Source: Haloferula helveola
Lineage (GTDB): Bacteria; Verrucomicrobiota; Verrucomicrobiia; Verrucomicrobiales; Akkermansiaceae
Reading direction: 5' to 3'
Length of the DNA: 64,000 nt
NCBI RefSeq assembly: GCF_037076345.1
Contig: NZ_AP024702.1
Location: 1,860,001 to 1,924,000, forward strand
How positions within the stretch are numbered: position 1 is the first letter of the stretch; each line of letters opens with the position of its first letter. Shown here piece after piece: positions 1 to 64,000 of the stretch. The notes under the pieces are model-generated. The model saw only the letters and a list, made by a program, of their open reading frames with translations, was not told where the DNA came from and ran no database searches. The position numbers and the translations under genes are program-made.

Positions 1-1
1 C

Positions 2-976
2 CTCCTGCTGTCGCGGGTGGAGGAGATCACGGCGTTGCGCGAGAGGATTCTCGGGGCGTCGGTGGAGCTTTCGTGGATCCCTGCGCTGCAAAAGGACACC
101 CGGACTCGCAACGTCCACGCCTCCACCGCCATCGAGGGAAACCCGCTGACTCTGGAACAGGTCCGGGCCCTGGCCGACGGAAAGGAACTCGCCGCTGGCG
201 ACCCGCGGTCGGAGCGCGAGGTCACGAACTACTTCGCCGGCCTGCGCTACGTGGAGCAACACGTCGGCGAGGTGCGGATCGGACACGAGAACCTGTTCGG
301 GTTGCACCGGATCCTCGCCGGCGAGGTGATGGATCAGGGTGAAGCGGGCCGCTACCGCACGATCGGCGTGAAGGTCGGCCGTCACCTGCCCCCGGGTCCC
401 GACGAAGTTTCGCCGCTCATGTTCGAGTTGCTGACCTGGTGGAACGACGAGGCACCCGGGCTTTCGCCGATCCTAAGCTCGGCGATTCTTCACTACCGAT
501 TCGAGCACATCCATCCGTTCGCCGACGGGAACGGTCGGACCGGTCGCGCGCTGGCGTTGTGGGAACTCTACCGGCGTGGGTTCGACACCCACCACATCTT
601 CTCGGTGGACGAATACTACTGGGAAGACCGTCCGGGCTACTACGCGGCGCTCGATGCCGTGAGGCTCGCGGGGGAAGACCTCTCGGGCTGGTTGGAATAC
701 TGCGCCGAAGGCCTACGGCAGACGCTCGAAAAAGTCTGGTTGCGCGTCCAACGCCTGCGGGTCGAGTCCCCGACCAAACTGATCCTTAGCCCCTCGCAGG
801 GGCGGGTGCTGCAGCTCCTACGGGATCACGGCAGCATGGCCCCCGCCAACCTGCGCGAGGCGATGGATCTGTCGAAACAGGGCCTCATGAACGTGCTCAA
901 TCCCCTGATCGATGCCGGTCTGGTCGAGAAAGTCGGACCGCAACGCACCGGTCGCTACGCACTGACCCATCCGTGA
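2..976 (+). CDS. Fic family protein (AMPylase-like), 5' end cut by window
   Basis: Fic-domain enzyme expected to transfer AMP or another nucleotide phosphate to a hydroxyl side chain of a target protein. Counting from the GTG at 17, the Fic core motif HPFADGNGR is at residues 166-174, with the catalytic His and phosphate-binding loop intact. The class II inhibitory helix motif STAIEG (S/TxxxE-G/N) is at residues 36-41, so the enzyme is probably autoinhibited by its own N-terminus. The last ~70 residues read as a winged-helix domain (APANLREAMDLSKQGLMNVL), typical of the Fic/HTH subgroup. The frame stays open to base 2 and family members usually have more N-terminal sequence, so the gene probably starts upstream of the window. 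Its target cannot be told from the sequence. Confidence 0.9.
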   Translation, partial: LLLSRVEEITALRERILGASVELSWIPALQKDTRTRNVHASTAIEGNPLTLEQVRALADGKELAAGDPRSEREVTNYFAGLRYVEQHVGEVRIGHENLFGLHRILAGEVMDQGEAGRYRTIGVKVGRHLPPGPDEVSPLMFELLTWWNDEAPGLSPILSSAILHYRFEHIHPFADGNGRTGRALALWELYRRGFDTHHIFSVDEYYWEDRPGYYAALDAVRLAGEDLSGWLEYCAEGLRQTLEKVWLRVQRLRVESPTKLILSPSQGRVLQLLRDHGSMAPANLREAMDLSKQGLMNVLNPLIDAGLVEKVGPQRTGRYALTHP

Positions 977-1030
977 AAGTCGAAGGGCTCAGTCATGAAT
1001 GGTACTGCGTTGAGGGCTGTTTCGGTCAGA

Positions 1031-1136
1031 AGTCGAAAGTCTTAGAGTCGAAAGTCCGAGTGATCCACCCACTACGATGATGAGAGATCGCTCGAGCAAA
1101 GATACTTTTTGACCTTGGACCTTCCGACCTTCGACC
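1031..1136. repeat. Short intergenic direct repeats (AGTCGAAAGTC x2; GACCTT x3)
   Basis: AGTCGAAAGTC occurs at 1031-1041 and again at 1046-1056. GACCTT occurs at 1111, 1118 and 1126, with a further GACC at 1133. The second cluster is partly complementary to the first, so the stretch could form a weak fold-back. No gene is visible between 977 and 1460; apart from this and the longer repeat at 1196 I see nothing in it. Confidence 0.45.
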
Positions 1137-1195
1137 GCCCATCCATCCGCACCCTCTCTTCCCAAAACACACTTAAGGAAGCGTCATTCGGCTCG

Positions 1196-1312
1196 GTCCT
1201 CGCAATCTAACAATACATGACGTTGAAGAGCTCAACCCCACAGATCGGAAAGTCGCGCACGGATGGGGTGGACTTCGCCGGGCGGAGAACCGGACGCTCC
1301 ATGGTCCTTTCG
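1196..1312. repeat. Diverged ~117-bp intergenic repeat, copy A
   Basis: This segment aligns over its whole length with 3065-3181 (GTCCTCGCA...CCTTTCG) at roughly three quarters identity, with two compensating single-base indels. The best-kept blocks are ACGTTGAAGAG, CCCCACAG and TTCGCCGG. Both copies lie upstream of secreted-protein genes. It could be a decayed mobile-element end or a conserved intergenic element; no protein is convincingly encoded. Confidence 0.6.
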
Positions 1313-1460
1313 CGTGCTGCCTTCGACGTCCTTGAGATTGCAGGCGTCCTCCATCCGGTCATAGAACTCAAACGGTGACGCCCGCCGGAAGCCGGGTGAA
1401 CGCAGGCCCTGCCACGTTCGCTTTTTGGGAACGGACCTCTTCCCCCTTTGTTCAATCTCC

Positions 1461-2981
1461 ATGAAACCCGCATCACGCCTCATTCCATTCGCCGCCGCTC
1501 TCGCTATCCTGTCTTCCGCAAGCCCGACATGCCAAGGGGCAGAGGAGACAAAGGACAACGTGCTGTTGATCACCATCGATGACCTGAACGACTGGATCGG
1601 CTGTCTTTCGGACCAGGGAGAGTCCGCAGTGAAGGACGGGCGTCTGACCGGGCGCGGGCATCCGCAGGCGAAGACGCCGAACCTCGACCGTCTGGCCAAG
1701 CGAGGTGTGCTTTTCACCAACGCCCACTGCCAGGCGCCGATCTGCCGGCCCTCGCGGACCAGTTTCATGTCGGGACTGCGACCATCGACCACGGGCATCT
1801 ATGGCAACCGGCCGCAGTTCGATGGCAAGGGCTCGCTGCAACCGGGTCGACAGGTCCCGTGGATGACCAAGCGCTTCGAGGCGGCGGGATACGAAGTCTA
1901 CACGGCCGGAAAGATCCTGCATGGCAGCGCCAACAAGCCGCTCGGCGGCACACCGTGCTTCAAGACCAACCAGGGCCCTTATCCGCCGGCCAAGCTGAAC
2001 GTGCCGAAGGAGATCACCCCGGCGCCGATCTGGGACATCGGCATCTATCCGGAGAAGGAAGAGGACTACACCGACCTGCGGATCGCCAAGTGGACCGGGA
2101 CCGTTCTGAGCAAGCCGCATGCAGACGGTGCCAAGCCGCGTTTCATGGCGCTGGGCTTCTACAATCCTCACCTGCCGCTCTTCGCGCCGAAGCGGTGGTT
2201 TGATGCCGCACCGACGAAGGAGAAGGTGGTGCTCGCCGCCGAGCGCGAGGACGACATGGAAGATCTGCCGGACATCGCCCGGCGCGTCAGCAGCCGTGTG
2301 AGCTACGCGCGCTGTGCCGAATGGGCGATCGCCGAGGAAACCAACCTGCGCACGCTGACCCAGGCCTACCTGGCCTGCACCACCGCCATGGACGACGCAC
2401 TGGGTCATGCGATCGACGCACTGGATGCCGGTGACCTGGCGGAGAACACGTGGATCGTGGTCTATTCCGATCACGGCTGGCATCTCGGCGAGAAGCAGCA
2501 CGTCGCCAAGCAAACGCTGTGGACGCGCTCGACCCGCGTGCCCCTGATCATCGTGCCGCCCAAGCGGATGAAGGACACGCCGCGCGACGTACGTTGCGAA
2601 CGCCCGGTCGAACTGGTGGACATTTACCCCACGCTCGTGGCGGGTACCGCCCTGCCTGCCGCGGAGACGGACCGGCAGCTCGATGGTCTGAGCCTGCTGC
2701 CGTGGATCCGTGATCCGAAGGCGGAGAAGGAGCGCCCCGCGCTGACGACCATCTATGCGGGCAACCACAGCCTCTGCGACACGCGCTTCCGCTACACGCT
2801 GTATGCCGATGGCAGCGAGGAGCTCTACGACCGCGAGAAGGACCCCCACGAGTTCGACAACCTGATCGCGAAGGTCAGTGGCAGCGAAGAGCTCAAGGCG
2901 GTGGTCGCGAAGCTCTCGGCATGGATCCCTAAGAAGGAACCTCGCAAACCGGATCTAATCGATGAGGGAGTCAGGAAGTAG
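1461..2981 (+). CDS. Secreted sulfatase, iduronate-2-sulfatase-like
   Basis: Hydrolyses sulfate esters, probably from sulfated polysaccharide, outside the cytoplasm. The ATG at 1461 starts a clear signal peptide (MKPASRLIPFAAALAILSS); the longer frame from 1425 adds only non-signal residues. Metal ligands DD are at 40-41 in LLITIDDLND. The formylglycine motif CRPSRTSFMSG begins at about residue 95, giving the C-x-P-S-R nucleophile that needs an FGE-type maturase. A second metal-site motif, YSDHGWHLGEKQH, is near residue 335. At 506 residues it has normal length for S1 sulfatases, and the CQAPIC-RPSR context matches iduronate-2-sulfatase-like members. It is followed by a secreted lectin-fold protein and a convergent second sulfatase, which suggests a small sulfated-glycan locus. 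The exact substrate is unknown. Confidence 0.93.
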   Translation: MKPASRLIPFAAALAILSSASPTCQGAEETKDNVLLITIDDLNDWIGCLSDQGESAVKDGRLTGRGHPQAKTPNLDRLAKRGVLFTNAHCQAPICRPSRTSFMSGLRPSTTGIYGNRPQFDGKGSLQPGRQVPWMTKRFEAAGYEVYTAGKILHGSANKPLGGTPCFKTNQGPYPPAKLNVPKEITPAPIWDIGIYPEKEEDYTDLRIAKWTGTVLSKPHADGAKPRFMALGFYNPHLPLFAPKRWFDAAPTKEKVVLAAEREDDMEDLPDIARRVSSRVSYARCAEWAIAEETNLRTLTQAYLACTTAMDDALGHAIDALDAGDLAENTWIVVYSDHGWHLGEKQHVAKQTLWTRSTRVPLIIVPPKRMKDTPRDVRCERPVELVDIYPTLVAGTALPAAETDRQLDGLSLLPWIRDPKAEKERPALTTIYAGNHSLCDTRFRYTLYADGSEELYDREKDPHEFDNLIAKVSGSEELKAVVAKLSAWIPKKEPRKPDLIDEGVRK

Positions 2982-3064
2982 GACTCAGCGAGCATGACTT
3001 CGTTTTCGAAGCAATAGGGACATCTCAGAGGGACCAGTCCAGAAAGGGGGGCTAAAAGGGGTCA

Positions 3065-3181
3065 GTCCTCGCACTTTACCGATACCAAACGTTGAAGAGG
3101 TCAGCCCCACAGGTCGGAGGGTGGCGCAGAGATGGCGGGAGTTCGCCGGACGGAGAAGCGGACGCCCCGAACCTCCTTTCG
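3065..3181. repeat. Diverged ~117-bp intergenic repeat, copy B
   Basis: Partner of 1196-1312. It is preceded at about 3047-3064 by a purine-rich run leading into AGGGGTCAGTCCTCGCAC. The interval 2982-3368 otherwise shows no supportable gene; the in-frame extension of the next gene back to 3132 runs through this repeat and is not believed. Confidence 0.6.
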
Positions 3182-3368
3182 TCATTGGATGCGGTCCCGA
3201 CTTTCAAACCTTCAAACACACGACCCGCTCGACCAGAATGTCCCGCCATACGACAGATCCCGGAACCGTCGCGACGTATCCGCGTGTCGCACCGCTTCCG
3301 TCGACGACCCGCAATTTGAACCGATCGGCAAATCCCCGGCCAATGCCCGCACAACCCTCATTCGCGAC

Positions 3369-4280
3369 ATGAAGACCCTCCTCGCTTTCGCCTTGGCCGC
3401 TACCGCCGTCACAAGCCTGCCTGCACAGACACTACTCCTACGATCCGGGTTCGAGGACGGTACAAGTTTCGAGAAGTGGAAGGTCCTTGGGACCGATCGC
3501 AGCTTGAAACCTCCGAACGATTGGTCCGCGGCGGGTTTCGGACTCACCAGCCTCCCGGACGGAAAGAAGGAGAACCGCGCGATCGAGCGGGTCACCGACT
3601 CCTCCGATCCGAACAATATCGTGCTGCGGAATACCCATCGGAAGACTACGGACAAATTCTCCAAAACCGAGATCTACCGCTGGTCACCTTACCGATGGAG
3701 TGACGAGCTCTTCCTCAGGTTCAAGGTCCGGTTCCCGGAACACATGAAGCGGATCGAGCAATACGAGCCCGGGCTTCAGGATCACAAATGGTCGAAGGAC
3801 TTCCTGGTTCTTACCGAATTCTGGATGGACGCGTGGCCCGCCCCGGAGGATCGTGTGAACCTGGCCCTATTCAAAGAGAAGGGCGTTGGAAAAACCCTGC
3901 ATTGGGCGGTGTCGCACTCCGACACCTACAAGCATGGACACCATGTCCGCACTTGGCAGGATGTCTCCGAAGATGCGATCGAGTTCGGCCGCTGGTACAC
4001 CATCGAGATGTATGTGAAAGTCGGGGATCAGGACCATGGCAAGGTGATCTGGTCCTATCAGCCGGAAGGAGGAAAGCGGGTCGAGCGAGTGGTGAAAAAG
4101 GAAACCCATGCCGCAGGCCACGCTCCTCCGAAGAACCGGATCAATGGCTTGGTCTTTTGCAAGCTCTACACCGGGCGTCCCCTCCTTGAGTGGATGACCG
4201 GACAAGCCGGGAGCCCGATGGTGAACGATTACGACGACGTCGAGCTGTGGAGCGGTCTTCCGTCAAAGAAAGGCGAGTGA
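3369..4280 (+). CDS. Secreted protein with probable concanavalin-like (polysaccharide lyase-type) fold
   Basis: 303 residues from the ATG at 3369, chosen because it begins a signal peptide (MKTLLAFALAATAVTSLPAQ). The mature protein opens with LLLRSGFEDGTSFEKW and continues with strand-rich segments such as ELFLRFKVRFPEH, FGRWYTIEMYVKVG and a C-terminal NDYDDVELWSG. These resemble jelly-roll carbohydrate-active or lectin domains, where W-x-x-I-E-M-Y-V-K followed by G marks the core strands. I cannot name a catalytic residue set, so whether it cuts or only binds glycan is open. Its place between two sulfatases supports a role in sulfated-polysaccharide use. Confidence 0.7.
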   Translation: MKTLLAFALAATAVTSLPAQTLLLRSGFEDGTSFEKWKVLGTDRSLKPPNDWSAAGFGLTSLPDGKKENRAIERVTDSSDPNNIVLRNTHRKTTDKFSKTEIYRWSPYRWSDELFLRFKVRFPEHMKRIEQYEPGLQDHKWSKDFLVLTEFWMDAWPAPEDRVNLALFKEKGVGKTLHWAVSHSDTYKHGHHVRTWQDVSEDAIEFGRWYTIEMYVKVGDQDHGKVIWSYQPEGGKRVERVVKKETHAAGHAPPKNRINGLVFCKLYTGRPLLEWMTGQAGSPMVNDYDDVELWSGLPSKKGE

Positions 4281-4368
4281 GCAGGATCGGAATCTCGCCC
4301 ACCGTGAGAAGGGGACCTCGTCAATCGGAGCGCTCGCCTATCGAAGCGGTCTGGGATCTCCGTGAACC

Positions 4369-5838
4369 TTACTTTCGTTTTCCGGCACCGCCCCCTTTGG
4401 GCTTCTTGCCGGTCGTCGCGCCTGCGGCGCCGGGTTTGTCGGCGCCGGGTGGCTCGTGATAGCCGGTGGCCTTGATCTGCTCGTTGAGTTCCTTCTTCAA
4501 CTGCCGACTCAGTTCTCCGGCCGTGTCGGATTGGATCAGGTTGTCGGTCTCGTAAGGATCGGCTGACAGGTCGAACGCCTCGGTCCACTCGGGATGTCCG
4601 GGGTAACGCACCAGCTTGCCCCTCGTCGTGCGGATGCCCACGAGAGTGGGTGTGTTCTCAAAACGCTCCTCGAAGAAGTACTCCGCGAGGAACGACTTCC
4701 GCCAATCGACCTGCTCGCCGGTGAGCAATGGCACCCAGCTCTTCCCTTGCATGGAGTCCGGAACAGGAACGCCGGCAAGGTCGAGGAAGGTCGGCGCGAG
4801 GTCGATGTTCAGCACCATATCGTCGCATGTCCCGCCCTTCGGGAAGAGCTTCGGGTAACGAACGAGCATCGGGATGCGCAGGCTCTCCTCGTACATCGAC
4901 CGCTTGTCTCCCAGTCCATGTTCACCCAGATAGTAGCCATTGTCGCTGGTGAAAACGATCACGGTCTGATCGGTCAGCTCGAGATCATCGAGGGTCTTGA
5001 GGATTCGTCCCACGCCTTCGTCCGCACCCGCGATGTGGCGCATGTAGTCGAGGTGCGGAGCGACAACCATCGGTCCGGCGGCCTGTCGCGTTAAGTCCGG
5101 TCTCGGTTTGGTTTGACCCGCCGTGGTCCGGTAAATCGCAGGGCTCAGGAGATTCGGTACGGGCCGGGATTTCTCACCCTTGAACAGGCTCCGCAGGCGT
5201 TCGGGGAGGTTCTCTCCGCCGCGTGGCCCGTGCGGAGATTTGAATCCCAGGATCATCGAGAACGGCGTGTCTCGGTGCTGCTTGATGAAATCGATGGCGT
5301 AATCCGTGGACACGTCATCAATCCACCCCTTGGTAGGCGTGGACTTGCCGTTGATCTCCACCGGGCAGTCGAAGTAGTGGCCTTGGCCGACAAAGCTCGC
5401 CGAGTAGTCGAACCCCGGGCGCTTTCCGCTCTGGGTGCCGTGGTGCCACTTTCCGATGTAGGCGGTCGTGTAGCCGGCGGCACGCATCAGGCTCGCGTGC
5501 GAAACGTTGTCGACCGGGAACGGCGTGTGGTTGTCGATCACTCCGTTGTTGTGGTTGTAGCGTCCCGTCAGGAACGCGGAGCGGCTCGGCGCGCACAGCG
5601 AGAGCGTGACGAACGCGTTGCGGAAGCGCACGCCCTCGGCGGCGAGGCGGTCCATGTGCGGCGTCTTGAGCCACGGGAAGCGGGCGGCATCACCTTGCTC
5701 GCGTTGGACCACTCCCATCGCATCCCAGCGCTGGTCATCGGTGTAGATGAAGAGGAAGTTCGGCTTGCGGTCGGCTGCGTTCAGGACGGTGGCATGAAGA
5801 AGGCATGCGATCGCGATGGTGATGGGTCGGGTTTTCAT
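4369..5838 (-). CDS. Secreted sulfatase (S1 family)
   Basis: 489-residue sulfatase with signal peptide (MKTRPITIAIACLLHATVLNAA). Metal-binding DD is at residues 34-35 (FLFIYTDDQRWD). The formylglycine motif CAPSRSAFLTG has its Cys at residue 82, followed by RYNHNNGVIDN as in heparan- and arylsulfatase-like PVC enzymes. A second metal motif, FTSDNGYYLGEHG, lies near residue 300. The C-terminus ends in a low-complexity Gly/Lys/Ala tail (PGAAGATTGKKPKGGG), which is unusual and may be a surface or polyanion-contact tail. It converges on the lectin-fold gene and has a credible sigma70-type promoter upstream. The substrate is not determinable from the sequence. Confidence 0.93.
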   Translation of the reverse strand: MKTRPITIAIACLLHATVLNAADRKPNFLFIYTDDQRWDAMGVVQREQGDAARFPWLKTPHMDRLAAEGVRFRNAFVTLSLCAPSRSAFLTGRYNHNNGVIDNHTPFPVDNVSHASLMRAAGYTTAYIGKWHHGTQSGKRPGFDYSASFVGQGHYFDCPVEINGKSTPTKGWIDDVSTDYAIDFIKQHRDTPFSMILGFKSPHGPRGGENLPERLRSLFKGEKSRPVPNLLSPAIYRTTAGQTKPRPDLTRQAAGPMVVAPHLDYMRHIAGADEGVGRILKTLDDLELTDQTVIVFTSDNGYYLGEHGLGDKRSMYEESLRIPMLVRYPKLFPKGGTCDDMVLNIDLAPTFLDLAGVPVPDSMQGKSWVPLLTGEQVDWRKSFLAEYFFEERFENTPTLVGIRTTRGKLVRYPGHPEWTEAFDLSADPYETDNLIQSDTAGELSRQLKKELNEQIKATGYHEPPGADKPGAAGATTGKKPKGGGAGKRK

Positions 5839-5872
5839 GCGGAGTGCACTTTTTGTGGGCTTTCCACGTTCG

Positions 5873-5902
5873 ATAACACGCTACCCCAATCCGGGTTGTC
5901 AA
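5873..5902 (-). promoter_or_regulatory. Sigma70-type promoter of the sulfatase gene
   Basis: On the minus strand TTGACA (5902-5897) is followed after 18 nt by TGTTAT (5878-5873). The -35 is consensus and the -10 matches 4 of 6. This predicts a start near 5866 and a leader of about 30 nt before the ATG at 5838. Confidence 0.5.
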
Positions 5903-6038
5903 CAGGATGGGATATTCGGTGAGGTCAGTCCGCGATGACTGACATTCGCACCCGGATTCCCGGGCTGTGATCCGAGGTGGTCAATCGGCCATCATCCGTC
6001 CTCCCACTCCGCCGCAAGCTGCGCTAGGAGTCACCCCG

Positions 6039-7283
6039 ATGTCGCCCGAATCCTCCGCCGCCGAGAAACCGCCGTCCCTCGTCGCGGGCCGCACCCTGGG
6101 GGCGATGGCCGCCTGGGGAAACGTCGGAATGGCCGCAGTCCTGATGCTCGCCACCCTGCCGGGGCGGACCCAGGGACTCGGGCTGATCACCGAGCCGATG
6201 CTCCGTGATCTGCAACTCGACCGGGTCGGCTACGCGAACATCAACCTGTGGGCGACCCTGCTCGGCTCGGCCGCGTGCCTTCCGGCCGGCTGGCTGGTTG
6301 ACCGGATCGGACTGCGGCCGACGGCCGTCGGGCTGCTGCTGCTGCTCGCCGCGGTGGTCTGGCGGATGAGCGAGATGGCGGGCGGCGTGATGGTCGTGTT
6401 CACGCTGGTGCTGCTCACCCGCGCGATCGGCCAGAGCGCGCTGTCGGTCACAAGCATCAGCGCGGTGGGGAAGAGCTTCTCACAGCGCGCGGGCTGGGCG
6501 ATGGGCGTTTACTCGCTACTGCTCAGCGTGTTCTTCGCGCTGGCCTTCGTGGTGGTCGGCGCGGTGGTCCGTGAGGACGGCTGGCGGGTCGCCTGGGGCC
6601 AGATCTCGATCGGACTGGTGGTTGTCGCGCTGCTCGCCGCGCTGTTTCTGCGCGAGCCGGAACGCAAGGCGCGCGGCCAGGCCCCGCTGCCCGGGATGTC
6701 GCTGGGCGCCGCGCTGCGCACCCCGGTTTTCTGGGTATGCGCCGTCGCCACCGCGCTGTTCAGCCTGGTGTCCTCGGGCTTCGGCTTGTTTAACGAATCG
6801 GTGCTCGCCGAGCGCGGTTTCGATCAACAGACCTTCCACCGCTTTCTGGCGGTCACCACCCTGTTCGCTCTGCTCGGCCAACTGCTCTGCGGCTGGCTCT
6901 CGCTGAAGTTCCCGGTCACCCGGCTGCTCGCCGTGGCGATGCTGCTCTATGCCGCCGGCCTGGCCTCGCTGCCGTTGCTGCACAGCCACGCGCAGTTGTG
7001 GATCTTTGCCGCCGGGTTCGGCGTGGCTGCAGGGTTCGTCACAGTGATCTTCTTCGCCGTCTGGGGCCTCGCCTTCGGCCGCGGGCGGCTGGGACGGATC
7101 CAAGGCGCCGCGCAGATGCTCTCGGTGTTCGCCTCGGCACTCGGACCGCTGCTCTACGCCCGCACCCACGCCGCGAGCGGCTCCTACGCGCCGCTGTTCC
7201 AGGTTCTGGCGCTGGTCGTGCTGCTGTCAGGCCTCGCGGCCTGGCGGATCCGGCTGGTGCCCTTCGACCGGGTGGGGTCGTAA
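6039..7283 (+). CDS. Major facilitator superfamily transporter
   Basis: 414-residue integral membrane carrier with about 12 hydrophobic segments. The ATG at 6039 is preferred to 5967 because AGGAG lies 8 nt upstream. After the second helix it has LPAGWLVDRIGLRPTAVGLLLLL, the MFS loop 2-3 signature (G-x-x-x-D-R-x-G-x-R). The N-terminal domain ends near LFLREPERKARGQ and the second half opens with AALRTPVFWVCAVATALF. The substrate is unknown; PVC carriers beside sulfatases may export or import small organic solutes. It stands alone and divergent from the sulfatase to its left. Confidence 0.88.
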   Translation: MSPESSAAEKPPSLVAGRTLGAMAAWGNVGMAAVLMLATLPGRTQGLGLITEPMLRDLQLDRVGYANINLWATLLGSAACLPAGWLVDRIGLRPTAVGLLLLLAAVVWRMSEMAGGVMVVFTLVLLTRAIGQSALSVTSISAVGKSFSQRAGWAMGVYSLLLSVFFALAFVVVGAVVREDGWRVAWGQISIGLVVVALLAALFLREPERKARGQAPLPGMSLGAALRTPVFWVCAVATALFSLVSSGFGLFNESVLAERGFDQQTFHRFLAVTTLFALLGQLLCGWLSLKFPVTRLLAVAMLLYAAGLASLPLLHSHAQLWIFAAGFGVAAGFVTVIFFAVWGLAFGRGRLGRIQGAAQMLSVFASALGPLLYARTHAASGSYAPLFQVLALVVLLSGLAAWRIRLVPFDRVGS

Positions 7284-7289
7284 AGGGTT

Positions 7290-7324
7290 CCGAGCGCAGG
7301 TTCCATCTGCCCGGGCGCGCTCGG
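7290..7324. terminator. Hairpin between convergent genes
   Basis: CCGAGCGC (7290-7297) pairs perfectly with GCGCTCGG (7317-7324), and an inner CAG/CTG extends the stem. It sits between the convergent MFS and thioredoxin/PDZ genes, so it can serve both strands. No U tract is present. Confidence 0.5.
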
Positions 7325-7344
7325 GCCAGCGCCCCGTACTTCCC

Positions 7345-8676
7345 TCATTCTTCCACTGGCAAGACATGGCGGAACTCCTGCCCGCCTTTCACCGTGTAGC
7401 GAATCTCGTCGCCGGGTGAGTGGTTGAAACGGAACCATGCGATGAGTTTGCGGATCTCCATGTCGTCCTTCATCCCGTTGATCGCGACGATCTCCATCGA
7501 CGGCCTCAGGCCGGTGGCGAAGATGGGTCGCTCTGCAGGCTTGGGACCCATCCACGGCTTCACTGAAAGACCCTGACCTTTGCCAAAGCGCGGCCCTGCC
7601 AGCGGGAAGAATCCCATGCCCGGCCCGTAGACGCCGTCGTAGACGGTCTTCCGCCACCAGTTCTCGGTCGTCCGCCAGCCGGACTTCAACGAAAGTCTTC
7701 CGACTCGGACGTCGCCGTCGCGCGTCCACGCGATCGGGACCGTCGTTGCTCCGGAATCGAGCCGGTGGAGCACGCCGCGGAAATCCGCCTGACCGAACAA
7801 CCGCATGCCGCCCGCCATCCCGAGCCGGTCACCCGTCCTGAGGCCGGCGAGCTCGGCCGGACTGCCCGGATCGATGTCATTCACGAGAAGCCCGTCGTCA
7901 CGATCGAGACGAATGCCGGCATTCTCCGGCAGCGGCCATTTGCCCAGCAGGTCGTCGGGCTTGAAAGTGTCGGACTCGAGAGTCTCGAGCGTCAGCATGT
8001 CGCCGACCTGATGGCAATGGAGGCAACTCCCGTGCTGGGGATGCGGGTTCGCCATGCCCGGGCGTTTGGCAAGAAGCAGCCGGTAGCCCTCCATGTCCTT
8101 CGGGCCCTTCGGTTCGGTGGCCGCGGTCCCGTGCGGCAGGTCGATCCCCCATGTCTCGCGACGCGGATCGTGATGATGTTCCAGCACACGCCGCAGCGTG
8201 TTGACGAATGCCGCCTCGCTCATCCGGGTCGTGTCGGAAACGTGATCCTTCCCTCCGAAGACCCCGTAGTAGTCGCCCTCCGGAGACAGGAAGTAGGCCC
8301 ACCATGACAGGTCGAGATCCTGATGCGTGCGGTAAGGGAAGTAGCGTTCGTCGAGCAGGGAGGCATCGGTCAGGCGAACGGTCACGAAGCGCCGCAGCAA
8401 CGGATCAAGAGCCTCGCCGCCATCGAGCACGGCCTGATCGAAATCCGCGCACTGCTTGCAAGGCAGGCAGCGCCATGTGACGAGCAACGGCCGACCGGTT
8501 CGCCGCGCCTCCTCCAGCGATTTCGGAAAGTCGTCACGCCACACCACCCGTCCTCCGGGATCGTCCGGAACCTCGCCTTGGGGTGGCCCGAGGATTTCCT
8601 TCCATGGGGCCTCCTCGGCAAAGAACGGCACGCTCCATCCGAACGTCGCCGCGACCAGCATGATCGGGATTTTCAT
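7345..8676 (-). CDS. Secreted thioredoxin-like / CxxCH / PDZ protein
   Basis: 443 residues from the ATG at 8676 (a TTG lies one codon earlier). A signal peptide is followed by a thioredoxin-like segment, PLLVTWRCLPCKQC, with Cys 70, 73 and 76; VTWRCLPC resembles the Trx-like domains of PVC proteins that handle surface thiols. Near residue 215 there is SCLHCHQVGDM, a CxxCH heme-attachment motif. Residues ~240-310 (GLLVNDIDPGSPAELAGLRTGDRL) form a PDZ domain, and a weaker PDZ-like segment ends the protein (GLRPSMEIVAINGMKDDMEI). The order thiol centre, heme site, PDZ suggests a periplasmic redox or quality-control role, but no partner is encoded next to it. Confidence 0.75.
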   Translation of the reverse strand: MKIPIMLVAATFGWSVPFFAEEAPWKEILGPPQGEVPDDPGGRVVWRDDFPKSLEEARRTGRPLLVTWRCLPCKQCADFDQAVLDGGEALDPLLRRFVTVRLTDASLLDERYFPYRTHQDLDLSWWAYFLSPEGDYYGVFGGKDHVSDTTRMSEAAFVNTLRRVLEHHHDPRRETWGIDLPHGTAATEPKGPKDMEGYRLLLAKRPGMANPHPQHGSCLHCHQVGDMLTLETLESDTFKPDDLLGKWPLPENAGIRLDRDDGLLVNDIDPGSPAELAGLRTGDRLGMAGGMRLFGQADFRGVLHRLDSGATTVPIAWTRDGDVRVGRLSLKSGWRTTENWWRKTVYDGVYGPGMGFFPLAGPRFGKGQGLSVKPWMGPKPAERPIFATGLRPSMEIVAINGMKDDMEIRKLIAWFRFNHSPGDEIRYTVKGGQEFRHVLPVEE

Positions 8677-8844
8677 CAATGAAGGATCTAGCCGGACTGT
8701 TCCACGAAGTGAAGCACGCGCTTCTTGCCGGCGACGGATGGCGAGAGGCAGGTAATACGGGATCCGCCGAGCGGAACGTCGGGGTGATTCGGCAAGAATT
8801 CCATTCGCCAGCTGCGGCGGGTCTCCCTATTCCAGCCCCCCACG

Positions 8845-10140
8845 ATGCGCGCCACACCCGAGGCTCCCGACACCCCGCGACGCTGGCGACTGCCCGGCTG
8901 GCTCGCGCGCTACCGTGAACTCCCCCCACCCGTTCTCTGGTTCGCGGCCGGGCAGTTCATGATCAACCTGATCAACTCGACCCAGTTCCTCCTTCTGAAC
9001 CTCTTCCTCAAGGCGAGGGGCCTCGACGATCCGACCATCGCCGCCCTCGGCTCCCACCGTTTCGTGGCCACGCTTTTTCTCGCGCTTCCCGCCGGGCTGT
9101 GGCTGCGCGGCCGGCCGCTGAGAAAGCCGCTGCTATGGGGCTCGTTCCTTTTCCCGCTGTCCGCACTCGTGGCCATCGAGACCGTCCGCCTCGGCCACAT
9201 GCAGCTGGCCACCGTTTCGTTCCTGCTCATGGGCCTCGCCAGCCTGATGCTGAATGTCGGAAGCCTGCCGATGGCGATGCGTCTCACCCGCGGCGACCAA
9301 TCGAGCGAGGCGCTGAGCCTTCTTTTCGCGAGTTGGGCGGCGGCCAGTGTCTGCGGTGGCGTGTTTGCCTCCGTGCTCCAGACCGTCGGCACCGTGCAGC
9401 TCGGCGGAATGGAGATCCGTTTCGACGAACACGCCACGCTCCTGCTCATGACGCTGGTCGCGTTCAGCGCTCCATTTTTCTACGCCCGGCTCCCGGACCC
9501 TCCGGTGAAACGCGATCCCACACGTCACTGGCTCCACATCGAGCGCTCCGACTGGGCCGTACTCGGTCGCGCGCTGATCCCCACCCTGTGCATCGCCACC
9601 GGCGCCGGCCTCAGCATCCAGTTCCTCAATCTCTTCTTCAGCCACGTCCACGGCATGTCTCCGGCGGCCTACTCCGCGTGGGGTTCGTTGAGCAATGTCC
9701 TCGTCTTCGCCGCAGGCCTGATCGTGCCCGCGGTGAAACGCCGCTTCGGCTGGCGCGGCGCGATTCTCGGCGTGCAAGGCATCGCCGTGGCGCTGCTCGT
9801 GGCCATGGGACTGACCGAACTCGTGAAAACCCTCGCGTGGGCCCTTCCCTTCGCGATCGGCTGCTTCGTCCTCCGGCAGCCGCTGATGAGCATGGCCGGC
9901 CCGGCGACCAGCGAGCTCACGATGAGCTACGTAGGCGAGCGCAACCGGGAGCTGATCAGTGCCTGCAACGGAGCGATCTGGAGCGGCGCATGGTGGCTCG
10001 CCGCCCGCACCTTCCAGCTACTACGCACCTACGAGATCCCCTACTGGCAGGTCTTCCTCGCCACCGCCGCACTCTACTTTGTCGGCACCGTCGCCTACCT
10101 CGCCCTGATCCGCAGTATCGAACGCCGGGGAGACGGGTGA
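8845..10140 (+). CDS. Major facilitator superfamily transporter
   Basis: 431-residue membrane protein with about 12 hydrophobic segments split by a central loop (ARLPDPPVKRDPTRHWLHIERSDW). Loop 2-3 carries LPAGLWLRGRPLRKPLLWG, a degenerate MFS signature, and later segments such as PAVKRRFGWRGAILGVQGIAVALLVAMG fit MFS symmetry. The proline-rich start MRATPEAPDTPRRW is cytoplasmic. It is unrelated in detail to the carrier at 6039 and has no nearby enzyme that would suggest a substrate. It converges on a small DUF4177-like gene. Confidence 0.85.
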   Translation: MRATPEAPDTPRRWRLPGWLARYRELPPPVLWFAAGQFMINLINSTQFLLLNLFLKARGLDDPTIAALGSHRFVATLFLALPAGLWLRGRPLRKPLLWGSFLFPLSALVAIETVRLGHMQLATVSFLLMGLASLMLNVGSLPMAMRLTRGDQSSEALSLLFASWAAASVCGGVFASVLQTVGTVQLGGMEIRFDEHATLLLMTLVAFSAPFFYARLPDPPVKRDPTRHWLHIERSDWAVLGRALIPTLCIATGAGLSIQFLNLFFSHVHGMSPAAYSAWGSLSNVLVFAAGLIVPAVKRRFGWRGAILGVQGIAVALLVAMGLTELVKTLAWALPFAIGCFVLRQPLMSMAGPATSELTMSYVGERNRELISACNGAIWSGAWWLAARTFQLLRTYEIPYWQVFLATAALYFVGTVAYLALIRSIERRGDG

Positions 10141-10191
10141 GCGCCATCGGCCGGAGCCGCGCCATGCTTACGCGCAGCTTCCCGCAAGGGG

Positions 10192-10452
10192 TCACCTCTG
10201 CGGCCGCTTGAAGACCCAGACGCTGCGCGTTTCGTCGAAGAGACACAGCTCCCAGCCGTCGGCGCCAAGACGGTTGAGTTCCCTCTCAAAGGCGGTCGGG
10301 CTGCTGACCGAATTGCGGAGAGTCGTGTACTCCCACGGCCCGGAGGGTTGGGCCGGCGCGGCGGGTTCTGGCTTCGATTGGGCGACAACCCAAGAGATCC
10401 CCGCAGTGCTGAAAAGCAACACGGCGGCGGCGGACATGACCTTGTTTTTCAT
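10192..10452 (-). CDS. Small exported DUF4177-like protein
   Basis: 86 residues. The N-terminus (MKNKVMSAAAVLLFSTAGISWVVAQ) is a signal peptide or anchor. The rest, PWEYTTLRNSV...ELNRLGADGWELCLFDET...VWVFKRP, has the WEY / GxDGWEL / vFKRP pattern of DUF4177-type domains, which are small and of unknown function. It lies between a convergent MFS gene and a co-directional membrane-protein gene with a gap of about 110 bp. Confidence 0.72.
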   Translation of the reverse strand: MKNKVMSAAAVLLFSTAGISWVVAQSKPEPAAPAQPSGPWEYTTLRNSVSSPTAFERELNRLGADGWELCLFDETRSVWVFKRPQR

Positions 10453-10564
10453 GATGGTGGATGAGACGACTTGAATCGACCGTTCCCGCTAGCAGTTCGT
10501 CCTCGGCAACTCCAGTCCGAAGCAACGGGTACTCCTGACCCACGTGGAATCCGCACAGCCGACT

Positions 10565-11551
10565 TTACGCGCTGGCTTGGAGTCCGCCTGCGGGTTCCGC
10601 CGATGACGCGTGGCCCGTGCCGCCATCGGAGGACGAACGGCGGCGATTACCTGCCCCATCCGAGGAGCGGACCTTCCGGCGCCAAGCGAAGAAGAGGAAG
10701 GCGGGAATCGCGGCGTGGGGTAGCCGCTGGAAGGTTTCGTGGAGGAAGACATCGGCACCCCAGTAGGGAGCGAGCAGTGACATGCCGGCGACGGGTCGGG
10801 CGGCAGCGGTCAGGAGACCCCAGAGGCAGGCGTAGGCGAGCGCGGGTTTGCGCAGCACGGGGATCAGGCAGGCCACGCAGATGACGAAATCGAGGAGGCC
10901 GACGATGCGCAGGAAGGTCACCGTTCCCCGCTCATCGAGTTGGAGAATCGCGTGAGTCATGCTCAGGAACGAACCGGGAATCTGAAACACACCCGCGGCA
11001 AAGAGTCCGTGTGAGATGAACACCGCCCAAAGAGCGACGATGGCTGTGACAAGTACTGCCGGAGACCGCGGGCCGCGAAAGATCGCGAGGCTGAGAAGGA
11101 TCGGGCAACCGATCTGGCCCGCTTGTTCGATCCACAGGACACCGGACCGGTCATGGACCGCGATGCCGGCCGCGGTGAGACAAAGGACGAAGCTTCCGAG
11201 CCAAAGGAGGACGTGCGGGAATCGTCGGCGCCCGCTCACGAAAACCGCGGCAAGGGCGACGAGTCCGAAGAAGACGCCGATGATCCGCGAAAGGAGAAGA
11301 ATGCGCTCCTCGGTCATGATCTCGTTGATCCACTCGATCCACTCGATGCCGAACATCTCGACGAACCCGAAGATGTCGGGATTCAAAAGCAGCGACGCAT
11401 ACGGCCCGGACCAACGCAGATGCTGCCATGCCCAAGCGGCGAAGCAGGAAGCCGTGGCCACGCGCAGCAGAAGGACCAAGCGCCGGTCGAGAGGGTTCGG
11501 TGAAACTCCCCCGTCACTCGAATCCGCAGGCATGGCGTCGGCCGGAGAACT
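10565..11551 (-). CDS. Multi-pass membrane protein of unknown function, coupled to phosphatase gene
   Basis: About 329 residues with roughly eight hydrophobic segments and a polar, Ser/Gly-rich C-terminal tail. The start is probably the GTG at 11554, which overlaps the stop of the upstream phosphatase gene by 4 nt (GTGA), a sign of translational coupling; an ATG seven codons later is the alternative. Residues include LLLNPDIFGFVEMFGIEWIEWINEIM in an extracytoplasmic loop. I do not recognise the family. Coupling suggests it is made with the PhoD-like enzyme, but a shared function is only inferred. Confidence 0.7.
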   Translation of the reverse strand, partial: SSPADAMPADSSDGGVSPNPLDRRLVLLLRVATASCFAAWAWQHLRWSGPYASLLLNPDIFGFVEMFGIEWIEWINEIMTEERILLLSRIIGVFFGLVALAAVFVSGRRRFPHVLLWLGSFVLCLTAAGIAVHDRSGVLWIEQAGQIGCPILLSLAIFRGPRSPAVLVTAIVALWAVFISHGLFAAGVFQIPGSFLSMTHAILQLDERGTVTFLRIVGLLDFVICVACLIPVLRKPALAYACLWGLLTAAARPVAGMSLLAPYWGADVFLHETFQRLPHAAIPAFLFFAWRRKVRSSDGAGNRRRSSSDGGTGHASSAEPAGGLQASA

Positions 11552-13152
11552 CACGGCTGATGGCGGAGTTGGTCGCTCGACAAGGTCGTGGTGTGCAGAA
11601 GTTCGTTATCCAGATCGAACAGACTGCAGCTGACGGTGGCCGGCGACTTCGTCGTGTCGAAGGTCATTTTGGCGAAGCCGGGCGTCTTGTTGTAGCCATA
11701 GATCCAGGTCGACCCCTTGGCGTTCTGCGTGAGTCCGTGGACATGGACATTGGTCAGGCGCGAGCTCATGAAGTCGTGCAGAGCGTAGCCGTTCGGTCGT
11801 TCGGTCTTGCGGATGTCGAGCCGGTGCCGGTCGGCGGACAGCAGCACCACGCCGTTGATCGATTCCTTCTCGATGAAGCTGAACAACTCCTCGCGCTCGG
11901 CCGGGAAGCCGTCCCAAGTGTCGCGACTGCCGGGCTTCACGCCCGCGCTCCACGGCACCGAGGAAAGGATCACGTTGAACTCGGCCTCGGAGCCGGCCAG
12001 CGCTTCCTTCAGCCATGCCTTCTGAACCGGACCCAACATCGTGCCGCCGTGCAGGTCGCGGTAGTAGCGGCAATCGAGGAAGAAGAAACGCACCCTGGCG
12101 GTTTCGAAGTCGAACCAGCAGCCGGGTTGCTTCTCACCACCACCGTAGGACGGGTTGGCCCAGTTCTCGCGGAAGACATCCCATGATTCCCGCTTCCACG
12201 GCGGCTGGTCGATGAAGGGACCGGGCACGCAGTCGTTGAGACCGAAGTCATGGTCGTCGTAGATCGCGTAGGTCGGCGTCTGTGCGACCAAGGCGCGCCA
12301 GTCGGGCTGGCTCTGGCGGCGGTGATAGGTGTAGCGGTCGGTCAGGGTGCTCTGGATGTCGTCGATGTAGACATTGTCGCCGAGCAGGAAGAGCGCGTCC
12401 GGCTTTTGCTTCGCGATGCTCTTCCAGACCCGTTCGTTCTCCGCCGTGTATCCGGCACCTCCACCGAAGACGATGGTATAGCTGCCGGCTTGTTCCGCCG
12501 GGCCCGTGGTAGTGAATGATCCGGAGCCGGCCGGTTTCCCGTCCGAGAGGATCCTTACCTCATACTTCTGCTTCGGGGTGAGTCCGGTGAAAGCCGCGAC
12601 GCCGGTGTGGTCGCCGGCCGCTTTCGTCGTGACCGTTTCCCGAAGTGTCTTGTCGCCCGCTTTCAGCTCCACCTCAACGGATCGCGGGCCGTTGGTGCGC
12701 AGCCAGATCCTGGCGCTTCCGTCGGTGACGGCGCCGATCATCGGGCCGTGGGTCAAAACAAGCGGGTGACCGGCAGCCCACTCCGCATACCCGGGAGCGG
12801 AGCGCAGGGCTTTGCCCGCTTCCTCCGGCATCGCCGCGATGCGGCCGAAAGGAACACCTCCATCCACCGCCTTCTTCGCCTCGTCGAACGCCGTGGCGCC
12901 GTCGCCCTGCAAACTCGCCGAGAGCATCCGGACGAAGTGCACCTCGCTCTGCTCGATCGGGCTGTTCATCCGTCCCGATTTGGTGACGAGCGTCTTCGCC
13001 GCCGCGTCGTACTTCTCCTGAGCCAGTTGCCGGACCGCGTTCCTGCCGGGATCGTGCTGGGCCCGCGCTTGCCCGGCTCCGAGCAAGGCGATCGCGAGAA
13101 GCGACGGAGTTGCAAGGTGCCTCGGATGCCGGCTGCTGAAGTTTATGAACAT
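11551..13152 (-). CDS. Secreted PhoD-like alkaline phosphatase/phosphodiesterase
   Basis: 533 residues from the ATG at 13152, which starts the signal peptide (MFINFSSRHPRHLATPSLLA...GQARAQ); the frame upstream to 13404 lacks coding character. Residues ~25-120 are a helical region (NAVRQLAQEKYDAAAKTL). Next comes a PhoD N-terminal beta domain (LTHGPMIGAVTDGSARIWLRTNG), then the metallophosphatase core: DALFLLGDNVYIDD and AIYDDHDFGLND, carrying the D-x-x-Y-x-D and D-D-H-D-F metal ligands of the PhoD family, and a late SADRHRLD. It should release phosphate from mono- or diesters in the periplasm. It is followed, with overlap, by a membrane-protein gene. Confidence 0.88.
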   Translation of the reverse strand: MFINFSSRHPRHLATPSLLAIALLGAGQARAQHDPGRNAVRQLAQEKYDAAAKTLVTKSGRMNSPIEQSEVHFVRMLSASLQGDGATAFDEAKKAVDGGVPFGRIAAMPEEAGKALRSAPGYAEWAAGHPLVLTHGPMIGAVTDGSARIWLRTNGPRSVEVELKAGDKTLRETVTTKAAGDHTGVAAFTGLTPKQKYEVRILSDGKPAGSGSFTTTGPAEQAGSYTIVFGGGAGYTAENERVWKSIAKQKPDALFLLGDNVYIDDIQSTLTDRYTYHRRQSQPDWRALVAQTPTYAIYDDHDFGLNDCVPGPFIDQPPWKRESWDVFRENWANPSYGGGEKQPGCWFDFETARVRFFFLDCRYYRDLHGGTMLGPVQKAWLKEALAGSEAEFNVILSSVPWSAGVKPGSRDTWDGFPAEREELFSFIEKESINGVVLLSADRHRLDIRKTERPNGYALHDFMSSRLTNVHVHGLTQNAKGSTWIYGYNKTPGFAKMTFDTTKSPATVSCSLFDLDNELLHTTTLSSDQLRHQP

Positions 13153-13394
13153 GACACCCGCTACGCGAGTTTGCCCCCCGGGGCTGTCACCGGGAATGGC
13201 GGTTGGACCCGATCCCCTCGAGGTCCGGCGTCGGATAGCGGCATCTGATTCACCTTTCCCAAGCCGGTTCTGCCTCCCAACAGCAAATCTGGAAAAAACT
13301 TGTCGGATAGGCGGCCGCTGCGGGTGCTTACTTGATGAACGGAACGGCAAACCGGCATTGTGCCCGACCTTCCGACACCCGCCCGAGCAGATCG

Positions 13395-13976
13395 ATGCCG
13401 ACACGTCTCACATACTCTCTCCTGATCCCCTGTTTCGTGATGACTTCATGCATGGGAGGCCTCCAGTACAAGATGGACACGACGGCGTTCAAGATGATCA
13501 CCCCTGCCCCACCTTCGAGAGGACCGGTGCCGGATACCTACATTGACACGAACATGTCGATCAGCGGCATGTTTGGAGGAAAAATCAGGACCCGGAAACC
13601 TTACGCGGTCGGCTCCGACTACACCGATGAATCCTTCACACTCGAAGCGGTTGAGTTCACGAGGGTGATGGTCACCTACGGCGACGGCACGGCAGATCCC
13701 GGAGCCGCTGCGTTCAAGCTCCCGCGGCGCTTCGACGCCCGGCCGTATGAATCCTACAACAGCATGTCCGGTGGCCGCGTCGTGAAGTCGACGGTGAATT
13801 CGATCTCCGGGAAGCTCCGCGGTGTCATCACTCGCGACGAAGACTTTACGCTCCTGCTGGAGGGCACGGTGATTAAGAAGGATGGCACGAGAGAGCCCTT
13901 CAACCTCAAAGAGCGTTACGAGCCGATTCGGGACACGACCACGAGGTCATGGGCGGAGGTGATCAGCGAAGTGTGA
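13395..13976 (+). CDS. Small lipoprotein-like secreted protein, unknown function
   Basis: 193 residues from the ATG at 13395. It begins MPTRLTYSLLIPCFVMTSC, a signal peptide ending in a plausible, non-ideal lipobox (VMTSC). The mature part is polar with repeated strand-like segments (VKSTVNSISGKLRGVITRDEDFTLLLEG) and no recognised domain. The longer frame from 13332 would bury the signal sequence, so the shorter start is taken. It is divergent from the phosphatase gene and 40 bp ahead of a small membrane-protein gene. Confidence 0.68.
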   Translation: MPTRLTYSLLIPCFVMTSCMGGLQYKMDTTAFKMITPAPPSRGPVPDTYIDTNMSISGMFGGKIRTRKPYAVGSDYTDESFTLEAVEFTRVMVTYGDGTADPGAAAFKLPRRFDARPYESYNSMSGGRVVKSTVNSISGKLRGVITRDEDFTLLLEGTVIKKDGTREPFNLKERYEPIRDTTTRSWAEVISEV

Positions 13977-14016
13977 GCCCCGGAGACCGTCAAACCACCC
14001 CACGGCGCTGGCAGCA

Positions 14017-14388
14017 ATGATCAATACCTTCCTTCCTTTCGTGGGCACGGCGTTTCTGGCCGCGGCCGCATGGACGGTTTTCACCCTCAGGACCGCCCGC
14101 CCCCAGCGTCGATTCATGGGGCCGGTGGGCGCCTGGATCGGCACTGCGGTCCTGGCCGCCTTATGGCAGGCGGAAGCGATTCCATGGCTCTGGATCTTCC
14201 TAAAGGTCGTCCTCCTGGCATGGATGGCGGCGATTGTGCTCCTGATTACGGACATCGTCGTCACCTCGATTCGCAAGGACCCGTCGCGCGGTCTACGCCT
14301 GCTCTGCGCGGGGGTCAGCCTGGTTGCAAACATTGGCGCGGGGTTGGTTTTCCTCTGGATCGCCACGGTAAGTGCCGGGGGTGTTTGA
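14017..14388 (+). CDS. Small four-helix membrane protein, unknown function
   Basis: 123 residues with four hydrophobic stretches: FLPFVGTAFLAAAAWTVF, AWIGTAVLAALWQ, WLWIFLKVVLLAWMAAIVLLI and LCAGVSLVANIGAGLVFLWIA. Short basic loops (RTARPQRRF, RKDPSRGLR) separate them. No family is recognised. It follows the lipoprotein gene by 40 bp in the same direction and may be co-transcribed with it. Downstream, 14389-14641 shows no gene. Confidence 0.6.
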   Translation: MINTFLPFVGTAFLAAAAWTVFTLRTARPQRRFMGPVGAWIGTAVLAALWQAEAIPWLWIFLKVVLLAWMAAIVLLITDIVVTSIRKDPSRGLRLLCAGVSLVANIGAGLVFLWIATVSAGGV

Positions 14389-14641
14389 AAAATAGTGGTT
14401 GCCCTCACTTGCGCGCTGGTGTGCAGGCGATGCAATCGCCGACGGATACCTGTCGATCCAGACTCTTGAATCCGCGATCACGAAAACGCACTGCCCGCAG
14501 CAAGTTTTTGCCGCCAATTCCTGGCCAAGAAGTGCGATACGTTAAACCCGTAGCTATCCGGCCGGCTCCCGGCGGCACGTCCGCAGTCGGGCGAGAGGAA
14601 AACCTGGTAGAGAGGCCCGATATCGGAAGTATCCTTCCCTC

Positions 14642-15553
14642 TTGAAAACTCATATCACCCTACTCTGTGCGCTCGGCTTGGGCGTTTCGACCACTCCCGG
14701 CGCCGACAAGGCCTCGTTCGACGACAACGAAGGCAGCCAGCTCACCATTGTCGATCCCGCGGGGAAGCCGGTACTGCGCTATGAATACGCGCACAAGCTC
14801 GATGACGCCGGCAAGGTCACCTTCGACACGGCCAAGGTTTTCCATCATGTGCTCGGCCCCGGCGGCGAGCCGATCACCAAGGGCCCCGGCGGAAAGTATC
14901 CCCACCACCGCGGGATCTTCATCGGCTGGAACAAGCTGAAGCACGGTGGCAAGTCGCACGACCTGTGGCACGTTCGCAACACCACCTTGAAGCATGTCTC
15001 ATTCGTGAAGCAGGAGGCGGACGAAAAGTCTGCCACCGTGACCAGCCGCATCGACTGGATCGGGACCGAAGGAACGCCCGTGCTCGAGGAGACGCGCACG
15101 CTCACGACGCATTTCACCGACGGCGACGCCTACGCGCTGATCGACTTCATCAGCGAGTTGAAGGCGGCGCACGGTGCGGTCGAGCTCGGTGGCGATCCCG
15201 AGCATGCCGGCATTCACTTCCGGCCGAGCCAGGAAGTGGTCGCGAACAAGAGCGCCAAATACACATTCCACGGGGATGACATCTCGCCGCAGAAGAATCC
15301 CGGGCTGCCATGGGTGGCGATGACCTTCGAGGCGGGCGGCAAGACATGGACCGTGCAGCACATGAGTCATCCCGACAATCCGGACGGTTCCCGCTGGTCG
15401 GCCTATCGCGACTACGGCCGTTTCGGCGAGTTCCCTGTAATCAAGCTGGCTGACGGCGAGACCGCCACCTTGCGCTACCGGTTCCGCGTGACGGAAGGAG
15501 CGGCGCCGCAAAGGCCGAAGCTTGCCGACGCCTACAGCGCGTTTGCGAAGTAG
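14642..15553 (+). CDS. DUF6807 (PmoA-like) secreted protein
   Basis: 303 residues starting at TTG 14642; no in-frame ATG precedes it, and the TTG directly opens a signal peptide (KTHITLLCALGLGVSTTPGA). The body matches the DUF6807/PmoA-like family frequent in Planctomycetes and Verrucomicrobia: FHHVLGPGGEPITKGPGGKYPHHRGIFIGWNK, the conserved HHRGIFxGWN core, then HFRPSQEVV and WVAMTFEAGG. The family's biochemical role is not settled and the methane-oxygenase label carries no functional proof. It lies ahead of the DUF1549/1553 and DUF1501 genes in the same direction. Confidence 0.85.
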   Translation: MKTHITLLCALGLGVSTTPGADKASFDDNEGSQLTIVDPAGKPVLRYEYAHKLDDAGKVTFDTAKVFHHVLGPGGEPITKGPGGKYPHHRGIFIGWNKLKHGGKSHDLWHVRNTTLKHVSFVKQEADEKSATVTSRIDWIGTEGTPVLEETRTLTTHFTDGDAYALIDFISELKAAHGAVELGGDPEHAGIHFRPSQEVVANKSAKYTFHGDDISPQKNPGLPWVAMTFEAGGKTWTVQHMSHPDNPDGSRWSAYRDYGRFGEFPVIKLADGETATLRYRFRVTEGAAPQRPKLADAYSAFAK

Positions 15554-15666
15554 GCTGATTTCTTTGGGGGGCACCTCCATCCGAAAGGAAAGCTTCCCCC
15601 GGGCGTAGGGATTCGACAGTTTCCGAGGTCGGGCCACCCCCCGACCCACGACCTTGTCACGCGCTT

Positions 15667-18201
15667 ATGCGACTGCCGATCACTTTGCCCATTCTCATCG
15701 CCACGACCCTACCGGGTCACGCGGAGGAGAAGATTTCGTACAACCGGGACATCCGTCCGATCCTGTCGGAGAACTGCTTCGCCTGCCACGGGCCGGATAA
15801 GAACACGCGCGAGGCGAAGCTTCGGCTGGATGTGCGCGACGCCGCGATCGACAAGCAGGCGATCACCCCCGGCGACGCCGAGGACTCGGAACTGATTTTC
15901 CTGATCCACTCGGACGACGAGGATGAGATCATGCCGCCGCCGGAGTCGCACAAAACACTGACGGAGAAACAGAAGCAGCTGCTCGCGAAGTGGATCAACG
16001 AGGGTGCGGAATACGAATCCCACTGGGCCTACATCAAACCGGAGCGCCCCGCGGTTCCCAAGATGGGCGAGGAGCATCCGATCGACAACTTCATTGCCGC
16101 CGGATTGAAGGCGGAGGGACGCGAGTTTGCCGACACCGCGGACAACCCCACGCTGCTCCGCCGGCTTTCCTTCGACCTCACCGGCCTGCCACCGTCGGCC
16201 ACCGGGGTGACCGATCCGGCCAAGGCGGTCGACGACCTGATCACGTCCGAGCATTTCGGCGAACGGATGGCCGTCTACTGGCTCGATCTCGCCCGCTACG
16301 CCGACTCGGTCGGTTACCACGGCGACAACGAGCGCGACGTCAGCCCCTACCGCGACTACGTGGTGAACGCCTTCAACCAAGGCAAGCCGTACGACCGCTT
16401 CATTGTCGAGCAGCTCGCCGGTGACCTGTTGCCGGACGCGACGATGGAGTCGCGCATCGCCTCCACCTTCAACCGCGTCCAGCAGATCTCGAAAGAGGGC
16501 GGCATCCAGGATGCGGAGTACATCGCGAAGTACTACGCCGAGCGGGTGCGGGCGACGTCGGTCGCGTTTCTCGGATCGACCATGGGCTGCGCGGAGTGCC
16601 ACGACCACAAGTTCGATCCGTTCACCGCGAAGGACTTCTACGCGATGGAGGCATTCTTCGCCGACATCTTCGAGAAAGGGGCATTCAACGGTGACGGACG
16701 CTACAACGAGGGAGCGGACATCAAGAATCATCCGGGGAACGAACTCGGTCCGTGGGGACCGGTGTTGAAGATCCCGAGCGAAGAGCAAACGAAGGAGCTC
16801 GCCCGCCTGCGGGGTGAGATCGGGAAGCTCGAGAAGGAGTTCGACCGGGGCACGCCGGAGCTTGAGAAGGAGTTCGGCACGTGGCTGGTGGAAGTGCGGT
16901 CAGCCGTGAAGAAAGGCGGCAAGGATGCCCCCAAGCTTCCCAAGCCGGTCGCTGCCGCACTGGACCAGACCAAAGGCAAGGAACCGAAGGGCAAGCAGAA
17001 GGAGGCCCTGCTCAATCACTTCCGCACGCAGCATCCGGAATACGGCAAGATCCACACGCAGCTGACCCAGGTGCGGAAGGAGGAACAACAGCTCAACGCG
17101 CGTATCCCGTCGACCTTGCCGAGCGTGTCGACGACACCGCGAACGATCCGGATTCTCCCGCGTGGCGACTGGACGGACAAAAGCGGCGAGGTCGTCGAAC
17201 CCGCATTCCCGGAGTTCCTCGCTAGCGGTGAATTCGAAGCGGCGGAGTCGAGCGAGCGTCTGAGCCGCCTCGACCTCGCCGACTGGATCGCCTCACCCGA
17301 CAACCCGCTCACCGCCCGCGCCTTCGTCAACCGGGTGTGGGCACTCTTCCTCGGCACCGGGCTTTCCCGCGACCTCCAGGATCTGGGTAATCAGGGACAA
17401 TGGCCGACGCATCCGGAACTGCTCGACTGGCTGGCCGTCGACTTCGTCGAGTCCGGCTGGGATGTGAAGCACCTGGTGAAGCAGATCGTCACATCGCGCA
17501 CCTACCGCCAATCTTCGAACCCCTCCCCCGCCCTGATGGAGGCGGACCCCTACAACACGCTGTACGCCCATCAGAACGCACGACGCCTTCCGGCCGAATT
17601 CATCCGCGACAACGCCCTCGCCGTTGCCGGGCTGCTGAATCCGGCAGTCGGCGGCCCGAGCGCCCGGCCCTACCAGCCGGAAGGCTACTATGCCCAGCTC
17701 AATTTCCCGAAGCGCGAGTACCGGGCGGACACCGACGCCGGACAGTACCGCCGCGGCCTCTACATGCACTGGCAGCGGTCGTTCCTGCACCCGATGCTCG
17801 TCGCCTTCGACGCTCCGCCGCGCGAGGAGTGCACGGCCAGCCGCAGTCAGAGCAACACGCCGCTCCAAGCACTCAACCAGCTCAACGACCCGACCTTCAT
17901 CGAGGCCGCGCGGGTCTTCGCCGAGGACCTGCTGAAGAACGAGACCGGCTTCGATTCACGGCTTGAGGAAGCATTCGAACGCTTGCTCTCGCGGGCGCCG
18001 AGCGAGGAGGAAGCCGCCCTGCTGCGGTCGCTGCACGAGAAGCAACTCGATCGTTACCGGAAGACGCCCTCGGACGCCGACGCGTTGCTGGCCATCGGCA
18101 TCAAGCCGGTCGCTGCGGATGTCGACAAACCCGCGCTGGCCTCGATGACCGCCGTCACCCGCGCGCTGCTGAACCTTCACGAAACCATCACCCGCTACTG
18201 A
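15667..18201 (+). CDS. DUF1549/DUF1553 protein with planctomycete-type cytochrome c domain
   Basis: 844-residue exported protein. The signal peptide is followed by a planctomycete cytochrome c domain: SENCFACHGPD with heme-ligand motif CxxCH at residues 37-41 and the spaced IMPPPESHKTLTEKQ. The DUF1549 domain (IDNFIAAGLKAEGREFADTADNPTLLRRLSFDLTGLPP, later CAECHDHKFDPF) comes next, then a helical linker, then DUF1553 (RLDLADWIASPDNPLTARAFVNRVW ... QSNTPLQALNQLNDP). CAECH near residue 315 could attach a second heme. The pair with DUF1501 is characteristic of PVC bacteria. It is proposed to act in periplasmic oxidation, perhaps on sugars, but this is not demonstrated. Confidence 0.92.
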   Translation: MRLPITLPILIATTLPGHAEEKISYNRDIRPILSENCFACHGPDKNTREAKLRLDVRDAAIDKQAITPGDAEDSELIFLIHSDDEDEIMPPPESHKTLTEKQKQLLAKWINEGAEYESHWAYIKPERPAVPKMGEEHPIDNFIAAGLKAEGREFADTADNPTLLRRLSFDLTGLPPSATGVTDPAKAVDDLITSEHFGERMAVYWLDLARYADSVGYHGDNERDVSPYRDYVVNAFNQGKPYDRFIVEQLAGDLLPDATMESRIASTFNRVQQISKEGGIQDAEYIAKYYAERVRATSVAFLGSTMGCAECHDHKFDPFTAKDFYAMEAFFADIFEKGAFNGDGRYNEGADIKNHPGNELGPWGPVLKIPSEEQTKELARLRGEIGKLEKEFDRGTPELEKEFGTWLVEVRSAVKKGGKDAPKLPKPVAAALDQTKGKEPKGKQKEALLNHFRTQHPEYGKIHTQLTQVRKEEQQLNARIPSTLPSVSTTPRTIRILPRGDWTDKSGEVVEPAFPEFLASGEFEAAESSERLSRLDLADWIASPDNPLTARAFVNRVWALFLGTGLSRDLQDLGNQGQWPTHPELLDWLAVDFVESGWDVKHLVKQIVTSRTYRQSSNPSPALMEADPYNTLYAHQNARRLPAEFIRDNALAVAGLLNPAVGGPSARPYQPEGYYAQLNFPKREYRADTDAGQYRRGLYMHWQRSFLHPMLVAFDAPPREECTASRSQSNTPLQALNQLNDPTFIEAARVFAEDLLKNETGFDSRLEEAFERLLSRAPSEEEAALLRSLHEKQLDRYRKTPSDADALLAIGIKPVAADVDKPALASMTAVTRALLNLHETITRY

Positions 18202-18204
18202 GCC

Positions 18205-19626
18205 ATGTTCGCCGATCCACGAATTGCGGAACTCATCAACCGCCGGGCATTTCTACGGAGATCGTCGTACTCGGTCGGAAGCGCGGCTCTGGCGTCGCTA
18301 CTGACCCGTGACCTCGAAGCGTCGGATCGCTGGAACGGGGTGCTGGGCGGCGAACTGCACGTCCCGCCGAAGGCGAAACGGGTGATCCACCTGTGCATGG
18401 CCGGCGGGCCGTCGCACCTCGAGACGCTCGACCACAAGCCGACGCTCGCGAAGCTGGGTGGCCAGCCGATGCCCGAGTCGTTCACCAAGGGCCAGCAGCT
18501 CGCGCAGCTGCAGGGCAAGAAGCTGAATTGCCTTGCACCGCAGTACGAGTTCAAACCGTACGGCAAGTGCGGACGGATGATGTCGAGCGCGCTCCCGCAC
18601 ATCGGCTCGATCGCCGACGAGATCGCGGTGATCAACTCGATGCATACCGAGCAGATCAACCACGATCCCGCCCACACCTTCATGAACACCGGCTCGATCA
18701 TTCCGGGCCGGCCGTCGATGGGCTCATGGCTGCTCTACGGACTCGGCGCGGAAACCGACGAGCTTCCGGGTTACGTCGTGATGACTTCCTCGGGAGGCGG
18801 GCAGGACCAGCCGATCGCATCGCGCCAGTGGCACAGCGGTTTCCTTCCCTCGAAATTCCAAGGTGTGCAGTTCAACTCGAAGGGCGACCCGGTCCACTAC
18901 GTCAACAACCCGGCAGGCGTGACCCGCGACGACCAGCGGGAACTGTTGGACGCGATCAACCGGATGAACGGGATGCTCGGCAAACGTCAGAACGACCCGG
19001 AGATCGCGACCCGCATCGCCCAGTACGAGATGGCCTTCAAAATGCAGGCATCCGTGCCGGGACTGATGGACGTCTCCGACGAACCGGCTCACGTGCTCGA
19101 AAGCTACGGCGCGAAGCCGGGCGACGGATCGTTCGCTTCGAACTGCCTGCTGGCCCGGCGCCTTGCCGAGCGCGGCGTGCGTTTCATCCAGCTCTACCAC
19201 CGCGGCTGGGACCACCACGGCGGAGTGAAACGCGGGATCGAGGTTGTCTCCGGGCATGTCGACCAAGCGACCGCGGCACTGGTGAAGGATCTCAAGGAGC
19301 GTGGCATGCTCGACGACACGTTGGTGATTTGGGGCGGTGAGTTCGGCCGCACCCCGATGGCCCAGGGCTCGGGCCGCGACCACCACATCCAGGCCTTCTC
19401 GCTGTGGATGGCGGGCGCCGGAATCAAGGGCGGCACGACCTACGGTTCCACCGACGAGTTGGGTTACGCCGTCGCCGACAATGGCGTTTCCGTCCACGAC
19501 CTGCACGCCACCATGCTCCAGCAGCTCGGGATCGACCACGAGCGCCTCACCTACAAATTCCAAGGTCTCGACTTCAAACTGACCGGTGTGGAAAAGGCTC
19601 GCGTGGTCAAGGAATTGCTGGGCTGA
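18205..19626 (+). CDS. DUF1501 protein, Tat-exported
   Basis: 473 residues, starting 3 bp after the stop of the DUF1549/1553 gene, so almost certainly the same operon. The N-terminus carries INRRAFLRRSSYSVGSAALASLL, a twin-arginine signal, implying export folded, possibly with a metal. The DUF1501 hallmarks are present: HLCMAGGPSHLETLDHKP, NSMHTEQINHDPAHTFMNTGS, GVRFIQLYHRGWDHHGG and LVIWGGEFGRTPM. These belong to the alkaline phosphatase/sulfatase-like fold, with metal-binding His and Asp residues. It likely works with its cytochrome-bearing partner at the cell surface; the substrate is unknown. Confidence 0.93.
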   Translation: MFADPRIAELINRRAFLRRSSYSVGSAALASLLTRDLEASDRWNGVLGGELHVPPKAKRVIHLCMAGGPSHLETLDHKPTLAKLGGQPMPESFTKGQQLAQLQGKKLNCLAPQYEFKPYGKCGRMMSSALPHIGSIADEIAVINSMHTEQINHDPAHTFMNTGSIIPGRPSMGSWLLYGLGAETDELPGYVVMTSSGGGQDQPIASRQWHSGFLPSKFQGVQFNSKGDPVHYVNNPAGVTRDDQRELLDAINRMNGMLGKRQNDPEIATRIAQYEMAFKMQASVPGLMDVSDEPAHVLESYGAKPGDGSFASNCLLARRLAERGVRFIQLYHRGWDHHGGVKRGIEVVSGHVDQATAALVKDLKERGMLDDTLVIWGGEFGRTPMAQGSGRDHHIQAFSLWMAGAGIKGGTTYGSTDELGYAVADNGVSVHDLHATMLQQLGIDHERLTYKFQGLDFKLTGVEKARVVKELLG

Positions 19627-19692
19627 CGGGGGCTGGCAGCCGGCGGAAGTCCGGGCTCCATGGCGGATCGGAGCATTTTTTCGCTGTGCCAT

Positions 19693-19723
19693 GTTAACCG
19701 CTGCGGGGAAGTGCTATTTCCCA
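19693..19723 (+). promoter_or_regulatory. Putative ECF-sigma promoter, copy 1
   Basis: GTTAACC (19693-19699), 13 nt, then GCTATTTCCCA (19713-19723), only 7 nt before the sigma-factor ATG. The same two blocks with 14-nt spacing precede the pseudopilin-like gene at 21921. If it is a promoter, the sigma-factor transcript would be nearly leaderless and autoregulated. Confidence 0.5.
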
Positions 19724-19730
19724 GCAGCCC

Positions 19731-20297
19731 ATGCTTCAGCTTCACGCCATCGACGATGACCCGGGTGACGTCCAGTTCGTCCAGCTCCTGACCGAGCACC
19801 AGAACATCATCCGGAGTTTCATCATCTCGCTCCTCCCCGGTGCCCCGGGCGTGGACGACGTGATCCAGAATACCAACGCCGTTCTGTGGCGGAAGCGTGC
19901 CGATTTCACCCACGGAACGAACTTCCGCGCCTGGGCCTTCAGCATCGCCCGGTTCCAGACGATGGCTTACCTGAAACAGCTCAAGCGACGTCGCTGGGTC
20001 ACGCTGGATCCCGACGTGGCGATCAAGATCGCGGACGACATCGAGGCCCGCCCCGAGACGCCCGAAGACCAGGAGTGCCGCCTCGAGGCCCTCGACGACT
20101 GCCTTGGCAAGCTCCGCCCGAAAGATCGGGAACTCCTCGTCCAGCGCTACTGGCACCGGACGCGGCTGCAGGATTTCGCCGTGACCTCCCAACGCTCGGT
20201 CCAGGCTCTGAAAGTCACGCTGTTCCGCCTCCGCGCCGGACTGAAGCGCTGCATTGAGGAAAGCGTGGCCGATCCATCCAAACCGTCGGCCTCATGA
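19731..20297 (+). CDS. ECF-type RNA polymerase sigma factor (Rhodopirellula/Verrucomicrobium type)
   Basis: 188 residues. The sigma2 region contains FVQLLTEHQNIIRSFIISLLPGAPGVDDVIQNTNAVLWRK and FRAWAFSIARFQTMAYLKQ, matching the sigma70 region-2 core (DD-x-x-Q-x-x-x-x-x-W). The sigma4 helix-turn-helix is the C-terminal LDDCLGKLRPKDRELLVQRYW...VTSQRSVQALKVTLFRLRAGLKRCIEE. Its stop overlaps the start of the FecR/LamG protein by 4 nt (ATGA), so the two are translationally coupled, as with an anti-sigma partner. Expected to direct transcription of the following secretion and envelope genes. Confidence 0.92.
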   Translation: MLQLHAIDDDPGDVQFVQLLTEHQNIIRSFIISLLPGAPGVDDVIQNTNAVLWRKRADFTHGTNFRAWAFSIARFQTMAYLKQLKRRRWVTLDPDVAIKIADDIEARPETPEDQECRLEALDDCLGKLRPKDRELLVQRYWHRTRLQDFAVTSQRSVQALKVTLFRLRAGLKRCIEESVADPSKPSAS

Positions 20298-21820
20298 ATT
20301 CGCCAAGCTCGCCAAAGCGACAACTCGAGCAGCTCCTCCAGAGCCTCGAGGACGGATGCCTCACGGCCTCGGAACACCAGCAGCTCATGGATCAGCTCCG
20401 CGATGAGCCCGAGGCTCGCGAGGCCTACATCGCCCACATGCGGTTCTCGAGCCTGATGCAGAGCAAGGCCGAGTCGCTGGCGGAACTCGGTGGCGTGGCC
20501 GACGAGCGACAGCCCCCTGCCCAGGGTCGCCAGTTTGCCCGCGCCCTGATGGCCGCTGCGGCGCTACTCGCGATCATCGCCTTCATCGGCTCGATGCTGA
20601 GGCCCCCCGCCCCGCCGGAAGCCTTCTGCAAGGCCGGTCCGGGCAGCGTTTGGAACTACGAGCTGGGCGGACTGAACTCCGACGGCACCTTTGAGCCGGA
20701 CACCCGGATCCGGCTCGATGCCGGCACGCTGGAGATCCAGCTCACCTCGGGCTCCCACCTGATTTTCGAAGGCCCGGGCATCCTCGATCTTCGGAATCCG
20801 GACGAAGTCCACATGGCCGATGGCCGACTCTGGGCACGTGCCGGCGGCGACAGGTTCATCGTCCACACCGACCGGATTCGTGTGGTCGATCTCGGAACGG
20901 AGTTCGGAGTGATCGCGTCCACCCAGGTCGATGAGGAAGTGCACGTCGCCGAGGGCACGGTCCGCGTGGAACCGATTCTCTCCACGCTCAAGCCGGTCGT
21001 GCTGACGGCCCACCAGGCGATCCGCACCAACGCCATCGGCAAGCCGCGGACGATTCCCTACGATGATCGTCGTTTCAACAAGCAGCTCACCGCCACCGCT
21101 CCCTACTGGCACTGGTCCTTCGACCGGATCGAGAATGGCGGATTCCCCTGCGATACCGATTCGCCCGGCCTCCACGATCTGAGCATCTACACCTTCGACC
21201 TCGAAAAACGCAGGAAGACCGTCGACTCATCGACCGGCGAAGGCCTTCACGGACGCGCGTTCCTGCTCGACCAACCGACGCGCTTCGGCCGGGGTGACTT
21301 CTACGGTATCGACGGCAGCCGCCCGCGCACGGTGGCCTTCTGGGTCAATGCGTCCGACCAGACCGAGGACGGTTGCTCGCTGGTCAATTGGGGCCAGGCC
21401 GGAGGCGAGGGAGCCAAGTGGTCACTGGGCACCTCGAAGGAAGGCAAGAGCCTGTCGACCAACTGGGGCGGCGCATGGGCAACCAGCCCGCTCGACGGGG
21501 CGGACATCTTCGACGGCGAATGGCATCATGTCGCTTTCGTCTTCACCGGCGAAACCGATGAAGAAGGCCTTCCCGAACTCCATCACTACGTCGACGGCCA
21601 GCCTCAGACCGTGCACCACACCCGCACGGGGCCATCGGTCGACACGCTTTCGGACGGCCGCTCCGGATGGCCGCTGACTCTGGGAATTCAGCTCTTCAGC
21701 GAGCAGGAAGGACCGACATACCAAGGGAAAATCGACGAACTCCATGTGGTCGGTGGGGCGCTTGATCAGGATCAGATCCGCCACCTGATGGAGAAAAACC
21801 GGCTTCCTTGGGTGAAGTAG
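20294..21820 (+). CDS. FecR-like / LamG membrane protein, probable anti-sigma partner
   Basis: 508 residues. The cytoplasmic N-terminus has an anti-sigma-like helical region (LEQLLQSLEDGCLTASEHQQLMDQLRDEPEAREAYIAHM). One transmembrane helix, ALMAAAALLAIIAFIGSML, lies near residues 84-103. The extracytoplasmic part contains a FecR domain (EFGVIASTQVDEEVHVAEGTVRVEPI) and a C-terminal LamG-type domain (WHWSFDRIENGG...GEWHHVAFVFTG...YQGKIDELHVVGGALDQDQI). The layout fits a sensor that holds the sigma factor and reads a surface ligand, perhaps a glycan, through LamG. It overlaps the sigma gene by 4 nt. Confidence 0.88.
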   Translation: MNSPSSPKRQLEQLLQSLEDGCLTASEHQQLMDQLRDEPEAREAYIAHMRFSSLMQSKAESLAELGGVADERQPPAQGRQFARALMAAAALLAIIAFIGSMLRPPAPPEAFCKAGPGSVWNYELGGLNSDGTFEPDTRIRLDAGTLEIQLTSGSHLIFEGPGILDLRNPDEVHMADGRLWARAGGDRFIVHTDRIRVVDLGTEFGVIASTQVDEEVHVAEGTVRVEPILSTLKPVVLTAHQAIRTNAIGKPRTIPYDDRRFNKQLTATAPYWHWSFDRIENGGFPCDTDSPGLHDLSIYTFDLEKRRKTVDSSTGEGLHGRAFLLDQPTRFGRGDFYGIDGSRPRTVAFWVNASDQTEDGCSLVNWGQAGGEGAKWSLGTSKEGKSLSTNWGGAWATSPLDGADIFDGEWHHVAFVFTGETDEEGLPELHHYVDGQPQTVHHTRTGPSVDTLSDGRSGWPLTLGIQLFSEQEGPTYQGKIDELHVVGGALDQDQIRHLMEKNRLPWVK

Positions 21821-21826
21821 CGAGGC

Positions 21827-21849
21827 TTCGGAAAGGCGCTCTTTCCGAA
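21827..21849 (+). terminator. Hairpin after the FecR/LamG gene
   Basis: TTCGGAAAG (21827-21835), loop GCGCT, CTTTCCGAA (21841-21849): a perfect 9-bp stem 6 nt after the stop codon. No U tract. It separates the sigma/FecR operon from the promoter-like motif of the next gene. Confidence 0.55.
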
Positions 21850-21864
21850 AATGTTCCGCTCCCG

Positions 21865-21896
21865 GTTAACCAAAAAACAGGCATGGCTATTTCCCA
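21865..21896 (+). promoter_or_regulatory. Putative ECF-sigma promoter, copy 2
   Basis: GTTAACC (21865-21871), 14 nt, then GCTATTTCCCA (21886-21896), ending 24 nt before the ATG at 21921. It shares both blocks with the site upstream of the sigma-factor gene and would place the pseudopilin and following gene in the same regulon. Confidence 0.5.
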
Positions 21897-21920
21897 TGCA
21901 AACCAACCCGACAGCCTGAA

Positions 21921-22640
21921 ATGAAGAAACCCGAAACCCTCCGCCACACCGGCTTCACCTTGGTCGAGCTCATGGTCGCGATCGTGATCGTCGCGGCGCT
22001 CGCCTCCCTCGTTTTCGCCATCACCAAGAACGTGCAGCAGAAGGCACGGCGGGCGACCTGCATGAACCAGCAGAAGAACGCCACCATGATGCTCCTCGAC
22101 TCCGCCACCGACAACCACGGCCGCATCGCGGTCTTCGCCGGCGGCTCGGGTAACTTCGACTACCGGCCCTACTACGTGATCAGCGAGCAACTCGGGCTGC
22201 CGAGGAACCCGACCGACGCTCATTACCCCACGATGAAGGACGTCATGTTCTGCCCGAGTGCCCCGGAGCCGCAGACGATCCACTGGAACACCTACGGCAT
22301 CAACTTCGTCCCGCAGCTCCGTTCGGGAGCAGAGTGGCAGAGCGAATCGCTCAAGGACTCGGGCGGGCGCACCGGCCAACTGTCGACCCTCCGTCTCGCG
22401 AACCTGAAGAACGCCGCCAACCACGTGCTTCTGGCAGACTCGTGCCGCAGCGACGGCCAGCAGATTTTCCGCATCTCCGGCAACGACCGCGTCGCGCTGC
22501 GCCATGGCGACAAGGCCAATGTCTGCTTCGCCGACGGCAGCGGACGCGCCCTCTCGCCCGACGAACTGGCGAAGCTCGGCTTTGACCGGGCCTACGACGC
22601 CAACGGCTCGAAGCCAGTCTCCATCGATCTCAACAACTGA
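21921..22640 (+). CDS. Type II secretion pseudopilin-like protein (prepilin N-terminus)
   Basis: 239 residues. The N-terminal HTGFTLVELMVAIVIVAALASLVFAITK is a class III prepilin leader: G|FTLVEL cleavage/methylation site, Glu at +5, then the hydrophobic assembly helix. The C-terminal half has LKNAANHVLLADSC and HGDKANVCFADGSGRALS, the H-x-x-x-x-x-v-x-F-x-D-G pattern of the H-X9-DG (DUF1559-like) pseudopilins that are abundant in PVC bacteria. It is probably part of a pseudopilus-like envelope structure under the ECF sigma factor upstream. No secretion ATPase or secretin is encoded nearby. Confidence 0.9.
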   Translation: MKKPETLRHTGFTLVELMVAIVIVAALASLVFAITKNVQQKARRATCMNQQKNATMMLLDSATDNHGRIAVFAGGSGNFDYRPYYVISEQLGLPRNPTDAHYPTMKDVMFCPSAPEPQTIHWNTYGINFVPQLRSGAEWQSESLKDSGGRTGQLSTLRLANLKNAANHVLLADSCRSDGQQIFRISGNDRVALRHGDKANVCFADGSGRALSPDELAKLGFDRAYDANGSKPVSIDLNN

Positions 22641-22669
22641 ACAACCCGACCCATAAACCCGAAAAACTC

Positions 22670-24952
22670 ATGAGCCCCAATTCCCTGAGGTTTGCCGCCG
22701 CCGCTTTCGGCCTCCAGAGCATCCTGCTCGCCGTCCCCGAGCAGGTCGGTGATCTGCGCATCTCGAACAACTCGCACTCCAACACGGACGTCCACTTCGA
22801 TCCTGCGATCGGGCCGTTCGACACCCGCAACGTCGCGGGAGCACCGCTGCAGCTCAACAGCCTGTTCACCGCAAGCAGCCAGGTTCCGACATCGGGTGGC
22901 CCCGGCGATCCGAGCACCGACCTCGGCGTCCAAACGAACCCTGCCAGCATCGAGTTCAGGAATCTCAATCGCTTCGCTTCCAGCACGGATGGCGGTTTGA
23001 CCGGCGCCGGACGGCTGGGCGCGTTCCAGTACGAAATCGATCTCTCCCCGGTGGAGGATTACCTGACCGGCCCGGGCAGCACCGACACGCTCAACGCCCT
23101 GACCCTCGACCTCGTCTTCAGCCTGTCGGATACCGGCAAGGCCTACGATGTCTACCTTTCCTACACCGAAGCCGGAGAAAGCATCACGGAGACATCGATC
23201 AGCACCGACTCCGAGCTCAACTACGACAACTTCTACTGGCCGTCCCAGTCGGCTGCCGAAGGAGACGTGGTCAACGGCACCCACAAGATCCTCAAGCTGG
23301 GAACCACCGGCAACCTTTCCGAAAGCACCAACATTCTCGGCCTCTACAATGCGGGTGTCCGGAAGCTTCTGGTTTCGGTCATGATGCCGTCCTTCTTTTC
23401 CGGCCGCACGCTGACCGTGGAGAGCGGTTCCGGAATCAGCATCGGCACCGACGACCTCGGCAGCGAGCAGATCGGCCATTTCCTTGTTCGCGACGACCTC
23501 TACCCGACCCTCTACTACGCCGATCAGCACGGGCCGGTCGCGGCAACCGCCGTCGCCGGTGCCAGCATCGACGTTCCTTCCGTGCTCCTCGCGGTCTCGC
23601 AGAACCCCGGAGGCAACCCGGATGGCATCTTCCCCACCGGAAGCTACAGCTTCGACTCGAACAACTCGGGCACCAATTCATTCAACGGTAATGGCGCGAC
23701 CGTAACCGGCTACGGCGCGAACGGCATCGGAGCGACCGCATCGGACGAGTTCGAATTCACCGCGTGGCAGGACACCGGCAACTTCAGCGTGGACGTCAAA
23801 CTGGCCTCGCTGACGTCCCTCGAGGCCGCGGCCCAGGCCGGCCTGATGGTTCGCGGATCCCAAGCGTTGGATTCCGCCCACGTGTTCCTCGGTGTCCGAC
23901 CGGGTGGCGAGCCGGTGGTCGTGAGCCGTGACGCCGACGGCAACGTCGCGTCCGAAACCGTCGGCGCACCCGGAGGAACGCCGCCGCAATGGCTCCGCAT
24001 CACCCGCACCGGCGACCTCTTCGAGTTCTTCATCTCGGGCGATGGCGTGACCTACGCCCCGGCGTCGCCCGCCAGCGCCACCGTGGTGATGACCGACCCG
24101 GTTTACGTCGGCTTCGCCTGCACCAGTGGCTCGGCCACCAACGATGCCGTTGCGGTGTTCGAAGAGAGCTCGGTCACCATGCCCGACAAGGGCACCGATA
24201 TCGGTCTCCGGACCTACACTTCCGTGACCCGCATCAAGACGCTGAACCGCTTCGCCAGCACCTCCGAGGCGGGCTTCATGCAGTGGGAAATGGATCTCAC
24301 CGATCTCGACAGCTACCTCGCCACAAACACGCTGAATTTGGACCTCCTAGAACTGAGGCTGAAACTCGACATGAGCGACGAGGCCAAGCCGTTCGATGTC
24401 TACATTTCCTACACCGATCCGACGGTCCCGATCGTTCGAACCGGCATCGTCCCCGACAACGCGACGGTCAACTACACCGACTTCGTCGATCCGGCCATCG
24501 GTGCGACGCCGGGCGATGTCGTGGGCGGGACCCACCGCGTGCTTGTCGCCCAGACCAATGGCGACATCGACCTGACCGAGAACCTCCTCGCTCTGTATCA
24601 AGCCGGCATTCGTGAGTTCACCCTGATGGTGACCACCCCGAGCTTCTACAGCGGCCGGTTCGTCAGCGTGCTTGATGGCGCGGGCCTCTTCATCGAAACC
24701 AGCCCGGGCGCATCGGCGCCGATCCTCGTGACCAACGTCGCCATCAACGGCGGCAATCTCGAAGTGACCGTCGATGGCCTGACCAACGGCCAAACCTACC
24801 ACCTCGAAGGTTCCGACACCCTTCTCGGCTTCGCCGCCATTCCCGGCACCGAAATCGTCGCCACCGGCTCCGCCGACGTCCTGAGCGTCGCCGTGACCCC
24901 GGGCGTGGATCCGAAGTTCTTCGTTCAGGTCGTTGAGGGCAGTATTCCCTGA
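22670..24952 (+). CDS. Large secreted protein with duplicated domain around a concanavalin-like domain
   Basis: 760 residues with signal peptide. Residues ~95-265 (LNRFASSTDGG...FQYEIDLSPVEDYL...AYDVYLSYTEAG...GDVVNGTHKIL) are repeated at ~525-690 (LNRFASTSEAG...MQWEMDLTDLDSYL...PFDVYISYTDPT...GDVVGGTHRVL), an internal duplication of about 165 residues. Between them is a lectin-fold domain (TAWQDTGNFSVDVKLASL...GLMVRGSQ...WLRITRTGDLFEFFISGDGVTY), like the DUF1349/LamG-type modules. The C-terminus (TYHLEGSDTLLGFAAIPG...PKFFVQVVEG) resembles the PVC tail domain seen at the end of many exported proteins. It lies 29 bp after the pseudopilin gene and is a likely cargo or partner of that system. 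Confidence 0.75.
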   Translation: MSPNSLRFAAAAFGLQSILLAVPEQVGDLRISNNSHSNTDVHFDPAIGPFDTRNVAGAPLQLNSLFTASSQVPTSGGPGDPSTDLGVQTNPASIEFRNLNRFASSTDGGLTGAGRLGAFQYEIDLSPVEDYLTGPGSTDTLNALTLDLVFSLSDTGKAYDVYLSYTEAGESITETSISTDSELNYDNFYWPSQSAAEGDVVNGTHKILKLGTTGNLSESTNILGLYNAGVRKLLVSVMMPSFFSGRTLTVESGSGISIGTDDLGSEQIGHFLVRDDLYPTLYYADQHGPVAATAVAGASIDVPSVLLAVSQNPGGNPDGIFPTGSYSFDSNNSGTNSFNGNGATVTGYGANGIGATASDEFEFTAWQDTGNFSVDVKLASLTSLEAAAQAGLMVRGSQALDSAHVFLGVRPGGEPVVVSRDADGNVASETVGAPGGTPPQWLRITRTGDLFEFFISGDGVTYAPASPASATVVMTDPVYVGFACTSGSATNDAVAVFEESSVTMPDKGTDIGLRTYTSVTRIKTLNRFASTSEAGFMQWEMDLTDLDSYLATNTLNLDLLELRLKLDMSDEAKPFDVYISYTDPTVPIVRTGIVPDNATVNYTDFVDPAIGATPGDVVGGTHRVLVAQTNGDIDLTENLLALYQAGIREFTLMVTTPSFYSGRFVSVLDGAGLFIETSPGASAPILVTNVAINGGNLEVTVDGLTNGQTYHLEGSDTLLGFAAIPGTEIVATGSADVLSVAVTPGVDPKFFVQVVEGSIP

Positions 24953-24966
24953 CTCAAAAAGTCAGG
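24948..24966 (+). terminator. Hairpin terminator overlapping a stop codon
   Basis: CCTGACT (24948-24954), loop CAAAA, AGTCAGG (24960-24966): a perfect 7-bp stem that includes the stop of the large secreted protein. No U run follows. The region 24967-25066 holds no gene. Confidence 0.5.
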
Positions 24967-25066
24967 CCCACGACCCAAGACCCCTCCGGTGCGAACCGCG
25001 CTGGTCAAACTGCTACACAAGGTTGCGTTCAGTCTGACATACCGCGGAAGTCGTGCATTTTACGTG

Positions 25067-28000
25067 CTAATCTGACGAGGTTCGGCTGAATTGAATCCAA
25101 ACCCCCGGCGGATCGCTTTTGGGATCAAGCTCGCTCACCTCCAGAACTTTCACTCGGTCGCCCTCCTGAAGCCTCCCAATTGGCGTGCCTTGATCCCACT
25201 TTCCATTCTCGCCGAGCGATACGCTATCGCGGATATTCATCGTTGCCTCAGCTATGACTATCATCCCTCGTTCCGGAATCGCCGTGCGCTCACCCGATTC
25301 GGGACGGAACGACTGGGCCCGCAGCATTGGCGCCTCGACATCGGGGTCCAACCAACCATAAAGCGACCAACCAACAGGCTCTGAATCAAGCCCGATTTCC
25401 TGGTCCCCAGTTAGGTCCCATAGCTGCACCCCACCATCAAAGCTTGCAGTCGCAATACGGTCCCCCGAAGTATCGAAGGCTATAGCGGTAATCCGTCTGG
25501 AGTGTCCGCGCAGGACATACTTGGCTTGGTCTTCCCCGTCGTACCAGATCCTCGCCGTCGCATCCGAACTACCTGAAAGCAACTTCGTTCCGTCCGGGCT
25601 GTAAGCAATGTGCCGAACTTCTCCCTGATGCCCAGTGAGACGTCTCTCCATTTTCCCGGTGGCGCTATCCCAGACGCGGATAGTCTGGTCACCACTCGCT
25701 GTCGCAATCTTGCCCTCCCTCGGATGAAAAGCGACTTGAAAAACCCTGCCCTCATGCCCTTTGAGACTATACACCTTAGCTCCCGTTTCGACATTCCATA
25801 CAGCTATCGTGCCATCATCGGCACCAGCAGTGGCAGCGAGCAATCCGTCGGGACTGAAAACGCCGCTCGGAACGGATCCTCCAGTGCTCAACTCAATGGG
25901 AATACCATCACTTTCGGGAGTCCATATGATGGATCTATTTCCGGATGTGGAGGCAATAACCCGCCTCCCGAAGGGATCGAATGATGCTGAAGTGACCATC
26001 GCATCAAGCGATGCGGTCCGCCACTGCTTCAGATTACCCGCATCCCAAATCTGGACAGTCTGATCATTGCTGGCCGATAGAATGCGAGAACCATTGGGGT
26101 GATAGCATACACTGGTAATCGCATCTTTGTGCCCTTCATACGCTCGGGTCGTCTCGGCGACCAGATCGCGAACTCTAACCGTCGAGCCGCTGCTGCCCGC
26201 CACGAGCTGATTTGGCTCAGCTAGAGGACTGAACGCGATGCAATTCACCCCATTGCTGCTACTGCCTTGGAACTCGGTCAACTGCTCTCCTTCCGCAGAC
26301 CAGATTCGTACCCAGTTGTCCAGTCCAGCGCTCGCAAGGCGACCATCCTTTGAGAATGCAATAGCCGTAATTGCGTCATTGCTTGCAGCAAGTGATTTAA
26401 CCAGAGTCGGCGCTTTCGGATCGGCTACCACATCCTCTGGAGCCCGAGAAGTCTGGGCGATCAGATCACTGCTTGTTTTGGCGAGCGTTTCAACCTGCTT
26501 AGTCCCGTTGTTGGCAAGATCCTTGGTCGCGATCACTCGCTCCTCAGAGTCTCTCAATTTCCTTTCCTGGTCGGCGGTTAGCGTCGATTCTGAGTCCCTC
26601 AGCACATCCTGGATGTCGCTGAGCACTTTAGCTTGATCCGCTGCAATCGCTTCAAAGTTTGCCCGCGCGCGGTTGGCTTCATCGAGCTGCTCCGTGAGCT
26701 TGGCGCTCACTTGCTCACTCTCTTGCAGCTTACTCTCGAGTTCCTCGGCGGTCGCTGCCAGCTCGTCCACTTTCCTCTCGGTTTCAGCTCGAGCGTTCCG
26801 TTCCGACTCCGCGGCGGCCTCGGCAGCGGCCTTCGCAATCTCGGCGTCCTCTCTTGCCTCAATCGCTTCGCTTGCCTCAAAGTTTGCTCGCTTGGTCTCT
26901 TTGTTTGCTCGATGAGCGTTACTAAGAGCCCACCCAGCTAGTCCTAGCGCAACCACCGCCGCGAAACCTAGGATCCGATTCTGGACTTTTCGTGCCTTCT
27001 CCCGGTCAGCAGCACGCTCGTCGCCTTGCTGTTGCATCAGCTCTTTAACCCGCTGGTCGTGCACTCGCTTGCTCGAAAGAGCCGAAAGCTGTTCGACCCG
27101 CCACCGATAGACATCAGCAGCCAGCGAATCGTGAGCGACCTCAAATCGACCATCATCAGGATCACGCTGGTCGTCGAATGGAAGCTGGGTGATCAACCGC
27201 ACCTCTGTGAAGCGACTCAGTAGTTCAACCATCTCAGCGGTCGAAGGAGGCTCGATGTTGTCTTGGGTCAGAGGCTCCTCGATCTCCCTCACAAGCTCCG
27301 ATGCGATCCACGGGAACTTCTGGCTACGCGACACCAAGAAGCGGCAAGCCTCGATAAGCCAGCGTTGCTCATTTGACGAGCCGACGCGATCGGCCAAGCT
27401 CTTGTCGACGAATGTGGAACGAACGCCTTGCGAGTTGCCAAGAGTCGTGAAGGTGTCTTCTGTCAGAAGGGCACCCGCGGGATCACAAATCCAATCAGGA
27501 TCTCCATGCAACGCGTCGACAATCCAGATTTGTTCAAGACTCAATTGGAGAAATGGTGTCTCGTAGCGAGAATCGACACCGGCCCTAACGAGTTGACGAA
27601 CTTTCAGCCCTGCATCACCAACAATCGCATCCACAAGTCCAGGCTCCGCCTCGAATTTACCCTGATGGTCTTCCGTCCACCGCCTCAAGGATTCGCCGAT
27701 AACCTTGCGGACTCCCGCCTCATCAAGAAACTGGATGCGCAGAGTCGAATCAAACAGACCCGGAATCAGTCCCTTGAAGCAGTCCAATCGCGACAGGAAG
27801 TCCTCCCGCAAACTCAAAACGACATTGACCGGTGTTCCCGGATCATTCAACAGCGCGATGAGGCATGCGGCGGTCTTGATCCCGGAGGCGGCTTCCTCCG
27901 GAAGATCATCAAATGAAGGTTCCGGCTCTCGCATGCGCGAGGCCAGATCGAGCAATTTGGCAGGCGTAAGCTGCGCAATCTGCGGAAACCGAATGAACAA

Positions 28001-28456
28001 GTCCTCGAACTGATCTAAGACCAGAACCAGTGATTGGGCGGAAGCCAGAGACAAGTTCCGCCCTTTCTTCGAATCCTCTGCATGGCAAGCGGGAAACCAG
28101 TGACGCGGGAACTTCAGCCCCTCGGACGATGGGAGTGCCTCCACCCGCATGCACAGCGACCGCCAAGGGTCGGTCGCCCATTCGTCCCGGAGTAACAGAA
28201 CCGCTGGCGGCGGGGTACCACAGAAGCTCGCATCGGCATCATCGATTCTGTCGCCATGCCTTTCCAATTCGGGGATCAGACCCGCGCACAATACCGACGA
28301 CTTACCGCAGCCCGATGGCCCATAGACGATCGTGTGTCGTCGGACCCGCGCGTTTGCCACAGCAAGCCTCACTTCACGATCTCGACCGCAGAAGTAACGT
28401 CGCGACTCCCTCGTGTATGGAGCTAGGCCTACAAATGGTGAAGCCAATGGTTTCAC
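25067..28456 (-). CDS. Membrane-anchored STAND NTPase with WD40 repeats (defence candidate)
   Basis: 1129 residues from the GTG at 28456, 5 nt after the stop of the SIR2-like gene. The opening SPFVGLAPYTRESRRYFCGRDRE is the nSTAND1-type signature. Walker A GPSGCGKS is at 46-53 and Walker B LVLVLDQFED near 143-152. A helical winged-helix-like region ends around residue 480. One transmembrane helix (ILGFAAVVALGLAGWAL, ~490-512) leads into a coiled coil rich in Ala and Glu, then about eight WD40 blades (VRIW, VQIWD, IRVWD, VQLWD endings) and an SH3-like tail. STAND proteins with sensor repeats switch on an effector, here probably the SIR2 partner. The WD40 propeller and the helix suggest sensing at the membrane. 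Confidence 0.88.
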   Translation of the reverse strand: MKPLASPFVGLAPYTRESRRYFCGRDREVRLAVANARVRRHTIVYGPSGCGKSSVLCAGLIPELERHGDRIDDADASFCGTPPPAVLLLRDEWATDPWRSLCMRVEALPSSEGLKFPRHWFPACHAEDSKKGRNLSLASAQSLVLVLDQFEDLFIRFPQIAQLTPAKLLDLASRMREPEPSFDDLPEEAASGIKTAACLIALLNDPGTPVNVVLSLREDFLSRLDCFKGLIPGLFDSTLRIQFLDEAGVRKVIGESLRRWTEDHQGKFEAEPGLVDAIVGDAGLKVRQLVRAGVDSRYETPFLQLSLEQIWIVDALHGDPDWICDPAGALLTEDTFTTLGNSQGVRSTFVDKSLADRVGSSNEQRWLIEACRFLVSRSQKFPWIASELVREIEEPLTQDNIEPPSTAEMVELLSRFTEVRLITQLPFDDQRDPDDGRFEVAHDSLAADVYRWRVEQLSALSSKRVHDQRVKELMQQQGDERAADREKARKVQNRILGFAAVVALGLAGWALSNAHRANKETKRANFEASEAIEAREDAEIAKAAAEAAAESERNARAETERKVDELAATAEELESKLQESEQVSAKLTEQLDEANRARANFEAIAADQAKVLSDIQDVLRDSESTLTADQERKLRDSEERVIATKDLANNGTKQVETLAKTSSDLIAQTSRAPEDVVADPKAPTLVKSLAASNDAITAIAFSKDGRLASAGLDNWVRIWSAEGEQLTEFQGSSSNGVNCIAFSPLAEPNQLVAGSSGSTVRVRDLVAETTRAYEGHKDAITSVCYHPNGSRILSASNDQTVQIWDAGNLKQWRTASLDAMVTSASFDPFGRRVIASTSGNRSIIWTPESDGIPIELSTGGSVPSGVFSPDGLLAATAGADDGTIAVWNVETGAKVYSLKGHEGRVFQVAFHPREGKIATASGDQTIRVWDSATGKMERRLTGHQGEVRHIAYSPDGTKLLSGSSDATARIWYDGEDQAKYVLRGHSRRITAIAFDTSGDRIATASFDGGVQLWDLTGDQEIGLDSEPVGWSLYGWLDPDVEAPMLRAQSFRPESGERTAIPERGMIVIAEATMNIRDSVSLGENGKWDQGTPIGRLQEGDRVKVLEVSELDPKSDPPGVWIQFSRTSSD

Positions 28457-28461
28457 GTCGA

Positions 28462-29610
28462 TCAGAGATACTGGTTCAGTTGTTTGGCATACTCGGCGCC
28501 ATCCTGATTGAACAAATCAATCGTTGCAGAACCGTCCGAAGCAGATTCCCACCGATCAATATCTGCTTGCGAAGGGTCTTTCTGAATTGCCCAGTTGTAT
28601 AGGTTCGGAACGCCTCGCCGGGCCCAGAGATTCTGGCAAATCGCCAGTATGTTCCAGTCACCGAGTCCGTACCCGACAAATAGGAAGTGCACCTCCTTTA
28701 ACCTATCCTCAAGCGTGGTGGGAAACGGTGTCTTCGTCGAGACAGTCCTCAGAAACTGGATGTAATCATTTTGACTGATGACAAAACTCGACGACTCGAA
28801 GCCATCCGGTGATACGGTCCCGTGTATTTTTACTACCAGAGTCCGGGCTTTGTCTTCGGGTTCGATCGAAGGGTAGCCGCGTTGCTGATCCGAGCCGATG
28901 GGGAGCCCATCGTACTCAGCTAGTGCGGTAATAGGAGTCTCATCGCGCATGACTCCAGCAGGCGTTTTCAATCTTCGGGCCTCATAATACTCGTGGGCGT
29001 TTCTCCAGTGATACAACCACACCGGGTTGGCAACTGTTGGTGCCCGATAGTAAACCACGTCGAAAGGTTCTCCAGCCGCTGCCAACGCGGACTCCATAAC
29101 CGTGTCGTAGTTCGTCGTGATGAAGATCGATCCACGGTTGCGCTCTGACTTCGAGGGCAACTTTGCAAGCACGTCGTGCACCAAGGTCGGCGCATAGTCG
29201 CGCTCAAAAATTCGCTGGAGCTCTAACGGGAGATTGAGCTTGCCTCTCGCACTGGTCTGGATGTGTTGACATACCTGAGCGAGGTCCGCTTCCAGCACAC
29301 CTCGGACCGACTTGACAAAGTCATGGCGGATCGGGCACGAGTTTCCAGCACCCGCCGCTACGCCATTCTGGGGAATGGGGACGCCCGCGCACTCCGGAAC
29401 CTCCAGCTGAGAAGGGAATCCTGACGCTTGAGCAAGGTAGTGGGATAATTCTCTCCCCGTAGGCAGGTATTCAGCTTCAGGGCGCCAGGATCTTCCTGCG
29501 GGTTGCTGCGCGTAGTTCACTCCGGCACCGAGGAATACTGCAATACGACCTCTTTTGGCTGCATCTGCCACAACCTCAAAATGGGGGGGGGTAGGTGCCT
29601 CGGCTTTCAT
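28462..29610 (-). CDS. SIR2-like NAD-binding effector (defence candidate)
   Basis: 382 residues starting at ATG 29610. SIR2_2-type features: FLGAGVN at 26-32 (NAD-binding loop), TTNYDTVMESAL near 164 (Asn/Asp of the active site), VKIHGTV near 257 (catalytic His) and LFVGYGLGDWN near 308. These match SIR2 domains of antiphage proteins that destroy NAD+, rather than protein deacylases; no zinc-binding Cys set is visible. It is followed after 5 nt by the STAND-WD40 gene, so the pair is probably one operon with sensor and effector on separate chains. Upstream is a long gene-poor stretch. Confidence 0.88.
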   Translation of the reverse strand: MKAEAPTPPHFEVVADAAKRGRIAVFLGAGVNYAQQPAGRSWRPEAEYLPTGRELSHYLAQASGFPSQLEVPECAGVPIPQNGVAAGAGNSCPIRHDFVKSVRGVLEADLAQVCQHIQTSARGKLNLPLELQRIFERDYAPTLVHDVLAKLPSKSERNRGSIFITTNYDTVMESALAAAGEPFDVVYYRAPTVANPVWLYHWRNAHEYYEARRLKTPAGVMRDETPITALAEYDGLPIGSDQQRGYPSIEPEDKARTLVVKIHGTVSPDGFESSSFVISQNDYIQFLRTVSTKTPFPTTLEDRLKEVHFLFVGYGLGDWNILAICQNLWARRGVPNLYNWAIQKDPSQADIDRWESASDGSATIDLFNQDGAEYAKQLNQYL

Positions 29611-29786
29611 GGTTTACTAAGATCAAGCCCTACGGATAGAGAGAGCTTAGGCCAGATGGGAGATTCTGAGGTGCCCCAAGTACCTGTGTCCCGGCTCAGG
29701 CACACCAACAACCGGGCGGCTTGCTCGGAAGAGGATCGACCACTCATCAGTCCCATACAAGTTTATGATAGATCGCTAACAGAGAT

Positions 29787-29803
29787 CTTGCGCACGGCGC
29801 AAG
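29787..29803. other. Perfect inverted repeat upstream of the SIR2 gene
   Basis: CTTGCGC (29787-29793), ACG, GCGCAAG (29797-29803). It is flanked by two direct copies of CAAGTTTATG at 29758-29767 and 29822-29831. It may be an operator or a transcript hairpin. The 29611-30245 interval has no supportable gene; a further hairpin lies at 30161-30179 (AGA-A-CCCA / TGGGTCT). Confidence 0.4.
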
Positions 29804-30245
29804 CGGGAACGTCGAGTTCCTCAAGTTTATGGCTATGTAGGTGATTTCGGGCATACTTTGGGGTGCCACTAGTCATTCACTGATATCGAGGAGGGAGATG
29901 GATGATGCTGCCTGACTGTGATCCTTCAATCGCATCGGCCGCTACCTCTACATTCCCATTACTGACACCGCTCGAATACGGAACTGGCAGTTCTACGCCA
30001 CGATCTGCCGAGCATTCGGCATCTGCCTCCGACGGCGATCGGCGCAAGAGAATATCGTCATGTACAACAAGCCTTTCAAGCCCATCCAGGGTGAACCATT
30101 CGCGCCAAATCTAGCTAGCATCTCCCACCGGGGGCGCTTAACATTACCTGAACAATTATCAGAACCCAGTTCTGGGTCTTTACACCTTCGCACTCCCAAA
30201 GCCTTGATCCGCTCGGTACCTCCGGAAGGTCAGCTCGCCAGCGCG

Positions 30246-31526
30246 CTACCCCTTCCTCACCAGCCCCTTCAGCTCGCCGGTGCTGGTGGCGAAGCGTTCT
30301 TCCTGGAGGCCGAGGCTGCGGAGGGCGCTGAGGTAGAGATTGGGGAGCGGCTCGTTGTCCTTCGGATTGAAGGCCAAGTGGCGGCCGTGCTCGAAGCTGC
30401 CGCCGGCGAAGAGCACCGGCAGGTTCTTGTTGTCGTGCGACGACGCGTTGCCGAGATTCGAGGTGAGGAGAACCATGGTGTCGTCCAGCAGGTTACGCCC
30501 CCTTCCCTGCTCATGCGCCTTGAGCTCACGGACGAAGTCGGCCCAGGCGTTGACCATCGCCTGCTCGACGATCGTCAGTTGCTCGAGCTTGTCCTCGTCT
30601 CGGCCGTGGTGGCTGAGCCCGTGGTAGTTTTCCTCCACACCATCGAGCGAGCGGACGCCGTTGGTGGTGCAGTGCAGCGTGAGGAAGCGGGTCGAGTCGG
30701 TCTTCAGCGCGAGCAGGGCGATGTCGAGGAAAGCCCGCTTCACGTCGGCCGCGTTGTTCGGGTCCGCCGGACGCGGCGGCTTGCCGACTTTCGGCTTCGG
30801 GCGTTCGACCCACGACTCGTTCATCTCAAGCCGTTGCTCCAACTCGCGCACGCTGGTGAACCAGGCATCGAGTTTCTCGCGGTCGCCGGAGCCGACCTCG
30901 CGCTCGAGCGCCTTGGCCTCCTCACCGACGATGTCCATGATGCTCTTGCCGTCCTGAAGCAGCTCGCCCTTGCGCTTCCGCGCCTGCGGCGAGTCATCGA
31001 CGAACAGGCTGGCGAACAGTTTCCGCGGATCGTTGATCGCGGGGATCATCGCGCCGTTCTCGGTGTACGACGGACTCTTCTCGGTGCCGGTATTCAGTAC
31101 CAAGGAAGGAAAGCGCGTCTCGTGGCCGAGGTGCTTGGCCATGAGCTGGTCGAGCGAGATCGTGTTGCGCGTGGTGGCACCGCGCTGGTTCGGACAGGCC
31201 GAGAAGATACTGCTTTCCGCGGTGTGGCCGCCGACGACGCCGGGGTGCGACGAACCGCTGACGACGGTGAAGTCGTCGCGGATGTCCTGCAGCGGACGCA
31301 GGTAGCGCGACGGCGTGTAGTCGCGACCGGATCCCTTCGGAGTGAGATTCGGCCCGTGCAGACCGAGGTAAAGGCTGACTCCGACGAAGCGCTGCGGGGT
31401 GCGGGCGGGCGCGGAGAACGCGGGCGTCATGGCTTCCAGCAAAGGCAGGCCCATCACGGCTCCCGCGCCGCGAAGGAAGGTGCGTCGCGACAGGGCGGCA
31501 CCGGTATGGATATGGAAGGACTTCAT
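30246..31526 (-). CDS. DUF1552 protein, Tat-exported
   Basis: 426 residues from ATG 31526, 4 nt after the stop of the DUF1592 gene; the frame back to 31574 overlaps that gene and is not used. The N-terminus has LSRRTFLRGAGAVMGLPLLEA, a twin-arginine signal. The DUF1552 body includes FVGVSLYLGLHGPNLTPKGSGRDY, SGSSHPGVVGGHTAESSIF, TNGVRSLDGVEENYHGLSHHG and DDTMVLLTSNLGNASSHDNKNLPVLFAGG. Like DUF1501, it has the phosphatase/sulfatase-like look with late His/Asp ligands. It pairs with the DUF1592 cytochrome-bearing protein, a recurrent PVC two-gene module of unproved substrate. Confidence 0.92.
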   Translation of the reverse strand: MKSFHIHTGAALSRRTFLRGAGAVMGLPLLEAMTPAFSAPARTPQRFVGVSLYLGLHGPNLTPKGSGRDYTPSRYLRPLQDIRDDFTVVSGSSHPGVVGGHTAESSIFSACPNQRGATTRNTISLDQLMAKHLGHETRFPSLVLNTGTEKSPSYTENGAMIPAINDPRKLFASLFVDDSPQARKRKGELLQDGKSIMDIVGEEAKALEREVGSGDREKLDAWFTSVRELEQRLEMNESWVERPKPKVGKPPRPADPNNAADVKRAFLDIALLALKTDSTRFLTLHCTTNGVRSLDGVEENYHGLSHHGRDEDKLEQLTIVEQAMVNAWADFVRELKAHEQGRGRNLLDDTMVLLTSNLGNASSHDNKNLPVLFAGGSFEHGRHLAFNPKDNEPLPNLYLSALRSLGLQEERFATSTGELKGLVRKG

Positions 31527-31530
31527 GCGC

Positions 31531-33894
31531 TCACTTGTGTTGGAAGGGCTCGCTGCGGACGATCGCGTGAACAAGGGAACGGACGCCGTGGCCGTTCTTT
31601 TTCGTTTCGGTCAGGATCCCGGCGATCGCCTCGCGGTCGCTGAACCGCACTGGAGCACCGGTTCCGTAGGTAAGCAAGTGGCCGGCGAAGGCGGTGGCGA
31701 GTTGCTCCGGGCGGCTGTGGTAGATTTCCTTCCAGCCTTGGATGTCCTTGAAGGTACTTCCATCCGGCGTGATGCCGCTCGGGTCGACCTTCGCGGATTT
31801 CGGCGAGTTTCCGTAGCGGCTCCGCCACTGGCCGGTCGGATCGAAACTCTCGAGCGCGAAGCCCTGCGGATCGATCTTCTCGTGGCAGCTGGCGCAGGAT
31901 GCTTCGGATCGGTGCTTCTCCAGTTGGTCGCGGATGCTGGTGGCGCCACGGATGTCCGGTTCGATCGCGCCGACGTTCGGCGGCGGCGGCGGGATGTGCA
32001 GACCGAGGAGTCGCTCGCCGATCCACACGCCGCGCAGCACCGGTGAGGTCACCGATCCATCGGCCGTGACCTTGAGGATCGATCCCTGAGTGACGAGGCC
32101 GCTGCGCTGCCCCGGCTTCACCGGCACCTTCTGGAGTCCTTTGCCCGGCACGACCGTGACGTCCTTCATCCCGTAGTGGGTCTGCAGGCGCGTGTTCAGG
32201 AACGCGAAGTCCGAGCGGATGAAATTCCTCACACTGAGATCCTTCGCGAGCAACTCGCGGACAAACCCCCGTGTCTCGAGAACCATCGAGTCCTGCACCA
32301 CCGGATCGAAGCTGCCGAAGCGTCGCGGATCCGGTGAGGTGAAATCGATCTCGCGCAGGTTCAGCCACTGGTCGGTGAAGTGCTCGATGAATCGCTCGGC
32401 CTTCGGGTCGCTCAAGAGGCGCTCAACCTGGCCATGGAGCACGCCGGGTTCGCGGAGCCGACCGGCATCGGCGAGTTTACGAAGCTCCGCATCGGGCGTG
32501 CTCGACCACAGGAAATAGCTGAGCCGCGTGGCGAGGGCGTGATCGTCAAGCCGCCCCGGTGTTTCCACGAAAGTAAGAAAACGCGGTGAACACAGGACCG
32601 CCTGATATCCGGCGCGGAGTGCCGGCGCGAATTGCTGGGTCTCCTTGAGCTTCGCGTTCGCCAGCTCAATGTAAGGAGCAACCTGCTGCTCGGTGACCGG
32701 GCGTCGGAACGCGCGCTCGGCAAAGCTCCTGATCAGGCGCGACAGCGCGAAGTTCGCATCTTTGACTGCCGGCTGGTCACCCTTGAGCGGCACACCGGGC
32801 AGCAGCTTCTTCAACAGCTCGCCGCGTGACCCACCCGGATAAATCCTCTCCAAGGTGATCGGCCCGAAGCCGATTCCGGGAATGCCGTCCTTCCGGTAGT
32901 CCTGTCCTTTGTAGAACAGCTTGCCGCCTTTCTGCCCCTTGTTGGTGAACTTGTTCGTTCCCTCGTTGGGCCGCAGCTCGAGGACGTGGCCCTTCCGCAT
33001 CCACGCGACGTACGAGTGATCCCGTGGTTGCGGCGTCGCCTCGACGCTTGCGACCGGATACATCATCGGTTCGTTCGAGACACAGGCACCCGTCCGCAGC
33101 GACGCCCACACGGCACCGTCAGGTCCCGGATTGACCCCCACCACGTCCTTGATCGTGATCCGATACCAGCCTGACTCGGGCACGTTGGTTCCGATCATGC
33201 GGCCGACGAACTGCAGTCGCATCGCCCAAGTCCACGCCTTGCCGTCGCGTTCTTCGGGGCCGCGGTAATTGCCTTGCCGCCCGACCGTCGCCAGCTCGCG
33301 CGGCGAGTAAGTCCGCTTCCACTTCTCGTCGCCGTTCTCAAGACGGCCGAAGGCTTCCTCGAGCGCGATGTCGGCGGCCTGGAGATACTGGTTGAGGTGG
33401 AAATGGCTGAGTTGCTGACCGACCGCGACGTTGTCGAATTCGTGGTCCGACTCATCCGCCGGAAGCTGGTCGGCCAGCGGAATGCGGATGCCGAGCAGAT
33501 CGTGAAGCGTGTGCTCGTACTCGACCCGCGTCAGCCGGCGACCGCGCACCCGTCCGTGTTCCTTGATCTCCGCCCGGTCGGCGGCGAGAAGATCGGTCTT
33601 CAGGTAGTCGACCAACTCTCGCCGTTCCTTGTCGGTCGGCTGGTCCTTCTTCTTCGGCGGCATCTCGTGATGCTCCACCCGGTCGTGGACCTGCTGCCAA
33701 AGGGCGAAGTTGGCCGGATCGTTCGGAGCGAACGGCAATGCTTCCAAATCCAGGCCCGCCTTGGTGGTCGCCTCGTCGTGGCAATCGTAGCAGTATTCGT
33801 AAAGGAGCGGATCGACGCGCTTCTTCAATCCCTCTCCGACCGCAACAGGAGCGGCGAGCGAGAAAAGCAGGGCAAAAGATCGGGTCGAAGGCAT
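31531..33894 (-). CDS. DUF1587/DUF1592/DUF1588/DUF1585 protein with two CxxCH motifs
   Basis: 787 residues with signal peptide. The N-terminal cytochrome-like segment has YEYCYDCHDEATTKAGLDLE (CxxCH at 35-39) and the HEMPPKKKDQPT loop. The domains run in the usual order: DUF1587 (RLTRVEYEHTLHDLLGI), a beta-rich middle (TNVPESGWYRITIKDVVGV), DUF1592 (DDHALATRLSYFLWSSTPDAEL), DUF1588 (QGSILKVTADGSVTSPVLRGVW) and DUF1585 near the end. A second CASCHEKIDPQGFALESFDP lies near residue 670. It is expected to be a multi-domain periplasmic redox protein acting with the DUF1552 partner. Confidence 0.92.
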   Translation of the reverse strand: MPSTRSFALLFSLAAPVAVGEGLKKRVDPLLYEYCYDCHDEATTKAGLDLEALPFAPNDPANFALWQQVHDRVEHHEMPPKKKDQPTDKERRELVDYLKTDLLAADRAEIKEHGRVRGRRLTRVEYEHTLHDLLGIRIPLADQLPADESDHEFDNVAVGQQLSHFHLNQYLQAADIALEEAFGRLENGDEKWKRTYSPRELATVGRQGNYRGPEERDGKAWTWAMRLQFVGRMIGTNVPESGWYRITIKDVVGVNPGPDGAVWASLRTGACVSNEPMMYPVASVEATPQPRDHSYVAWMRKGHVLELRPNEGTNKFTNKGQKGGKLFYKGQDYRKDGIPGIGFGPITLERIYPGGSRGELLKKLLPGVPLKGDQPAVKDANFALSRLIRSFAERAFRRPVTEQQVAPYIELANAKLKETQQFAPALRAGYQAVLCSPRFLTFVETPGRLDDHALATRLSYFLWSSTPDAELRKLADAGRLREPGVLHGQVERLLSDPKAERFIEHFTDQWLNLREIDFTSPDPRRFGSFDPVVQDSMVLETRGFVRELLAKDLSVRNFIRSDFAFLNTRLQTHYGMKDVTVVPGKGLQKVPVKPGQRSGLVTQGSILKVTADGSVTSPVLRGVWIGERLLGLHIPPPPPNVGAIEPDIRGATSIRDQLEKHRSEASCASCHEKIDPQGFALESFDPTGQWRSRYGNSPKSAKVDPSGITPDGSTFKDIQGWKEIYHSRPEQLATAFAGHLLTYGTGAPVRFSDREAIAGILTETKKNGHGVRSLVHAIVRSEPFQHK

Positions 33895-34011
33895 GGGACG
33901 GGCGGTGGAAATTACCCCATTCCGCCCCGCGATCTATCGAAACTCATCGCACCGGGCACCCACCGCCCTGAGACGTGTGGTATTCCGGCCGGGCGCCCCG
34001 ACGCGTTTCGC

Positions 34012-35175
34012 TCAGTCCCGCTCGTTCCAGTAAACAACGAGATTCCGGGTCGCCCGGCCCGCCGCGATGATGTCCGGCTTGCCGTCGGAATTCAGGTCGG
34101 CGACCTTGAGGTCCTCGCAGGCCATCGTGTTGTCATCGATCACGGCATGCCGCTTCCACGAGGTGCCGTCGTGCGAGTCCGGGACATAGAGACGGATGCC
34201 CACCTTCTTCTCGGCGTTCGGTTTCCTCCAGCCAGCAACCACCTGATCGTAACCCAGCCCGAGAAGGTCCGCGCAAGCCAGCGCGTGACCTTCGGCCAGT
34301 GAGTCGTCGACCACCACCCTGCCCGAATCCCATGCCTGCCCCTCGGCCGGGCTCGGATAGACCACGACGGAGTTTCCGTGGAACGGCTCCACGGCCGCGA
34401 TGAAACGGCGCCCCTCTTCCAGCTCGCCGAGCCGGACCTCGCCCGCTCCCTTCGTCGTCAACCGGAGGGTTCCCTTGCCTTCGCGACCTCGAACAAGACT
34501 CACGCCCTCCTTGCTGGCGACGAGCATCGAGTCACCCGCTCCTTTCGTCCAACTCACCACGTCGAAGTTGTGAGCGAGGTGGAAGCTGTCGTTGAGCAGG
34601 AAGGTCGACCACTTCGCCGCGGGATCCGCCGCCGGCTCGTATCCGAGGAACAGGATCCCATCACCCTCCGCATTGACGTTGTCGCAACCGTGGAGCGGAA
34701 GGACCGCGAGGTAGCAACCACTCGCATCGTTCACCCAGTGCATGCGGTGGACGGTCGGCTCGTGATGCTGTTTCTGAGCCGTCCATTCTTTCGTCGGATC
34801 GCCAGGAGCGGTCAGAGTGAAAACAGCGCCGCTGTTCTTCGTGTCACCCGGATTCCACTCCGCGCCAACCGCCACTTCGGCCTTGTTGTCATCGTCGATG
34901 TCGCACGCCGCGACGCAAACGTGGTCACGCCGGGTCAGATGGCCCGTCATGCGGTGCTTCGTCCACTCGGGATTGCGGTACCAAACGGTCTCCTTCGCAT
35001 CCACCAGCACGATGTCCAGTTTCCCGTCGCCATCGATGTCGGCGACGGACAAGCCGTAGCCGATGCCGAGTTCGGCATCGAGCGTCTGAGCCCGGAACGC
35101 GGCTGGAGGGATTTCGGCGTTCCCCCGAGCACTCAGGGCAACCGCAATGACGATGAACGGGCACAATACTCTCAT
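34012..35175 (-). CDS. Secreted FG-GAP/VCBS repeat protein
   Basis: 387 residues from ATG 35175 (a TTG lies five codons earlier). After the signal peptide, beta-propeller repeats with calcium-type loops appear: SVADIDGDGKLDIVLVD, ACDIDDDNKAEVAVG, ALACADLLGLGYDQVVAGW and KVADLNSDGKPDIIAAG. The D-x-D-x-D-G pattern with following hydrophobic strand marks FG-GAP or VCBS blades that bind Ca2+. No enzyme motif is visible, so binding or adhesion is the likely role. It is 72 bp downstream of the kinase gene in the same direction. Confidence 0.82.
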   Translation of the reverse strand: MRVLCPFIVIAVALSARGNAEIPPAAFRAQTLDAELGIGYGLSVADIDGDGKLDIVLVDAKETVWYRNPEWTKHRMTGHLTRRDHVCVAACDIDDDNKAEVAVGAEWNPGDTKNSGAVFTLTAPGDPTKEWTAQKQHHEPTVHRMHWVNDASGCYLAVLPLHGCDNVNAEGDGILFLGYEPAADPAAKWSTFLLNDSFHLAHNFDVVSWTKGAGDSMLVASKEGVSLVRGREGKGTLRLTTKGAGEVRLGELEEGRRFIAAVEPFHGNSVVVYPSPAEGQAWDSGRVVVDDSLAEGHALACADLLGLGYDQVVAGWRKPNAEKKVGIRLYVPDSHDGTSWKRHAVIDDNTMACEDLKVADLNSDGKPDIIAAGRATRNLVVYWNERD

Positions 35176-35227
35176 CACCCGGTTACGCAATCCGCAGCGG
35201 CTTTCTTGTCTGCGATCTTCACGACAT

Positions 35228-35244
35228 CGCGCCCCGGGGGCGCG
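35228..35244 (-). terminator. GC palindrome just after the kinase gene
   Basis: CGCGCCCC, G, GGGGCGCG is a perfect palindrome 3 nt past the stop of the phosphotransferase gene on the minus strand. It is a strong stem without a U run. Confidence 0.45.
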
Positions 35245-35247
35245 GGC

Positions 35248-36309
35248 TCAGGCATCCAGCCGACGCCGGATTTCCGGAAGCGCGCGCTCCCGCCATGCAG
35301 GAAGCGCCTTGCGGAAGGCCTCGCGGGTCCGGGCGCTGCTGCGGCACCAGAGGATCAGGGTCGACTCGCGTGCGGCGATGAAGGTGTCGAGGAAGGTGAG
35401 CTGATCGTCATCGAGCGGACGGTTCTGCCGGTAGCCTTCGACGAATGCCTCCCGCCACTCGGATTGTCCGGGTTCGGCGTCGAAACCCATCAGGGTCGAA
35501 GCCATGTCGTAGAGATAGTGACCCTGACCGCAGTCATCGAAATCGATCGGCCGCGCCTCACCACCGGTGAACAGGACGTTGGCGAAATGCAGGTCGGCGT
35601 GGATGATCCCGTGCACCTCGGGAGCGTGGCCAAGCGCCTTAACCGCGGCACGCAACCGTTCCTCACACTCGGCGTGCAGCTCGTGTTCGTCAGCGGGCAA
35701 CTCGTCCCAAACGTCCGGCTCGATTCCGATGGCCGAATTGTGGCCCATGATCGCGTCGCAGTTCCAATTCGGCCGATCAAACGACAAGCCTTCCCGCCAG
35801 CGGCAGGAATGATCGTGCAGCAGCGCCATCGAGTTCCCGACCATTCGCATGTGCTTCAGGGTCCGGCCTTTCCGCTTCGCCATCCGGCCGGGCATCCAGT
35901 GCAGCATCACGCCGGCCCGCGTCGCCGCATGACCGCCATCGAGTCCATCATGCTCGGCATTCGACACCTCCACGCACGAATCGCCGACCGGAGTGTGCAA
36001 GGGCTTCGGAACCGTCAGGCGACCTTCCGCGCTCAAGGCATCGAGCCACGCCACCTCGCCCGCGACCTGGGCGGTAGTCCTCTCATGCGGCCGGCTGATC
36101 CGCAGGAGGAAACGCCCCGGTACGAAAGGATCATCGAGTTTCCACGGACGACTCAGCGCCGGCACATCCACCCGGAAGGTCGTATTCTGCCAATGCCGGA
36201 CTTTCGAAAAACGCGCTCCTTCCAAATCGAAGGCGCGCAAGATCGACTCTGCCACCGGCCTCAAACGAAGCACCTGGCCACGGGAAGTCAGATCGGCGAA
36301 TGGCTTCAT
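35248..36309 (-). CDS. APH-type phosphotransferase (small-molecule or protein kinase)
   Basis: 353 residues. The kinase-like fold shows an N-lobe with FLLRISRPHERT (ATP-binding Lys replaced by an R/I context), the catalytic loop GIIHADLHFANVLF (APH form of HGDLH-x-x-N) and the metal-binding PIDFDDCGQGHYLYDMA. Insertions before the catalytic loop and the SrkA/homoserine-kinase-like C-terminal helices (FVEGYRQNRPLDDDQLTFLDTFIAARE) fit the RdoA/SrkA group. Likely phosphorylates a small hydroxyl compound or a protein. The substrate is unknown; neighbours give no strong hint. Confidence 0.83.
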   Translation of the reverse strand: MKPFADLTSRGQVLRLRPVAESILRAFDLEGARFSKVRHWQNTTFRVDVPALSRPWKLDDPFVPGRFLLRISRPHERTTAQVAGEVAWLDALSAEGRLTVPKPLHTPVGDSCVEVSNAEHDGLDGGHAATRAGVMLHWMPGRMAKRKGRTLKHMRMVGNSMALLHDHSCRWREGLSFDRPNWNCDAIMGHNSAIGIEPDVWDELPADEHELHAECEERLRAAVKALGHAPEVHGIIHADLHFANVLFTGGEARPIDFDDCGQGHYLYDMASTLMGFDAEPGQSEWREAFVEGYRQNRPLDDDQLTFLDTFIAARESTLILWCRSSARTREAFRKALPAWRERALPEIRRRLDA

Positions 36310-36357
36310 CGCGGGAGCGTGTCCCGCGGTCCGCTCCGCTGCAAGCCGCAGCCGGAG

Positions 36358-37107
36358 TTAGCGATCGATCGTCGTGCGGAAGAACTGCTGGGCCTCGGCC
36401 GCCTCAACCTGAAAGGTCCTCAGCGGGATCCACTGGCTGAGGTCATCGCTTTGCTCGACCGTCAACGTGACCGCCGCGGCACTGGCGGCCGGCAGCACTT
36501 CGATCGTGGTCAGATAGTCGCAGTAGTAGTCGGTGAGAAATGGGAACGCCTCGCTCGGCGTCGGCAGATAACCGCCGGAGCTCAGGCCGGAGACTGACGA
36601 ATCCATCCTCACCGAGGCCCAGTTCGGCTCGGTGCCCGTCGCTCCCGAATCAACCGTCTGCAGCACCCTCAGCAGCCGGTTCGGGGGAACCTCGTAGCCG
36701 GAGCCCGGATTCTGCGGAGGCAATCCAGGGATCACGGTGACATAACTCGCGCCGTCTTTCCCGAACTCCGAGGCGGGCGTGATCTTCCACAGGATCACAT
36801 GGTCCCACAGACCGCTGAACTCGATCCGGCTCACGCCCGCGAACTTGAAGCCGTGGAAGATCCGCTGGTTGACGATCACATTGTCGGCGACGCGGCCGTC
36901 CGCGAACTTGACCGTCGGATACGGCACCGATGCGTTGAAGCCTCCGACTTGCACGACTTCCACGAACGACCCGGCGGGCACCTTCAGCGGGTAGCCCTTT
37001 TTGACCGTGCCGGTCGCCCGGGTGGTGACGAAGTCCGCCGCAATTGCGAACGGGGCGCTCAAGCACACCAAAATAAATAGGGATTGCCGCAGTGTTTGAT
37101 AGAGCAT
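36358..37107 (-). CDS. Secreted protein with PVC-type C-terminal tail, unknown function
   Basis: 249 residues from ATG 37107, which starts the signal peptide (MLYQTLRQSLFILVCLSAPFAIAA); the upstream extension to 37269 is not coding-like. The body contains strand-rich segments (VVQVGGFNASVPYPTVKFADGR, FKFAGVSRIEFSGLWDHVILWKI) and no recognised enzyme motif. The end, LTVEQSDDLSQWIPLRTFQVEAAEAQQFFRTTI, is the QFFR-like tail module common on exported Verrucomicrobia proteins. It may be surface displayed. Downstream and upstream genes do not suggest a pathway. Confidence 0.65.
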   Translation of the reverse strand: MLYQTLRQSLFILVCLSAPFAIAADFVTTRATGTVKKGYPLKVPAGSFVEVVQVGGFNASVPYPTVKFADGRVADNVIVNQRIFHGFKFAGVSRIEFSGLWDHVILWKITPASEFGKDGASYVTVIPGLPPQNPGSGYEVPPNRLLRVLQTVDSGATGTEPNWASVRMDSSVSGLSSGGYLPTPSEAFPFLTDYYCDYLTTIEVLPAASAAAVTLTVEQSDDLSQWIPLRTFQVEAAEAQQFFRTTIDR

Positions 37108-37336
37108 GCGAAAAGTATGACGTCGAAATCCGAGCCCTATTCGAAGCAACTTCTCCGAAAACGGAGCACCAAAAGTTTGAATCGGGCGCGATTGACAGGA
37201 TCCGGTCCACCGGCTGCCGAACCGATGATCCGAGAATGTAGCCTCGGCGACACGGACGTTCGTCGTCATCGTGATGGTCTGTCATTCCCTACAAAACCGG
37301 GCAGTAGCAAACCCCAAATTGCATGGCGCGACCCCT

Positions 37337-39280
37337 TCAGTCCTCACATCCAATCGAATAGACGTAAATACCGCCGATGTCATCGGGCGCATCGGGCCCG
37401 ATCTTCTTTTTCTCGAATACAAATCCAGCCTCAGCCAGTAACTCCTCGTACTCTTCACAAGACAGCTTGAAGTCGCCAACCTCACGCAGCCCAGAGTCAA
37501 GTGCCGCCTCCTCGAGTTTGACGAGCTCTTGGTGACCATGCCGCCTCGCCTCCTCAATGACGAAGGTGTGGAAATCAACAAGCGCTTCACGCCGATCTTC
37601 AGCGCTCGTTTTATCGTATGAGCGAAGAAACTCATCCCCTACAATATATCTCCCTCCTCGCTTGAGGTTTCGTCTGACATTTCGAAAGTAATCTTCTTTG
37701 TCGTATGGCTTGACATGATGGTCAGCGAATGCTGAAAAAATGTACTCAAATTCTCCATCTGGATCGTATCGTCGGCTATCCTCGTTCACAGCACGCGCCT
37801 TGATGTTGCGCAACTCCCCTTCGGTACATGTGGTGTCGATGATATGTCCCAATAGATTATAACACGCCCAATCCAACTCAACTGCAGTCAAATCCAAATT
37901 CTCCCTTCGAAGAATACGCTTCGTAAAAAGCCCAGTCCCCGCACCAAACTCCAGCACCCGAATTTGCTTCTCCTTATCATCTCGGCGTTTCTCAAACTGG
38001 GAAATCATCTCGTCCACCATCTCGAGGTAGAAAACGTGCTTCTCCTCGTGCTGATGATAATGATGTATGTCGATGTATGCGGACATCTCAACCTGTTTGC
38101 GCAACGACCTGACCTTCATTTCAGGCTGCCGGAAGGTAGCCTCGACCAAGCCGGCGTCATCCGGGTTTCCAGACACTGACACGGCCGCCTTTATGATCCC
38201 GCCAAGAGCGTCTTCGTGGGCAGAAATCTCATCTTTCTCCGTGTGAAATGTGATCACTCTCGAAACATGTTCGTTTCCGCTGTCCTCGTATTTGGCAAGC
38301 ACTCTGGCAGCAATATCTCCAATTACCGAAAAGTCGTAGTTGAAATCCGGAAATCCCTTCGTGAGGTTCTCAAAAGAGATCGAGTAGACATTATACTGCT
38401 TTGCATGGTCACGAAGAATATGAACGTTTTCTTCCATCTGCGAAGGCGACTGAAAAACAAACACCCGCGTACTGTTCTTATCGGTACTGTTTCGAATAGT
38501 CTGCCCAATTCTCCCCTTCCAGAACCTCTCCTCTACGTCAATAACCGCCAAAGCTTTGACTGTCGCCTTGTCCCTTTTCAAGAGGTTGATTAGATAACGG
38601 GGGTAAGCGTCATATGACAAGGATATCGACCCCGATCTAGCGCGCAGATCTCCGATCGTACAGACTTGCTCACGGATCGACTCAATAACAATTCCCCGAA
38701 AATACTTGTTCCCTTCCATTTCGGAATGCCGACTCAAGCCCGACACGCCGTTCTCAAACTCGGCGCTTACGGCTTCCAGGTCCACCTTCCATGCCGACCC
38801 TTCCCTTGACATCCCTTCAGAGATTTTCTCGCTCAGCCTTTCCCACCACACTGATATCTGCTCCGACAACCAGTTCTCATCTTGGGGATCTTTACGAAGG
38901 CTATTGATCTTCTTAACGATTTGCGTGACTCCTTCCTCGCTGAATTCCACAGACTGAAACTGGGAGAGCGGTCCATCAAGATCAGCCCTCCCCATGTCGA
39001 ATAGCAGCGGGCACACGACTGCCTGAGATGATATCTTTGAGATTGCACCTGCTTCAAAAAGGAGCCACGGAGACGATGCGTTCTCTGGTGTGACGCAGAA
39101 GATTCCCATATTGATTTCACCGAGACTGTCGGCGATGGCATTTGCCCATCTAGTGCCGGGTTCGACGTCCTCCTCAGAGAGCCATGGGGTGATATTCTGA
39201 AGAACCCGCGGCAACCACTCGTGCAGGGCATTTGCAATGACACGACTCCGTTGCCCAGACCAACTGATAAATATTTTCAT
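37337..39280 (-). CDS. TIR domain - SAM-dependent methyltransferase fusion
   Basis: 647 residues from ATG 39280 (MKIFISWSG); ATG 39298 is an alternative with GGAG at better spacing. Residues 2-150 are a bacterial TIR domain: KIFISWSGQRSRVIANALHEWL, TPWLSEEDVEPGTRWANAI and SPWLLFEAGAI, whose Glu 76 sits where TIR NADases have the catalytic Glu. A ~200-residue middle part without a clear family follows (IREQVCTIGDLRARSG...DKNSTRVFVFQSPSQM). From about 430 a class I methyltransferase begins, with motif I VLEFGAGTGLFTKRIL, the acidic LTAVELDW and a late RYIVGDEF. Codon and base use is clearly AT-richer than its neighbours, which suggests recent transfer. Probably immune- or signal-related. Confidence 0.85.
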   Translation of the reverse strand: MKIFISWSGQRSRVIANALHEWLPRVLQNITPWLSEEDVEPGTRWANAIADSLGEINMGIFCVTPENASSPWLLFEAGAISKISSQAVVCPLLFDMGRADLDGPLSQFQSVEFSEEGVTQIVKKINSLRKDPQDENWLSEQISVWWERLSEKISEGMSREGSAWKVDLEAVSAEFENGVSGLSRHSEMEGNKYFRGIVIESIREQVCTIGDLRARSGSISLSYDAYPRYLINLLKRDKATVKALAVIDVEERFWKGRIGQTIRNSTDKNSTRVFVFQSPSQMEENVHILRDHAKQYNVYSISFENLTKGFPDFNYDFSVIGDIAARVLAKYEDSGNEHVSRVITFHTEKDEISAHEDALGGIIKAAVSVSGNPDDAGLVEATFRQPEMKVRSLRKQVEMSAYIDIHHYHQHEEKHVFYLEMVDEMISQFEKRRDDKEKQIRVLEFGAGTGLFTKRILRRENLDLTAVELDWACYNLLGHIIDTTCTEGELRNIKARAVNEDSRRYDPDGEFEYIFSAFADHHVKPYDKEDYFRNVRRNLKRGGRYIVGDEFLRSYDKTSAEDRREALVDFHTFVIEEARRHGHQELVKLEEAALDSGLREVGDFKLSCEEYEELLAEAGFVFEKKKIGPDAPDDIGGIYVYSIGCED

Positions 39281-39332
39281 TGAATTAGATTCATACATTC
39301 CTAAGTGGCTCCTCTTCGCACGCTCTGAAATC

Positions 39333-39360
39333 ACCCTAAGAAAGTTGCTCGTCTCGTCAA
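39333..39360 (-). promoter_or_regulatory. Weak promoter candidate for the TIR-methyltransferase gene
   Basis: On the minus strand TTGACG (39360-39355), 16 nt, TAGGGT (39338-39333), about 50 nt upstream of the start. The -10 matches poorly. Confidence 0.22.
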
Positions 39361-39451
39361 GATTGCACCGAAATGAGCCGAATCCATGGAACAACTCAGT
39401 TCGAGCCTTTTCATGGCGGAGCTACCTAGCGATATCGACATAAGCGGGGAT

Positions 39452-39474
39452 CCGCGCGACAGACACCCGCGCGG
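39452..39474. other. GC-rich hairpin in the gene-poor pocket
   Basis: CCGCGCG (39452-39458), 9-nt loop, CGCGCGG (39468-39474), followed on the plus strand by AAATTT. It lies about 170 bp upstream of the TIR-methyltransferase gene. The interval 39281-40039 contains no supportable gene. Confidence 0.4.
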
Positions 39475-39676
39475 AAATTTCGCACGATGCAGGCTACTTC
39501 GTGAATCGGGAAGAAGCCTGCCCCGATATCTTCAGGATTGCGGACAACTCTAGATCCCCAACCATCCTGATCTTTCGTGAAGTCCCCGACCTCTCTGCTA
39601 CTAGTCGCCATAAACTCTTACATTGGCACCCTAACCACCGAACCCGTTTATTGAGCCAGCTAGGCAATTCGCACCG

Positions 39677-39701
39677 ATGCCGAACCACTCGAATTCGGCA
39701 T
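39677..39701. other. 8-bp inverted repeat ATGCCGAA/TTCGGCAT
   Basis: ATGCCGAA (39677-39684), 9 nt, TTCGGCAT (39694-39701). A related imperfect fold-back (TGCCGA...TTCGGCAT) occurs near 30,006-30,024 beside the SIR2 locus. Function unknown. Confidence 0.4.
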
Positions 39702-40039
39702 GTGGAAGTGCCTGTCCGCGTCATCCTGCAGGGCTGCGGGATCATGGTTGGGGTCTGGCGTTCGCCGGGGCGGGGCAGAGCGCCTAGATCACGAATCTCG
39801 GGAGGACGGGCCGATATCTCGATCGTGCACCGCAGACAATCTCAAGCTACGCGTCAGGAGCTCGACTCACCACTACTGTCAGGACTTCGAGGCCGATTGG
39901 TTTGTTTTAGCCGAGGGAAGCCTGCCCTTTTCGCTAAGGTTAGTTTTCCAAACGCACTCCGCGTGAGGCCGATCCATCGCAGCCGAGATGGGTTACCAAT
40001 CGCACCAAGCCGGGACCAGCAGCAGCCTTTCCTCAACGC

Positions 40040-41404
40040 TCACGGACCCGGAACGCCGAGCTTGGCCGGACCAAAGGGAGCATCGAGACGGAGCTTCTTG
40101 TTGAGCGTTCCGGTGAAGGGCTGCTCGCTGGGATGGAACTTCAGCCGCGTGCCGCCGGTGACGTGGTTCATCGCCTTCTCGAGGCTGCCGTAGGCGGTGT
40201 CGTAGCTGCCGATTCCCGACATCGGGTCGCCCGGCTCCCAGCCGATCCACTGGCCATCGACCCGCAGCGTCGGCCAGTTGACGACTCCCCCGAGTTGGGC
40301 ATCGACCGCCTGGCCAATAATGTCGCCGATCCATTGGTTCGCCATTCCGTCCAACCTCTCGTTGCAAATCACCGCGATGTCGACTCCGGGAACGGTCGAG
40401 GAATCGATGATCGTCGAACTGCTTCCCGGCATGTCGCCGATCCACCGTTGGTCATAGTCCTCCATGTAAGAGAGCAGCGATGCGGCGCTCGCGACGATGA
40501 AGGTCGATCCATACATTGCCTCGTTGTTCATGCCACCGTAGGGCATCGGCACGTTGTTGAAATCCGGGTCGTAGAGATTGGCCGACTCCACCTCGGAGAA
40601 GTAGTGGGGTTCACGCAGCCCGAGGGCGCTGAACGGCTGGGCGAGGTAGAAGTCGGTGACCGGGACCCACCGGCTCTGACCCACGAGGTTCTGGCGCAGG
40701 TAGGTGTAGTAGTTCTGCCCGGTCAGTTCCTCGATCACCATGACCAGAACGTTGAAGCTGAAGTTGGAATAGACCGCTTCCCCTTCGTCATCCCCCGCAC
40801 CCGGATCGGTCGCGAGGTTCCGCCCGAGCGCGTAACGCGTCATCTCCTCGAGCGTGACCGGCGGCGGATGGCCTTCATCGCCGTCGAGACCCATGGCCTC
40901 GTAGATCTGCTGGGTTTCCCAGACGTGGTCGGTCGCCCAGCCCGCCTTCATGTCGACGAGATGTTTCACCGTGATCTGTTTCATGCGCTCGTCCTGGAGC
41001 GACGGCCACGGATCGATGTCGAGAATTCCCCCGCCCTCCTGTCCAAGGTCGAAAACGGGGGTGTTCTCATCGAGCCCTGCGGCCTTGAGCTTGTTGATCG
41101 ATTCGATCACGAAAACCTTCGAGACGCTCGCGAGCCGCATGGTCGCGTTTTCCGGCAGCGGCTGGGTTTTGCCCGAGTTCCTCCACCCATACCCGCGCTG
41201 GTAAATCACCCGCCCATCCTTGGAGATGCCAACGGTGCAACCGTTGATGCCGAAGTCGTCCATCTTCTCGAGGACAATGCTATCGACGAAGGCGAAAGTC
41301 GGATCCGGATGCCCGCTGATGGGAGGATTGTATGCGGAAAGTTCAGCCGACATGGAGAGGACGGCGAGGGCGGCGGCAAGGGGTGCGTAGTTCGGTAGTT
41401 TCAT
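40040..41404 (-). CDS. Secreted serine hydrolase, class C beta-lactamase-like
   Basis: 454 residues with signal peptide (MKLPNYAPLAAALAVLSMSAELSA). The beta-lactamase/transpeptidase fold is marked by S-V-S-K at 93-96 (nucleophile Ser 93 and Lys 96) in MRLASVSKVFVI, and by Y-S-N in EAVYSNFSFNVLV near residue 210. A third-motif HTG/KTG equivalent is not obvious. It probably acts as a periplasmic D-aminoacyl peptidase or esterase, not as an antibiotic-resistance enzyme. A second serine hydrolase lies 2 kb away, separated by the subtilase. Confidence 0.88.
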   Translation of the reverse strand: MKLPNYAPLAAALAVLSMSAELSAYNPPISGHPDPTFAFVDSIVLEKMDDFGINGCTVGISKDGRVIYQRGYGWRNSGKTQPLPENATMRLASVSKVFVIESINKLKAAGLDENTPVFDLGQEGGGILDIDPWPSLQDERMKQITVKHLVDMKAGWATDHVWETQQIYEAMGLDGDEGHPPPVTLEEMTRYALGRNLATDPGAGDDEGEAVYSNFSFNVLVMVIEELTGQNYYTYLRQNLVGQSRWVPVTDFYLAQPFSALGLREPHYFSEVESANLYDPDFNNVPMPYGGMNNEAMYGSTFIVASAASLLSYMEDYDQRWIGDMPGSSSTIIDSSTVPGVDIAVICNERLDGMANQWIGDIIGQAVDAQLGGVVNWPTLRVDGQWIGWEPGDPMSGIGSYDTAYGSLEKAMNHVTGGTRLKFHPSEQPFTGTLNKKLRLDAPFGPAKLGVPGP

Positions 41405-41441
41405 GATGGTTGGTCGTTTGGGATTCGGATTTGGGAGTGTG

Positions 41442-41478
41442 ACCGGCGCCCGTCTCTTCGCAGTTCGGGGACGCCGGT
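41442..41478 (-). terminator. Hairpin between subtilase and serine hydrolase genes
   Basis: ACCGGCG (41442-41448) pairs with CGCCGGT (41472-41478) around a 23-nt loop, just downstream of the subtilase stop on the minus strand. Confidence 0.35.
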
Positions 41479-41509
41479 TTCAAAAGATGGCAAATTCGAT
41501 CGGGCGTGC

Positions 41510-43402
41510 TCATTCCACGACGGCATCCAGCCGCAGCGAGCGGTAGGTCGCGGGATGACTCAGGCGGACACCCGCCTGCGGAACCGGATAGGTCTGGCCG
41601 AGGATCTTCACGTTGGCGCCCGCGGGAACGGCGGCGTCGGCCTGCTCGAGGTCGTAGTAGGCGCGGTCGGCGGTGCCCGCCAGATTGTTGGCGCTACGGT
41701 AAACGTAGTGGGACTCGGGGAGGAAATCATCCAGCACCAGTCCGCCGTAGCCATACTGGTAGTCGACCCCGGGATTTCCCCAATCCTTGTTCATCGATGC
41801 CAGACGGAAGAGGATCTGCCGGACACCGGTCGCGCTGAGGTGCGGATGCTCCGACCAGAACGCCACCGTGGCACCCGCCGCGTTCGGAGCCGAGCAGCTC
41901 GTGCCGCTGAAGCCCCCTTCGGTGATCAGCGTGGTCGTCGACGTCGGCGCGCAGATGTCCGGCGCCTGGTTCCCGCTGTTGGTCGGTCCGTGGCTGCTGT
42001 AGCTGGTGAGCACGTCGGCGCCAGGCGGCTCGTTGTAGTCGTTGCGATGAACGGCACCGACCGAGATCGCGTTCGCATGCGTGACGTTTGTCGGGCACTC
42101 GATCGAGCTGGCGGCCACGGCATAGGTCAACGGCTGCTTCTCAACGAAGATCTCGAACTCGGGCGTGTTGCCGTCGTAGTGATGGATCGCGATGTAGACG
42201 TCCACCGGATCCTCGGACTCATTCGTCCAGCTCAGATACTCGAACCCGCTGGCGGCGATGGATGAGTCGAGAAGTTGGTCGTTCGAGTCGAAGAGATAGA
42301 GGTCGTAGTCATCGTTGTCGGGCGAGCCGTCCCACTGCAGCGAGACCGCCACCTTGCTGTTGTCGTTGTCGCCGTCGGCGTTGTTCGCGGCCACCGTGAT
42401 GAAGTTCTTCTCGTCCGCGCCGGACCAATGGTGCCAGTCGTCGGCATCCGGATCGCTGAAGTCACCCTGCCAGTGCTTCAGCGCCTCGTTCCCCGCGGTG
42501 GTGAAGAAGAGCATACCCTCGTCGAGCGCCGCGACCACCGCCTCACAGTAGACCCCCGAATTGTCGTCCCATCCGGTATTGTGCGGACCGAGCGAGCAGG
42601 TGATGACGTCGACGTCGTTCGCGATGGCATCGTCGACCGCAGCCGCGAACTGGGTGCCTCCCGAGGTCCTGTAGATGAAGTAGGTCGCACCGGGAGCATG
42701 GTCATAGACGGCTTCGACACACGCCGTGCCGTGGATGTTGTCGTTCGCCTCCAGACCGTTGCCGGTGAAGTCGATCGCGGTGTAGGCACCCGGAGCGGTC
42801 CCGGAGTTCGACACCGCGGCAAGACCGGTGAAGCCGCTGTCGATGATCGCCACCTTGATGCCGGTGCCATCGCCGCCGCCGACCTGATAACCGAGAGATT
42901 TCACGAGCGCCGGGCCTTCGTCGTTGGTGGTCTCCTTCGTGACCCCGGACACCTGGTAGTCGTTGCCGAGCTTGGCGGAGAACGGGATCAGATCCGCGGC
43001 CTTGAGCCAGCCGTCGGCGCGGTTCCCTCGCACGAGATTGATCTCGAGTCCGAGGTCGCGGAGAAGGTCCGGATCGATCTCCGGCTTGGGATCCCCGTTC
43101 ATCACGATCTCCACCTGGATCTTGCCGTCGGCGCGATGGGCCAGCCCCTTGCGCCGGATCATCTTCTGGACCTGTTCCCGGTCCGCACCCTTCTGGAATC
43201 GGCCGATCTGATGCAGGGCCGATGACATGCGGGTTCCCGGCGGAGTCTTCTCCTCGAGGACTCGGCGCCACACCGGCCCCCGCTCATCCGGACGAGGCTC
43301 CGCACGTTGATCCGGGCGCTGTTGGGCGCCCCCCAGGCAGGCGGTGGCAATGATCGTGCCGATGGTGACCGGCAGACAGTTGAAGGCGAATCGGGATTGC
43401 AT
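41510..43402 (-). CDS. Secreted subtilisin-like serine peptidase (S8)
   Basis: 630 residues from ATG 43402, the start that gives a signal peptide (MQSRFAFNCLPVTIGTIIATACLGG). An N-terminal region of ~120 residues is a probable propeptide. The catalytic triad is complete: Asp in IKVAIIDSGFTG (~187), His in NIHGTACVEAVYDHAPGA (~221) and Ser in GGFSGTSCSAPNAAGATVAFW (~499). Between His and Ser a ~90-residue insert (VSLQWDGSPDNDDYDLYLFDSNDQLL) resembles a pre-peptidase C-type beta domain placed inside the peptidase. The His position HGTACVE differs slightly from the usual HGTHVAG. It likely cleaves proteins at the surface or outside. Confidence 0.9.
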   Translation of the reverse strand: MQSRFAFNCLPVTIGTIIATACLGGAQQRPDQRAEPRPDERGPVWRRVLEEKTPPGTRMSSALHQIGRFQKGADREQVQKMIRRKGLAHRADGKIQVEIVMNGDPKPEIDPDLLRDLGLEINLVRGNRADGWLKAADLIPFSAKLGNDYQVSGVTKETTNDEGPALVKSLGYQVGGGDGTGIKVAIIDSGFTGLAAVSNSGTAPGAYTAIDFTGNGLEANDNIHGTACVEAVYDHAPGATYFIYRTSGGTQFAAAVDDAIANDVDVITCSLGPHNTGWDDNSGVYCEAVVAALDEGMLFFTTAGNEALKHWQGDFSDPDADDWHHWSGADEKNFITVAANNADGDNDNSKVAVSLQWDGSPDNDDYDLYLFDSNDQLLDSSIAASGFEYLSWTNESEDPVDVYIAIHHYDGNTPEFEIFVEKQPLTYAVAASSIECPTNVTHANAISVGAVHRNDYNEPPGADVLTSYSSHGPTNSGNQAPDICAPTSTTTLITEGGFSGTSCSAPNAAGATVAFWSEHPHLSATGVRQILFRLASMNKDWGNPGVDYQYGYGGLVLDDFLPESHYVYRSANNLAGTADRAYYDLEQADAAVPAGANVKILGQTYPVPQAGVRLSHPATYRSLRLDAVVE

Positions 43403-43573
43403 GGTCGGATTGACGGATGAGGTTGCTTGGGCCGCCGGTTGGTCCCGCGGATGCGGTTGGCGCCATCCCCCATTCGCCATCCCGGGCAGCCGATTTCAAA
43501 TTTGCCGGCATTTTTCCCGGATGCCTGAAATCCGGTTCGGCCGGGGCCAAATCCCCAGCGCATCACCGACCCT

Positions 43574-44716
43574 TCACGCCTTCCAGTCGGGAACGCAGCG
43601 GGCCAAGTCCCACATCAACCGGTCGAGGGCCGGTCCGATCCCGGGAGTCCGGGCATTGGTCATCGCGGCCCAGCACATGCCGGAGGCGGTAATGACGGCA
43701 ATGGACGCCGTTCCGGGAAGACTGCCATTGTGCCAGCGGTTCGGCACCTGATTGACCGCCCAACCGCAGGCATAGCGGGGATTCGCGGTGCTGGCCGTGA
43801 ACATCCGCTCGCCGGAGGGTTGCTTGAGCACATCTGCGCGGACTTTCCCGCCATCGACCCGCACCAGAATGTTGATCAACTCCGATGGCCGGGCGATCCA
43901 ACCGCCGTGCGCATCCATGCGCCGGACATTCATGGCATACGGACGGTCGCCGTTACGCGAGTGATAAACGACCTCGCCCGGACGTCGTTCGTCGCGTGTG
44001 TTGCCGGCGATCTCCATGCCATCGATCCCGCAACGCTTGAGCAACCGGTCCTTCACGCAACCTTCGTAGGAGACACCCGCAGCCTTCTCGATGATCCGAC
44101 CCAACAGGCAGTAGCCGAAGTTCGAGTAGGCATACTGCTCCCCCGGATCGTGCTGCAGGGGATCGTCGCGCAGCGTACTCTCGATCAATGCCGCATGATC
44201 GAGCTTCGGGTTGCGGAACATCGGATCGTTCCGCTGGTTTCCCCAACCGCCGCCGGTGTGGGTGAGGAGGTGGTGCACGGTGAGCGAGCGAAGCCGGGGC
44301 GTGAGTTTGAGTTCAGGGATTTCCATCCCCAACCGGCCTTGCGGACCGAGGACCTTGTCGTCCAAAGCCAGCTTCCCGTCTTCCATCAGTTGGAACAAGG
44401 CGATCGAGGTCAGGGGTTTCGAAACACTGGCGATGCGGAAGCGGTGATCGGCTGTCAGTTCCTCGCGCGACTCCGCATCGGCAAAGCCGTAGCTCGTCGA
44501 AAACGAAGGCCGTTCGCGATGGGCGAAGGCAATGGAAAGCCCGGGGACCTTGAAGTCGCCCATGAATTTCCGGGCGAGCTTCTCCATCGAGGCACGCTGC
44601 GCGTCGGTCGGCTTCGGGACCTCGTCGGCCGCCACGCGGGAAGGAAGGATTGCCCCTCCTGCAGCGGTGGCGAGCTGTAGCAAGCACCGGCGGCGTGAAA
44701 CGGTTGGCGACGACAT
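43574..44716 (-). CDS. Exported serine hydrolase, beta-lactamase family, Tat-type signal
   Basis: 380 residues. The N-terminus SRRRCLLQLATAAGG is a twin-arginine-like signal. S-V-S-K at 97-100 (FRIASVSKPLTSIALFQL) supplies the nucleophile, and YAYSNFGYCLLGRIIE near 195 gives the Y-x-N motif. HHLLTHTGGGWGNQ is the usual helix that follows. The C-terminus has HNGSLPGTASIAVITASGMCWAAMTN, with H-N-G replacing the K-T-G box, as in esterase/D-peptidase members. It is distinct in sequence from the hydrolase at 40040 and is followed by the subtilase gene after about 170 bp. Confidence 0.9.
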   Translation of the reverse strand: MSSPTVSRRRCLLQLATAAGGAILPSRVAADEVPKPTDAQRASMEKLARKFMGDFKVPGLSIAFAHRERPSFSTSYGFADAESREELTADHRFRIASVSKPLTSIALFQLMEDGKLALDDKVLGPQGRLGMEIPELKLTPRLRSLTVHHLLTHTGGGWGNQRNDPMFRNPKLDHAALIESTLRDDPLQHDPGEQYAYSNFGYCLLGRIIEKAAGVSYEGCVKDRLLKRCGIDGMEIAGNTRDERRPGEVVYHSRNGDRPYAMNVRRMDAHGGWIARPSELINILVRVDGGKVRADVLKQPSGERMFTASTANPRYACGWAVNQVPNRWHNGSLPGTASIAVITASGMCWAAMTNARTPGIGPALDRLMWDLARCVPDWKA

Positions 44717-44826
44717 GACCCGACCATTCCCAACGCCGGTTCACCACTCCGCCTATCAGATCCCATGACATCGGGAGCTCCGGCTCGGCTTGCGGCGGGG
44801 TTTTCCGTTCGGCAAGGTCGGGCGGG

Positions 44827-45291
44827 ATGGAGTCCGGATTTTGGCAACGGGGTGGCGTCTGGGCAGTGATCCAGTGGCTACTGATGCCGGCCTTTGTCGC
44901 CGCCGGGCCGATATGGCGCGAACAGTGGTCCGGGAACGTGAGTGTCTGGATCGCCGTCCCCCTCTTCCTCGCCGGTGCCCTTTTCGGCATCACCGCGAAG
45001 GCCACGCTCGGCCGCTACCGGACCATCTTTCCGCAGCCGCTTCCCGATTCACAACTCGTGCGCCACGGGCCTTATGCCATCGTCCGACACCCGCTCTACA
45101 CCAGCCTCGTGCTCCTGTCGCTGGCGTGGGCGCTCGGCTGGCGCAGCTTTCCCGGTCTCGGACTTGCGTTGGCGATGTTCGTCCTCCTCGACGCCAAGGC
45201 CCGACTCGAGGAACGGCTCCTACGAGAGAAGTTTCCTGATTACGACGACTACGCCAGTCGGGTGAAGCGGCTGTTCCCGTGGCTTTACTGA
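44827..45291 (+). CDS. Isoprenylcysteine carboxyl methyltransferase-like membrane protein
   Basis: 154 residues with three or four hydrophobic segments. The conserved C-terminal region is present: QLVRHGPYAIVRHPLYTSLVLL, then EERLLREKFPDYDDYASRVKRLFPWLY, the SAM-binding motifs of the ICMT/PEMT-like family. Bacterial members methylate small or lipid substrates, and the true substrate here is unknown. It is divergent from the serine hydrolase and converges on the sorbosone-dehydrogenase-like gene. Confidence 0.88.
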   Translation: MESGFWQRGGVWAVIQWLLMPAFVAAGPIWREQWSGNVSVWIAVPLFLAGALFGITAKATLGRYRTIFPQPLPDSQLVRHGPYAIVRHPLYTSLVLLSLAWALGWRSFPGLGLALAMFVLLDAKARLEERLLREKFPDYDDYASRVKRLFPWLY

Positions 45292-45299
45292 GAGCCCCG

Positions 45300-46529
45300 T
45301 CAGTCCCGCCACGCGATGCGATAAACGGCCCCTCGCGAGGTGCGATAGGTTGTGCCGAGCCAATACAGATTGCCGTCCGGACCGACCGCCAGGGACGCCG
45401 GCTTGCGCGCCGAGGTCAGGAACACCGGATCCTGCTTGGGATCCTTCGGCAGACCTACACCTGACGCAAACGGCACGACCTTCCCGCCTCGCCCGGGAGT
45501 AAGACGGTGGATCGCTCCGGGTCGGTCGTTGTTGAATCCCCACAGCGCCACGAAGTAGCTGCCGTGATACTCCTCGGGGAACGACCCTCCCTTCGGATAC
45601 CAAGCCCCGCCGGTGACCAGCCAATCGAGCTTCCCGATCGCCGCATCCGCGACCGGCTCGGACCGACGGCCGACATAGCTCTCCTTCCACGCGGGGATCA
45701 GTCCGGTGTCCAAGCTCACTCCGAAGTTCGCGCCTGCCTCCAACTTGTAGATCGCGGCCTTACGACGACCGGAACAGTCGTTGAGCAGCATCGTGCCGGT
45801 CGAGGGATCCAGCGCGAGCGCGTACGGGTTCCGCAGACCCAACGCGTAGATGGACCGGTGGGCTCCACGAGTTTCTCCACGGAACGGGTTGTCATCGGGA
45901 ATCGATCCGTCGCGGTTGAGGCGCAGGACCTTGCCGGTGAAGGTCTCCAGCGACTGGACGGAGTCATGCTTGCGGTCGAATCCGTCGCCGGTCGTGACGT
46001 AGAGTTTCCCGTCGGCCCCGAAGAGGACCGCTCCCCCGTTGTGACTGCCGCCGGTTTCACCACCTTCACGAAAGGGAAGATCGATGAGCACCTTCTCGCT
46101 CCCGTCTACGGCACGCATCGTACCGTCGGTGGTCAGGGTGAAACGGCTGAGCCGGTTGTGTCGCGGAGCGTCGTGCATGTAGAACACGTAAAGATACGGC
46201 TCCCCCGGAAACTCCGGATCGAAGGCGAAACCGCGCAGCCCTCCGGACCGATGGCCTCGCCCGTCCAGCATGCTGCCGTCCCGCTTGCGCGGTGTCAGGA
46301 CGCGCAGAACCGGCTCGGCGCGGAGCTTCCCTTTCGCATTCACCATTCGCAGTTCCCCCACGACCCGCTCGGCGACGAACAGGTTGCCGCCCGGACCGAA
46401 AGCCATCGCCGACGGCGAGCGCAGGTTGTCGACGAAGCGCTCCTCGACGAACCCTTCCGGCAAAGCGCTGCCAAAGGCCGTGGAGAAACCCAGCAAGGCG
46501 AGCGAGAAGAGGCAGCGGATCCGGCGCAT
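45300..46529 (-). CDS. Secreted PQQ-dependent sugar (glucose/sorbosone) dehydrogenase-like protein
   Basis: 409 residues with signal peptide. The six-bladed soluble glucose dehydrogenase fold is marked by LRSPSAMAFGPGGNLFVAER, GGLRGFAFDPEFP, SHNGGAVLFGADGKLYVTTGD (with the conserved HNGG), RSIYALGLRNPYALALDPSTG and AGANFGV. It probably oxidises a sugar in the periplasm using PQQ, or it is a binding-only propeller. Several metal/PQQ ligands cannot be checked by eye. No PQQ synthesis genes lie in the window. Confidence 0.88.
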   Translation of the reverse strand: MRRIRCLFSLALLGFSTAFGSALPEGFVEERFVDNLRSPSAMAFGPGGNLFVAERVVGELRMVNAKGKLRAEPVLRVLTPRKRDGSMLDGRGHRSGGLRGFAFDPEFPGEPYLYVFYMHDAPRHNRLSRFTLTTDGTMRAVDGSEKVLIDLPFREGGETGGSHNGGAVLFGADGKLYVTTGDGFDRKHDSVQSLETFTGKVLRLNRDGSIPDDNPFRGETRGAHRSIYALGLRNPYALALDPSTGTMLLNDCSGRRKAAIYKLEAGANFGVSLDTGLIPAWKESYVGRRSEPVADAAIGKLDWLVTGGAWYPKGGSFPEEYHGSYFVALWGFNNDRPGAIHRLTPGRGGKVVPFASGVGLPKDPKQDPVFLTSARKPASLAVGPDGNLYWLGTTYRTSRGAVYRIAWRD

Positions 46530-46837
46530 CGCAGTGAATACCGGTCCGCCCCGGACTTCGTATCAAAAGGCGGGCGTCACGTCGTGATCGGACAGTCAAA
46601 TCCCCGAGCCGCGGAACTGCAGCCTTGGCAAATCAGCGGTTCGTGATACACCTCCGCCCGCTCGCATGAATCCGCAGCTCCAAGCCAACCACTTCCGTCC
46701 GTGCTCCCCAATGGGTGCGGACCAGTCGTGGTATGCCTGCGGTGACGTTTCCGTCCGTACCGAAACCACCCTTTTCATCAAAGGCCGAGGCGGGCCTGCT
46801 GAGCGTTAGTTTCTGATTCCACAGATTTCCTTTCCAC

Positions 46838-46873
46838 AGCCCCGCCACCATTCCGGTGAGCGGGGCTTTTTTT
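46838..46873 (+). terminator. Strong Rho-independent terminator
   Basis: AGCCCCGC-CACC, loop ATTCC, GGTG-A-GCGGGGCT followed by TTTTTTT. It is the only textbook intrinsic terminator in the window. It points along the plus strand and ends 6 nt before the MFS gene's ATG at 46880, so something upstream on the plus strand is transcribed toward it. The only plus-strand frame there is a 47-codon one at 46666-46809, without a ribosome site, so a non-coding transcript between 46530 and 46837 is possible. Confidence 0.8.
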
Positions 46874-46879
46874 GTCCCC

Positions 46880-48115
46880 ATGAATGCCAATGCCCCACCC
46901 CATGCGAGCCTCTGGAGCGACCTCCGGCGGCTCCCCCGCAGCTACTGGATCCTTTTCAGCGGCACCCTGATCAACCGCTTCGGGCACTTCGTGATCCCGT
47001 TCCTCGCGCTGTACCTGAAGCGCGAGGGCTACGACGCATGGGTCACCGGCGCTGCCCTCGCGGCGTACGGTGCGGGCGGCTTGCTGGCGAACATCAGCGG
47101 CGGATACTGCGCCGACCGGATCGGCCGCAAGCCGACGATCCTGTTCTCGTGCATGAGCGCCGCGGCGGCGATGCTTGCCCTCTCGCAAGCCCACACCGCG
47201 GGGTCGATCATCGTGCTGAGCGGGATGGTCGGATTGGTCAGCGCGATGTATTTCCCCGCCGCAAGCGCCCTGCTCGCAGATCTCGTTCCGGTTGAGTTAC
47301 GGGTGCGTGCCTTCGGCTGCCAACGGCTGGCAGTGAACCTCGGGTTCGCCCTCGGCATGATGACCGCGGGCGCGCTCGCGACGCATTCGTTCGTCTGGCT
47401 GTTCGTGATCGACGCCGCGACGACAGCGGCTCTCGGATTGCTGGTGTTGGTCGGATTGCCGGCCGGCAGAAAGGCATCACGCACCAACGCCGGCTGGGGC
47501 GTCGCCCTGCGCTCGATGCGCTCGAACGGTGCCTACCTGCGCGCGGTCTTCGCCTCGTTCTGCATCGCCATGGTCTTCTGGCAGATCAGCAGCACATGGG
47601 GCCTCCACGTGACCGTGGTCGGCGGCTACAGCGAAAAGGTCTACGGCTGGCTGATGGCGCTCAACGGCCTGATGATCGTCGCTCTCGAGCTGCCGCTGAC
47701 CTCGCTGACAAGACGCTTCGCCGCGCCGCGCGTGATGAGTATCGGCTACCTGATCGTCGGCCTGAGCATCGGACTCAGCGCCTTCGGCGGAGCCATGCCC
47801 TTGCTGGTGGCGGTGATGGTGCTGTTCACGCTCGGCGAGATGATCGCCCTGCCGGTGGCCCACAGTTTCATCGCGACCCTGGCGCCCGACGACATGCGCG
47901 GACGTTTCATGGGCGTGCTAGGCGTGGCGTGGAGCAGCGCGACCATGATCGGCCCGGCGGCCGGGCTGGCGTTGTTCGAACACTCACCCGCCCTGCTCTG
48001 GATCGCCTGCTGCGGGCTCGGCGCACTGGCAGCGGCCAGTGTCGCCGGGTGCCGGCAACGGACGAAGGAAGAGCTGCCGGAGCCGGTAGGCTCGCTTTCC
48101 GAAGAAGCCGGCTGA
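46880..48115 (+). CDS. Major facilitator superfamily transporter
   Basis: 411 residues from ATG 46880; the GTG at 46856 lies inside the terminator stem and is rejected. Twelve hydrophobic segments are visible. Loop 2-3 has NISGGYCADRIGRKPTILF, the MFS signature G-x-x-a-D-r-x-G-R-k, and the matching loop in the second half is degenerate (LTRRFAAPRVMSIGY). The sequence NRFGHFVIPFLALYLKREGYDAWVTG at the start and DLVPVELRVRAFGCQRLAVNLG after helix 4 resemble drug/metabolite exporters of the MdtG-like group. The substrate is unknown. Confidence 0.9.
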   Translation: MNANAPPHASLWSDLRRLPRSYWILFSGTLINRFGHFVIPFLALYLKREGYDAWVTGAALAAYGAGGLLANISGGYCADRIGRKPTILFSCMSAAAAMLALSQAHTAGSIIVLSGMVGLVSAMYFPAASALLADLVPVELRVRAFGCQRLAVNLGFALGMMTAGALATHSFVWLFVIDAATTAALGLLVLVGLPAGRKASRTNAGWGVALRSMRSNGAYLRAVFASFCIAMVFWQISSTWGLHVTVVGGYSEKVYGWLMALNGLMIVALELPLTSLTRRFAAPRVMSIGYLIVGLSIGLSAFGGAMPLLVAVMVLFTLGEMIALPVAHSFIATLAPDDMRGRFMGVLGVAWSSATMIGPAAGLALFEHSPALLWIACCGLGALAAASVAGCRQRTKEELPEPVGSLSEEAG

Positions 48116-48203
48116 AACTCCATCCGATTCCCGGCAGCCTGCGCCGCTGCCGGGAATCTCCCTTTCCAATGCGGAACCGCTTTCTTATTTCTGGGACATC
48201 CCG

Positions 48204-49772
48204 ATGAACCGCTTCCTCCCGAATCTCACCCTCGCCCTCCTTGCCGGGCTGGTCCCGGCCCGAGCGAGACAGTGGGTCTTTCCCGGGGTGAAGGATGCGG
48301 TGGAGGCCGACTTTGTGGCCGAGAGCAACGGCTACGTCGTGCTCCGCGGCGAGAACGGCAAGAGCTTCGAGCTGCCGCTCGCGAACTTCAGCAAGCCGGA
48401 CCGACAGTTCATCGGCTTGCTGACGGCCGATGCCGAATCGAAGAAGCCGCTGATCTCTCCGGGCAAGCCGGTCGAACGCGCCAGCGGTTACAAGAAGCAG
48501 GAGTCCGAAACCCTCACCGACACCCTCATCACCCCGGCGGCCGCGACGGAAGTCCGGGTCACGGGCGGCGGCGATCCGCTGCGGGGAAGTTCGGTCCACT
48601 TCACCGCCACCGACGGCTGGCTCTTTCTTGAGCGCATCCAACCGTCTGCCGTGGTCTCGACCTTCCTCGACCGCATGCTGGTCAATGGAGTTCCCGCCAA
48701 ACTCGATACCAACGTCCGTGTCGTCCGCTATGCCGACGGCAGCGTGATCATCCCGCAGACTCCGGATTTCCCCGCCCTGACGGTCTTCCGAAACCCGGCA
48801 CAAGCGGGCGAGTCGCTCGACCTGAAATGCCGCGTCAGCTACGGCGAGAAAGAACTCGGCGCGCTGCAAGGCCCGGTCGGCTCCTTCATCCTGAGGCGCG
48901 GATACATGGCGACCTTTGCCGCCAATGAGGACGGAACCGGTATCAGCCGGAACTACGTCGCGCAGGACCACGACGTGGTGATCGACCGGATGCCCGAGGG
49001 CCTTGAAAACGGCGTCCGGTTCGTCCGCGTGTTTCCATGGCAGTGGACAGCCAAGAAGGGCATCGCCGGAGGCATCCACCAGAACCTCAACGTCGGCTGG
49101 TTTTACAACTGGAACATCAGCGACCGCTCGTCGCTCGATCTCGAGTATGTGGCGATCAAGCAGAAGCGCTGGTGGCCCGGGCTCGGCCACGACTGGAACG
49201 CACTCGGCGTGAACCACCTGCTCGGATTCAACGAGCCCGACCGTCCCGACCAGGCGAACATGTCGGTCGACGATGCCATCGCCGGCTGGCCAGAACTGCT
49301 GCGAACCGGGCTGCGGCTCGGCTCGCCATCCACCTCGGACGGCGGTCTCGGCTGGCTCTACGAGTTCATGGACAAGGCCGAGAAAGCCAACCTGCGGGTC
49401 GATTTTGTCGCCGTCCACTACTACCGCGGTGTCGGCAATCCGAACGACGCGAAGGCTGCCGCAAACCAGCTAAGGGATTTCCTCCAACGTATTCACGACC
49501 GGGTGAAGCGGCCTCTGTGGGTGACCGAGTGGAACAACGGAGCGAACTGGACGAGCACGCCGCACCCGAATGACCGCCAGCAGAAGGAAGCCATCGAGGC
49601 GATGATCAAGATGCTCGACGAGACACCCTTCGTCGAGCGCTACGCCCTTTTCAACTGGGTCGAGGACTGCCGCATGCTGGTGCGCGGCGACGGATCGCTC
49701 ACCCCGGCCGGTGTCGCTTACCGCGACCAACGATCGCCGGTCTTCTTCCTGCAGCCGAAATACGGTCGATAG
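48204..49772 (+). CDS. Secreted SHD1-domain glycoside hydrolase (GH128/Asl1-like)
   Basis: 522 residues with signal peptide. Residues ~22-75 (QWVFPGVKDAVEADFVAESNGYVVLRGENGK...LANFSKPDRQFI) form an SHD1-like domain typical of PVC bacteria. The C-terminal ~250 residues form an Asl1-like catalytic core: VGWFYNWN, YVAIKQKRWWPG, LGFNEPDRPDQANM with the acid/base Glu near 343, and LWVTEWNNGANW with the nucleophile Glu near 442. These match GH128-type beta-1,3-glucanases. It probably cuts beta-glucan at the cell surface. Confidence 0.88.
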   Translation: MNRFLPNLTLALLAGLVPARARQWVFPGVKDAVEADFVAESNGYVVLRGENGKSFELPLANFSKPDRQFIGLLTADAESKKPLISPGKPVERASGYKKQESETLTDTLITPAAATEVRVTGGGDPLRGSSVHFTATDGWLFLERIQPSAVVSTFLDRMLVNGVPAKLDTNVRVVRYADGSVIIPQTPDFPALTVFRNPAQAGESLDLKCRVSYGEKELGALQGPVGSFILRRGYMATFAANEDGTGISRNYVAQDHDVVIDRMPEGLENGVRFVRVFPWQWTAKKGIAGGIHQNLNVGWFYNWNISDRSSLDLEYVAIKQKRWWPGLGHDWNALGVNHLLGFNEPDRPDQANMSVDDAIAGWPELLRTGLRLGSPSTSDGGLGWLYEFMDKAEKANLRVDFVAVHYYRGVGNPNDAKAAANQLRDFLQRIHDRVKRPLWVTEWNNGANWTSTPHPNDRQQKEAIEAMIKMLDETPFVERYALFNWVEDCRMLVRGDGSLTPAGVAYRDQRSPVFFLQPKYGR

Positions 49773-49791
49773 TTCCCCGCGGCATCCTGCC

Positions 49792-50493
49792 TCACTTCGA
49801 GCGCGCGACGTAGATGCAGTGGCGCGGCTTCTTCGACTTCTCGTGCGGTTTCGCCGGGTGGGCTTCGACGCGGAACCCGGCGCGCACGAGTTTCTTTTCG
49901 AACGCAGGCGTCGGATGCGCCATCCAGTAGGCCGCGCAACCTTCCGGCTTCAGCACCTCGCGAACCTTGGAGAAGAACGACGGCGTGTAGAGCCGCGAGT
50001 TTCCCTCGGTGATCAGCATGTCGGGGCCGTCATCGATATCGACCAGCAGTACGTCGAGACTATGCTTCCCGTACTTCGCCAGACACTCGAAAAGGTCGCC
50101 TTGGAACACGCGTGTCCGTTCATCCTCGAGGACCGGCCCGTTGTGCTCGGAGAGAAAGGTTCGGTTCCACTCGACGATCTCCGGCATCAGCTCCGCGACC
50201 TCGATCGTGGCCGGATGGCCGACCACCTCGAGCGCCCGCTTGAGGGTGAAGCCCATGCCTAGCCCGCCGATCAGGACCCGGGGGTGAGCAGGACGTCCGC
50301 TTCGGCCGTCCGCAATGCCCGCACATCCCAACTCCGCCATCAACTGCTCGGAGTAGGTCATCCGGGTGCTCATCAGCTCGCGCCCGTCGTTCTTCAGATA
50401 GAACCGCCCGTCGTGCTTGTGCAGGGAAAAGACGGTGCCGTCGGCCAGACGGGCTTCTGCGAGTTGCACGTAGGGCTTCACGCCCGCGACCAT
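49792..50493 (-). CDS. Spermidine-synthase-like aminopropyl/methyltransferase fold protein
   Basis: 233 residues. Class I SAM-binding fold of the spermidine synthase type: MTYSEQLMAELG, RVLIGGLGMGFTLKRALEVVGHPATIEVAELMPEIVEWNR (motif I GGLGMG and acidic E), VLLVDIDDGPDMLI and YTPSFFSKVREVLKPEGC. The usual polyamine active-site D-x-x-D-P is not clear, so the substrate is uncertain. Its first seven codons and upstream 39 nt are duplicated at the far end of the neighbouring cassette. Before that insertion it probably followed the zinc-ribbon gene (59416-59940) by 39 bp. Confidence 0.86.
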   Translation of the reverse strand: MVAGVKPYVQLAEARLADGTVFSLHKHDGRFYLKNDGRELMSTRMTYSEQLMAELGCAGIADGRSGRPAHPRVLIGGLGMGFTLKRALEVVGHPATIEVAELMPEIVEWNRTFLSEHNGPVLEDERTRVFQGDLFECLAKYGKHSLDVLLVDIDDGPDMLITEGNSRLYTPSFFSKVREVLKPEGCAAYWMAHPTPAFEKKLVRAGFRVEAHPAKPHEKSKKPRHCIYVARSK

Positions 50494-50536
50494 CCCCGGA
50501 TTCGCCCCGCAGGCAAGCGTCGAGCCGAAGGGTCAG
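50472..50536. repeat. 65-bp direct repeat, left copy (cassette boundary)
   Basis: Matches 59355-59419 at 62 of 65 positions in the same orientation. It contains the minus-strand ATG and first seven codons of the spermidine-synthase-like gene and a leftover TGA (50535-50533) that corresponds to the stop codon of the zinc-ribbon gene. Sequence diverges immediately outside on the cassette side. Confidence 0.92.
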
Positions 50537-50657
50537 TACTCGGCGGGGGCGTGTGACGATTGCCGCATCCGCCCTCCAACACCTCGGCGAATCAATACGC
50601 CTCATGGCAAAACCCCATCCAGATCCGATATCATAAAACGCAATGATATAAACTAAC

Positions 50658-50674
50658 TTTGATTTTCTATCAAA
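50658..50674. other. AT-rich inverted repeat upstream of the cassette operon
   Basis: TTTGAT, TTTCT, ATCAAA at 50658-50674, in an AT-rich leader region (50,640-50,825) that contrasts with the surrounding GC-rich DNA. It could be an operator. The 50494-50825 interval holds no gene. Confidence 0.35.
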
Positions 50675-50753
50675 CCAAATATCTACCAGCCGAACATCAC
50701 GTCACCCTGTCCCGGAAGCGAACCTATATCATGAACTCTTTACAACATTCGAC

Positions 50754-50782
50754 TTGCCAGAATGGACGAGGACCACTCTAAG
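50754..50782 (+). promoter_or_regulatory. Sigma70-type promoter of the cassette operon
   Basis: TTGCCA (50754-50759), exactly 17 nt, TCTAAG (50777-50782). It predicts a start near 50,790 and a leader of about 36 nt before the ATG at 50826. Confidence 0.42.
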
Positions 50783-50825
50783 TTAGGTCCTTCTTTCTCT
50801 AACATCTATTCGGCAAAGTTAAACC

Positions 50826-52196
50826 ATGTCACAGCTCACTTCATTTTCGGACATTGACGGCGTGCCTTTTCACTACGCCCGACCTCCCGTTGCCCCGTAC
50901 GGATCAAGAGGCAAGCCCCATGTCTTCCGGTGCGATGCCCGTCTCCTCCCTGCTCTAACGGACGCTGTTCGTGAACTCTCTGAAGTATGCCCCCTCGGAA
51001 AGCCGCAACTAATCACCTCGGCAGGCACCTTCGTGAATAAGCCCGGCCAGCATGGCAAGGGCCTCGCGGTGGATATCGACGCTATTTTTTGGCCCGAAAG
51101 GGAATTCGTCACGAAAGAGTTCCCAATGGATCCAACCTTTTATCTGTCGATAGAGTGCATCTTTCGCAGGTATTTCGGACTCGGTTTGAATTATCTCTAC
51201 AATTCCGCCCACCACGACCACTACCATCTCGATTTGGGGCGCCCTGTGGACTTCGTAACGAGTTCCCGCTCGTATACCCTGTTCCTCCAGGGCGTCCTGA
51301 CCCATATTCACGGGCACGAGGTTGTGATCGACGGGCAATGGGGGCCTCAGACCGAACAGGCAACCGAACAGACGCTCAAGGATCTGGGCTCCACCGGCAA
51401 GATCACCACCCCCGCCACCTGGAAGCGCTTTCTGCTGGAAAGTGCCAAGATCGGGTTCGGAACCTCCAGTTCCCCCGGGAATTCCGCCGCCCACCAAATC
51501 GAAGTACTAAGCTCCGTCGTCGAACATCTTGGGATCGACGGTGATGACTGGCAGATGCTGAGGGGGAGTCTCGACGCTCTTCTTGACACACCTGAGGTCA
51601 CCCGGCTGCTGGAAGACGATTCCACTGAAGAGACAGTCCGTCTGGGGATCTGCAAGAAGATCGTCGACTTCGAGGCACGCCGCAACAACAAGGGCAAGAT
51701 CATCGTTTACAAGCTGCCTTCCGGGGACGGTGGCGGCACCTACGAGATCGCCGGCATTAACGAGAAGTATCATCCGGAGATGGCTGCGAAGTTGAAGCGG
51801 ATGATCGAGACCCAGAAGAACCCAGACCGGGCGGAGGCGCTGGCGGTCATTTACATCGCGACCTACACCGACGCGGCGGCCCGCTGGTCTGTTAACTACG
51901 GAGTCGAGTCCTACCTGCGGGATTCGATGTGGAACCGAGGGCCGGGTGGCGCCGCCAAGATCCTCCAACTGGCCTTGGGGTTCAAGAAGAGCGACGTCGA
52001 CGGCCTGGTCGGGCCGCAGACCCTGGGCGCTCTTGCCACGGCCGAAGCGAAGCCTGTCGCCTTTCTCGCCGAACTTCGGGCTGCACGGGAACGGTATGAA
52101 CGCGAGTATGTGAAACGAGACGAAACCAGCAAGTTCTGGAAAGGTCTGGTCAACCGCTGGGACAAGGCGCTCGCGTTCTCGCGGAGCCTTGCCTGA
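50826..52196 (+). CDS. Muralytic enzyme: M15-type peptidase, PG-binding, GH108-like domains
   Basis: 456 residues without a signal peptide. Residues ~30-140 are an M15/extensin-like peptidase with H76-x6-D83 (GQHGKGLAVDID) and H132-x-H134 (HHDHYHLDLG), the zinc ligands of D,D- or L,D-peptidases. Residues ~145-190 (HEVVIDGQWGPQTEQATEQTL) are a peptidoglycan-binding helix bundle. From ~270 the sequence fits GH108/TtsA lysozymes: IVDFEARR...DGGGTYEIAGINEKYHP, then WNRGPGGAAKILQLALG...VDGLVGPQTLGAL and KFWKGLVNRWDKAL, the PG_binding_3 part. Lack of a leader is endolysin-like: it would need a transport route or membrane damage to reach the wall. It is the first gene of the cassette operon. Confidence 0.8.
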   Translation: MSQLTSFSDIDGVPFHYARPPVAPYGSRGKPHVFRCDARLLPALTDAVRELSEVCPLGKPQLITSAGTFVNKPGQHGKGLAVDIDAIFWPEREFVTKEFPMDPTFYLSIECIFRRYFGLGLNYLYNSAHHDHYHLDLGRPVDFVTSSRSYTLFLQGVLTHIHGHEVVIDGQWGPQTEQATEQTLKDLGSTGKITTPATWKRFLLESAKIGFGTSSSPGNSAAHQIEVLSSVVEHLGIDGDDWQMLRGSLDALLDTPEVTRLLEDDSTEETVRLGICKKIVDFEARRNNKGKIIVYKLPSGDGGGTYEIAGINEKYHPEMAAKLKRMIETQKNPDRAEALAVIYIATYTDAAARWSVNYGVESYLRDSMWNRGPGGAAKILQLALGFKKSDVDGLVGPQTLGALATAEAKPVAFLAELRAARERYEREYVKRDETSKFWKGLVNRWDKALAFSRSLA

Positions 52197-52283
52197 GGGC
52201 TGCCTGAACTTACGCCTTCCGCCGCGGGCCCGATGCGCCTGCGCCCCTTCGAGACCTCGTTCCCTCCCGAAGTAACAACCATC

Positions 52284-55094
52284 ATGAGTTTCAGCCTGAC
52301 CCTTGCCTCCGCACTCGCCCTTGCAAACGGCATCATCCGCATCGGGCGGGAGATCGACCTCATCGCCGCCGCCAAGGTCGCCCGGGAGGACGCGCTCTCC
52401 CTCCCGATTCCGACAGCGACCAACGTCACGCCGGCGAACGTGCAGGAGTTCCTCGATTTCCTCGTTGAAGACGAGGACCTTCACGACCTCGGAACGAAAC
52501 AGGATCGCGAAGACATCCGCGAGCTCGTGAAAGCGGAGAACGGGTTCTCGGGCGAGGAACTCGTTACGGCCTACAAACGCCACTACGCTGTCTTCGCACT
52601 GATGCTTCGGCATCGGTGGCAAGCCCGCCTCGATGATCCCGGGGACGCGAGAGCGATCGTCGTCGGCAACCTGACTTCGGAGGACCAGGGCTACATCGAC
52701 TGGGTGCGCAAGCATCATCCGGCATGGATCAATGAGCCCGAGAGCATGCGAGCCGTTTTCCGCCTCAGCGCAACCGGCGGCGACTCCGTCGACAGGAACA
52801 AGGAAACGGTCTGGAGACTGACGAAGCTTCTGCTCGATCTCCTCGCGGATTTCGGGGCCAGCAATGCCGGACTGATTACCAAAGACGCGAAGCTTCAGGT
52901 GATTGTGGAGAAGGTTTTGGTCAGTTTCGGAGATGCCAATGTACACGAAGGCAATCTGAGCGCCAAAGACGTGCTCCGGGTTGGATTCAGCTCCACTCTC
53001 TCCGGAGTGCTGGATGCACGGGACGCGCTGGACCTCGACAATGCCTGGCTTGAAGAATTTCTGGGTGCGGTTGCATCACTCAGGGACGAGCTGGACGGCG
53101 ACGAAGGGATCGGCTTCGACACTTTCGTCCTGAGCCTCTTCCAAGGCAAAGGCTATCCCCGTCTGGTGGCCGTGCTTCTCGAGACGGCAGCCGGACAAGC
53201 CGGAGGGGGTGCCGGCGCAGGGCACCGTGCTGAGATCAAGAGGCTCAGTGCCACTTATCTGAAGCAAGTGGCCGGTCTGCTGAAGTCGTGCGAGGACCAG
53301 GGCCAAGGCGCGCTCAGGGATTTCGTCCGCCACCGTTGGGGCGATCTGCTCCGGGGCGCGTTCTCGAGCATCAACACGCATGCGGACGAACTACTCGGCG
53401 GGGCAGGCTCCTCACTGGCGAGCCGAGTGCTCCAAAGCGTGCTGCACCAACTTTCATCAAGTCCTGACTCGGCTTTCCTTCGCAGTGGTTCCTCGGATCT
53501 GGTCGCTTCGCTCGCGGACGCGGCGGTGACCGCCGTGGTGGAGAACAAAGGCCTCATAGAAGCAAAGATCGACGAGCCGTGGTTCAGGGAGTTGGTCGGG
53601 CACGCGGCGACCGTCTTGGGCAACCAAGGGCTTCAAAAGACGCTGACCGCGGATGGTCTCGCGTCACTGACCCGGGAGGTGATCCACACGACAGCACGCG
53701 CGGCTGCTCTCAACCCCTCGCTATTGGACGGCGCCGTCGGCGAAAGCTGGCTCCGCCAGATCGCTCCGGCCATCGTCGTCGCGATCACCGATCCCGGTTT
53801 GCAGAGCACACTGGACGCGGACGGTTTGAAGCGTGTCGCAATCGCGGTGGCCGACGCCGCAGCCTCCGTGTTTGCCAATGATCCGTCGCTCATACAGGAC
53901 GGGATCTCGGAAACTTGGCTCAGTGCGGTGGTCCAAGGCGCAGTCGGTGGCCTTGGAACCAGCGGGGTGGCTGTCCTGCTCGACAAGGAAGGGGCGACCG
54001 CGTGGATCGAGGGAGTGCTCCGCAGTGGCGCCACGGCTTTGTCGGAGGATCCTTCAATGGCCGGCACCATCGACGAGTCATGGCTGCGCCTGCTCGTGCA
54101 GGCAGTCGGCGAGGCAGTGGTTGCCACACCGTCAGGCACCCGCCTCGGATCCGACAACCTGCGGGAGATAGGGGTCCACTACTTCGAAGTGGTCCTCGGT
54201 CACTTCGCCACCAATTCCGCCGAGGTAACCGCGGGCATCGGAGACGGACGGGTCCGGGCAGCCCTTGAGGCATTGCTTGCAGCCGCCTCTTCGGATGACG
54301 TCGTGAATCACTTCACTGCCGAAGGGTTGCGGAGCCTGATCGGTCTGACGATCAGCGAGTTGGCGGATCGCCCGGAGTTCTTCCTCGAGGAAGACGTCCA
54401 TCGGGGCGTCGCCGAGCTTGTAGGTAGAGTGACGAAAGCCGTCGGAGACAGCATACAGTCCAAGATCAGCGCAGAAGCACTCGCAAGCGTAGTACTCAGA
54501 AGCGCGCTGCAGGCGGTAGCTGCCGACCCTTCGATCATCGATCCCGACTATTCGAGAACCATCGCCGCCGTTGCGACCTGTGTCGCAGGCGCGCTGGATG
54601 GAACGCCGTTCTCGGAAGTGACCGTCCGGGCCGTCGCCGAAGCCGCGGCGCTCGACCTCCTCGAAAACCAATCGCTGCTGACTTCGGGGAACGGAAGCGT
54701 GGCGGTCGCCTTGCTCAAGTCGACCATCGATGCCATCCGCGAGACCACCGCCGGGGAGGCCGAACCCGCGCGAATCGCGCGCCGGATCATCGCTCCGATT
54801 CTGCCCGAACTCACGAGCGCGGTAGTCCGGGCAGTCGCCGCCAAGGGGCAGCAGCTCCTGTCGGGTCTCGATCAGGATGCGGCCCGGTCACTCATCGCCC
54901 AATCACTGGGGCCTTTGATCTCAGCGACGTTGTCCGGGATCCTCCGCCGGATTGGAGATGGTTTCTCCTCATCCGACCTTCCGGTGGTTCTGGAAACGGT
55001 CGCGGGCGAGTGGGCCTCCGGCGCCGTCTTCCCGGCGGATGCGCAGGCACTTGTCGCCAAAATCGAAGAACGTCTCGAAATCCTCGCAGCATGA
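52284..55094 (+). CDS. Large tandem helical-repeat protein, unknown function
   Basis: 936 residues from ATG 52284; ATG 52233 (17 codons earlier) is possible. Residues ~1-370 are helical without known motifs. From about 400 to 800 there are some eight repeats of 50-58 residues with the pattern DPSLI-x-x-x-I-x-E-x-WL ... L-x-x-L-x-A-D-GL-x-x-x-x-x-V-x-x-A-x-x-A-L-A-x, for example NPSLLDGAVGESWLRQIAP followed by LDADGLKRVAIAVADAA. Later units are more degenerate. It has no signal peptide, no transmembrane helix and almost no cysteine. Such solenoid repeats usually bind protein or form filaments. It sits 87 bp after the muralytic gene and 22 bp before the lipoprotein gene. Confidence 0.75.
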   Translation: MSFSLTLASALALANGIIRIGREIDLIAAAKVAREDALSLPIPTATNVTPANVQEFLDFLVEDEDLHDLGTKQDREDIRELVKAENGFSGEELVTAYKRHYAVFALMLRHRWQARLDDPGDARAIVVGNLTSEDQGYIDWVRKHHPAWINEPESMRAVFRLSATGGDSVDRNKETVWRLTKLLLDLLADFGASNAGLITKDAKLQVIVEKVLVSFGDANVHEGNLSAKDVLRVGFSSTLSGVLDARDALDLDNAWLEEFLGAVASLRDELDGDEGIGFDTFVLSLFQGKGYPRLVAVLLETAAGQAGGGAGAGHRAEIKRLSATYLKQVAGLLKSCEDQGQGALRDFVRHRWGDLLRGAFSSINTHADELLGGAGSSLASRVLQSVLHQLSSSPDSAFLRSGSSDLVASLADAAVTAVVENKGLIEAKIDEPWFRELVGHAATVLGNQGLQKTLTADGLASLTREVIHTTARAAALNPSLLDGAVGESWLRQIAPAIVVAITDPGLQSTLDADGLKRVAIAVADAAASVFANDPSLIQDGISETWLSAVVQGAVGGLGTSGVAVLLDKEGATAWIEGVLRSGATALSEDPSMAGTIDESWLRLLVQAVGEAVVATPSGTRLGSDNLREIGVHYFEVVLGHFATNSAEVTAGIGDGRVRAALEALLAAASSDDVVNHFTAEGLRSLIGLTISELADRPEFFLEEDVHRGVAELVGRVTKAVGDSIQSKISAEALASVVLRSALQAVAADPSIIDPDYSRTIAAVATCVAGALDGTPFSEVTVRAVAEAAALDLLENQSLLTSGNGSVAVALLKSTIDAIRETTAGEAEPARIARRIIAPILPELTSAVVRAVAAKGQQLLSGLDQDAARSLIAQSLGPLISATLSGILRRIGDGFSSSDLPVVLETVAGEWASGAVFPADAQALVAKIEERLEILAA

Positions 55095-55116
55095 GAGGGC
55101 AATCCATCAGCCGACC

Positions 55117-55977
55117 ATGAAACGAATCCTTTCCACACGTCATCTCCTCGGGATTGTGGCGACCGCCGCCCTGGCCGTCCAGGGGTGTGCCACGCAAACC
55201 GACGTCAAACGCATTGTAGCCGAAGCGAACGCGGCAAACATTGCCTCGGTCGAAACGCTAACCGGCCAGCCCTACTTCCCGGTCGCTGGCAAGGCGGAGG
55301 GCGATAAAACCGCGGCATCGATCGCTGGAAGGCAGGAAGATGCCGAGTTCCGCTTGAGGCGGATGATCGCCTCACAACCCGACCCCGCTATCAGCGGCCC
55401 CCTGCAGTTCCGGCTCGCAATCCTCCATACGGTCCGAAAGGAGCCGATCAGTGCCCGCGCCGCTTGGAACTCCGTCCCGCTCGGAACCCTCGACAGTCGG
55501 GACCGCATTCTCTACCGGTCAAGGGAGCCGCTCGTGCTCTGGTATCAGGCATGTGACAAACCCACGGCGCTGAAAGCGGCTTCCGACTCGATCATTGGCA
55601 GTCCGCCGATCGCTCCGTCCGAATCCGGTTTCGATTCGACCTACCTCGGCATGCTCGACGCAGGAGTCGGCGACGCGATCCGCGACAGGAATTCGGGGCT
55701 CGCATTCTATCTCTCCACGATCTTCGCGGACATGACGGTGCAACTCTTTGAGTCCGATCGACACCCGCAAGCCGATGCGCGCTGGGTCGAAACCTTCCAA
55801 CGGGCCAACTCCAGGATGCTACAAGTCCACCGGATGCCCGAAACCCGCAACCTACAACCCGGCACACCTGAAGCGGAATACCGGCGATTCCACATGGACC
55901 GGGTCGGCCGACGCCTTTTGGGAAACAAGCACCGCTTGGGAATCGATATCGGCTGGACCGACTCCGACAAATTGTGA
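55117..55977 (+). CDS. Lipoprotein of unknown function
   Basis: 286 residues from ATG 55117, chosen over 54952 because it starts a lipoprotein signal, MKRILSTRHLLGIVATAALAVQGC, with a lipobox-like sequence ending in Cys 24; the upstream frame overlaps the helical-repeat gene. The mature part is helical (AEFRLRRMIASQPDPAISGPLQFRLAILHTVRKEPISARAAW), suggestive of TPR-like packing, but no family is recognised. It lies between the solenoid protein and a membrane protein in the cassette operon and is probably an envelope component of the same system. Confidence 0.72.
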   Translation: MKRILSTRHLLGIVATAALAVQGCATQTDVKRIVAEANAANIASVETLTGQPYFPVAGKAEGDKTAASIAGRQEDAEFRLRRMIASQPDPAISGPLQFRLAILHTVRKEPISARAAWNSVPLGTLDSRDRILYRSREPLVLWYQACDKPTALKAASDSIIGSPPIAPSESGFDSTYLGMLDAGVGDAIRDRNSGLAFYLSTIFADMTVQLFESDRHPQADARWVETFQRANSRMLQVHRMPETRNLQPGTPEAEYRRFHMDRVGRRLLGNKHRLGIDIGWTDSDKL

Positions 55978-56067
55978 TCGTGGCACACACCGAAAGAATC
56001 GGTCCAAGCGACTCCAGGCGGCTCCAAATCCGCACCGACGCATCAATCCCTCCAACCTACCCCGACC

Positions 56068-56949
56068 ATGCCCAAGACACCGAAACCCCCTCCCCCCGAT
56101 CCCTCTCCTGAACCCCGCGACGAGAGCCGCTTCTGGAAAGGGACCGACCCGCTCCTGATCACGGGGTGGATGGTCATGTTCTATCTGTTCTTCGTCGGAC
56201 TCGTTTCCGCGATTCTCGTGACGATCAATTTCCCGGGCCCTGCGGTCACAGACGGAGAGGACGCCAAAGTACTCAACAAGAGCTTTCACTTCCTCGTCCA
56301 CAAGGCGCCCTTGCAATCCAACGGAACGCTGTTCCTTTTCCTCGCGTTCTTTTCCGGTGTTGCCGGGAGCTTCATTCACGCAGCCCAGTCGCTGGCCAGC
56401 TATCTGGGGAACGAGTCCTTCAAGCGATCCTGGATTCCCTGGTATCTGCTCCGGCCGTGGATCGGTGGAGCACTCGGCTTCGCGGTGTTCGTCGTGTTCA
56501 GTGCCGGACTGGTCGGTGCCAGCGCGATGTCGGATGGCGCGATCAACCACTATGGCATCATCGCGCTCGGTTTTCTGGGCGGCTGGTTCTCCAAGACAAC
56601 CAGCGACAAGCTGCAGGAGGTTTTCGAGACGCTCTTCAAGACCAACGCCGATGCGCAGAGGAATGACAAGTTGGACAACGTGCAGCCCGAGATCGAGAGT
56701 TGCGATCCCTTGCCGGTGCCGAAGAACGCCACGAAATTGCGGATCAAGGGCCGGGGTTTTCAGGAAGGAGCCAAGGCGATCATCGACGGCAAGGAACTGA
56801 CGATCAGCTTCTTTTCCGATGACAAGTTGACGATCGAACTGAGCAACCTCGACCGACCCGCCAGCCCGAAAACCCTACATCTTCACATCGAGAACCCGAA
56901 GGGCTCGGAACGACTCTCAAAGCCGTTCAAGATTCCCTTCGAGGCGTAG
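56068..56949 (+). CDS. Four-helix membrane protein with C-terminal TIG-like domain
   Basis: 293 residues. A proline-rich start (MPKTPKPPPPDPSPEPRDES) precedes TM1 (LLITGWMVMFYLFFVGLVSAILV, ~29-51), a soluble loop, TM2 (LFLFLAFFSGVAGSFIHAA, ~87-106), TM3 (WIGGALGFAVFVVFSAGLVGA, ~131-151) and TM4 (HYGIIALGFLGGWFS). The C-terminal ~85 residues (VPKNATKLRIKGRGFQEGAKAIIDGKELTISFFSDDKLTIELSNLD) have the strand pattern of an IPT/TIG beta domain. It is probably an inner-membrane partner in the cassette, perhaps a channel or an anchor; no known effector family is recognised. Confidence 0.72.
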   Translation: MPKTPKPPPPDPSPEPRDESRFWKGTDPLLITGWMVMFYLFFVGLVSAILVTINFPGPAVTDGEDAKVLNKSFHFLVHKAPLQSNGTLFLFLAFFSGVAGSFIHAAQSLASYLGNESFKRSWIPWYLLRPWIGGALGFAVFVVFSAGLVGASAMSDGAINHYGIIALGFLGGWFSKTTSDKLQEVFETLFKTNADAQRNDKLDNVQPEIESCDPLPVPKNATKLRIKGRGFQEGAKAIIDGKELTISFFSDDKLTIELSNLDRPASPKTLHLHIENPKGSERLSKPFKIPFEA

Positions 56950-57001
56950 CCTGCTCCGGACGACACCCCGAATTGCACCCCTCCCGGATTTCCGACGACC
57001 G

Positions 57002-59275
57002 ATGAGACGACGTACCCCCGTCCGCATCTATGTGCTCTGGCACAAAAGTTTCGCGGAGGGACTCCCTTTGGCGAGGCACATCTATCACTGGTTCCGGTTG
57101 CCAAGTGGGGAAGGAATTCCCGTCTACTTCAGGTGCGCGGAGAATCCGTTCGGTGAGAGTTTCCCTGAAATCCGGGAGGAGGACTGCGACCACAACATCA
57201 TTATCCCGCTGGTAGAGCCCAACATGGTGGCCTCCATGCCTTGGCGAAGGAAGATCGAGAAGCTGGCCAACACCGCCAGCGACTCGGAGGCGGGGGACTG
57301 GCAGGGAGCCCGCTGCCACCTCCTCCCGATCGCCCTGCATGACACCGCCTATCAAATGCCGTCAGCGGTCCGGCGCCTGAACTTCATCCGCAAGGTGGGG
57401 CCCTCAGGAAACGCACCGGACGAGGTGCTGATGAGCCGCTTGACCGAGGCGCTTTGCCTCCTGCTACGGGGGATCGCCAGCCCGGGCGTCACTGATCCGA
57501 TCAAGATATTCCTCAGTCACGCCAAAGCCGACGGCACGGATGTCCCGAAAGAGATCAAGAGCTTCATCCAGAACGAAACCCAGGCGCATACCTTCTTCGA
57601 CGAGAACGATATCGCGTATGGCCATGACTTCGCCAAGGTCATCGAGAAAGCTCTCCAGACCGAGTCAGCCGGCCTTCTGGTCGTGCAGGGCGACCATTAC
57701 GCCGACCGCCCGTGGTGCCGGAAGGAGATCCGGGACTTTCTGGAGCCGAGGAGGATTTCGGAATCAGGAGAAGAAGCAGGCCGTCCCGCATTGTTCTCCG
57801 TGATGCCCTCGGTCGTGGTGAGCAATTTCGAAGGCAACAAGGTCGCGCGGACGATACCGGAGCTCGGTCATGCGCCATCGGTGCAGTGGAAACCGCAGGC
57901 CGCCCGGTCCGCCGTCGTGACCCTGTTACGGGAGATCCTCTTTTCCAATTTCTACCGCCTTCTGGCGCGCCGGGAGCGGTCCGGTTTCCCGGACAGCGAC
58001 GGTCCACGCAGGCTCCTCGTCAACCGTCCGCCCGATCCGGTAATGGTCGAGCAACTCCTGCAGTTGGCCAAGGTGGATCGCAACCACCCGAAGGGAGTGA
58101 CCATCCATCATCCCGGTCACGGGCTCACGAGCGTCGAGCTTGAGGGACTGCAGGCGCTGTATGGAAACTTCGGTTTCCATGCCTTCGGCGCACGAATCGA
58201 GGAACCGGCATCCGTCGGCGGCGGTAACGATTCCGGGAAGGCCGGAGTCTTCGCAGGCAGGGTCCTCGCGATCTCGGCAGGCAATGCCTGCGATATCCTG
58301 AAGTCCGGGTTCAGCGACGACCACACCGTGGAGCTGCTGACCGCCATCCTGCATCCACTCTTCAAGAAAGACATATCCCTGCTCTACGGAGGAGGGCTCC
58401 CGAAGTGGGATGACCCCGATAAGCCGTGGATCTCGAAGGTGAACTATACCCACACTTTCCTCGGTCTGTTGCTCGCGGAACGCGACAAGACCGATGGAAA
58501 TCCATCCGGTGAACCAGGACTGAAGGCAGACACCCTTCCTTCCCGACTCTTCAATCTCAGTGCTTGGCCGCACTCCCTCGATTTCACCATCGAAGACGAG
58601 GCGCGCTGGGTGAACACATGCTCGTTTCTTTGCGTTACCCAAGGAATGGCAGGCATTCCGGCCGACGAAATTCTGGGGCCGGAGCACGTCGAGGAGGAAC
58701 ATCGGCGACAGAAGATCCTGAACACCGCGGTTTGTCTCACCGCGATGCGCCGCAGGCGCTGCGGTGATTTCACCTGTGACACCCCCGAACGGGAGAACTT
58801 CGAGTTCCAGCCGATTGCTCACCTCTTTGTCGGAGGCAAGCTCCGCAGGTATTCGGGAATGATTCCCGGTGTTTGGGAGGAGATGCTCCATGCCTACCTG
58901 GCGGAGCGCCCCTGCTTTGTCGTTCGAGCCACCCGCGGCGCGGCCGGGCGTCTTGGGGAGTGGTTGCTCAATCCACCCGTCGACCGCCCCGTCGAGCTCA
59001 GCGTCGCCTATCAGGCGCGCCAGTCTGGGGATCCGGAAGTCTACCGCTGGCTCGCTGACCAATTGGACGATGCCTCTGACCGCCTTGGTCCCACGCAGGC
59101 TTTTGACCAGCTGTGGCAATTGATTCAGGCGCGCCACGACTCCTCCTTGTCTGAGGTCCTTCGAAACAAACTCAGCGACGAAGAGAATGAGGATCTACTC
59201 AGATCCGGTGACTTTGGCGAGATCGCCAGATTGATTGGCAAAGGCTTGGAAAGGCTGGCCGAGCCCGGAAGATAA
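57002..59275 (+). CDS. TIR-TIR-SLOG-like signalling protein
   Basis: 757 residues. Residues ~7-105 are a TIR-like fold lacking the catalytic Glu pattern (RIYVLWHKSFAEGLPLARHIYHWF ... CDHNIIIPLVEPNM). Residues ~165-290 are a full TIR: PIKIFLSHAKADG, TFFDENDIAYGHDFAKVIEKAL, LLVVQGDHYADRPWCRKEIRDF, with Glu near 241 where TIR NADases carry the catalytic Glu. From ~330 the sequence is Rossmann-like with SLOG features: ISLLYGGGLPKWDD (~460) and IAHLFVGGKLRRYSGMIPGVWEEMLHAYLAERPCFVVRATRGAAGRL (~605-650), like the G-x-x-PG-x-x-EE and GG-FGGaa motifs of nucleotide-sensing SLOG domains. This suggests NAD-derived signal production and sensing in one chain. Confidence 0.8.
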   Translation: MRRRTPVRIYVLWHKSFAEGLPLARHIYHWFRLPSGEGIPVYFRCAENPFGESFPEIREEDCDHNIIIPLVEPNMVASMPWRRKIEKLANTASDSEAGDWQGARCHLLPIALHDTAYQMPSAVRRLNFIRKVGPSGNAPDEVLMSRLTEALCLLLRGIASPGVTDPIKIFLSHAKADGTDVPKEIKSFIQNETQAHTFFDENDIAYGHDFAKVIEKALQTESAGLLVVQGDHYADRPWCRKEIRDFLEPRRISESGEEAGRPALFSVMPSVVVSNFEGNKVARTIPELGHAPSVQWKPQAARSAVVTLLREILFSNFYRLLARRERSGFPDSDGPRRLLVNRPPDPVMVEQLLQLAKVDRNHPKGVTIHHPGHGLTSVELEGLQALYGNFGFHAFGARIEEPASVGGGNDSGKAGVFAGRVLAISAGNACDILKSGFSDDHTVELLTAILHPLFKKDISLLYGGGLPKWDDPDKPWISKVNYTHTFLGLLLAERDKTDGNPSGEPGLKADTLPSRLFNLSAWPHSLDFTIEDEARWVNTCSFLCVTQGMAGIPADEILGPEHVEEEHRRQKILNTAVCLTAMRRRRCGDFTCDTPERENFEFQPIAHLFVGGKLRRYSGMIPGVWEEMLHAYLAERPCFVVRATRGAAGRLGEWLLNPPVDRPVELSVAYQARQSGDPEVYRWLADQLDDASDRLGPTQAFDQLWQLIQARHDSSLSEVLRNKLSDEENEDLLRSGDFGEIARLIGKGLERLAEPGR

Positions 59276-59323
59276 GACATACGGGCTTAACCGTTTGTTC
59301 CCTACACCGGCCCAAGACGGGAT

Positions 59324-59339
59324 CTCGGACTAGACCGAG
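59324..59339 (+). terminator. Small hairpin after the cassette operon
   Basis: CTCGG, ACTAGA, CCGAG about 50 nt past the last stop codon; a weaker ACGG/CCGT fold-back precedes it at 59281-59294. No long U tract. Confidence 0.3.
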
Positions 59340-59354
59340 TCGCCGATTAGATCC

Positions 59355-59419
59355 AGGGCTTCACGCCCGCGACCATCCCCGGATTCGCCACGCAGGCAAG
59401 CGTCGAGCCGAGCGGTCAG
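59355..59419. repeat. 65-bp direct repeat, right copy (cassette boundary)
   Basis: Same orientation as 50472-50536. On the minus strand it runs from the stop codon of the zinc-ribbon gene to ATG GTC GCG GGC GTG AAG CCC; beyond it the frame reads only Trp, Ile, stop. It is thus a truncated 5' end of the spermidine-synthase-like gene. Confidence 0.92.
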
Positions 59420-59940
59420 CTCCGCGCGAAATAGGCCCGGGTGTCGCTGCGGAGGCACACGATCAGGCCGGCCACCGCGAACAGATTCAGGTGCAGCAGT
59501 CCCAGACCGGTCAGAACCCAAGCGAAGATGTAGGCCCATCCTTTTCCGCGAAGCAGGCCCGTTCCGGCGATGGCATGGGCCACGGCATAGAGCAGCATGC
59601 CGCCGAACATCAGAACCTTCAGTGCCTGAATCATCCCGCGATCCCGATCGATGTACTCAGGATGATTGGTGAATTCCTCGGGCGGAATGGTGAACCCGAA
59701 CAATGCGAACAGAATGAAGGGCGCCGCGCCGATGAGGTAATACCACGCGAGAAACCGGACACCGCCGGGCGGGCGGGCGGCAACGGGCTGGGGCGTCGCT
59801 TCCTCGTCGGAAACCTGCGGTTCGCCCGGCACCGTCAGCATGAACTGGCAGTTGGGACACGCCACCTCACGACCGAACCACTCGGGACCGGCCGATACGT
59901 GTTGGTCGCAGTTCGGGCAGGCGAATTTGATCTCACTCAT
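59416..59940 (-). CDS. Zinc-ribbon membrane protein, unknown function
   Basis: 174 residues. The N-terminus carries two CPNC motifs (FACPNCDQHVSAGPEWFGREVACPNCQF), a small zinc ribbon of the kind common in PVC bacteria, followed by an acidic/proline linker and about three hydrophobic segments (FLAWYYLIGAAPFILFALFGF, LKVLMFGGMLLYAVAHAIAG, AYIFAWVLTGLGLLHLNLFAVAGLIVCL). Its stop codon lies within the right cassette repeat. Before insertion it was probably the first gene of an operon with the spermidine-synthase-like gene. It is divergent from the POTRA protein gene. Confidence 0.8.
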   Translation of the reverse strand: MSEIKFACPNCDQHVSAGPEWFGREVACPNCQFMLTVPGEPQVSDEEATPQPVAARPPGGVRFLAWYYLIGAAPFILFALFGFTIPPEEFTNHPEYIDRDRGMIQALKVLMFGGMLLYAVAHAIAGTGLLRGKGWAYIFAWVLTGLGLLHLNLFAVAGLIVCLRSDTRAYFARS

Positions 59941-60122
59941 GATACCAGGAAAGCGAACTCGGCGGACTGCAACGGGTCAGCACCGGGGTTGCCCGAATTG
60001 AGCAGGATACGCCACCGCACGGCAACGATATCCCGGCCGGAGCCGCCAACTTCTTCCTCCCCCCGGCTCATGAGCCGGTGTAAGGAGTTCGGCTACCCTT
60101 TCCACCCCTAGCCCCCGTCTTC

Positions 60123-63100
60123 ATGAAGGCACTACTCCTCCCGCTTCTGTCTCTCTGTCTCATCCCCACCCAGGCTCAAGCGGACGAACCCGATGCCGGG
60201 AAAGAGCCTGCGCTCGTCGGCAGGGTCGGCCGCTGTCACCGGATGGCCTTCGAGGGCAATGAGATTTTCACGGCGGACGAGCTGAGGAAGGGCCTCGCGG
60301 CCGATGCCAGCTTCGCGATGGCGGCGCGTCCGACGGAACCGCTGGACCACTTTCTCAAGGAGATCCCGGAGTTGTTGATCGCCGGTTACCGCAAGTCCGG
60401 TTGCCCCGACGCGAAGGTCAGGATGACCCACCGGCCCGGGAACGAAGCGCTGCCATTCCTCGTCACGATCGAGGAAGGCAAACGCTACCGCCAAGGCAAG
60501 ATCATCATTGAAGGCGTGGACGGCATCGACCGCGAGCGGCTGATCGCCGACCTCACCCAAGGCAAGCCGCGGACCCCGATGGGCACTTTGCTCGAGCGGA
60601 TTCGCGAGGCAGCCGAGGCCGAGGAATCCCGACTCCCCAAAGAAGGGGCCCACGGCCCCGACTACTTCGAGAAATGGGGAGAACTTCACGAGGCGAGTTG
60701 GAATCCGGGTCAACCGGTTCCTTTCAAGGGCGAAGGTGTTTCCCCCCTGCTCAGCGATATCAAGTTCCATCTCGCGGAGCAGGGACGGGCCAACGCGCGC
60801 GTCCGCACCCGCCATCGACGCGGTCCCGACGGCGTGGCCGATCTGATGATCGATATCGAAGACCCGGGCCCGGATCCCGAGATCGGTCAGATCATCATCG
60901 AGGGCGCAAACCGCTTCGGACGCGAGGAGATCCTCCAACTCACCGGATTGCACCACGGGGATCCGGTGGCGCCACAGGACATTGACCGCGCCATGCTCGG
61001 GCTCTGGAACAGCGGGCGATTCTTCCCCTTCGCGATCCAAACCGAAAACCGGAACGGACCGGGGCCGGAGATCGACATCCGCATCCGGCTTTGTGAGATC
61101 GACGATACCCCGCCGCTGGACCAGCAACTCTCGCCGGAGCAGGAGGCCGTGCTGAAGTTCATCGAATGGGTCAATCTGGAACTCGATGGCGAAGAGTTCC
61201 TGGTCACTTACGAGATCGAGGGCGACGGCGCCCCGCATCTTGCCGTGGGGTGGTCGGCGAAATCGGGACTGCTCGCCGAGGTCGGAATACCCGAGCGCCA
61301 ACACAAGGTGGCTCTCCGTTATTCGCAGGACGGGTTTGATGCGGTCCTCGGAAAAGAAGACCTGCGGCTTTCGGCCCATCTCGGCATCCGGCTTCGCAAG
61401 AACTGGATCCGCCTGCTGCCCACCCACGAAGAAAAACCCCTCGCGATCTCGGTGGCCTCTCAATTCCTGTCGAACAAGCACCGGCAGGATTTGCCCCCAA
61501 GCCTGGGCATCCTGGTGAGCCCGTCCGTTCCGCTTCTCAAGGCCGACTCCATCCGCCGGGAAGGCGACACGGTGATCATCGAGGACCTGCTCGAACTTGA
61601 TCTGGCGACAGGCAAGCTGCTCGGGATCGGCGGGGGATCCGTCGACCTCGAGCCCGGATGCGTCGAGGCCAGGATGGACGAATTGCGTAACGACGTCGGC
61701 CGTGCCGATGAACTGGGCATCGACGAGTGGCGGCAGGTGGTGTCCGAAATGATCGACGAGAACTTGCCCGGCGACGCGATTCCTGCCGAGATCCGCAAGC
61801 AGATGGACTCGCTCAGTGACATGGCGAGACTCCTCGATATCCTGCGCGAAGCGGACGCCTTCGGCACCCTCGAAGAGTTGAGCGACCTCTTCGTCAGCAA
61901 GGACGATCCCGAGACCTTCAGGATCCCGAGCAGCTTCAAACCCTACATGCGCAGCCAGACGGCATCGCTGCTCGCCAGCATCGGATTCTTCTGGGCGATC
62001 GAGGAATCCGCGCCTGACGCGGATTGGCCGACCGTGCTGGCGCGGGAACTCCTGATCCTCCGCGGCGGCGGAGACGAGCACTGCTTGCGCAACCTCGAAA
62101 CACTTCTCTCCGATCCGGAGCTCGGCCCTCTCGGCGCCATTCTTTGTGCCCGACTCGTCGAGTCCGACAGTCGCGAACTTTCGCAACGGTTCCTGAAGTA
62201 CGGCAAAGAACGTAGCAACGAGACCGGCTTCCGGAAGGACTGGCGGATCCTCACCCACCCGAATTCGTTCTGGGCGGAGCCGATCGAACAGGTACGAGCG
62301 TCATTCGTCGCCGCGAGTCCGGAGAAGCTGAAGGAAATGGCCGAACTCCTCCCGGCCCGGCTCGATGGCTGGCTGCCCGAACTCCACCAGACCCTCGGAA
62401 AGCAGCAAGGCGCGTCGCTCGACACAGAGTCCATCGCCCCCCACATGGACCGACTCTGGGAAGCGATGCTGAAGGACCTCGCCGACGATTACTTCGAGCG
62501 GAAGATCGACCCGCCCGCGGACCCTGAGACCATGGCCGCCACTGCCGACGGCACCCCGATCCCCCGCTACCTTGTGCGGCTCGCGCGAGACATGCAAATG
62601 GGCGCGGCAGGCGACCTCATCGCGCCGGAACCGGACGAGGCCCGTCCCTGGACCATGGATCCCGCGCTCGCATCGGTCATTCGCGCGACACTGATCCTTG
62701 AGAAGTTCCGCAAGCAGGATGCGGCACCGGAGGCGGACGCGCTCGACGAATTCTTCGCCAAGGAATACCCGGAACTTGTCGGCAAGGATGCCCAGGCGTG
62801 GATCGAGGCGACGGGCTACACCCGCGATCAGCTCGATGCGTGGCACCGGCTTCTCTCGATCACGGGATACGTCGTTGGCTCCGCAGCGAAGCAGGTCGCC
62901 GTCCCGGACGACGACAAGGTGCTGCTCGACCACTTCCGGAAACACAAGCGCCTCTTCTGCAGCCTCTACTCATCCCAGCTCGTCTTCATCAAGCCGGCCA
63001 ACGGGAATGACGTCCGGTCGGTGTGCGAAGCCTACCGGCTTGCTTCCGCGCTGGCATCGCTACCCGACGACGGGCTGTCGCTGGAAGCCGTCGGCAAACT

Positions 63101-63776
63101 GGCCGATCTCGAACCGGATACCGGAATCAAGATCTTCCCGCAGAACGACGTCGATCCGGACACCCTGAACCCGTCAATTCTCGAAGCCATCGAAGACCTT
63201 GCACCGGGCGAGACATCGGATCCGACCCATCTCGGTGCGGGGGTCGCGGTCGTCCGCCTGGTCGCAAGAAAAGATGACCCGAGAATCGAGTACGACGACA
63301 TGAAGGATGCCGTGCTCGCCCACTGGAAGTCGCAACAGGTTCGCGAGAAGGTCCAGAAGATGTTCGCCAATCTCGATGCGGAACTGGAGGTCCTCATCCT
63401 GGAGGATCCGAAGGGGCCCCGCATGCCGACATCCCCTCTCGATCGTCTTCGTCTGGAGCATCCCGAGGCCATGGTCGGCCGCTTGCTGAACGGATGGAAA
63501 AAGCTCGGCTCCGAAGTCGAAGCCGATGTCTCGAATGCCCTCAATGACATCTTCCAGAAGGCCAAGGACGACGAATCGCTGATCTGTTTCATGCTCCGCC
63601 AAGAACTTAAGGACACCACCAGGGAGTGCCTCAAACGCGCGGCTGCGGCCGACCGGGCCAAAGCCGGCGAGATGAGCCGGGAGATCGAGGAGTTCCACTC
63701 GACCCACGGCGAAGGAGGCTGCGCTGTGTATCACACGCTCAAGGCCCTGCGGAAGGAAGTGTTCGGCGAACCCTGA
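60123..63776 (+). CDS. Large exported protein with POTRA repeats and parvulin-like domain
   Basis: 1217 residues with signal peptide (MKALLLPLLSLCLIPTQAQA). The first ~320 residues contain POTRA-type units: MAFEGNEIFTADELRKGL, GKIIIEGVDGIDRERLIADLTQGKP and GQIIIEGANRFGREEILQLTGLHHGDPVAPQDIDRAMLGLWNSGRF, as in BamA/TamA. The beta-barrel expected after POTRA domains is not evident; instead a ~600-residue helical region follows. Residues ~943-1085 (LYSSQLVFIKPAN...LPDDGLSLEAVGKLADLEP...LNPSILEAIEDLAPGETSDPTHLGAGVAVVRLVARK) have the layout of a SurA/PpiC parvulin domain. The mix suggests outer-membrane protein assembly or chaperoning in the periplasm. Confidence 0.72.
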   Translation: MKALLLPLLSLCLIPTQAQADEPDAGKEPALVGRVGRCHRMAFEGNEIFTADELRKGLAADASFAMAARPTEPLDHFLKEIPELLIAGYRKSGCPDAKVRMTHRPGNEALPFLVTIEEGKRYRQGKIIIEGVDGIDRERLIADLTQGKPRTPMGTLLERIREAAEAEESRLPKEGAHGPDYFEKWGELHEASWNPGQPVPFKGEGVSPLLSDIKFHLAEQGRANARVRTRHRRGPDGVADLMIDIEDPGPDPEIGQIIIEGANRFGREEILQLTGLHHGDPVAPQDIDRAMLGLWNSGRFFPFAIQTENRNGPGPEIDIRIRLCEIDDTPPLDQQLSPEQEAVLKFIEWVNLELDGEEFLVTYEIEGDGAPHLAVGWSAKSGLLAEVGIPERQHKVALRYSQDGFDAVLGKEDLRLSAHLGIRLRKNWIRLLPTHEEKPLAISVASQFLSNKHRQDLPPSLGILVSPSVPLLKADSIRREGDTVIIEDLLELDLATGKLLGIGGGSVDLEPGCVEARMDELRNDVGRADELGIDEWRQVVSEMIDENLPGDAIPAEIRKQMDSLSDMARLLDILREADAFGTLEELSDLFVSKDDPETFRIPSSFKPYMRSQTASLLASIGFFWAIEESAPDADWPTVLARELLILRGGGDEHCLRNLETLLSDPELGPLGAILCARLVESDSRELSQRFLKYGKERSNETGFRKDWRILTHPNSFWAEPIEQVRASFVAASPEKLKEMAELLPARLDGWLPELHQTLGKQQGASLDTESIAPHMDRLWEAMLKDLADDYFERKIDPPADPETMAATADGTPIPRYLVRLARDMQMGAAGDLIAPEPDEARPWTMDPALASVIRATLILEKFRKQDAAPEADALDEFFAKEYPELVGKDAQAWIEATGYTRDQLDAWHRLLSITGYVVGSAAKQVAVPDDDKVLLDHFRKHKRLFCSLYSSQLVFIKPANGNDVRSVCEAYRLASALASLPDDGLSLEAVGKLADLEPDTGIKIFPQNDVDPDTLNPSILEAIEDLAPGETSDPTHLGAGVAVVRLVARKDDPRIEYDDMKDAVLAHWKSQQVREKVQKMFANLDAELEVLILEDPKGPRMPTSPLDRLRLEHPEAMVGRLLNGWKKLGSEVEADVSNALNDIFQKAKDDESLICFMLRQELKDTTRECLKRAAAADRAKAGEMSREIEEFHSTHGEGGCAVYHTLKALRKEVFGEP

Positions 63777-63892
63777 GGGCTGCGGCCGCGATCCGCAGTG
63801 CGATGAACTTGCGGAAAATCCCGATCCCCCATCATCTTCGCATCATTTTGCGTGGCTAAGCTGTTGGCAGGTTCCCGACCACCGCCACCGCC

Positions 63893-64000
63893 ATGAAACC
63901 TTTCCGTTCGTTCCTGATTTTCCTGCTCGCCGTCATCTCCCCCTCCGTCATCGCCGAGGAGAAGGATGAAAAACACGGCGCCACGAAACCTTCCCCCGCC
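63893..64000 (+). CDS. Start of an exported protein, cut by the window end
   Basis: 36 codons from ATG 63893: MKPFRSFLIFLLAVISPSVIA is a clear signal peptide, followed by the charged EEKDEKHGATKPSPA. It is 116 bp after the POTRA/parvulin gene in the same direction. The remainder lies outside the window, so no function can be given. Confidence 0.7.
   Translation, partial: MKPFRSFLIFLLAVISPSVIAEEKDEKHGATKPSPA

What the first reader, a model, noticed from the sequence alone, without database searches (positions are those of the whole stretch)
37337..39280. TIR domain fused to a class I methyltransferase, with foreign base composition
Seen: TIR with SPWLLFEAGA at the N-terminus, a ~200-residue unassigned middle part, and VLEFGAGTGLF methyltransferase motif I. 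The gene is markedly AT-richer than its flanks and lies in a pocket with long empty flanks (229 and 759 bp). Pairing a TIR with a small-molecule-type methyltransferase is unusual; it could modify the TIR-made nucleotide signal.
Basis: partly seen in the sequence, partly recalled or inferred. Interest (0 to 1): 0.7.

Follow-up and report, generated by a model that had tools for sequence, protein, structure and literature searches.

The report
TIR, dead PLD and methyltransferase fusion
One bacterial protein joins an NAD-cutting immune-type domain, a burnt-out phospholipase-D-like domain and a small-molecule-type methyltransferase; rare relatives in other phyla usually sit beside a membrane-protein gene, which suggests an undescribed TIR-based alarm system whose alarm molecule might be methylated.

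Summary
Window 37337-39280 (-) is one intact 647-aa frame: TIR (1-~155, catalytic-type Glu76), a ~200-aa middle, and a class I methyltransferase (MT, ~391-647). GC is 49.8% against 62.0% for the window. The gene is missing from 17 congeners and about 145 family genomes, so it was probably acquired. The fusion is not an artefact: the same three-part protein exists in a Methylococcaceae, a Nitrospinota and several cyanobacteria (33-52% identity). Two cyanobacteria carry the MT as a separate downstream gene. Folded alone, the middle is a phospholipase-D-superfamily domain whose HxKx4D motif is gone, as in the sugar sensor TrmB. The MT is closest in fold to the carboxyl O-methyltransferases CysG/BelI and shares their His-His pair. 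In 6 of 8 three-part loci an 8xMP (PF24838) membrane-protein gene lies alongside or within a few kb, usually the only 8xMP in that genome. Four of seven plasmid 8xMP genes inspected abut a short ThsB-like TIR gene. Best reading: the TIR arm of a TIR/8xMP alarm system, extended by a ligand-binding domain and an MT. This genome has no 8xMP, so its copy is an orphan or has another partner. That the MT modifies the TIR product remains an untested guess.

The parts
37337..39280 (-). TIR - degenerate PLD - methyltransferase gene, 647 aa (or 653 aa from the ATG at 39298)
   Evidence: single open frame; same architecture in relatives
38816..39280 (-). TIR domain, aa 1-~155; Glu76 in SPWLLFEAGA
   Evidence: Pfam TIR_2 E 1.6e-10; PADLOC TIR-TM model, TIR part only, E 3e-54; Glu kept in all seven aligned three-part members
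38126..38725 (-). middle domain, aa ~186-385: PLD-superfamily fold without HxKx4D
   Evidence: AlphaFold model pLDDT 78, pTM 0.75; PLD-superfamily matches SauUSI Z 12.7, TrmBL2 Z 11.4, Nuc Z 10.6; no conserved HKD motif in 14 relatives
37340..38110 (-). class I SAM methyltransferase, aa ~391-647
   Evidence: Methyltransf_25 E 2.1e-9; CysG/BelI fold matches Z ~20.8; 43-51% identity to relatives
37925..37954 (-). MT motif I, LEFGAGTGLF (aa 443-452)
   Evidence: E-x-G-x-G-T-G invariant in seven MTs
37715..37720 (-). His521-His522 of SAFADHHV, aligned with the His-His of CysG/BelI
   Evidence: alignment; HHD metal site described in PMC11408123
39309..39314 (-). possible ribosome-binding site GAGGAG, 10 nt before the in-frame ATG at 39298
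   Evidence: sequence

Best explanation
The gene encodes the TIR arm of a TIR/8xMP type alarm (conflict) system in an elaborated form. The degenerate PLD domain most likely binds a trigger or holds the assembly together (inferred; TrmB is a precedent for a PLD-like fold that became a ligand sensor). On activation the TIR cleaves NAD+ (inferred from the intact Glu76 and known TIR chemistry). The fused MT then uses SAM to methylate a small molecule, most likely the TIR product or something derived from it (inferred, least certain step). In most relatives the output would act through the neighbouring 8xMP membrane protein, damaging the membrane or stopping growth (inferred). Shown by computation: the three-domain architecture, its recurrence across phyla, retention of both active-site signatures in the three-part members, the PLD fold without HKD, and the link to 8xMP. 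In this genome no 8xMP exists, so the protein must act alone through NAD+ loss, use another effector, or be an orphan.
For: TIR and MT domains above Pfam cut-offs. Same architecture in Methylococcaceae (L031), Nitrospinota (L032) and cyanobacteria (G522, G632, G1368, G1425; G1440 interrupted); MT as a separate downstream gene in G564 and G516. TIR Glu, MT motif I and His-His all kept in the seven aligned three-part members. Middle domain PLD fold, no conserved HxKx4D. 8xMP gene near the fusion in 6 of 8 three-part loci: next to it in four (G632, G515, G1368, G1425), with an AstE/AspA-type gene or further ORFs between in G522 and G1440. In five of those six genomes it is the only 8xMP; of the eight other family genomes, the window's included, seven have none. 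Independent support: four of seven plasmid 8xMP loci have a short ThsB-like TIR gene directly upstream, overlapping by 1-4 bp or separated by 1 bp. Precedent for TIR with a 2TM SLATT gene: PMC7159879; one plasmid 8xMP weakly matches SLATT.
Against: No 8xMP in the window's genome nor in the Methylococcaceae genome. The MT substrate is unknown, and the fold match to CysG/BelI does not fix it. TIR NADase activity is predicted, not shown. HTH- and GAF-bearing paralogues have mostly lost the TIR Glu, so the TIR-PLD core can serve non-catalytic regulation. Pfam and fold similarity cannot show immunity. The 8xMP linkage in cyanobacteria may count related lineages more than once.
Confidence: 0.45

Rival explanations
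1. The MT domain is a sensor rather than a signal-modifying enzyme: it reads SAM or a methyl-acceptor level (for example loss of SAM during infection) and gates the TIR.
For: In paralogues the C-terminal slot is filled by tandem GAF domains, a ligand-sensing module; in G1478 the MT has lost motif I (GAKTG) and one His.
Against: In the three-part members and the separate MT genes motif I, His-His and the C-terminal GDFK.S...IGP...GG motifs are conserved, as expected for an enzyme. The GAF forms carry an HTH and have lost the TIR Glu, so they may not be functionally comparable.
Confidence: 0.2
2. A self-contained NAD+-depleting suicide protein: the degenerate PLD domain senses a trigger and the TIR depletes NAD+; the MT modifies the protein itself or a host molecule and no signal is made.
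For: The window genome and the Methylococcaceae genome have the full fusion without 8xMP.
Against: Most three-part relatives have 8xMP near, often as the only copy in the genome.
Confidence: 0.2
3. A regulator of metabolism or stress, not immunity.
For: HTH-TIR-like-PLD-GAF-GAF paralogues in cyanobacteria look like signalling proteins.
Against: Patchy distribution, foreign base composition, TIR Glu kept, link to 8xMP, and other NAD/nucleotide conflict genes in the same window.
Confidence: 0.1
4. Frameshift or assembly artefact joining two genes.
For: Two cyanobacteria have the MT as a separate gene.
Against: Independent full-length fusions with alignable junctions in several phyla.
Confidence: 0.01

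Closest known systems
Thoeris (ThsB TIR with ThsA)
   Same: TIR expected to make an NAD-derived product for a separate effector; 8xMP genes on plasmids abut ThsB-like TIR genes
   Different: P0001 hits no ThsB model at E <= 1; extra PLD and MT domains; effector candidate is 8xMP; no ThsA beside it
TIR plus SLATT 2TM conflict systems (GAP1-N1 systems of PMC7159879)
   Same: nucleotide/NAD enzyme with a small membrane protein predicted to be a signal-responsive pore
   Different: 8xMP rather than SLATT; no GTPase module; PLD and MT fused to the TIR
TIR-TM (PADLOC model)
   Same: closest TIR sequence family, E 3e-54
   Different: match stops at residue 158; the remaining part of that model does not match
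TrmB/TrmBL2 PLD-like domains
   Same: PLD fold in a regulator rather than a nuclease; TrmBL2 Z 11.4
   Different: very low sequence identity; different partner domains; ligand unknown
CysG/BelI metal-dependent carboxyl O-methyltransferases
   Same: fold Z ~20.8, His-His pair aligned
   Different: 18% identity; the third ligand Asp and the substrate-binding Arg are not established here; CmoA-type folds score within 1 Z

Membership tests
TIR domain (Pfam TIR_2) | profile match above cut-off | tested here: met
   42 bits against cut-off 28
TIR domain (Pfam TIR_2) | catalytic Glu of NADase TIRs | tested here: met
   Glu76 in FEAG, kept in the seven aligned three-part members
TIR domain (Pfam TIR_2) | NAD+ cleavage | not testable with these tools
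   needs enzyme assay
Class I SAM methyltransferase | profile match and motif I | tested here: met
   Methyltransf_25 38.4 bits against 27; GAGTG; fold
CysG/BelI O-methyltransferases | His-His-Asp metal site | tested here: inconclusive
   His-His aligned; Asp beyond the aligned stretch; Asp603 is a guess
CysG/BelI O-methyltransferases | methylation of a malate-type carboxylate | not testable with these tools
   substrate unknown
Phospholipase D superfamily | PLD fold | tested here: met
   list dominated by PLD-superfamily folds, best Z 12.7
Phospholipase D superfamily | HxKx4D catalytic motif | tested here: not met
   absent from the window protein; no conserved copy in 14 relatives
Thoeris | ThsB-type TIR | tested here: not met
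   no ThsB model among PADLOC hits at E <= 1
Thoeris | ThsA beside the TIR gene | tested here: not met
   flanking genes are a 303-aa unknown, a beta-lactamase-family and an APH-family gene; the SIR2_2 gene 8 kb away pairs with nSTAND1-WD40
TIR-TM (PADLOC model) | TIR followed by the second half of the model | tested here: not met
   only the TIR part matches, 1-159 of 293
TIR/8xMP systems as proposed here | 8xMP gene beside or near the TIR gene | tested here: not met
   met in 6 of 8 three-part loci, not in the window's own genome

The most novel reading that the evidence does not exclude
A TIR-PLD-MT protein makes a methylated NAD-derived second messenger from NAD+ and SAM, and an 8xMP membrane protein is its receptor and effector.
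Probability: 0.22. Interest if true: 0.88.

Novelty: new variant of a known kind. Interest (0 to 1): 0.62.

Why it matters
TIR enzymes of bacteria make diverse NAD-derived immune signals. A TIR physically fused to a methyltransferase, and linked in relatives to one membrane protein, is a directly testable candidate for a methylated signal and for the role of the 8xMP family. It also shows a dead PLD domain recruited into a TIR protein.

Tried and rejected
Exact-peptide scans of viral and genome contigs with the single sequence found no relative. Trial alignments whose extra rows I had altered artificially were used only to loosen search patterns; one (A2) yielded the three true relatives, each confirmed by tblastn with the real sequence. 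Five scans of viral contigs found nothing, the last with a real alignment. Plasmid and phage tblastn hit TIR or generic MT only. The PADLOC mad2 hit was followed and dropped: that model rings in every genome tried, controls included. A single-protein search of 387 phylum genomes gave only weak MT-region hits. No Rfam match, no tRNA and no obvious mobile-element repeats at the locus. No paper on TIR-MT fusion or 8xMP with TIR was found in the held library, which is not proof of novelty. Whether relatives keep the two flanking genes together without this gene was not resolved: the downstream neighbour is itself nearly absent from the genus.

Full report
CHECK. The frame 37337-39280 (-) is intact, 647 aa. 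TIR_2 and Methyltransf_25 pass their Pfam cut-offs; the middle matches nothing by sequence. GC is 49.8% against 62.0% for the window, and only about 0.2% of equal-length windows are as AT-rich, the lowest being in this pocket. The middle domain is absent from 17 congeners and the rest of 145 family genomes searched, and a single-sequence search of 387 phylum genomes gave only weak hits confined to the MT region. Horizontal acquisition is inferred.

RELATIVES. A genome-collection scan gave three true relatives, confirmed by tblastn with the real sequence at 44-52% in the MT. L031 (Methylococcaceae) has TIR-middle-MT of 643 aa; L032 (Nitrospinota) has the same in 635 aa with a divergent TIR; L033 (Nostocales) has HTH-TIR-like-middle followed by a separate MT frame. 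Profile searches in cyanobacteria added G522, G632, G1368, G1425, G1440 (interrupted by a stop), G1478 (HTH-TIR-middle-MT, 712 aa), G564 (MT as an overlapping downstream gene) and HTH-TIR-like-middle-GAF-GAF proteins (G820, G1387, G1467, G516). Searches of 321 genomes of the Methylococcaceae member's class and 77 of the Nitrospinota member's phylum added no further full member among the listed matches.

MIDDLE. AlphaFold on the middle alone gives pLDDT 78.2 and pTM 0.75. Foldseek and VIA-align return a list dominated by PLD-superfamily proteins: SauUSI Z 12.7, rmsd 3.0 over 151; TrmBL2 Z 11.4; Nuc Z 10.6; TrmB Z 9.1. The HxKx4D motif is absent, and the strand where it would be expected reads DFSVI or similar (the equivalence is inferred from topology). 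Positions such as Y226, E251, F253, W254, R272, H292, Y296 and Y331 are invariant in 14 members. A ligand-binding or scaffolding role is inferred.

METHYLTRANSFERASE. The best solved matches are CysG and BelI, Z 20.8, 2.7 A over 210 residues, 18% identity, with CmoA and MM_2633 within 1 Z. By profile the His-His pair of CysG aligns with His521-His522. In CysG/BelI this pair with an Asp binds Ca2+ in the active site (PMC11408123). The substrate of our MT is not determined.

PARTNER. An 8xMP gene lies near the fusion in 6 of 8 three-part loci. Three were tested with Pfam directly (PF24838 above cut-off), all six by a profile built here and by PF24838 over whole genomes. It is the nearest gene in G632, G515 (divergent), G1368 and G1425. 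An AstE/AspA-type gene lies between in G522, and further ORFs including a similar one lie between in G1440. Five of those six genomes have no other 8xMP; G1425 has a second, and G820 (a GAF-type member) has unlinked ones. The window genome has none. On plasmids, four of seven 8xMP genes inspected have a short TIR gene directly upstream (overlap of 1-4 bp, or a 1-bp gap), and these TIRs match ThsB models.

MECHANISM. Shown: architecture, recurrence, retained TIR Glu, MT motif I and His-His in the seven aligned three-part members, PLD fold without HKD, 8xMP link. Inferred: NAD+ cleavage, trigger sensing by the PLD-like domain, methylation of the TIR product or a related small molecule, 8xMP as membrane effector. 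The sensor reading of the MT is the strongest rival because GAF domains fill the same slot in paralogues.

NOVELTY. Each domain is known; the combination and its 8xMP link were not found in the held literature. I class it as a new variant of TIR-based conflict systems, not a member of Thoeris or of the PADLOC TIR-TM family.

Noticed in passing
window 25067-29610 (-): SIR2_2 gene followed by an nSTAND1-WD40 gene, GC about 0.55 against 0.62 for the window: a second likely NAD-related conflict pair 8 kb from the TIR-MT gene.
   Followed up: partly
window 57002-59275 (+): 757-aa protein with TIR (169-248) and SLOG cluster 2 (LD_cluster2) domains: a third NAD/nucleotide-type conflict gene in the window.
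   Followed up: partly
window 50826-56949 (+): Genes just upstream of the TIR-SLOG gene, one with a PG_binding_3 domain and two without Pfam match; GC 0.58 at 50826-52196 and 56068-56949.
   Followed up: no
L110, L111, L112, L114: Short ThsB-like TIR gene directly upstream of an 8xMP gene on plasmids of Polaromonas, Novosphingobium, Synechococcus and Paenarthrobacter: a candidate two-gene TIR/8xMP system.
   Followed up: partly
L103-L106: HTH-TIR-like-PLD-like-GAF-GAF proteins in cyanobacteria with the TIR Glu lost: regulators built on the same core.
   Followed up: partly
L084 10877-11737, L100 4446-5171: AstE/AspA-type gene (Pfam match in L084 only; L100 similar by eye) between 8xMP and the fusion in two cyanobacteria.
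   Followed up: partly
L033 7785-7960: GGACTTACGCA ... TGTGTAAGTCC inverted ends between the PLD-like and MT frames, resembling a small mobile element.
   Followed up: no
L085 5034-7037 (-): Three tandem short vWA-type genes near the G632 fusion; one tested matches VWA_2 and vWA-TerF-like.
   Followed up: partly
PADLOC model PDLC04134 (mad2): Model matches all 57 genomes searched and all 14 controls, so its hits are unspecific.
   Followed up: yes
L100 5243-7216: The G1440 copy of the fusion is split by an in-frame TAA.
   Followed up: no

Follow-up and report, generated by a model that had tools for sequence, protein, structure and literature searches.

A pseudo-TIR/TIR/SLOG fusion protein from Haloferula helveola and its relatives resemble components of Thoeris phage-defense systems

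Results

P0001 is the last gene of a co-directional run

We analyzed a 64,000-nucleotide stretch of the Haloferula helveola genome (the window) that contains P0001, a protein in which a pseudo-TIR, a TIR and a SLOG domain are fused. Five co-directional genes separated by short gaps span 50826-59275, and P0001 is the last of these (Table 1). Its open reading frame is intact, with an ATG start, 757 codons and a stop at 59275. The 953-aa protein encoded upstream had no relative in the 96 other genomes searched. Within the window, no ThsB-like gene and no lipase directly adjoins P0001.

Several other genes in the window drew our attention. A gene for an nSTAND1-WD40 protein adjoins one for a SIR2_2 protein, and the third-position GC of this pair is below that of its surroundings. 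This is probably another NADase-type defense pair. Third-position GC is also low in a gene whose product joins an N-terminal TIR_2 domain to a C-terminal methyltransferase domain. The large protein encoded downstream of P0001 unusually combines a POTRA-like repeat with a region of weak similarity to rotamases.

Table 1. Features of P0001, its surroundings and selected relatives. Locations are window coordinates unless preceded by a locus (L) or genome (G) label.
Feature	Location	Strand	Evidence or remark
nSTAND1-WD40 protein (1129 aa) and SIR2_2 protein (382 aa)	25067-29610	-	adjoining pair
TIR_2-methyltransferase protein, 685 aa	37337-39394	-	
PG_binding_3 protein, cell-wall enzyme-like, 456 aa	50826..52196	+	Pfam; first of the co-directional run
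Orphan protein, 953 aa	52233..55094	+	no family (Pfam)
Protein with lipoprotein-like N-terminus, 287 aa	55114..55977	+	start codon uncertain; likely shares the operon
Protein with three predicted membrane segments and a CoaZ/IPT-like C-terminal repeat, 293 aa	56068..56949	+	52 bases upstream of P0001
P0001, pseudo-TIR/TIR/SLOG fusion protein, 757 aa	57002..59275	+	ORF, Pfam, AlphaFold2, structure comparison
TIR1, residues 1-158	57002..57475	+	TIR fold without catalytic Glu; fold and conservation
TIR2, residues 165-316	57494..57949	+	canonical TIR; Pfam, profile, structure comparison
WCRKE of TIR2, residues 238-242	57713..57727	+	catalytic motif by alignment and conservation
Extra alpha/beta segment between TIR2 and SLOG, residues 331-415	57992..58246	+	AlphaFold2 secondary structure
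SLOG domain (LD_cluster2), residues 419-732	58256..59197	+	Pfam, structure comparison
YGG, residues 462-464	58385..58393	+	Y 48/50, G 45/50, G 50/50 homologs
R583 of SLOG	58748..58750	+	invariant, 49/49 homologs
GGK, residues 611-613	58832..58840	+	K/R at 613 in 41/49 homologs
PGVWEE, residues 622-627	58865..58882	+	G623 49/49; E626 is E/D in 62/62 homologs
POTRA-like/rotamase-like protein, 1217 aa	60123-63776	+	
TIR-membrane protein (467 aa) and Tle1-AWE lipase (521 aa)	L025 3321-6936; G000 about 1927.3-1930.9 kb		adjoining pair just past the window
Related proteins directly adjoining a TIR-TIR-SLOG gene	L021 8836-10140; L048 5799-7193		L021: DUF4062 fused to N-acetylmuramoyl-L-alanine amidase
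AWE domain copies	L057 7879-8319; L066 9348-9878; L071 5168-5686; L074 12406-12933		alignment A4; alone or fused to patatin, Tle1-like lipase or TIR-TIR
TIR-STALD fusion, 345 aa	L119 967-2004		another genome of the phylum; TIR joined to ThsA-type SLOG
LD_cluster2 SLOG-patatin fusion, 538 aa	L131 4696-6312		inside a type III Thoeris locus

P0001 contains two TIR folds and a SLOG domain

Pfam placed a TIR_2 domain at residues 169-248 (38.5 bits against a curated cut-off of 28; E 1.9e-9) and LD_cluster2, "SLOG cluster2" (PF18163), at residues 419-732 (73.6 bits against a cut-off of 25.3; E 2.5e-20). No Pfam family exceeded its cut-off in residues 1-150. P0001 had no Pfam match to a SIR2 domain and none to the STALD type of SLOG (PF18185), which also had no match elsewhere in the genome. 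Matches to DO-GTPase2 and DUF5789 fell under the cut-off and were discarded.

The AlphaFold2 model of the whole protein, made with 64 homologs, had a mean pLDDT of 92.1 and a pTM of 0.93. TIR1 was assigned by structure. Folded by itself (pLDDT 92.7), TIR1 had a TIR fold, matching RPS4 (4c6t) with a Z of 12.8 over 136 residues. Residues 166-309 of TIR2 matched the TIR of SARM1 (9mw2; Z 14.4, 2.1 A, 120 residues), residues 166-314 matched SPARTA (Z 14.7), and the TIR2 profile found the TIR 3h16 among PDB sequences (E 5e-9). By sequence-profile comparison, nothing significant was found between TIR1 and TIR2 or between SLOG and either TIR.

We found that the C-terminal region has a SLOG fold. Residues 420-754 matched the SLOG of EcThsA (Z 13.8, 189 residues) and BcThsA bound to gcADPR (Z 13.5), and gave a longer alignment with MHR1/2 of TRPM2 (Z 12.9, 233 residues). 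The initial annotation had proposed a SLOG-like module here and had named a C-terminus of some other fold as the case that would count against it; that case was examined, and the fold was that of SLOG. However, the annotation had begun the module at residue 330, and the domain actually starts near residue 419. The intervening alpha/beta segment was given no identity by any tool and was barely covered in the structure comparison. When the SLOG profile was compared with PDB sequences, all matches, LCAT for example, were at chance level and were rejected.

The active site is kept in TIR2 and lost in TIR1

The two TIR domains differ in their catalytic residues, as had been supposed when the first was called degenerate and the second complete with WCRKE. 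In TIR2, E242 and C239 were each invariant (52/52 homologs), the Trp of the motif was W in 49, and E242 aligned with the WxxxE Glu region of two solved TIR NADases, AbTIR and 3h16. In TIR1, W81 was kept in 51 of 52 homologs. The residue four positions on was L, V, I, A, F, M or T in all 52, nearly always aliphatic, and Glu in none. Judged from these alignments, the active site of TIR2 is intact and that of TIR1 has been lost, and TIR2 is apparently an active NAD-cutting enzyme.

LOG enzymes have a catalytic Arg and a catalytic Glu, and the invariant Arg and PGxxEE of the P0001 SLOG domain resemble these. The YGG, GGK and PGVWEE motifs, which had been pointed out from the sequence of the C-terminal region, are indeed present. 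To judge from conservation, the kept residues of this domain appear to resemble those used for ligand contact in ThsA or for catalysis in LOG enzymes. As a lead, R583, K613 and E626 recall R371, K388 and E403, the ligand residues of BcThsA (PMC10022894).

These residues might also indicate that the SLOG domain is itself an enzyme, similar to a LOG phosphoribohydrolase, that cleaves a nucleotide and thereby completes a signal begun by TIR2 or clears a signal. Both enzymatic and sensor SLOG domains have been proposed (PMC9503650). We consider an enzymatic SLOG quite improbable, because the strongest structural matches among those listed, the SLOG of ThsA and MHR1/2 of TRPM2, are both ligand sensors.

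TIR-TIR and SLOG are repeatedly fused and split

P0001 has a patchy distribution and was present in 6 of 97 related genomes. When 84,980 species genomes were scanned with a closer subset of the family alignment as query, 65 loci were found, in Verrucomicrobiota, Planctomycetota, Pseudomonadota, Myxococcota, Acidobacteriota, Bacteroidota and other phyla, and plasmid records added members from Cyanobacteriota and Bacillota. The pseudo-TIR/TIR/SLOG layout was kept in approximately 40 fused proteins from several phyla. In roughly one quarter to one third of the loci, TIR-TIR and SLOG were encoded by two adjacent or overlapping genes. Split copies were found on a Klebsiella plasmid, on a Pseudomonas plasmid and in 12 of 5,426 complete E. 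coli genomes.

The family tree contained four changes between fused and split forms, at least three of which are forced by well-supported branches. This interconversion indicates that TIR-TIR and SLOG act together, and it is the strongest evidence that they do. It upholds the earlier view of TIR and SLOG as parts of a single working unit.

The genes upstream of P0001 (cell-wall enzyme-like, lipoprotein-like and membrane proteins) include no known defense genes, which would fit a regulatory or cell-envelope stress protein with no part in immunity. We regard that as very improbable. The patchy distribution argues against it, as do plasmid copies of the family that adjoin integrases or sit inside a CRISPR type III-B locus, a relative (L023) in a type I restriction-like setting, and the ThsB-like partners described below. 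The setting of L023 was judged from its sequence only. On the plasmid from Aureispira (L124), the fusion gene lies between CRISPR type III-B genes, among three more TIR genes and a nucleoside 2-deoxyribosyltransferase-like gene. Relatives of P0001 were not found in viral contigs or phage records. None of the PADLOC models describes P0001, and their matches were confined to its TIR domain.

ThsB-like TIR genes and AWE lipases are enriched beside the family

We counted partner genes in 69 loci among ORFs picked by a simple procedure from at most 10 kb of flanking sequence, and used shuffling to estimate random placement. Separate TIR/ThsB-like genes (58 ORFs) occurred in 38 of the 69 loci. Within 400 bp of the family there were 26 such ORFs, compared to a random mean of 5.7 and a maximum of 14 in 2,000 shuffles. 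The gene order was ThsB_TIR, ThsB_TIR, TIR-TIR, SLOG in E. coli and ThsB_TIR, TIR-TIR, SLOG in P. veronii. The four E. coli genes span L126 6807-9982.

A second kind of partner was a patatin-like or Tle1-like lipase, mostly with a helical domain that contains the motif AWELYVELATR ("AWE", alignment A4). Of 25 lipase/AWE ORFs, 19 were within 400 bp of the family (2.9 expected at random; highest shuffle 8). AWE also occurred as a small stand-alone gene and fused to TIR-TIR (L054); the stand-alone copies in L057 and L066 had no Pfam match. Since AWE is found attached to either lipase or TIR-TIR, it probably links the two. Within the available flanking sequence, 29 of the 69 loci had neither a lipase/AWE ORF nor an adjacent TIR gene.

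The only AWE protein of the 5.68-Mb H. helveola genome is a Tle1-AWE lipase encoded 10 kb downstream of P0001. It is 57% identical to the lipase of L046, which is encoded 162 bp from a P0001 homolog of 54% identity. By simple arithmetic, the chance of a single AWE gene landing within 12 kb of P0001 is about 0.4%.

We also noticed that cell-wall enzymes recur near the family: PG_binding_3 in the window, PG_binding_1/SH3 in L018, and the related proteins of L021 (a DUF4062-amidase) and L048. A recent paper describes DUF4062 as a TIR-like NADase (PMC13174449).

The partners bear on two other ways of reading P0001. First, P0001 could be a self-contained producer and sensor, in which TIR-TIR senses infection, an ADPR-type signal is made by TIR2, and the attached SLOG reads that signal and alerts an effector, e.g., a lipase. 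Both modules are on one polypeptide, the lipase partners could serve as executioner, and 45 of the 69 loci, together with P0001 itself, lack a separate TIR gene within 400 bp (24 have one). Nevertheless, we find this reading doubtful. Separate TIR producers, strongly enriched beside the family, would be redundant. In addition, the effector would itself have to sense the signal, as the type III Thoeris SLOG-patatin could, and the scanned AWE lipases had no SLOG match of their own.

Second, TIR2 might act purely as an executioner by draining cellular NAD+, with SLOG and the lipases as independent or additional layers and no signal made by P0001. Other TIR effectors work in this way, and SPARTA and Cat1 are among the nearest folds to the P0001 TIR domains. 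We give this little credence, because SLOG and TIR-TIR have remained together although they fused and split repeatedly, and because the linked lipases point to a further effector.

Discussion

The P0001 family is widespread and little studied, and it looks related to the Thoeris phage-defense systems. Our proposal, which we judge about as apt to be right as wrong, is that P0001 serves a Thoeris-like (type III-like) phage-defense system as a TIR enzyme gated by a signal. The ligand, the direction of control, the NADase activity and the antiphage role of P0001 are all what we infer. The SLOG domain would bind an ADP-ribose-type signal, and the pseudo-TIR would be a structural or oligomerization partner. 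Signal on SLOG would switch on TIR2, which would then cleave NAD+. The outcome could be NAD+ depletion, more signal, or both, and abortive infection. Where a lipase is among the partners, the response might reach the envelope by means of this patatin or Tle1-like phospholipase.

Control of TIR2 by SLOG seems most likely because of the ThsA-like domain order, the intact site of TIR2 and the frequent signal-making TIR neighbors. The separate ThsB-like TIR next to many relatives suggests that the protein could receive a signal made elsewhere, with its fused TIR in the gated role that SIR2 has in ThsA. On the other side, P0001 itself adjoins no ThsB-like gene or lipase, many loci have neither partner, and the cut-offs for ThcB4 and ThcA were missed.

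A bolder version, which we think unlikely, is that P0001 both reads and writes an ADP-ribose-type messenger. Messenger on SLOG would turn on the attached TIR, this positive feedback would amplify the signal, and AWE, as a new adaptor domain, would relay it to trigger an envelope phospholipase. If true, this would make the family a separate Thoeris type. A 2025 preprint by Yirmiya (doi 10.64898/2025.12.03.692087) reportedly defines Thoeris types up to VI, and the architecture of P0001 may already be described there.

The family makes it testable whether a TIR enzyme can be controlled by a TIR-type messenger. It provides natural fused and split versions of one signaling unit, some of them in E. 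coli, so that laboratory strains are usable. The AWE-sharing lipase partners suggest envelope lipases as an output of TIR/SLOG signaling besides NAD+ depletion.

Comparison with known systems

MHR1/2 of TRPM2 shares the SLOG-type fold with P0001, and its structures include ADP-ribose. In contrast to P0001, TRPM2 is a eukaryotic ion channel regulator without a TIR.

ThsA of type I Thoeris, like P0001, has an NADase module before a C-terminal SLOG of the same fold, and ThsB-like TIR genes adjoin many relatives of P0001. However, P0001 has TIR2 where ThsA has SIR2, and an extra pseudo-TIR. The SLOG of ThsA is STALD, whereas that of P0001 is LD_cluster2.

TIR-SLOG associations were described by Burroughs and colleagues (2015), as related in citing papers (PMC9503650, PMC7159879). 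In these accounts, TIR produces NAD-derived signals and SLOG reads or processes them, which is similar to the roles considered here. STALD is the Pfam "Sir2- and TIR-associating SLOG", and a TIR-STALD fusion occurs in L119. The accessible parts of the TIR-SLOG literature contain no description of the pseudo-TIR/TIR layout, of the LD_cluster2 SLOG or of AWE lipases as partners.

Type III Thoeris (ThcB4 and ThcA) is the nearest known system. In it, ThcB4 (380 aa, with an extra N-terminal domain and a TIR at 133-229) is directly followed by the SLOG protein ThcA, and several ThsB-type TIR genes adjoin the two. The genuine ThcA locus L131 contains three TIR genes, an LD_cluster2 SLOG-patatin, ThcB4, ThcA and another TIR gene. 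The plan of an extra N-terminal domain and TIR, then SLOG, is common to both; it is fused in P0001 and divided between adjacent genes in L131 and the split relatives. The N-terminus of ThcB4 and TIR1 shared a short matching stretch that was not significant.

The differences are that P0001 is a single fused chain, that its SLOG is of cluster 2 whereas that of ThcA is of cluster 3, and that the lipases of the P0001 family carry AWE, not SLOG. P0001 scored 21.9 bits against the ThcB4 model (NF058526; cut-off 220) and had no match at E 0.1 to the ThcA model (NF058525; cut-off 110 bits). The E. coli split relatives scored 42.1 bits for ThcB4 (220 needed) and 20.3 bits for ThcA (110 needed). Because P0001 misses both curated cut-offs and its SLOG is of another cluster, we did not file it as type III Thoeris. 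The fusion of an LD_cluster2 SLOG to a patatin inside a type III locus indicates that LD_cluster2 behaves as a swappable receptor module.
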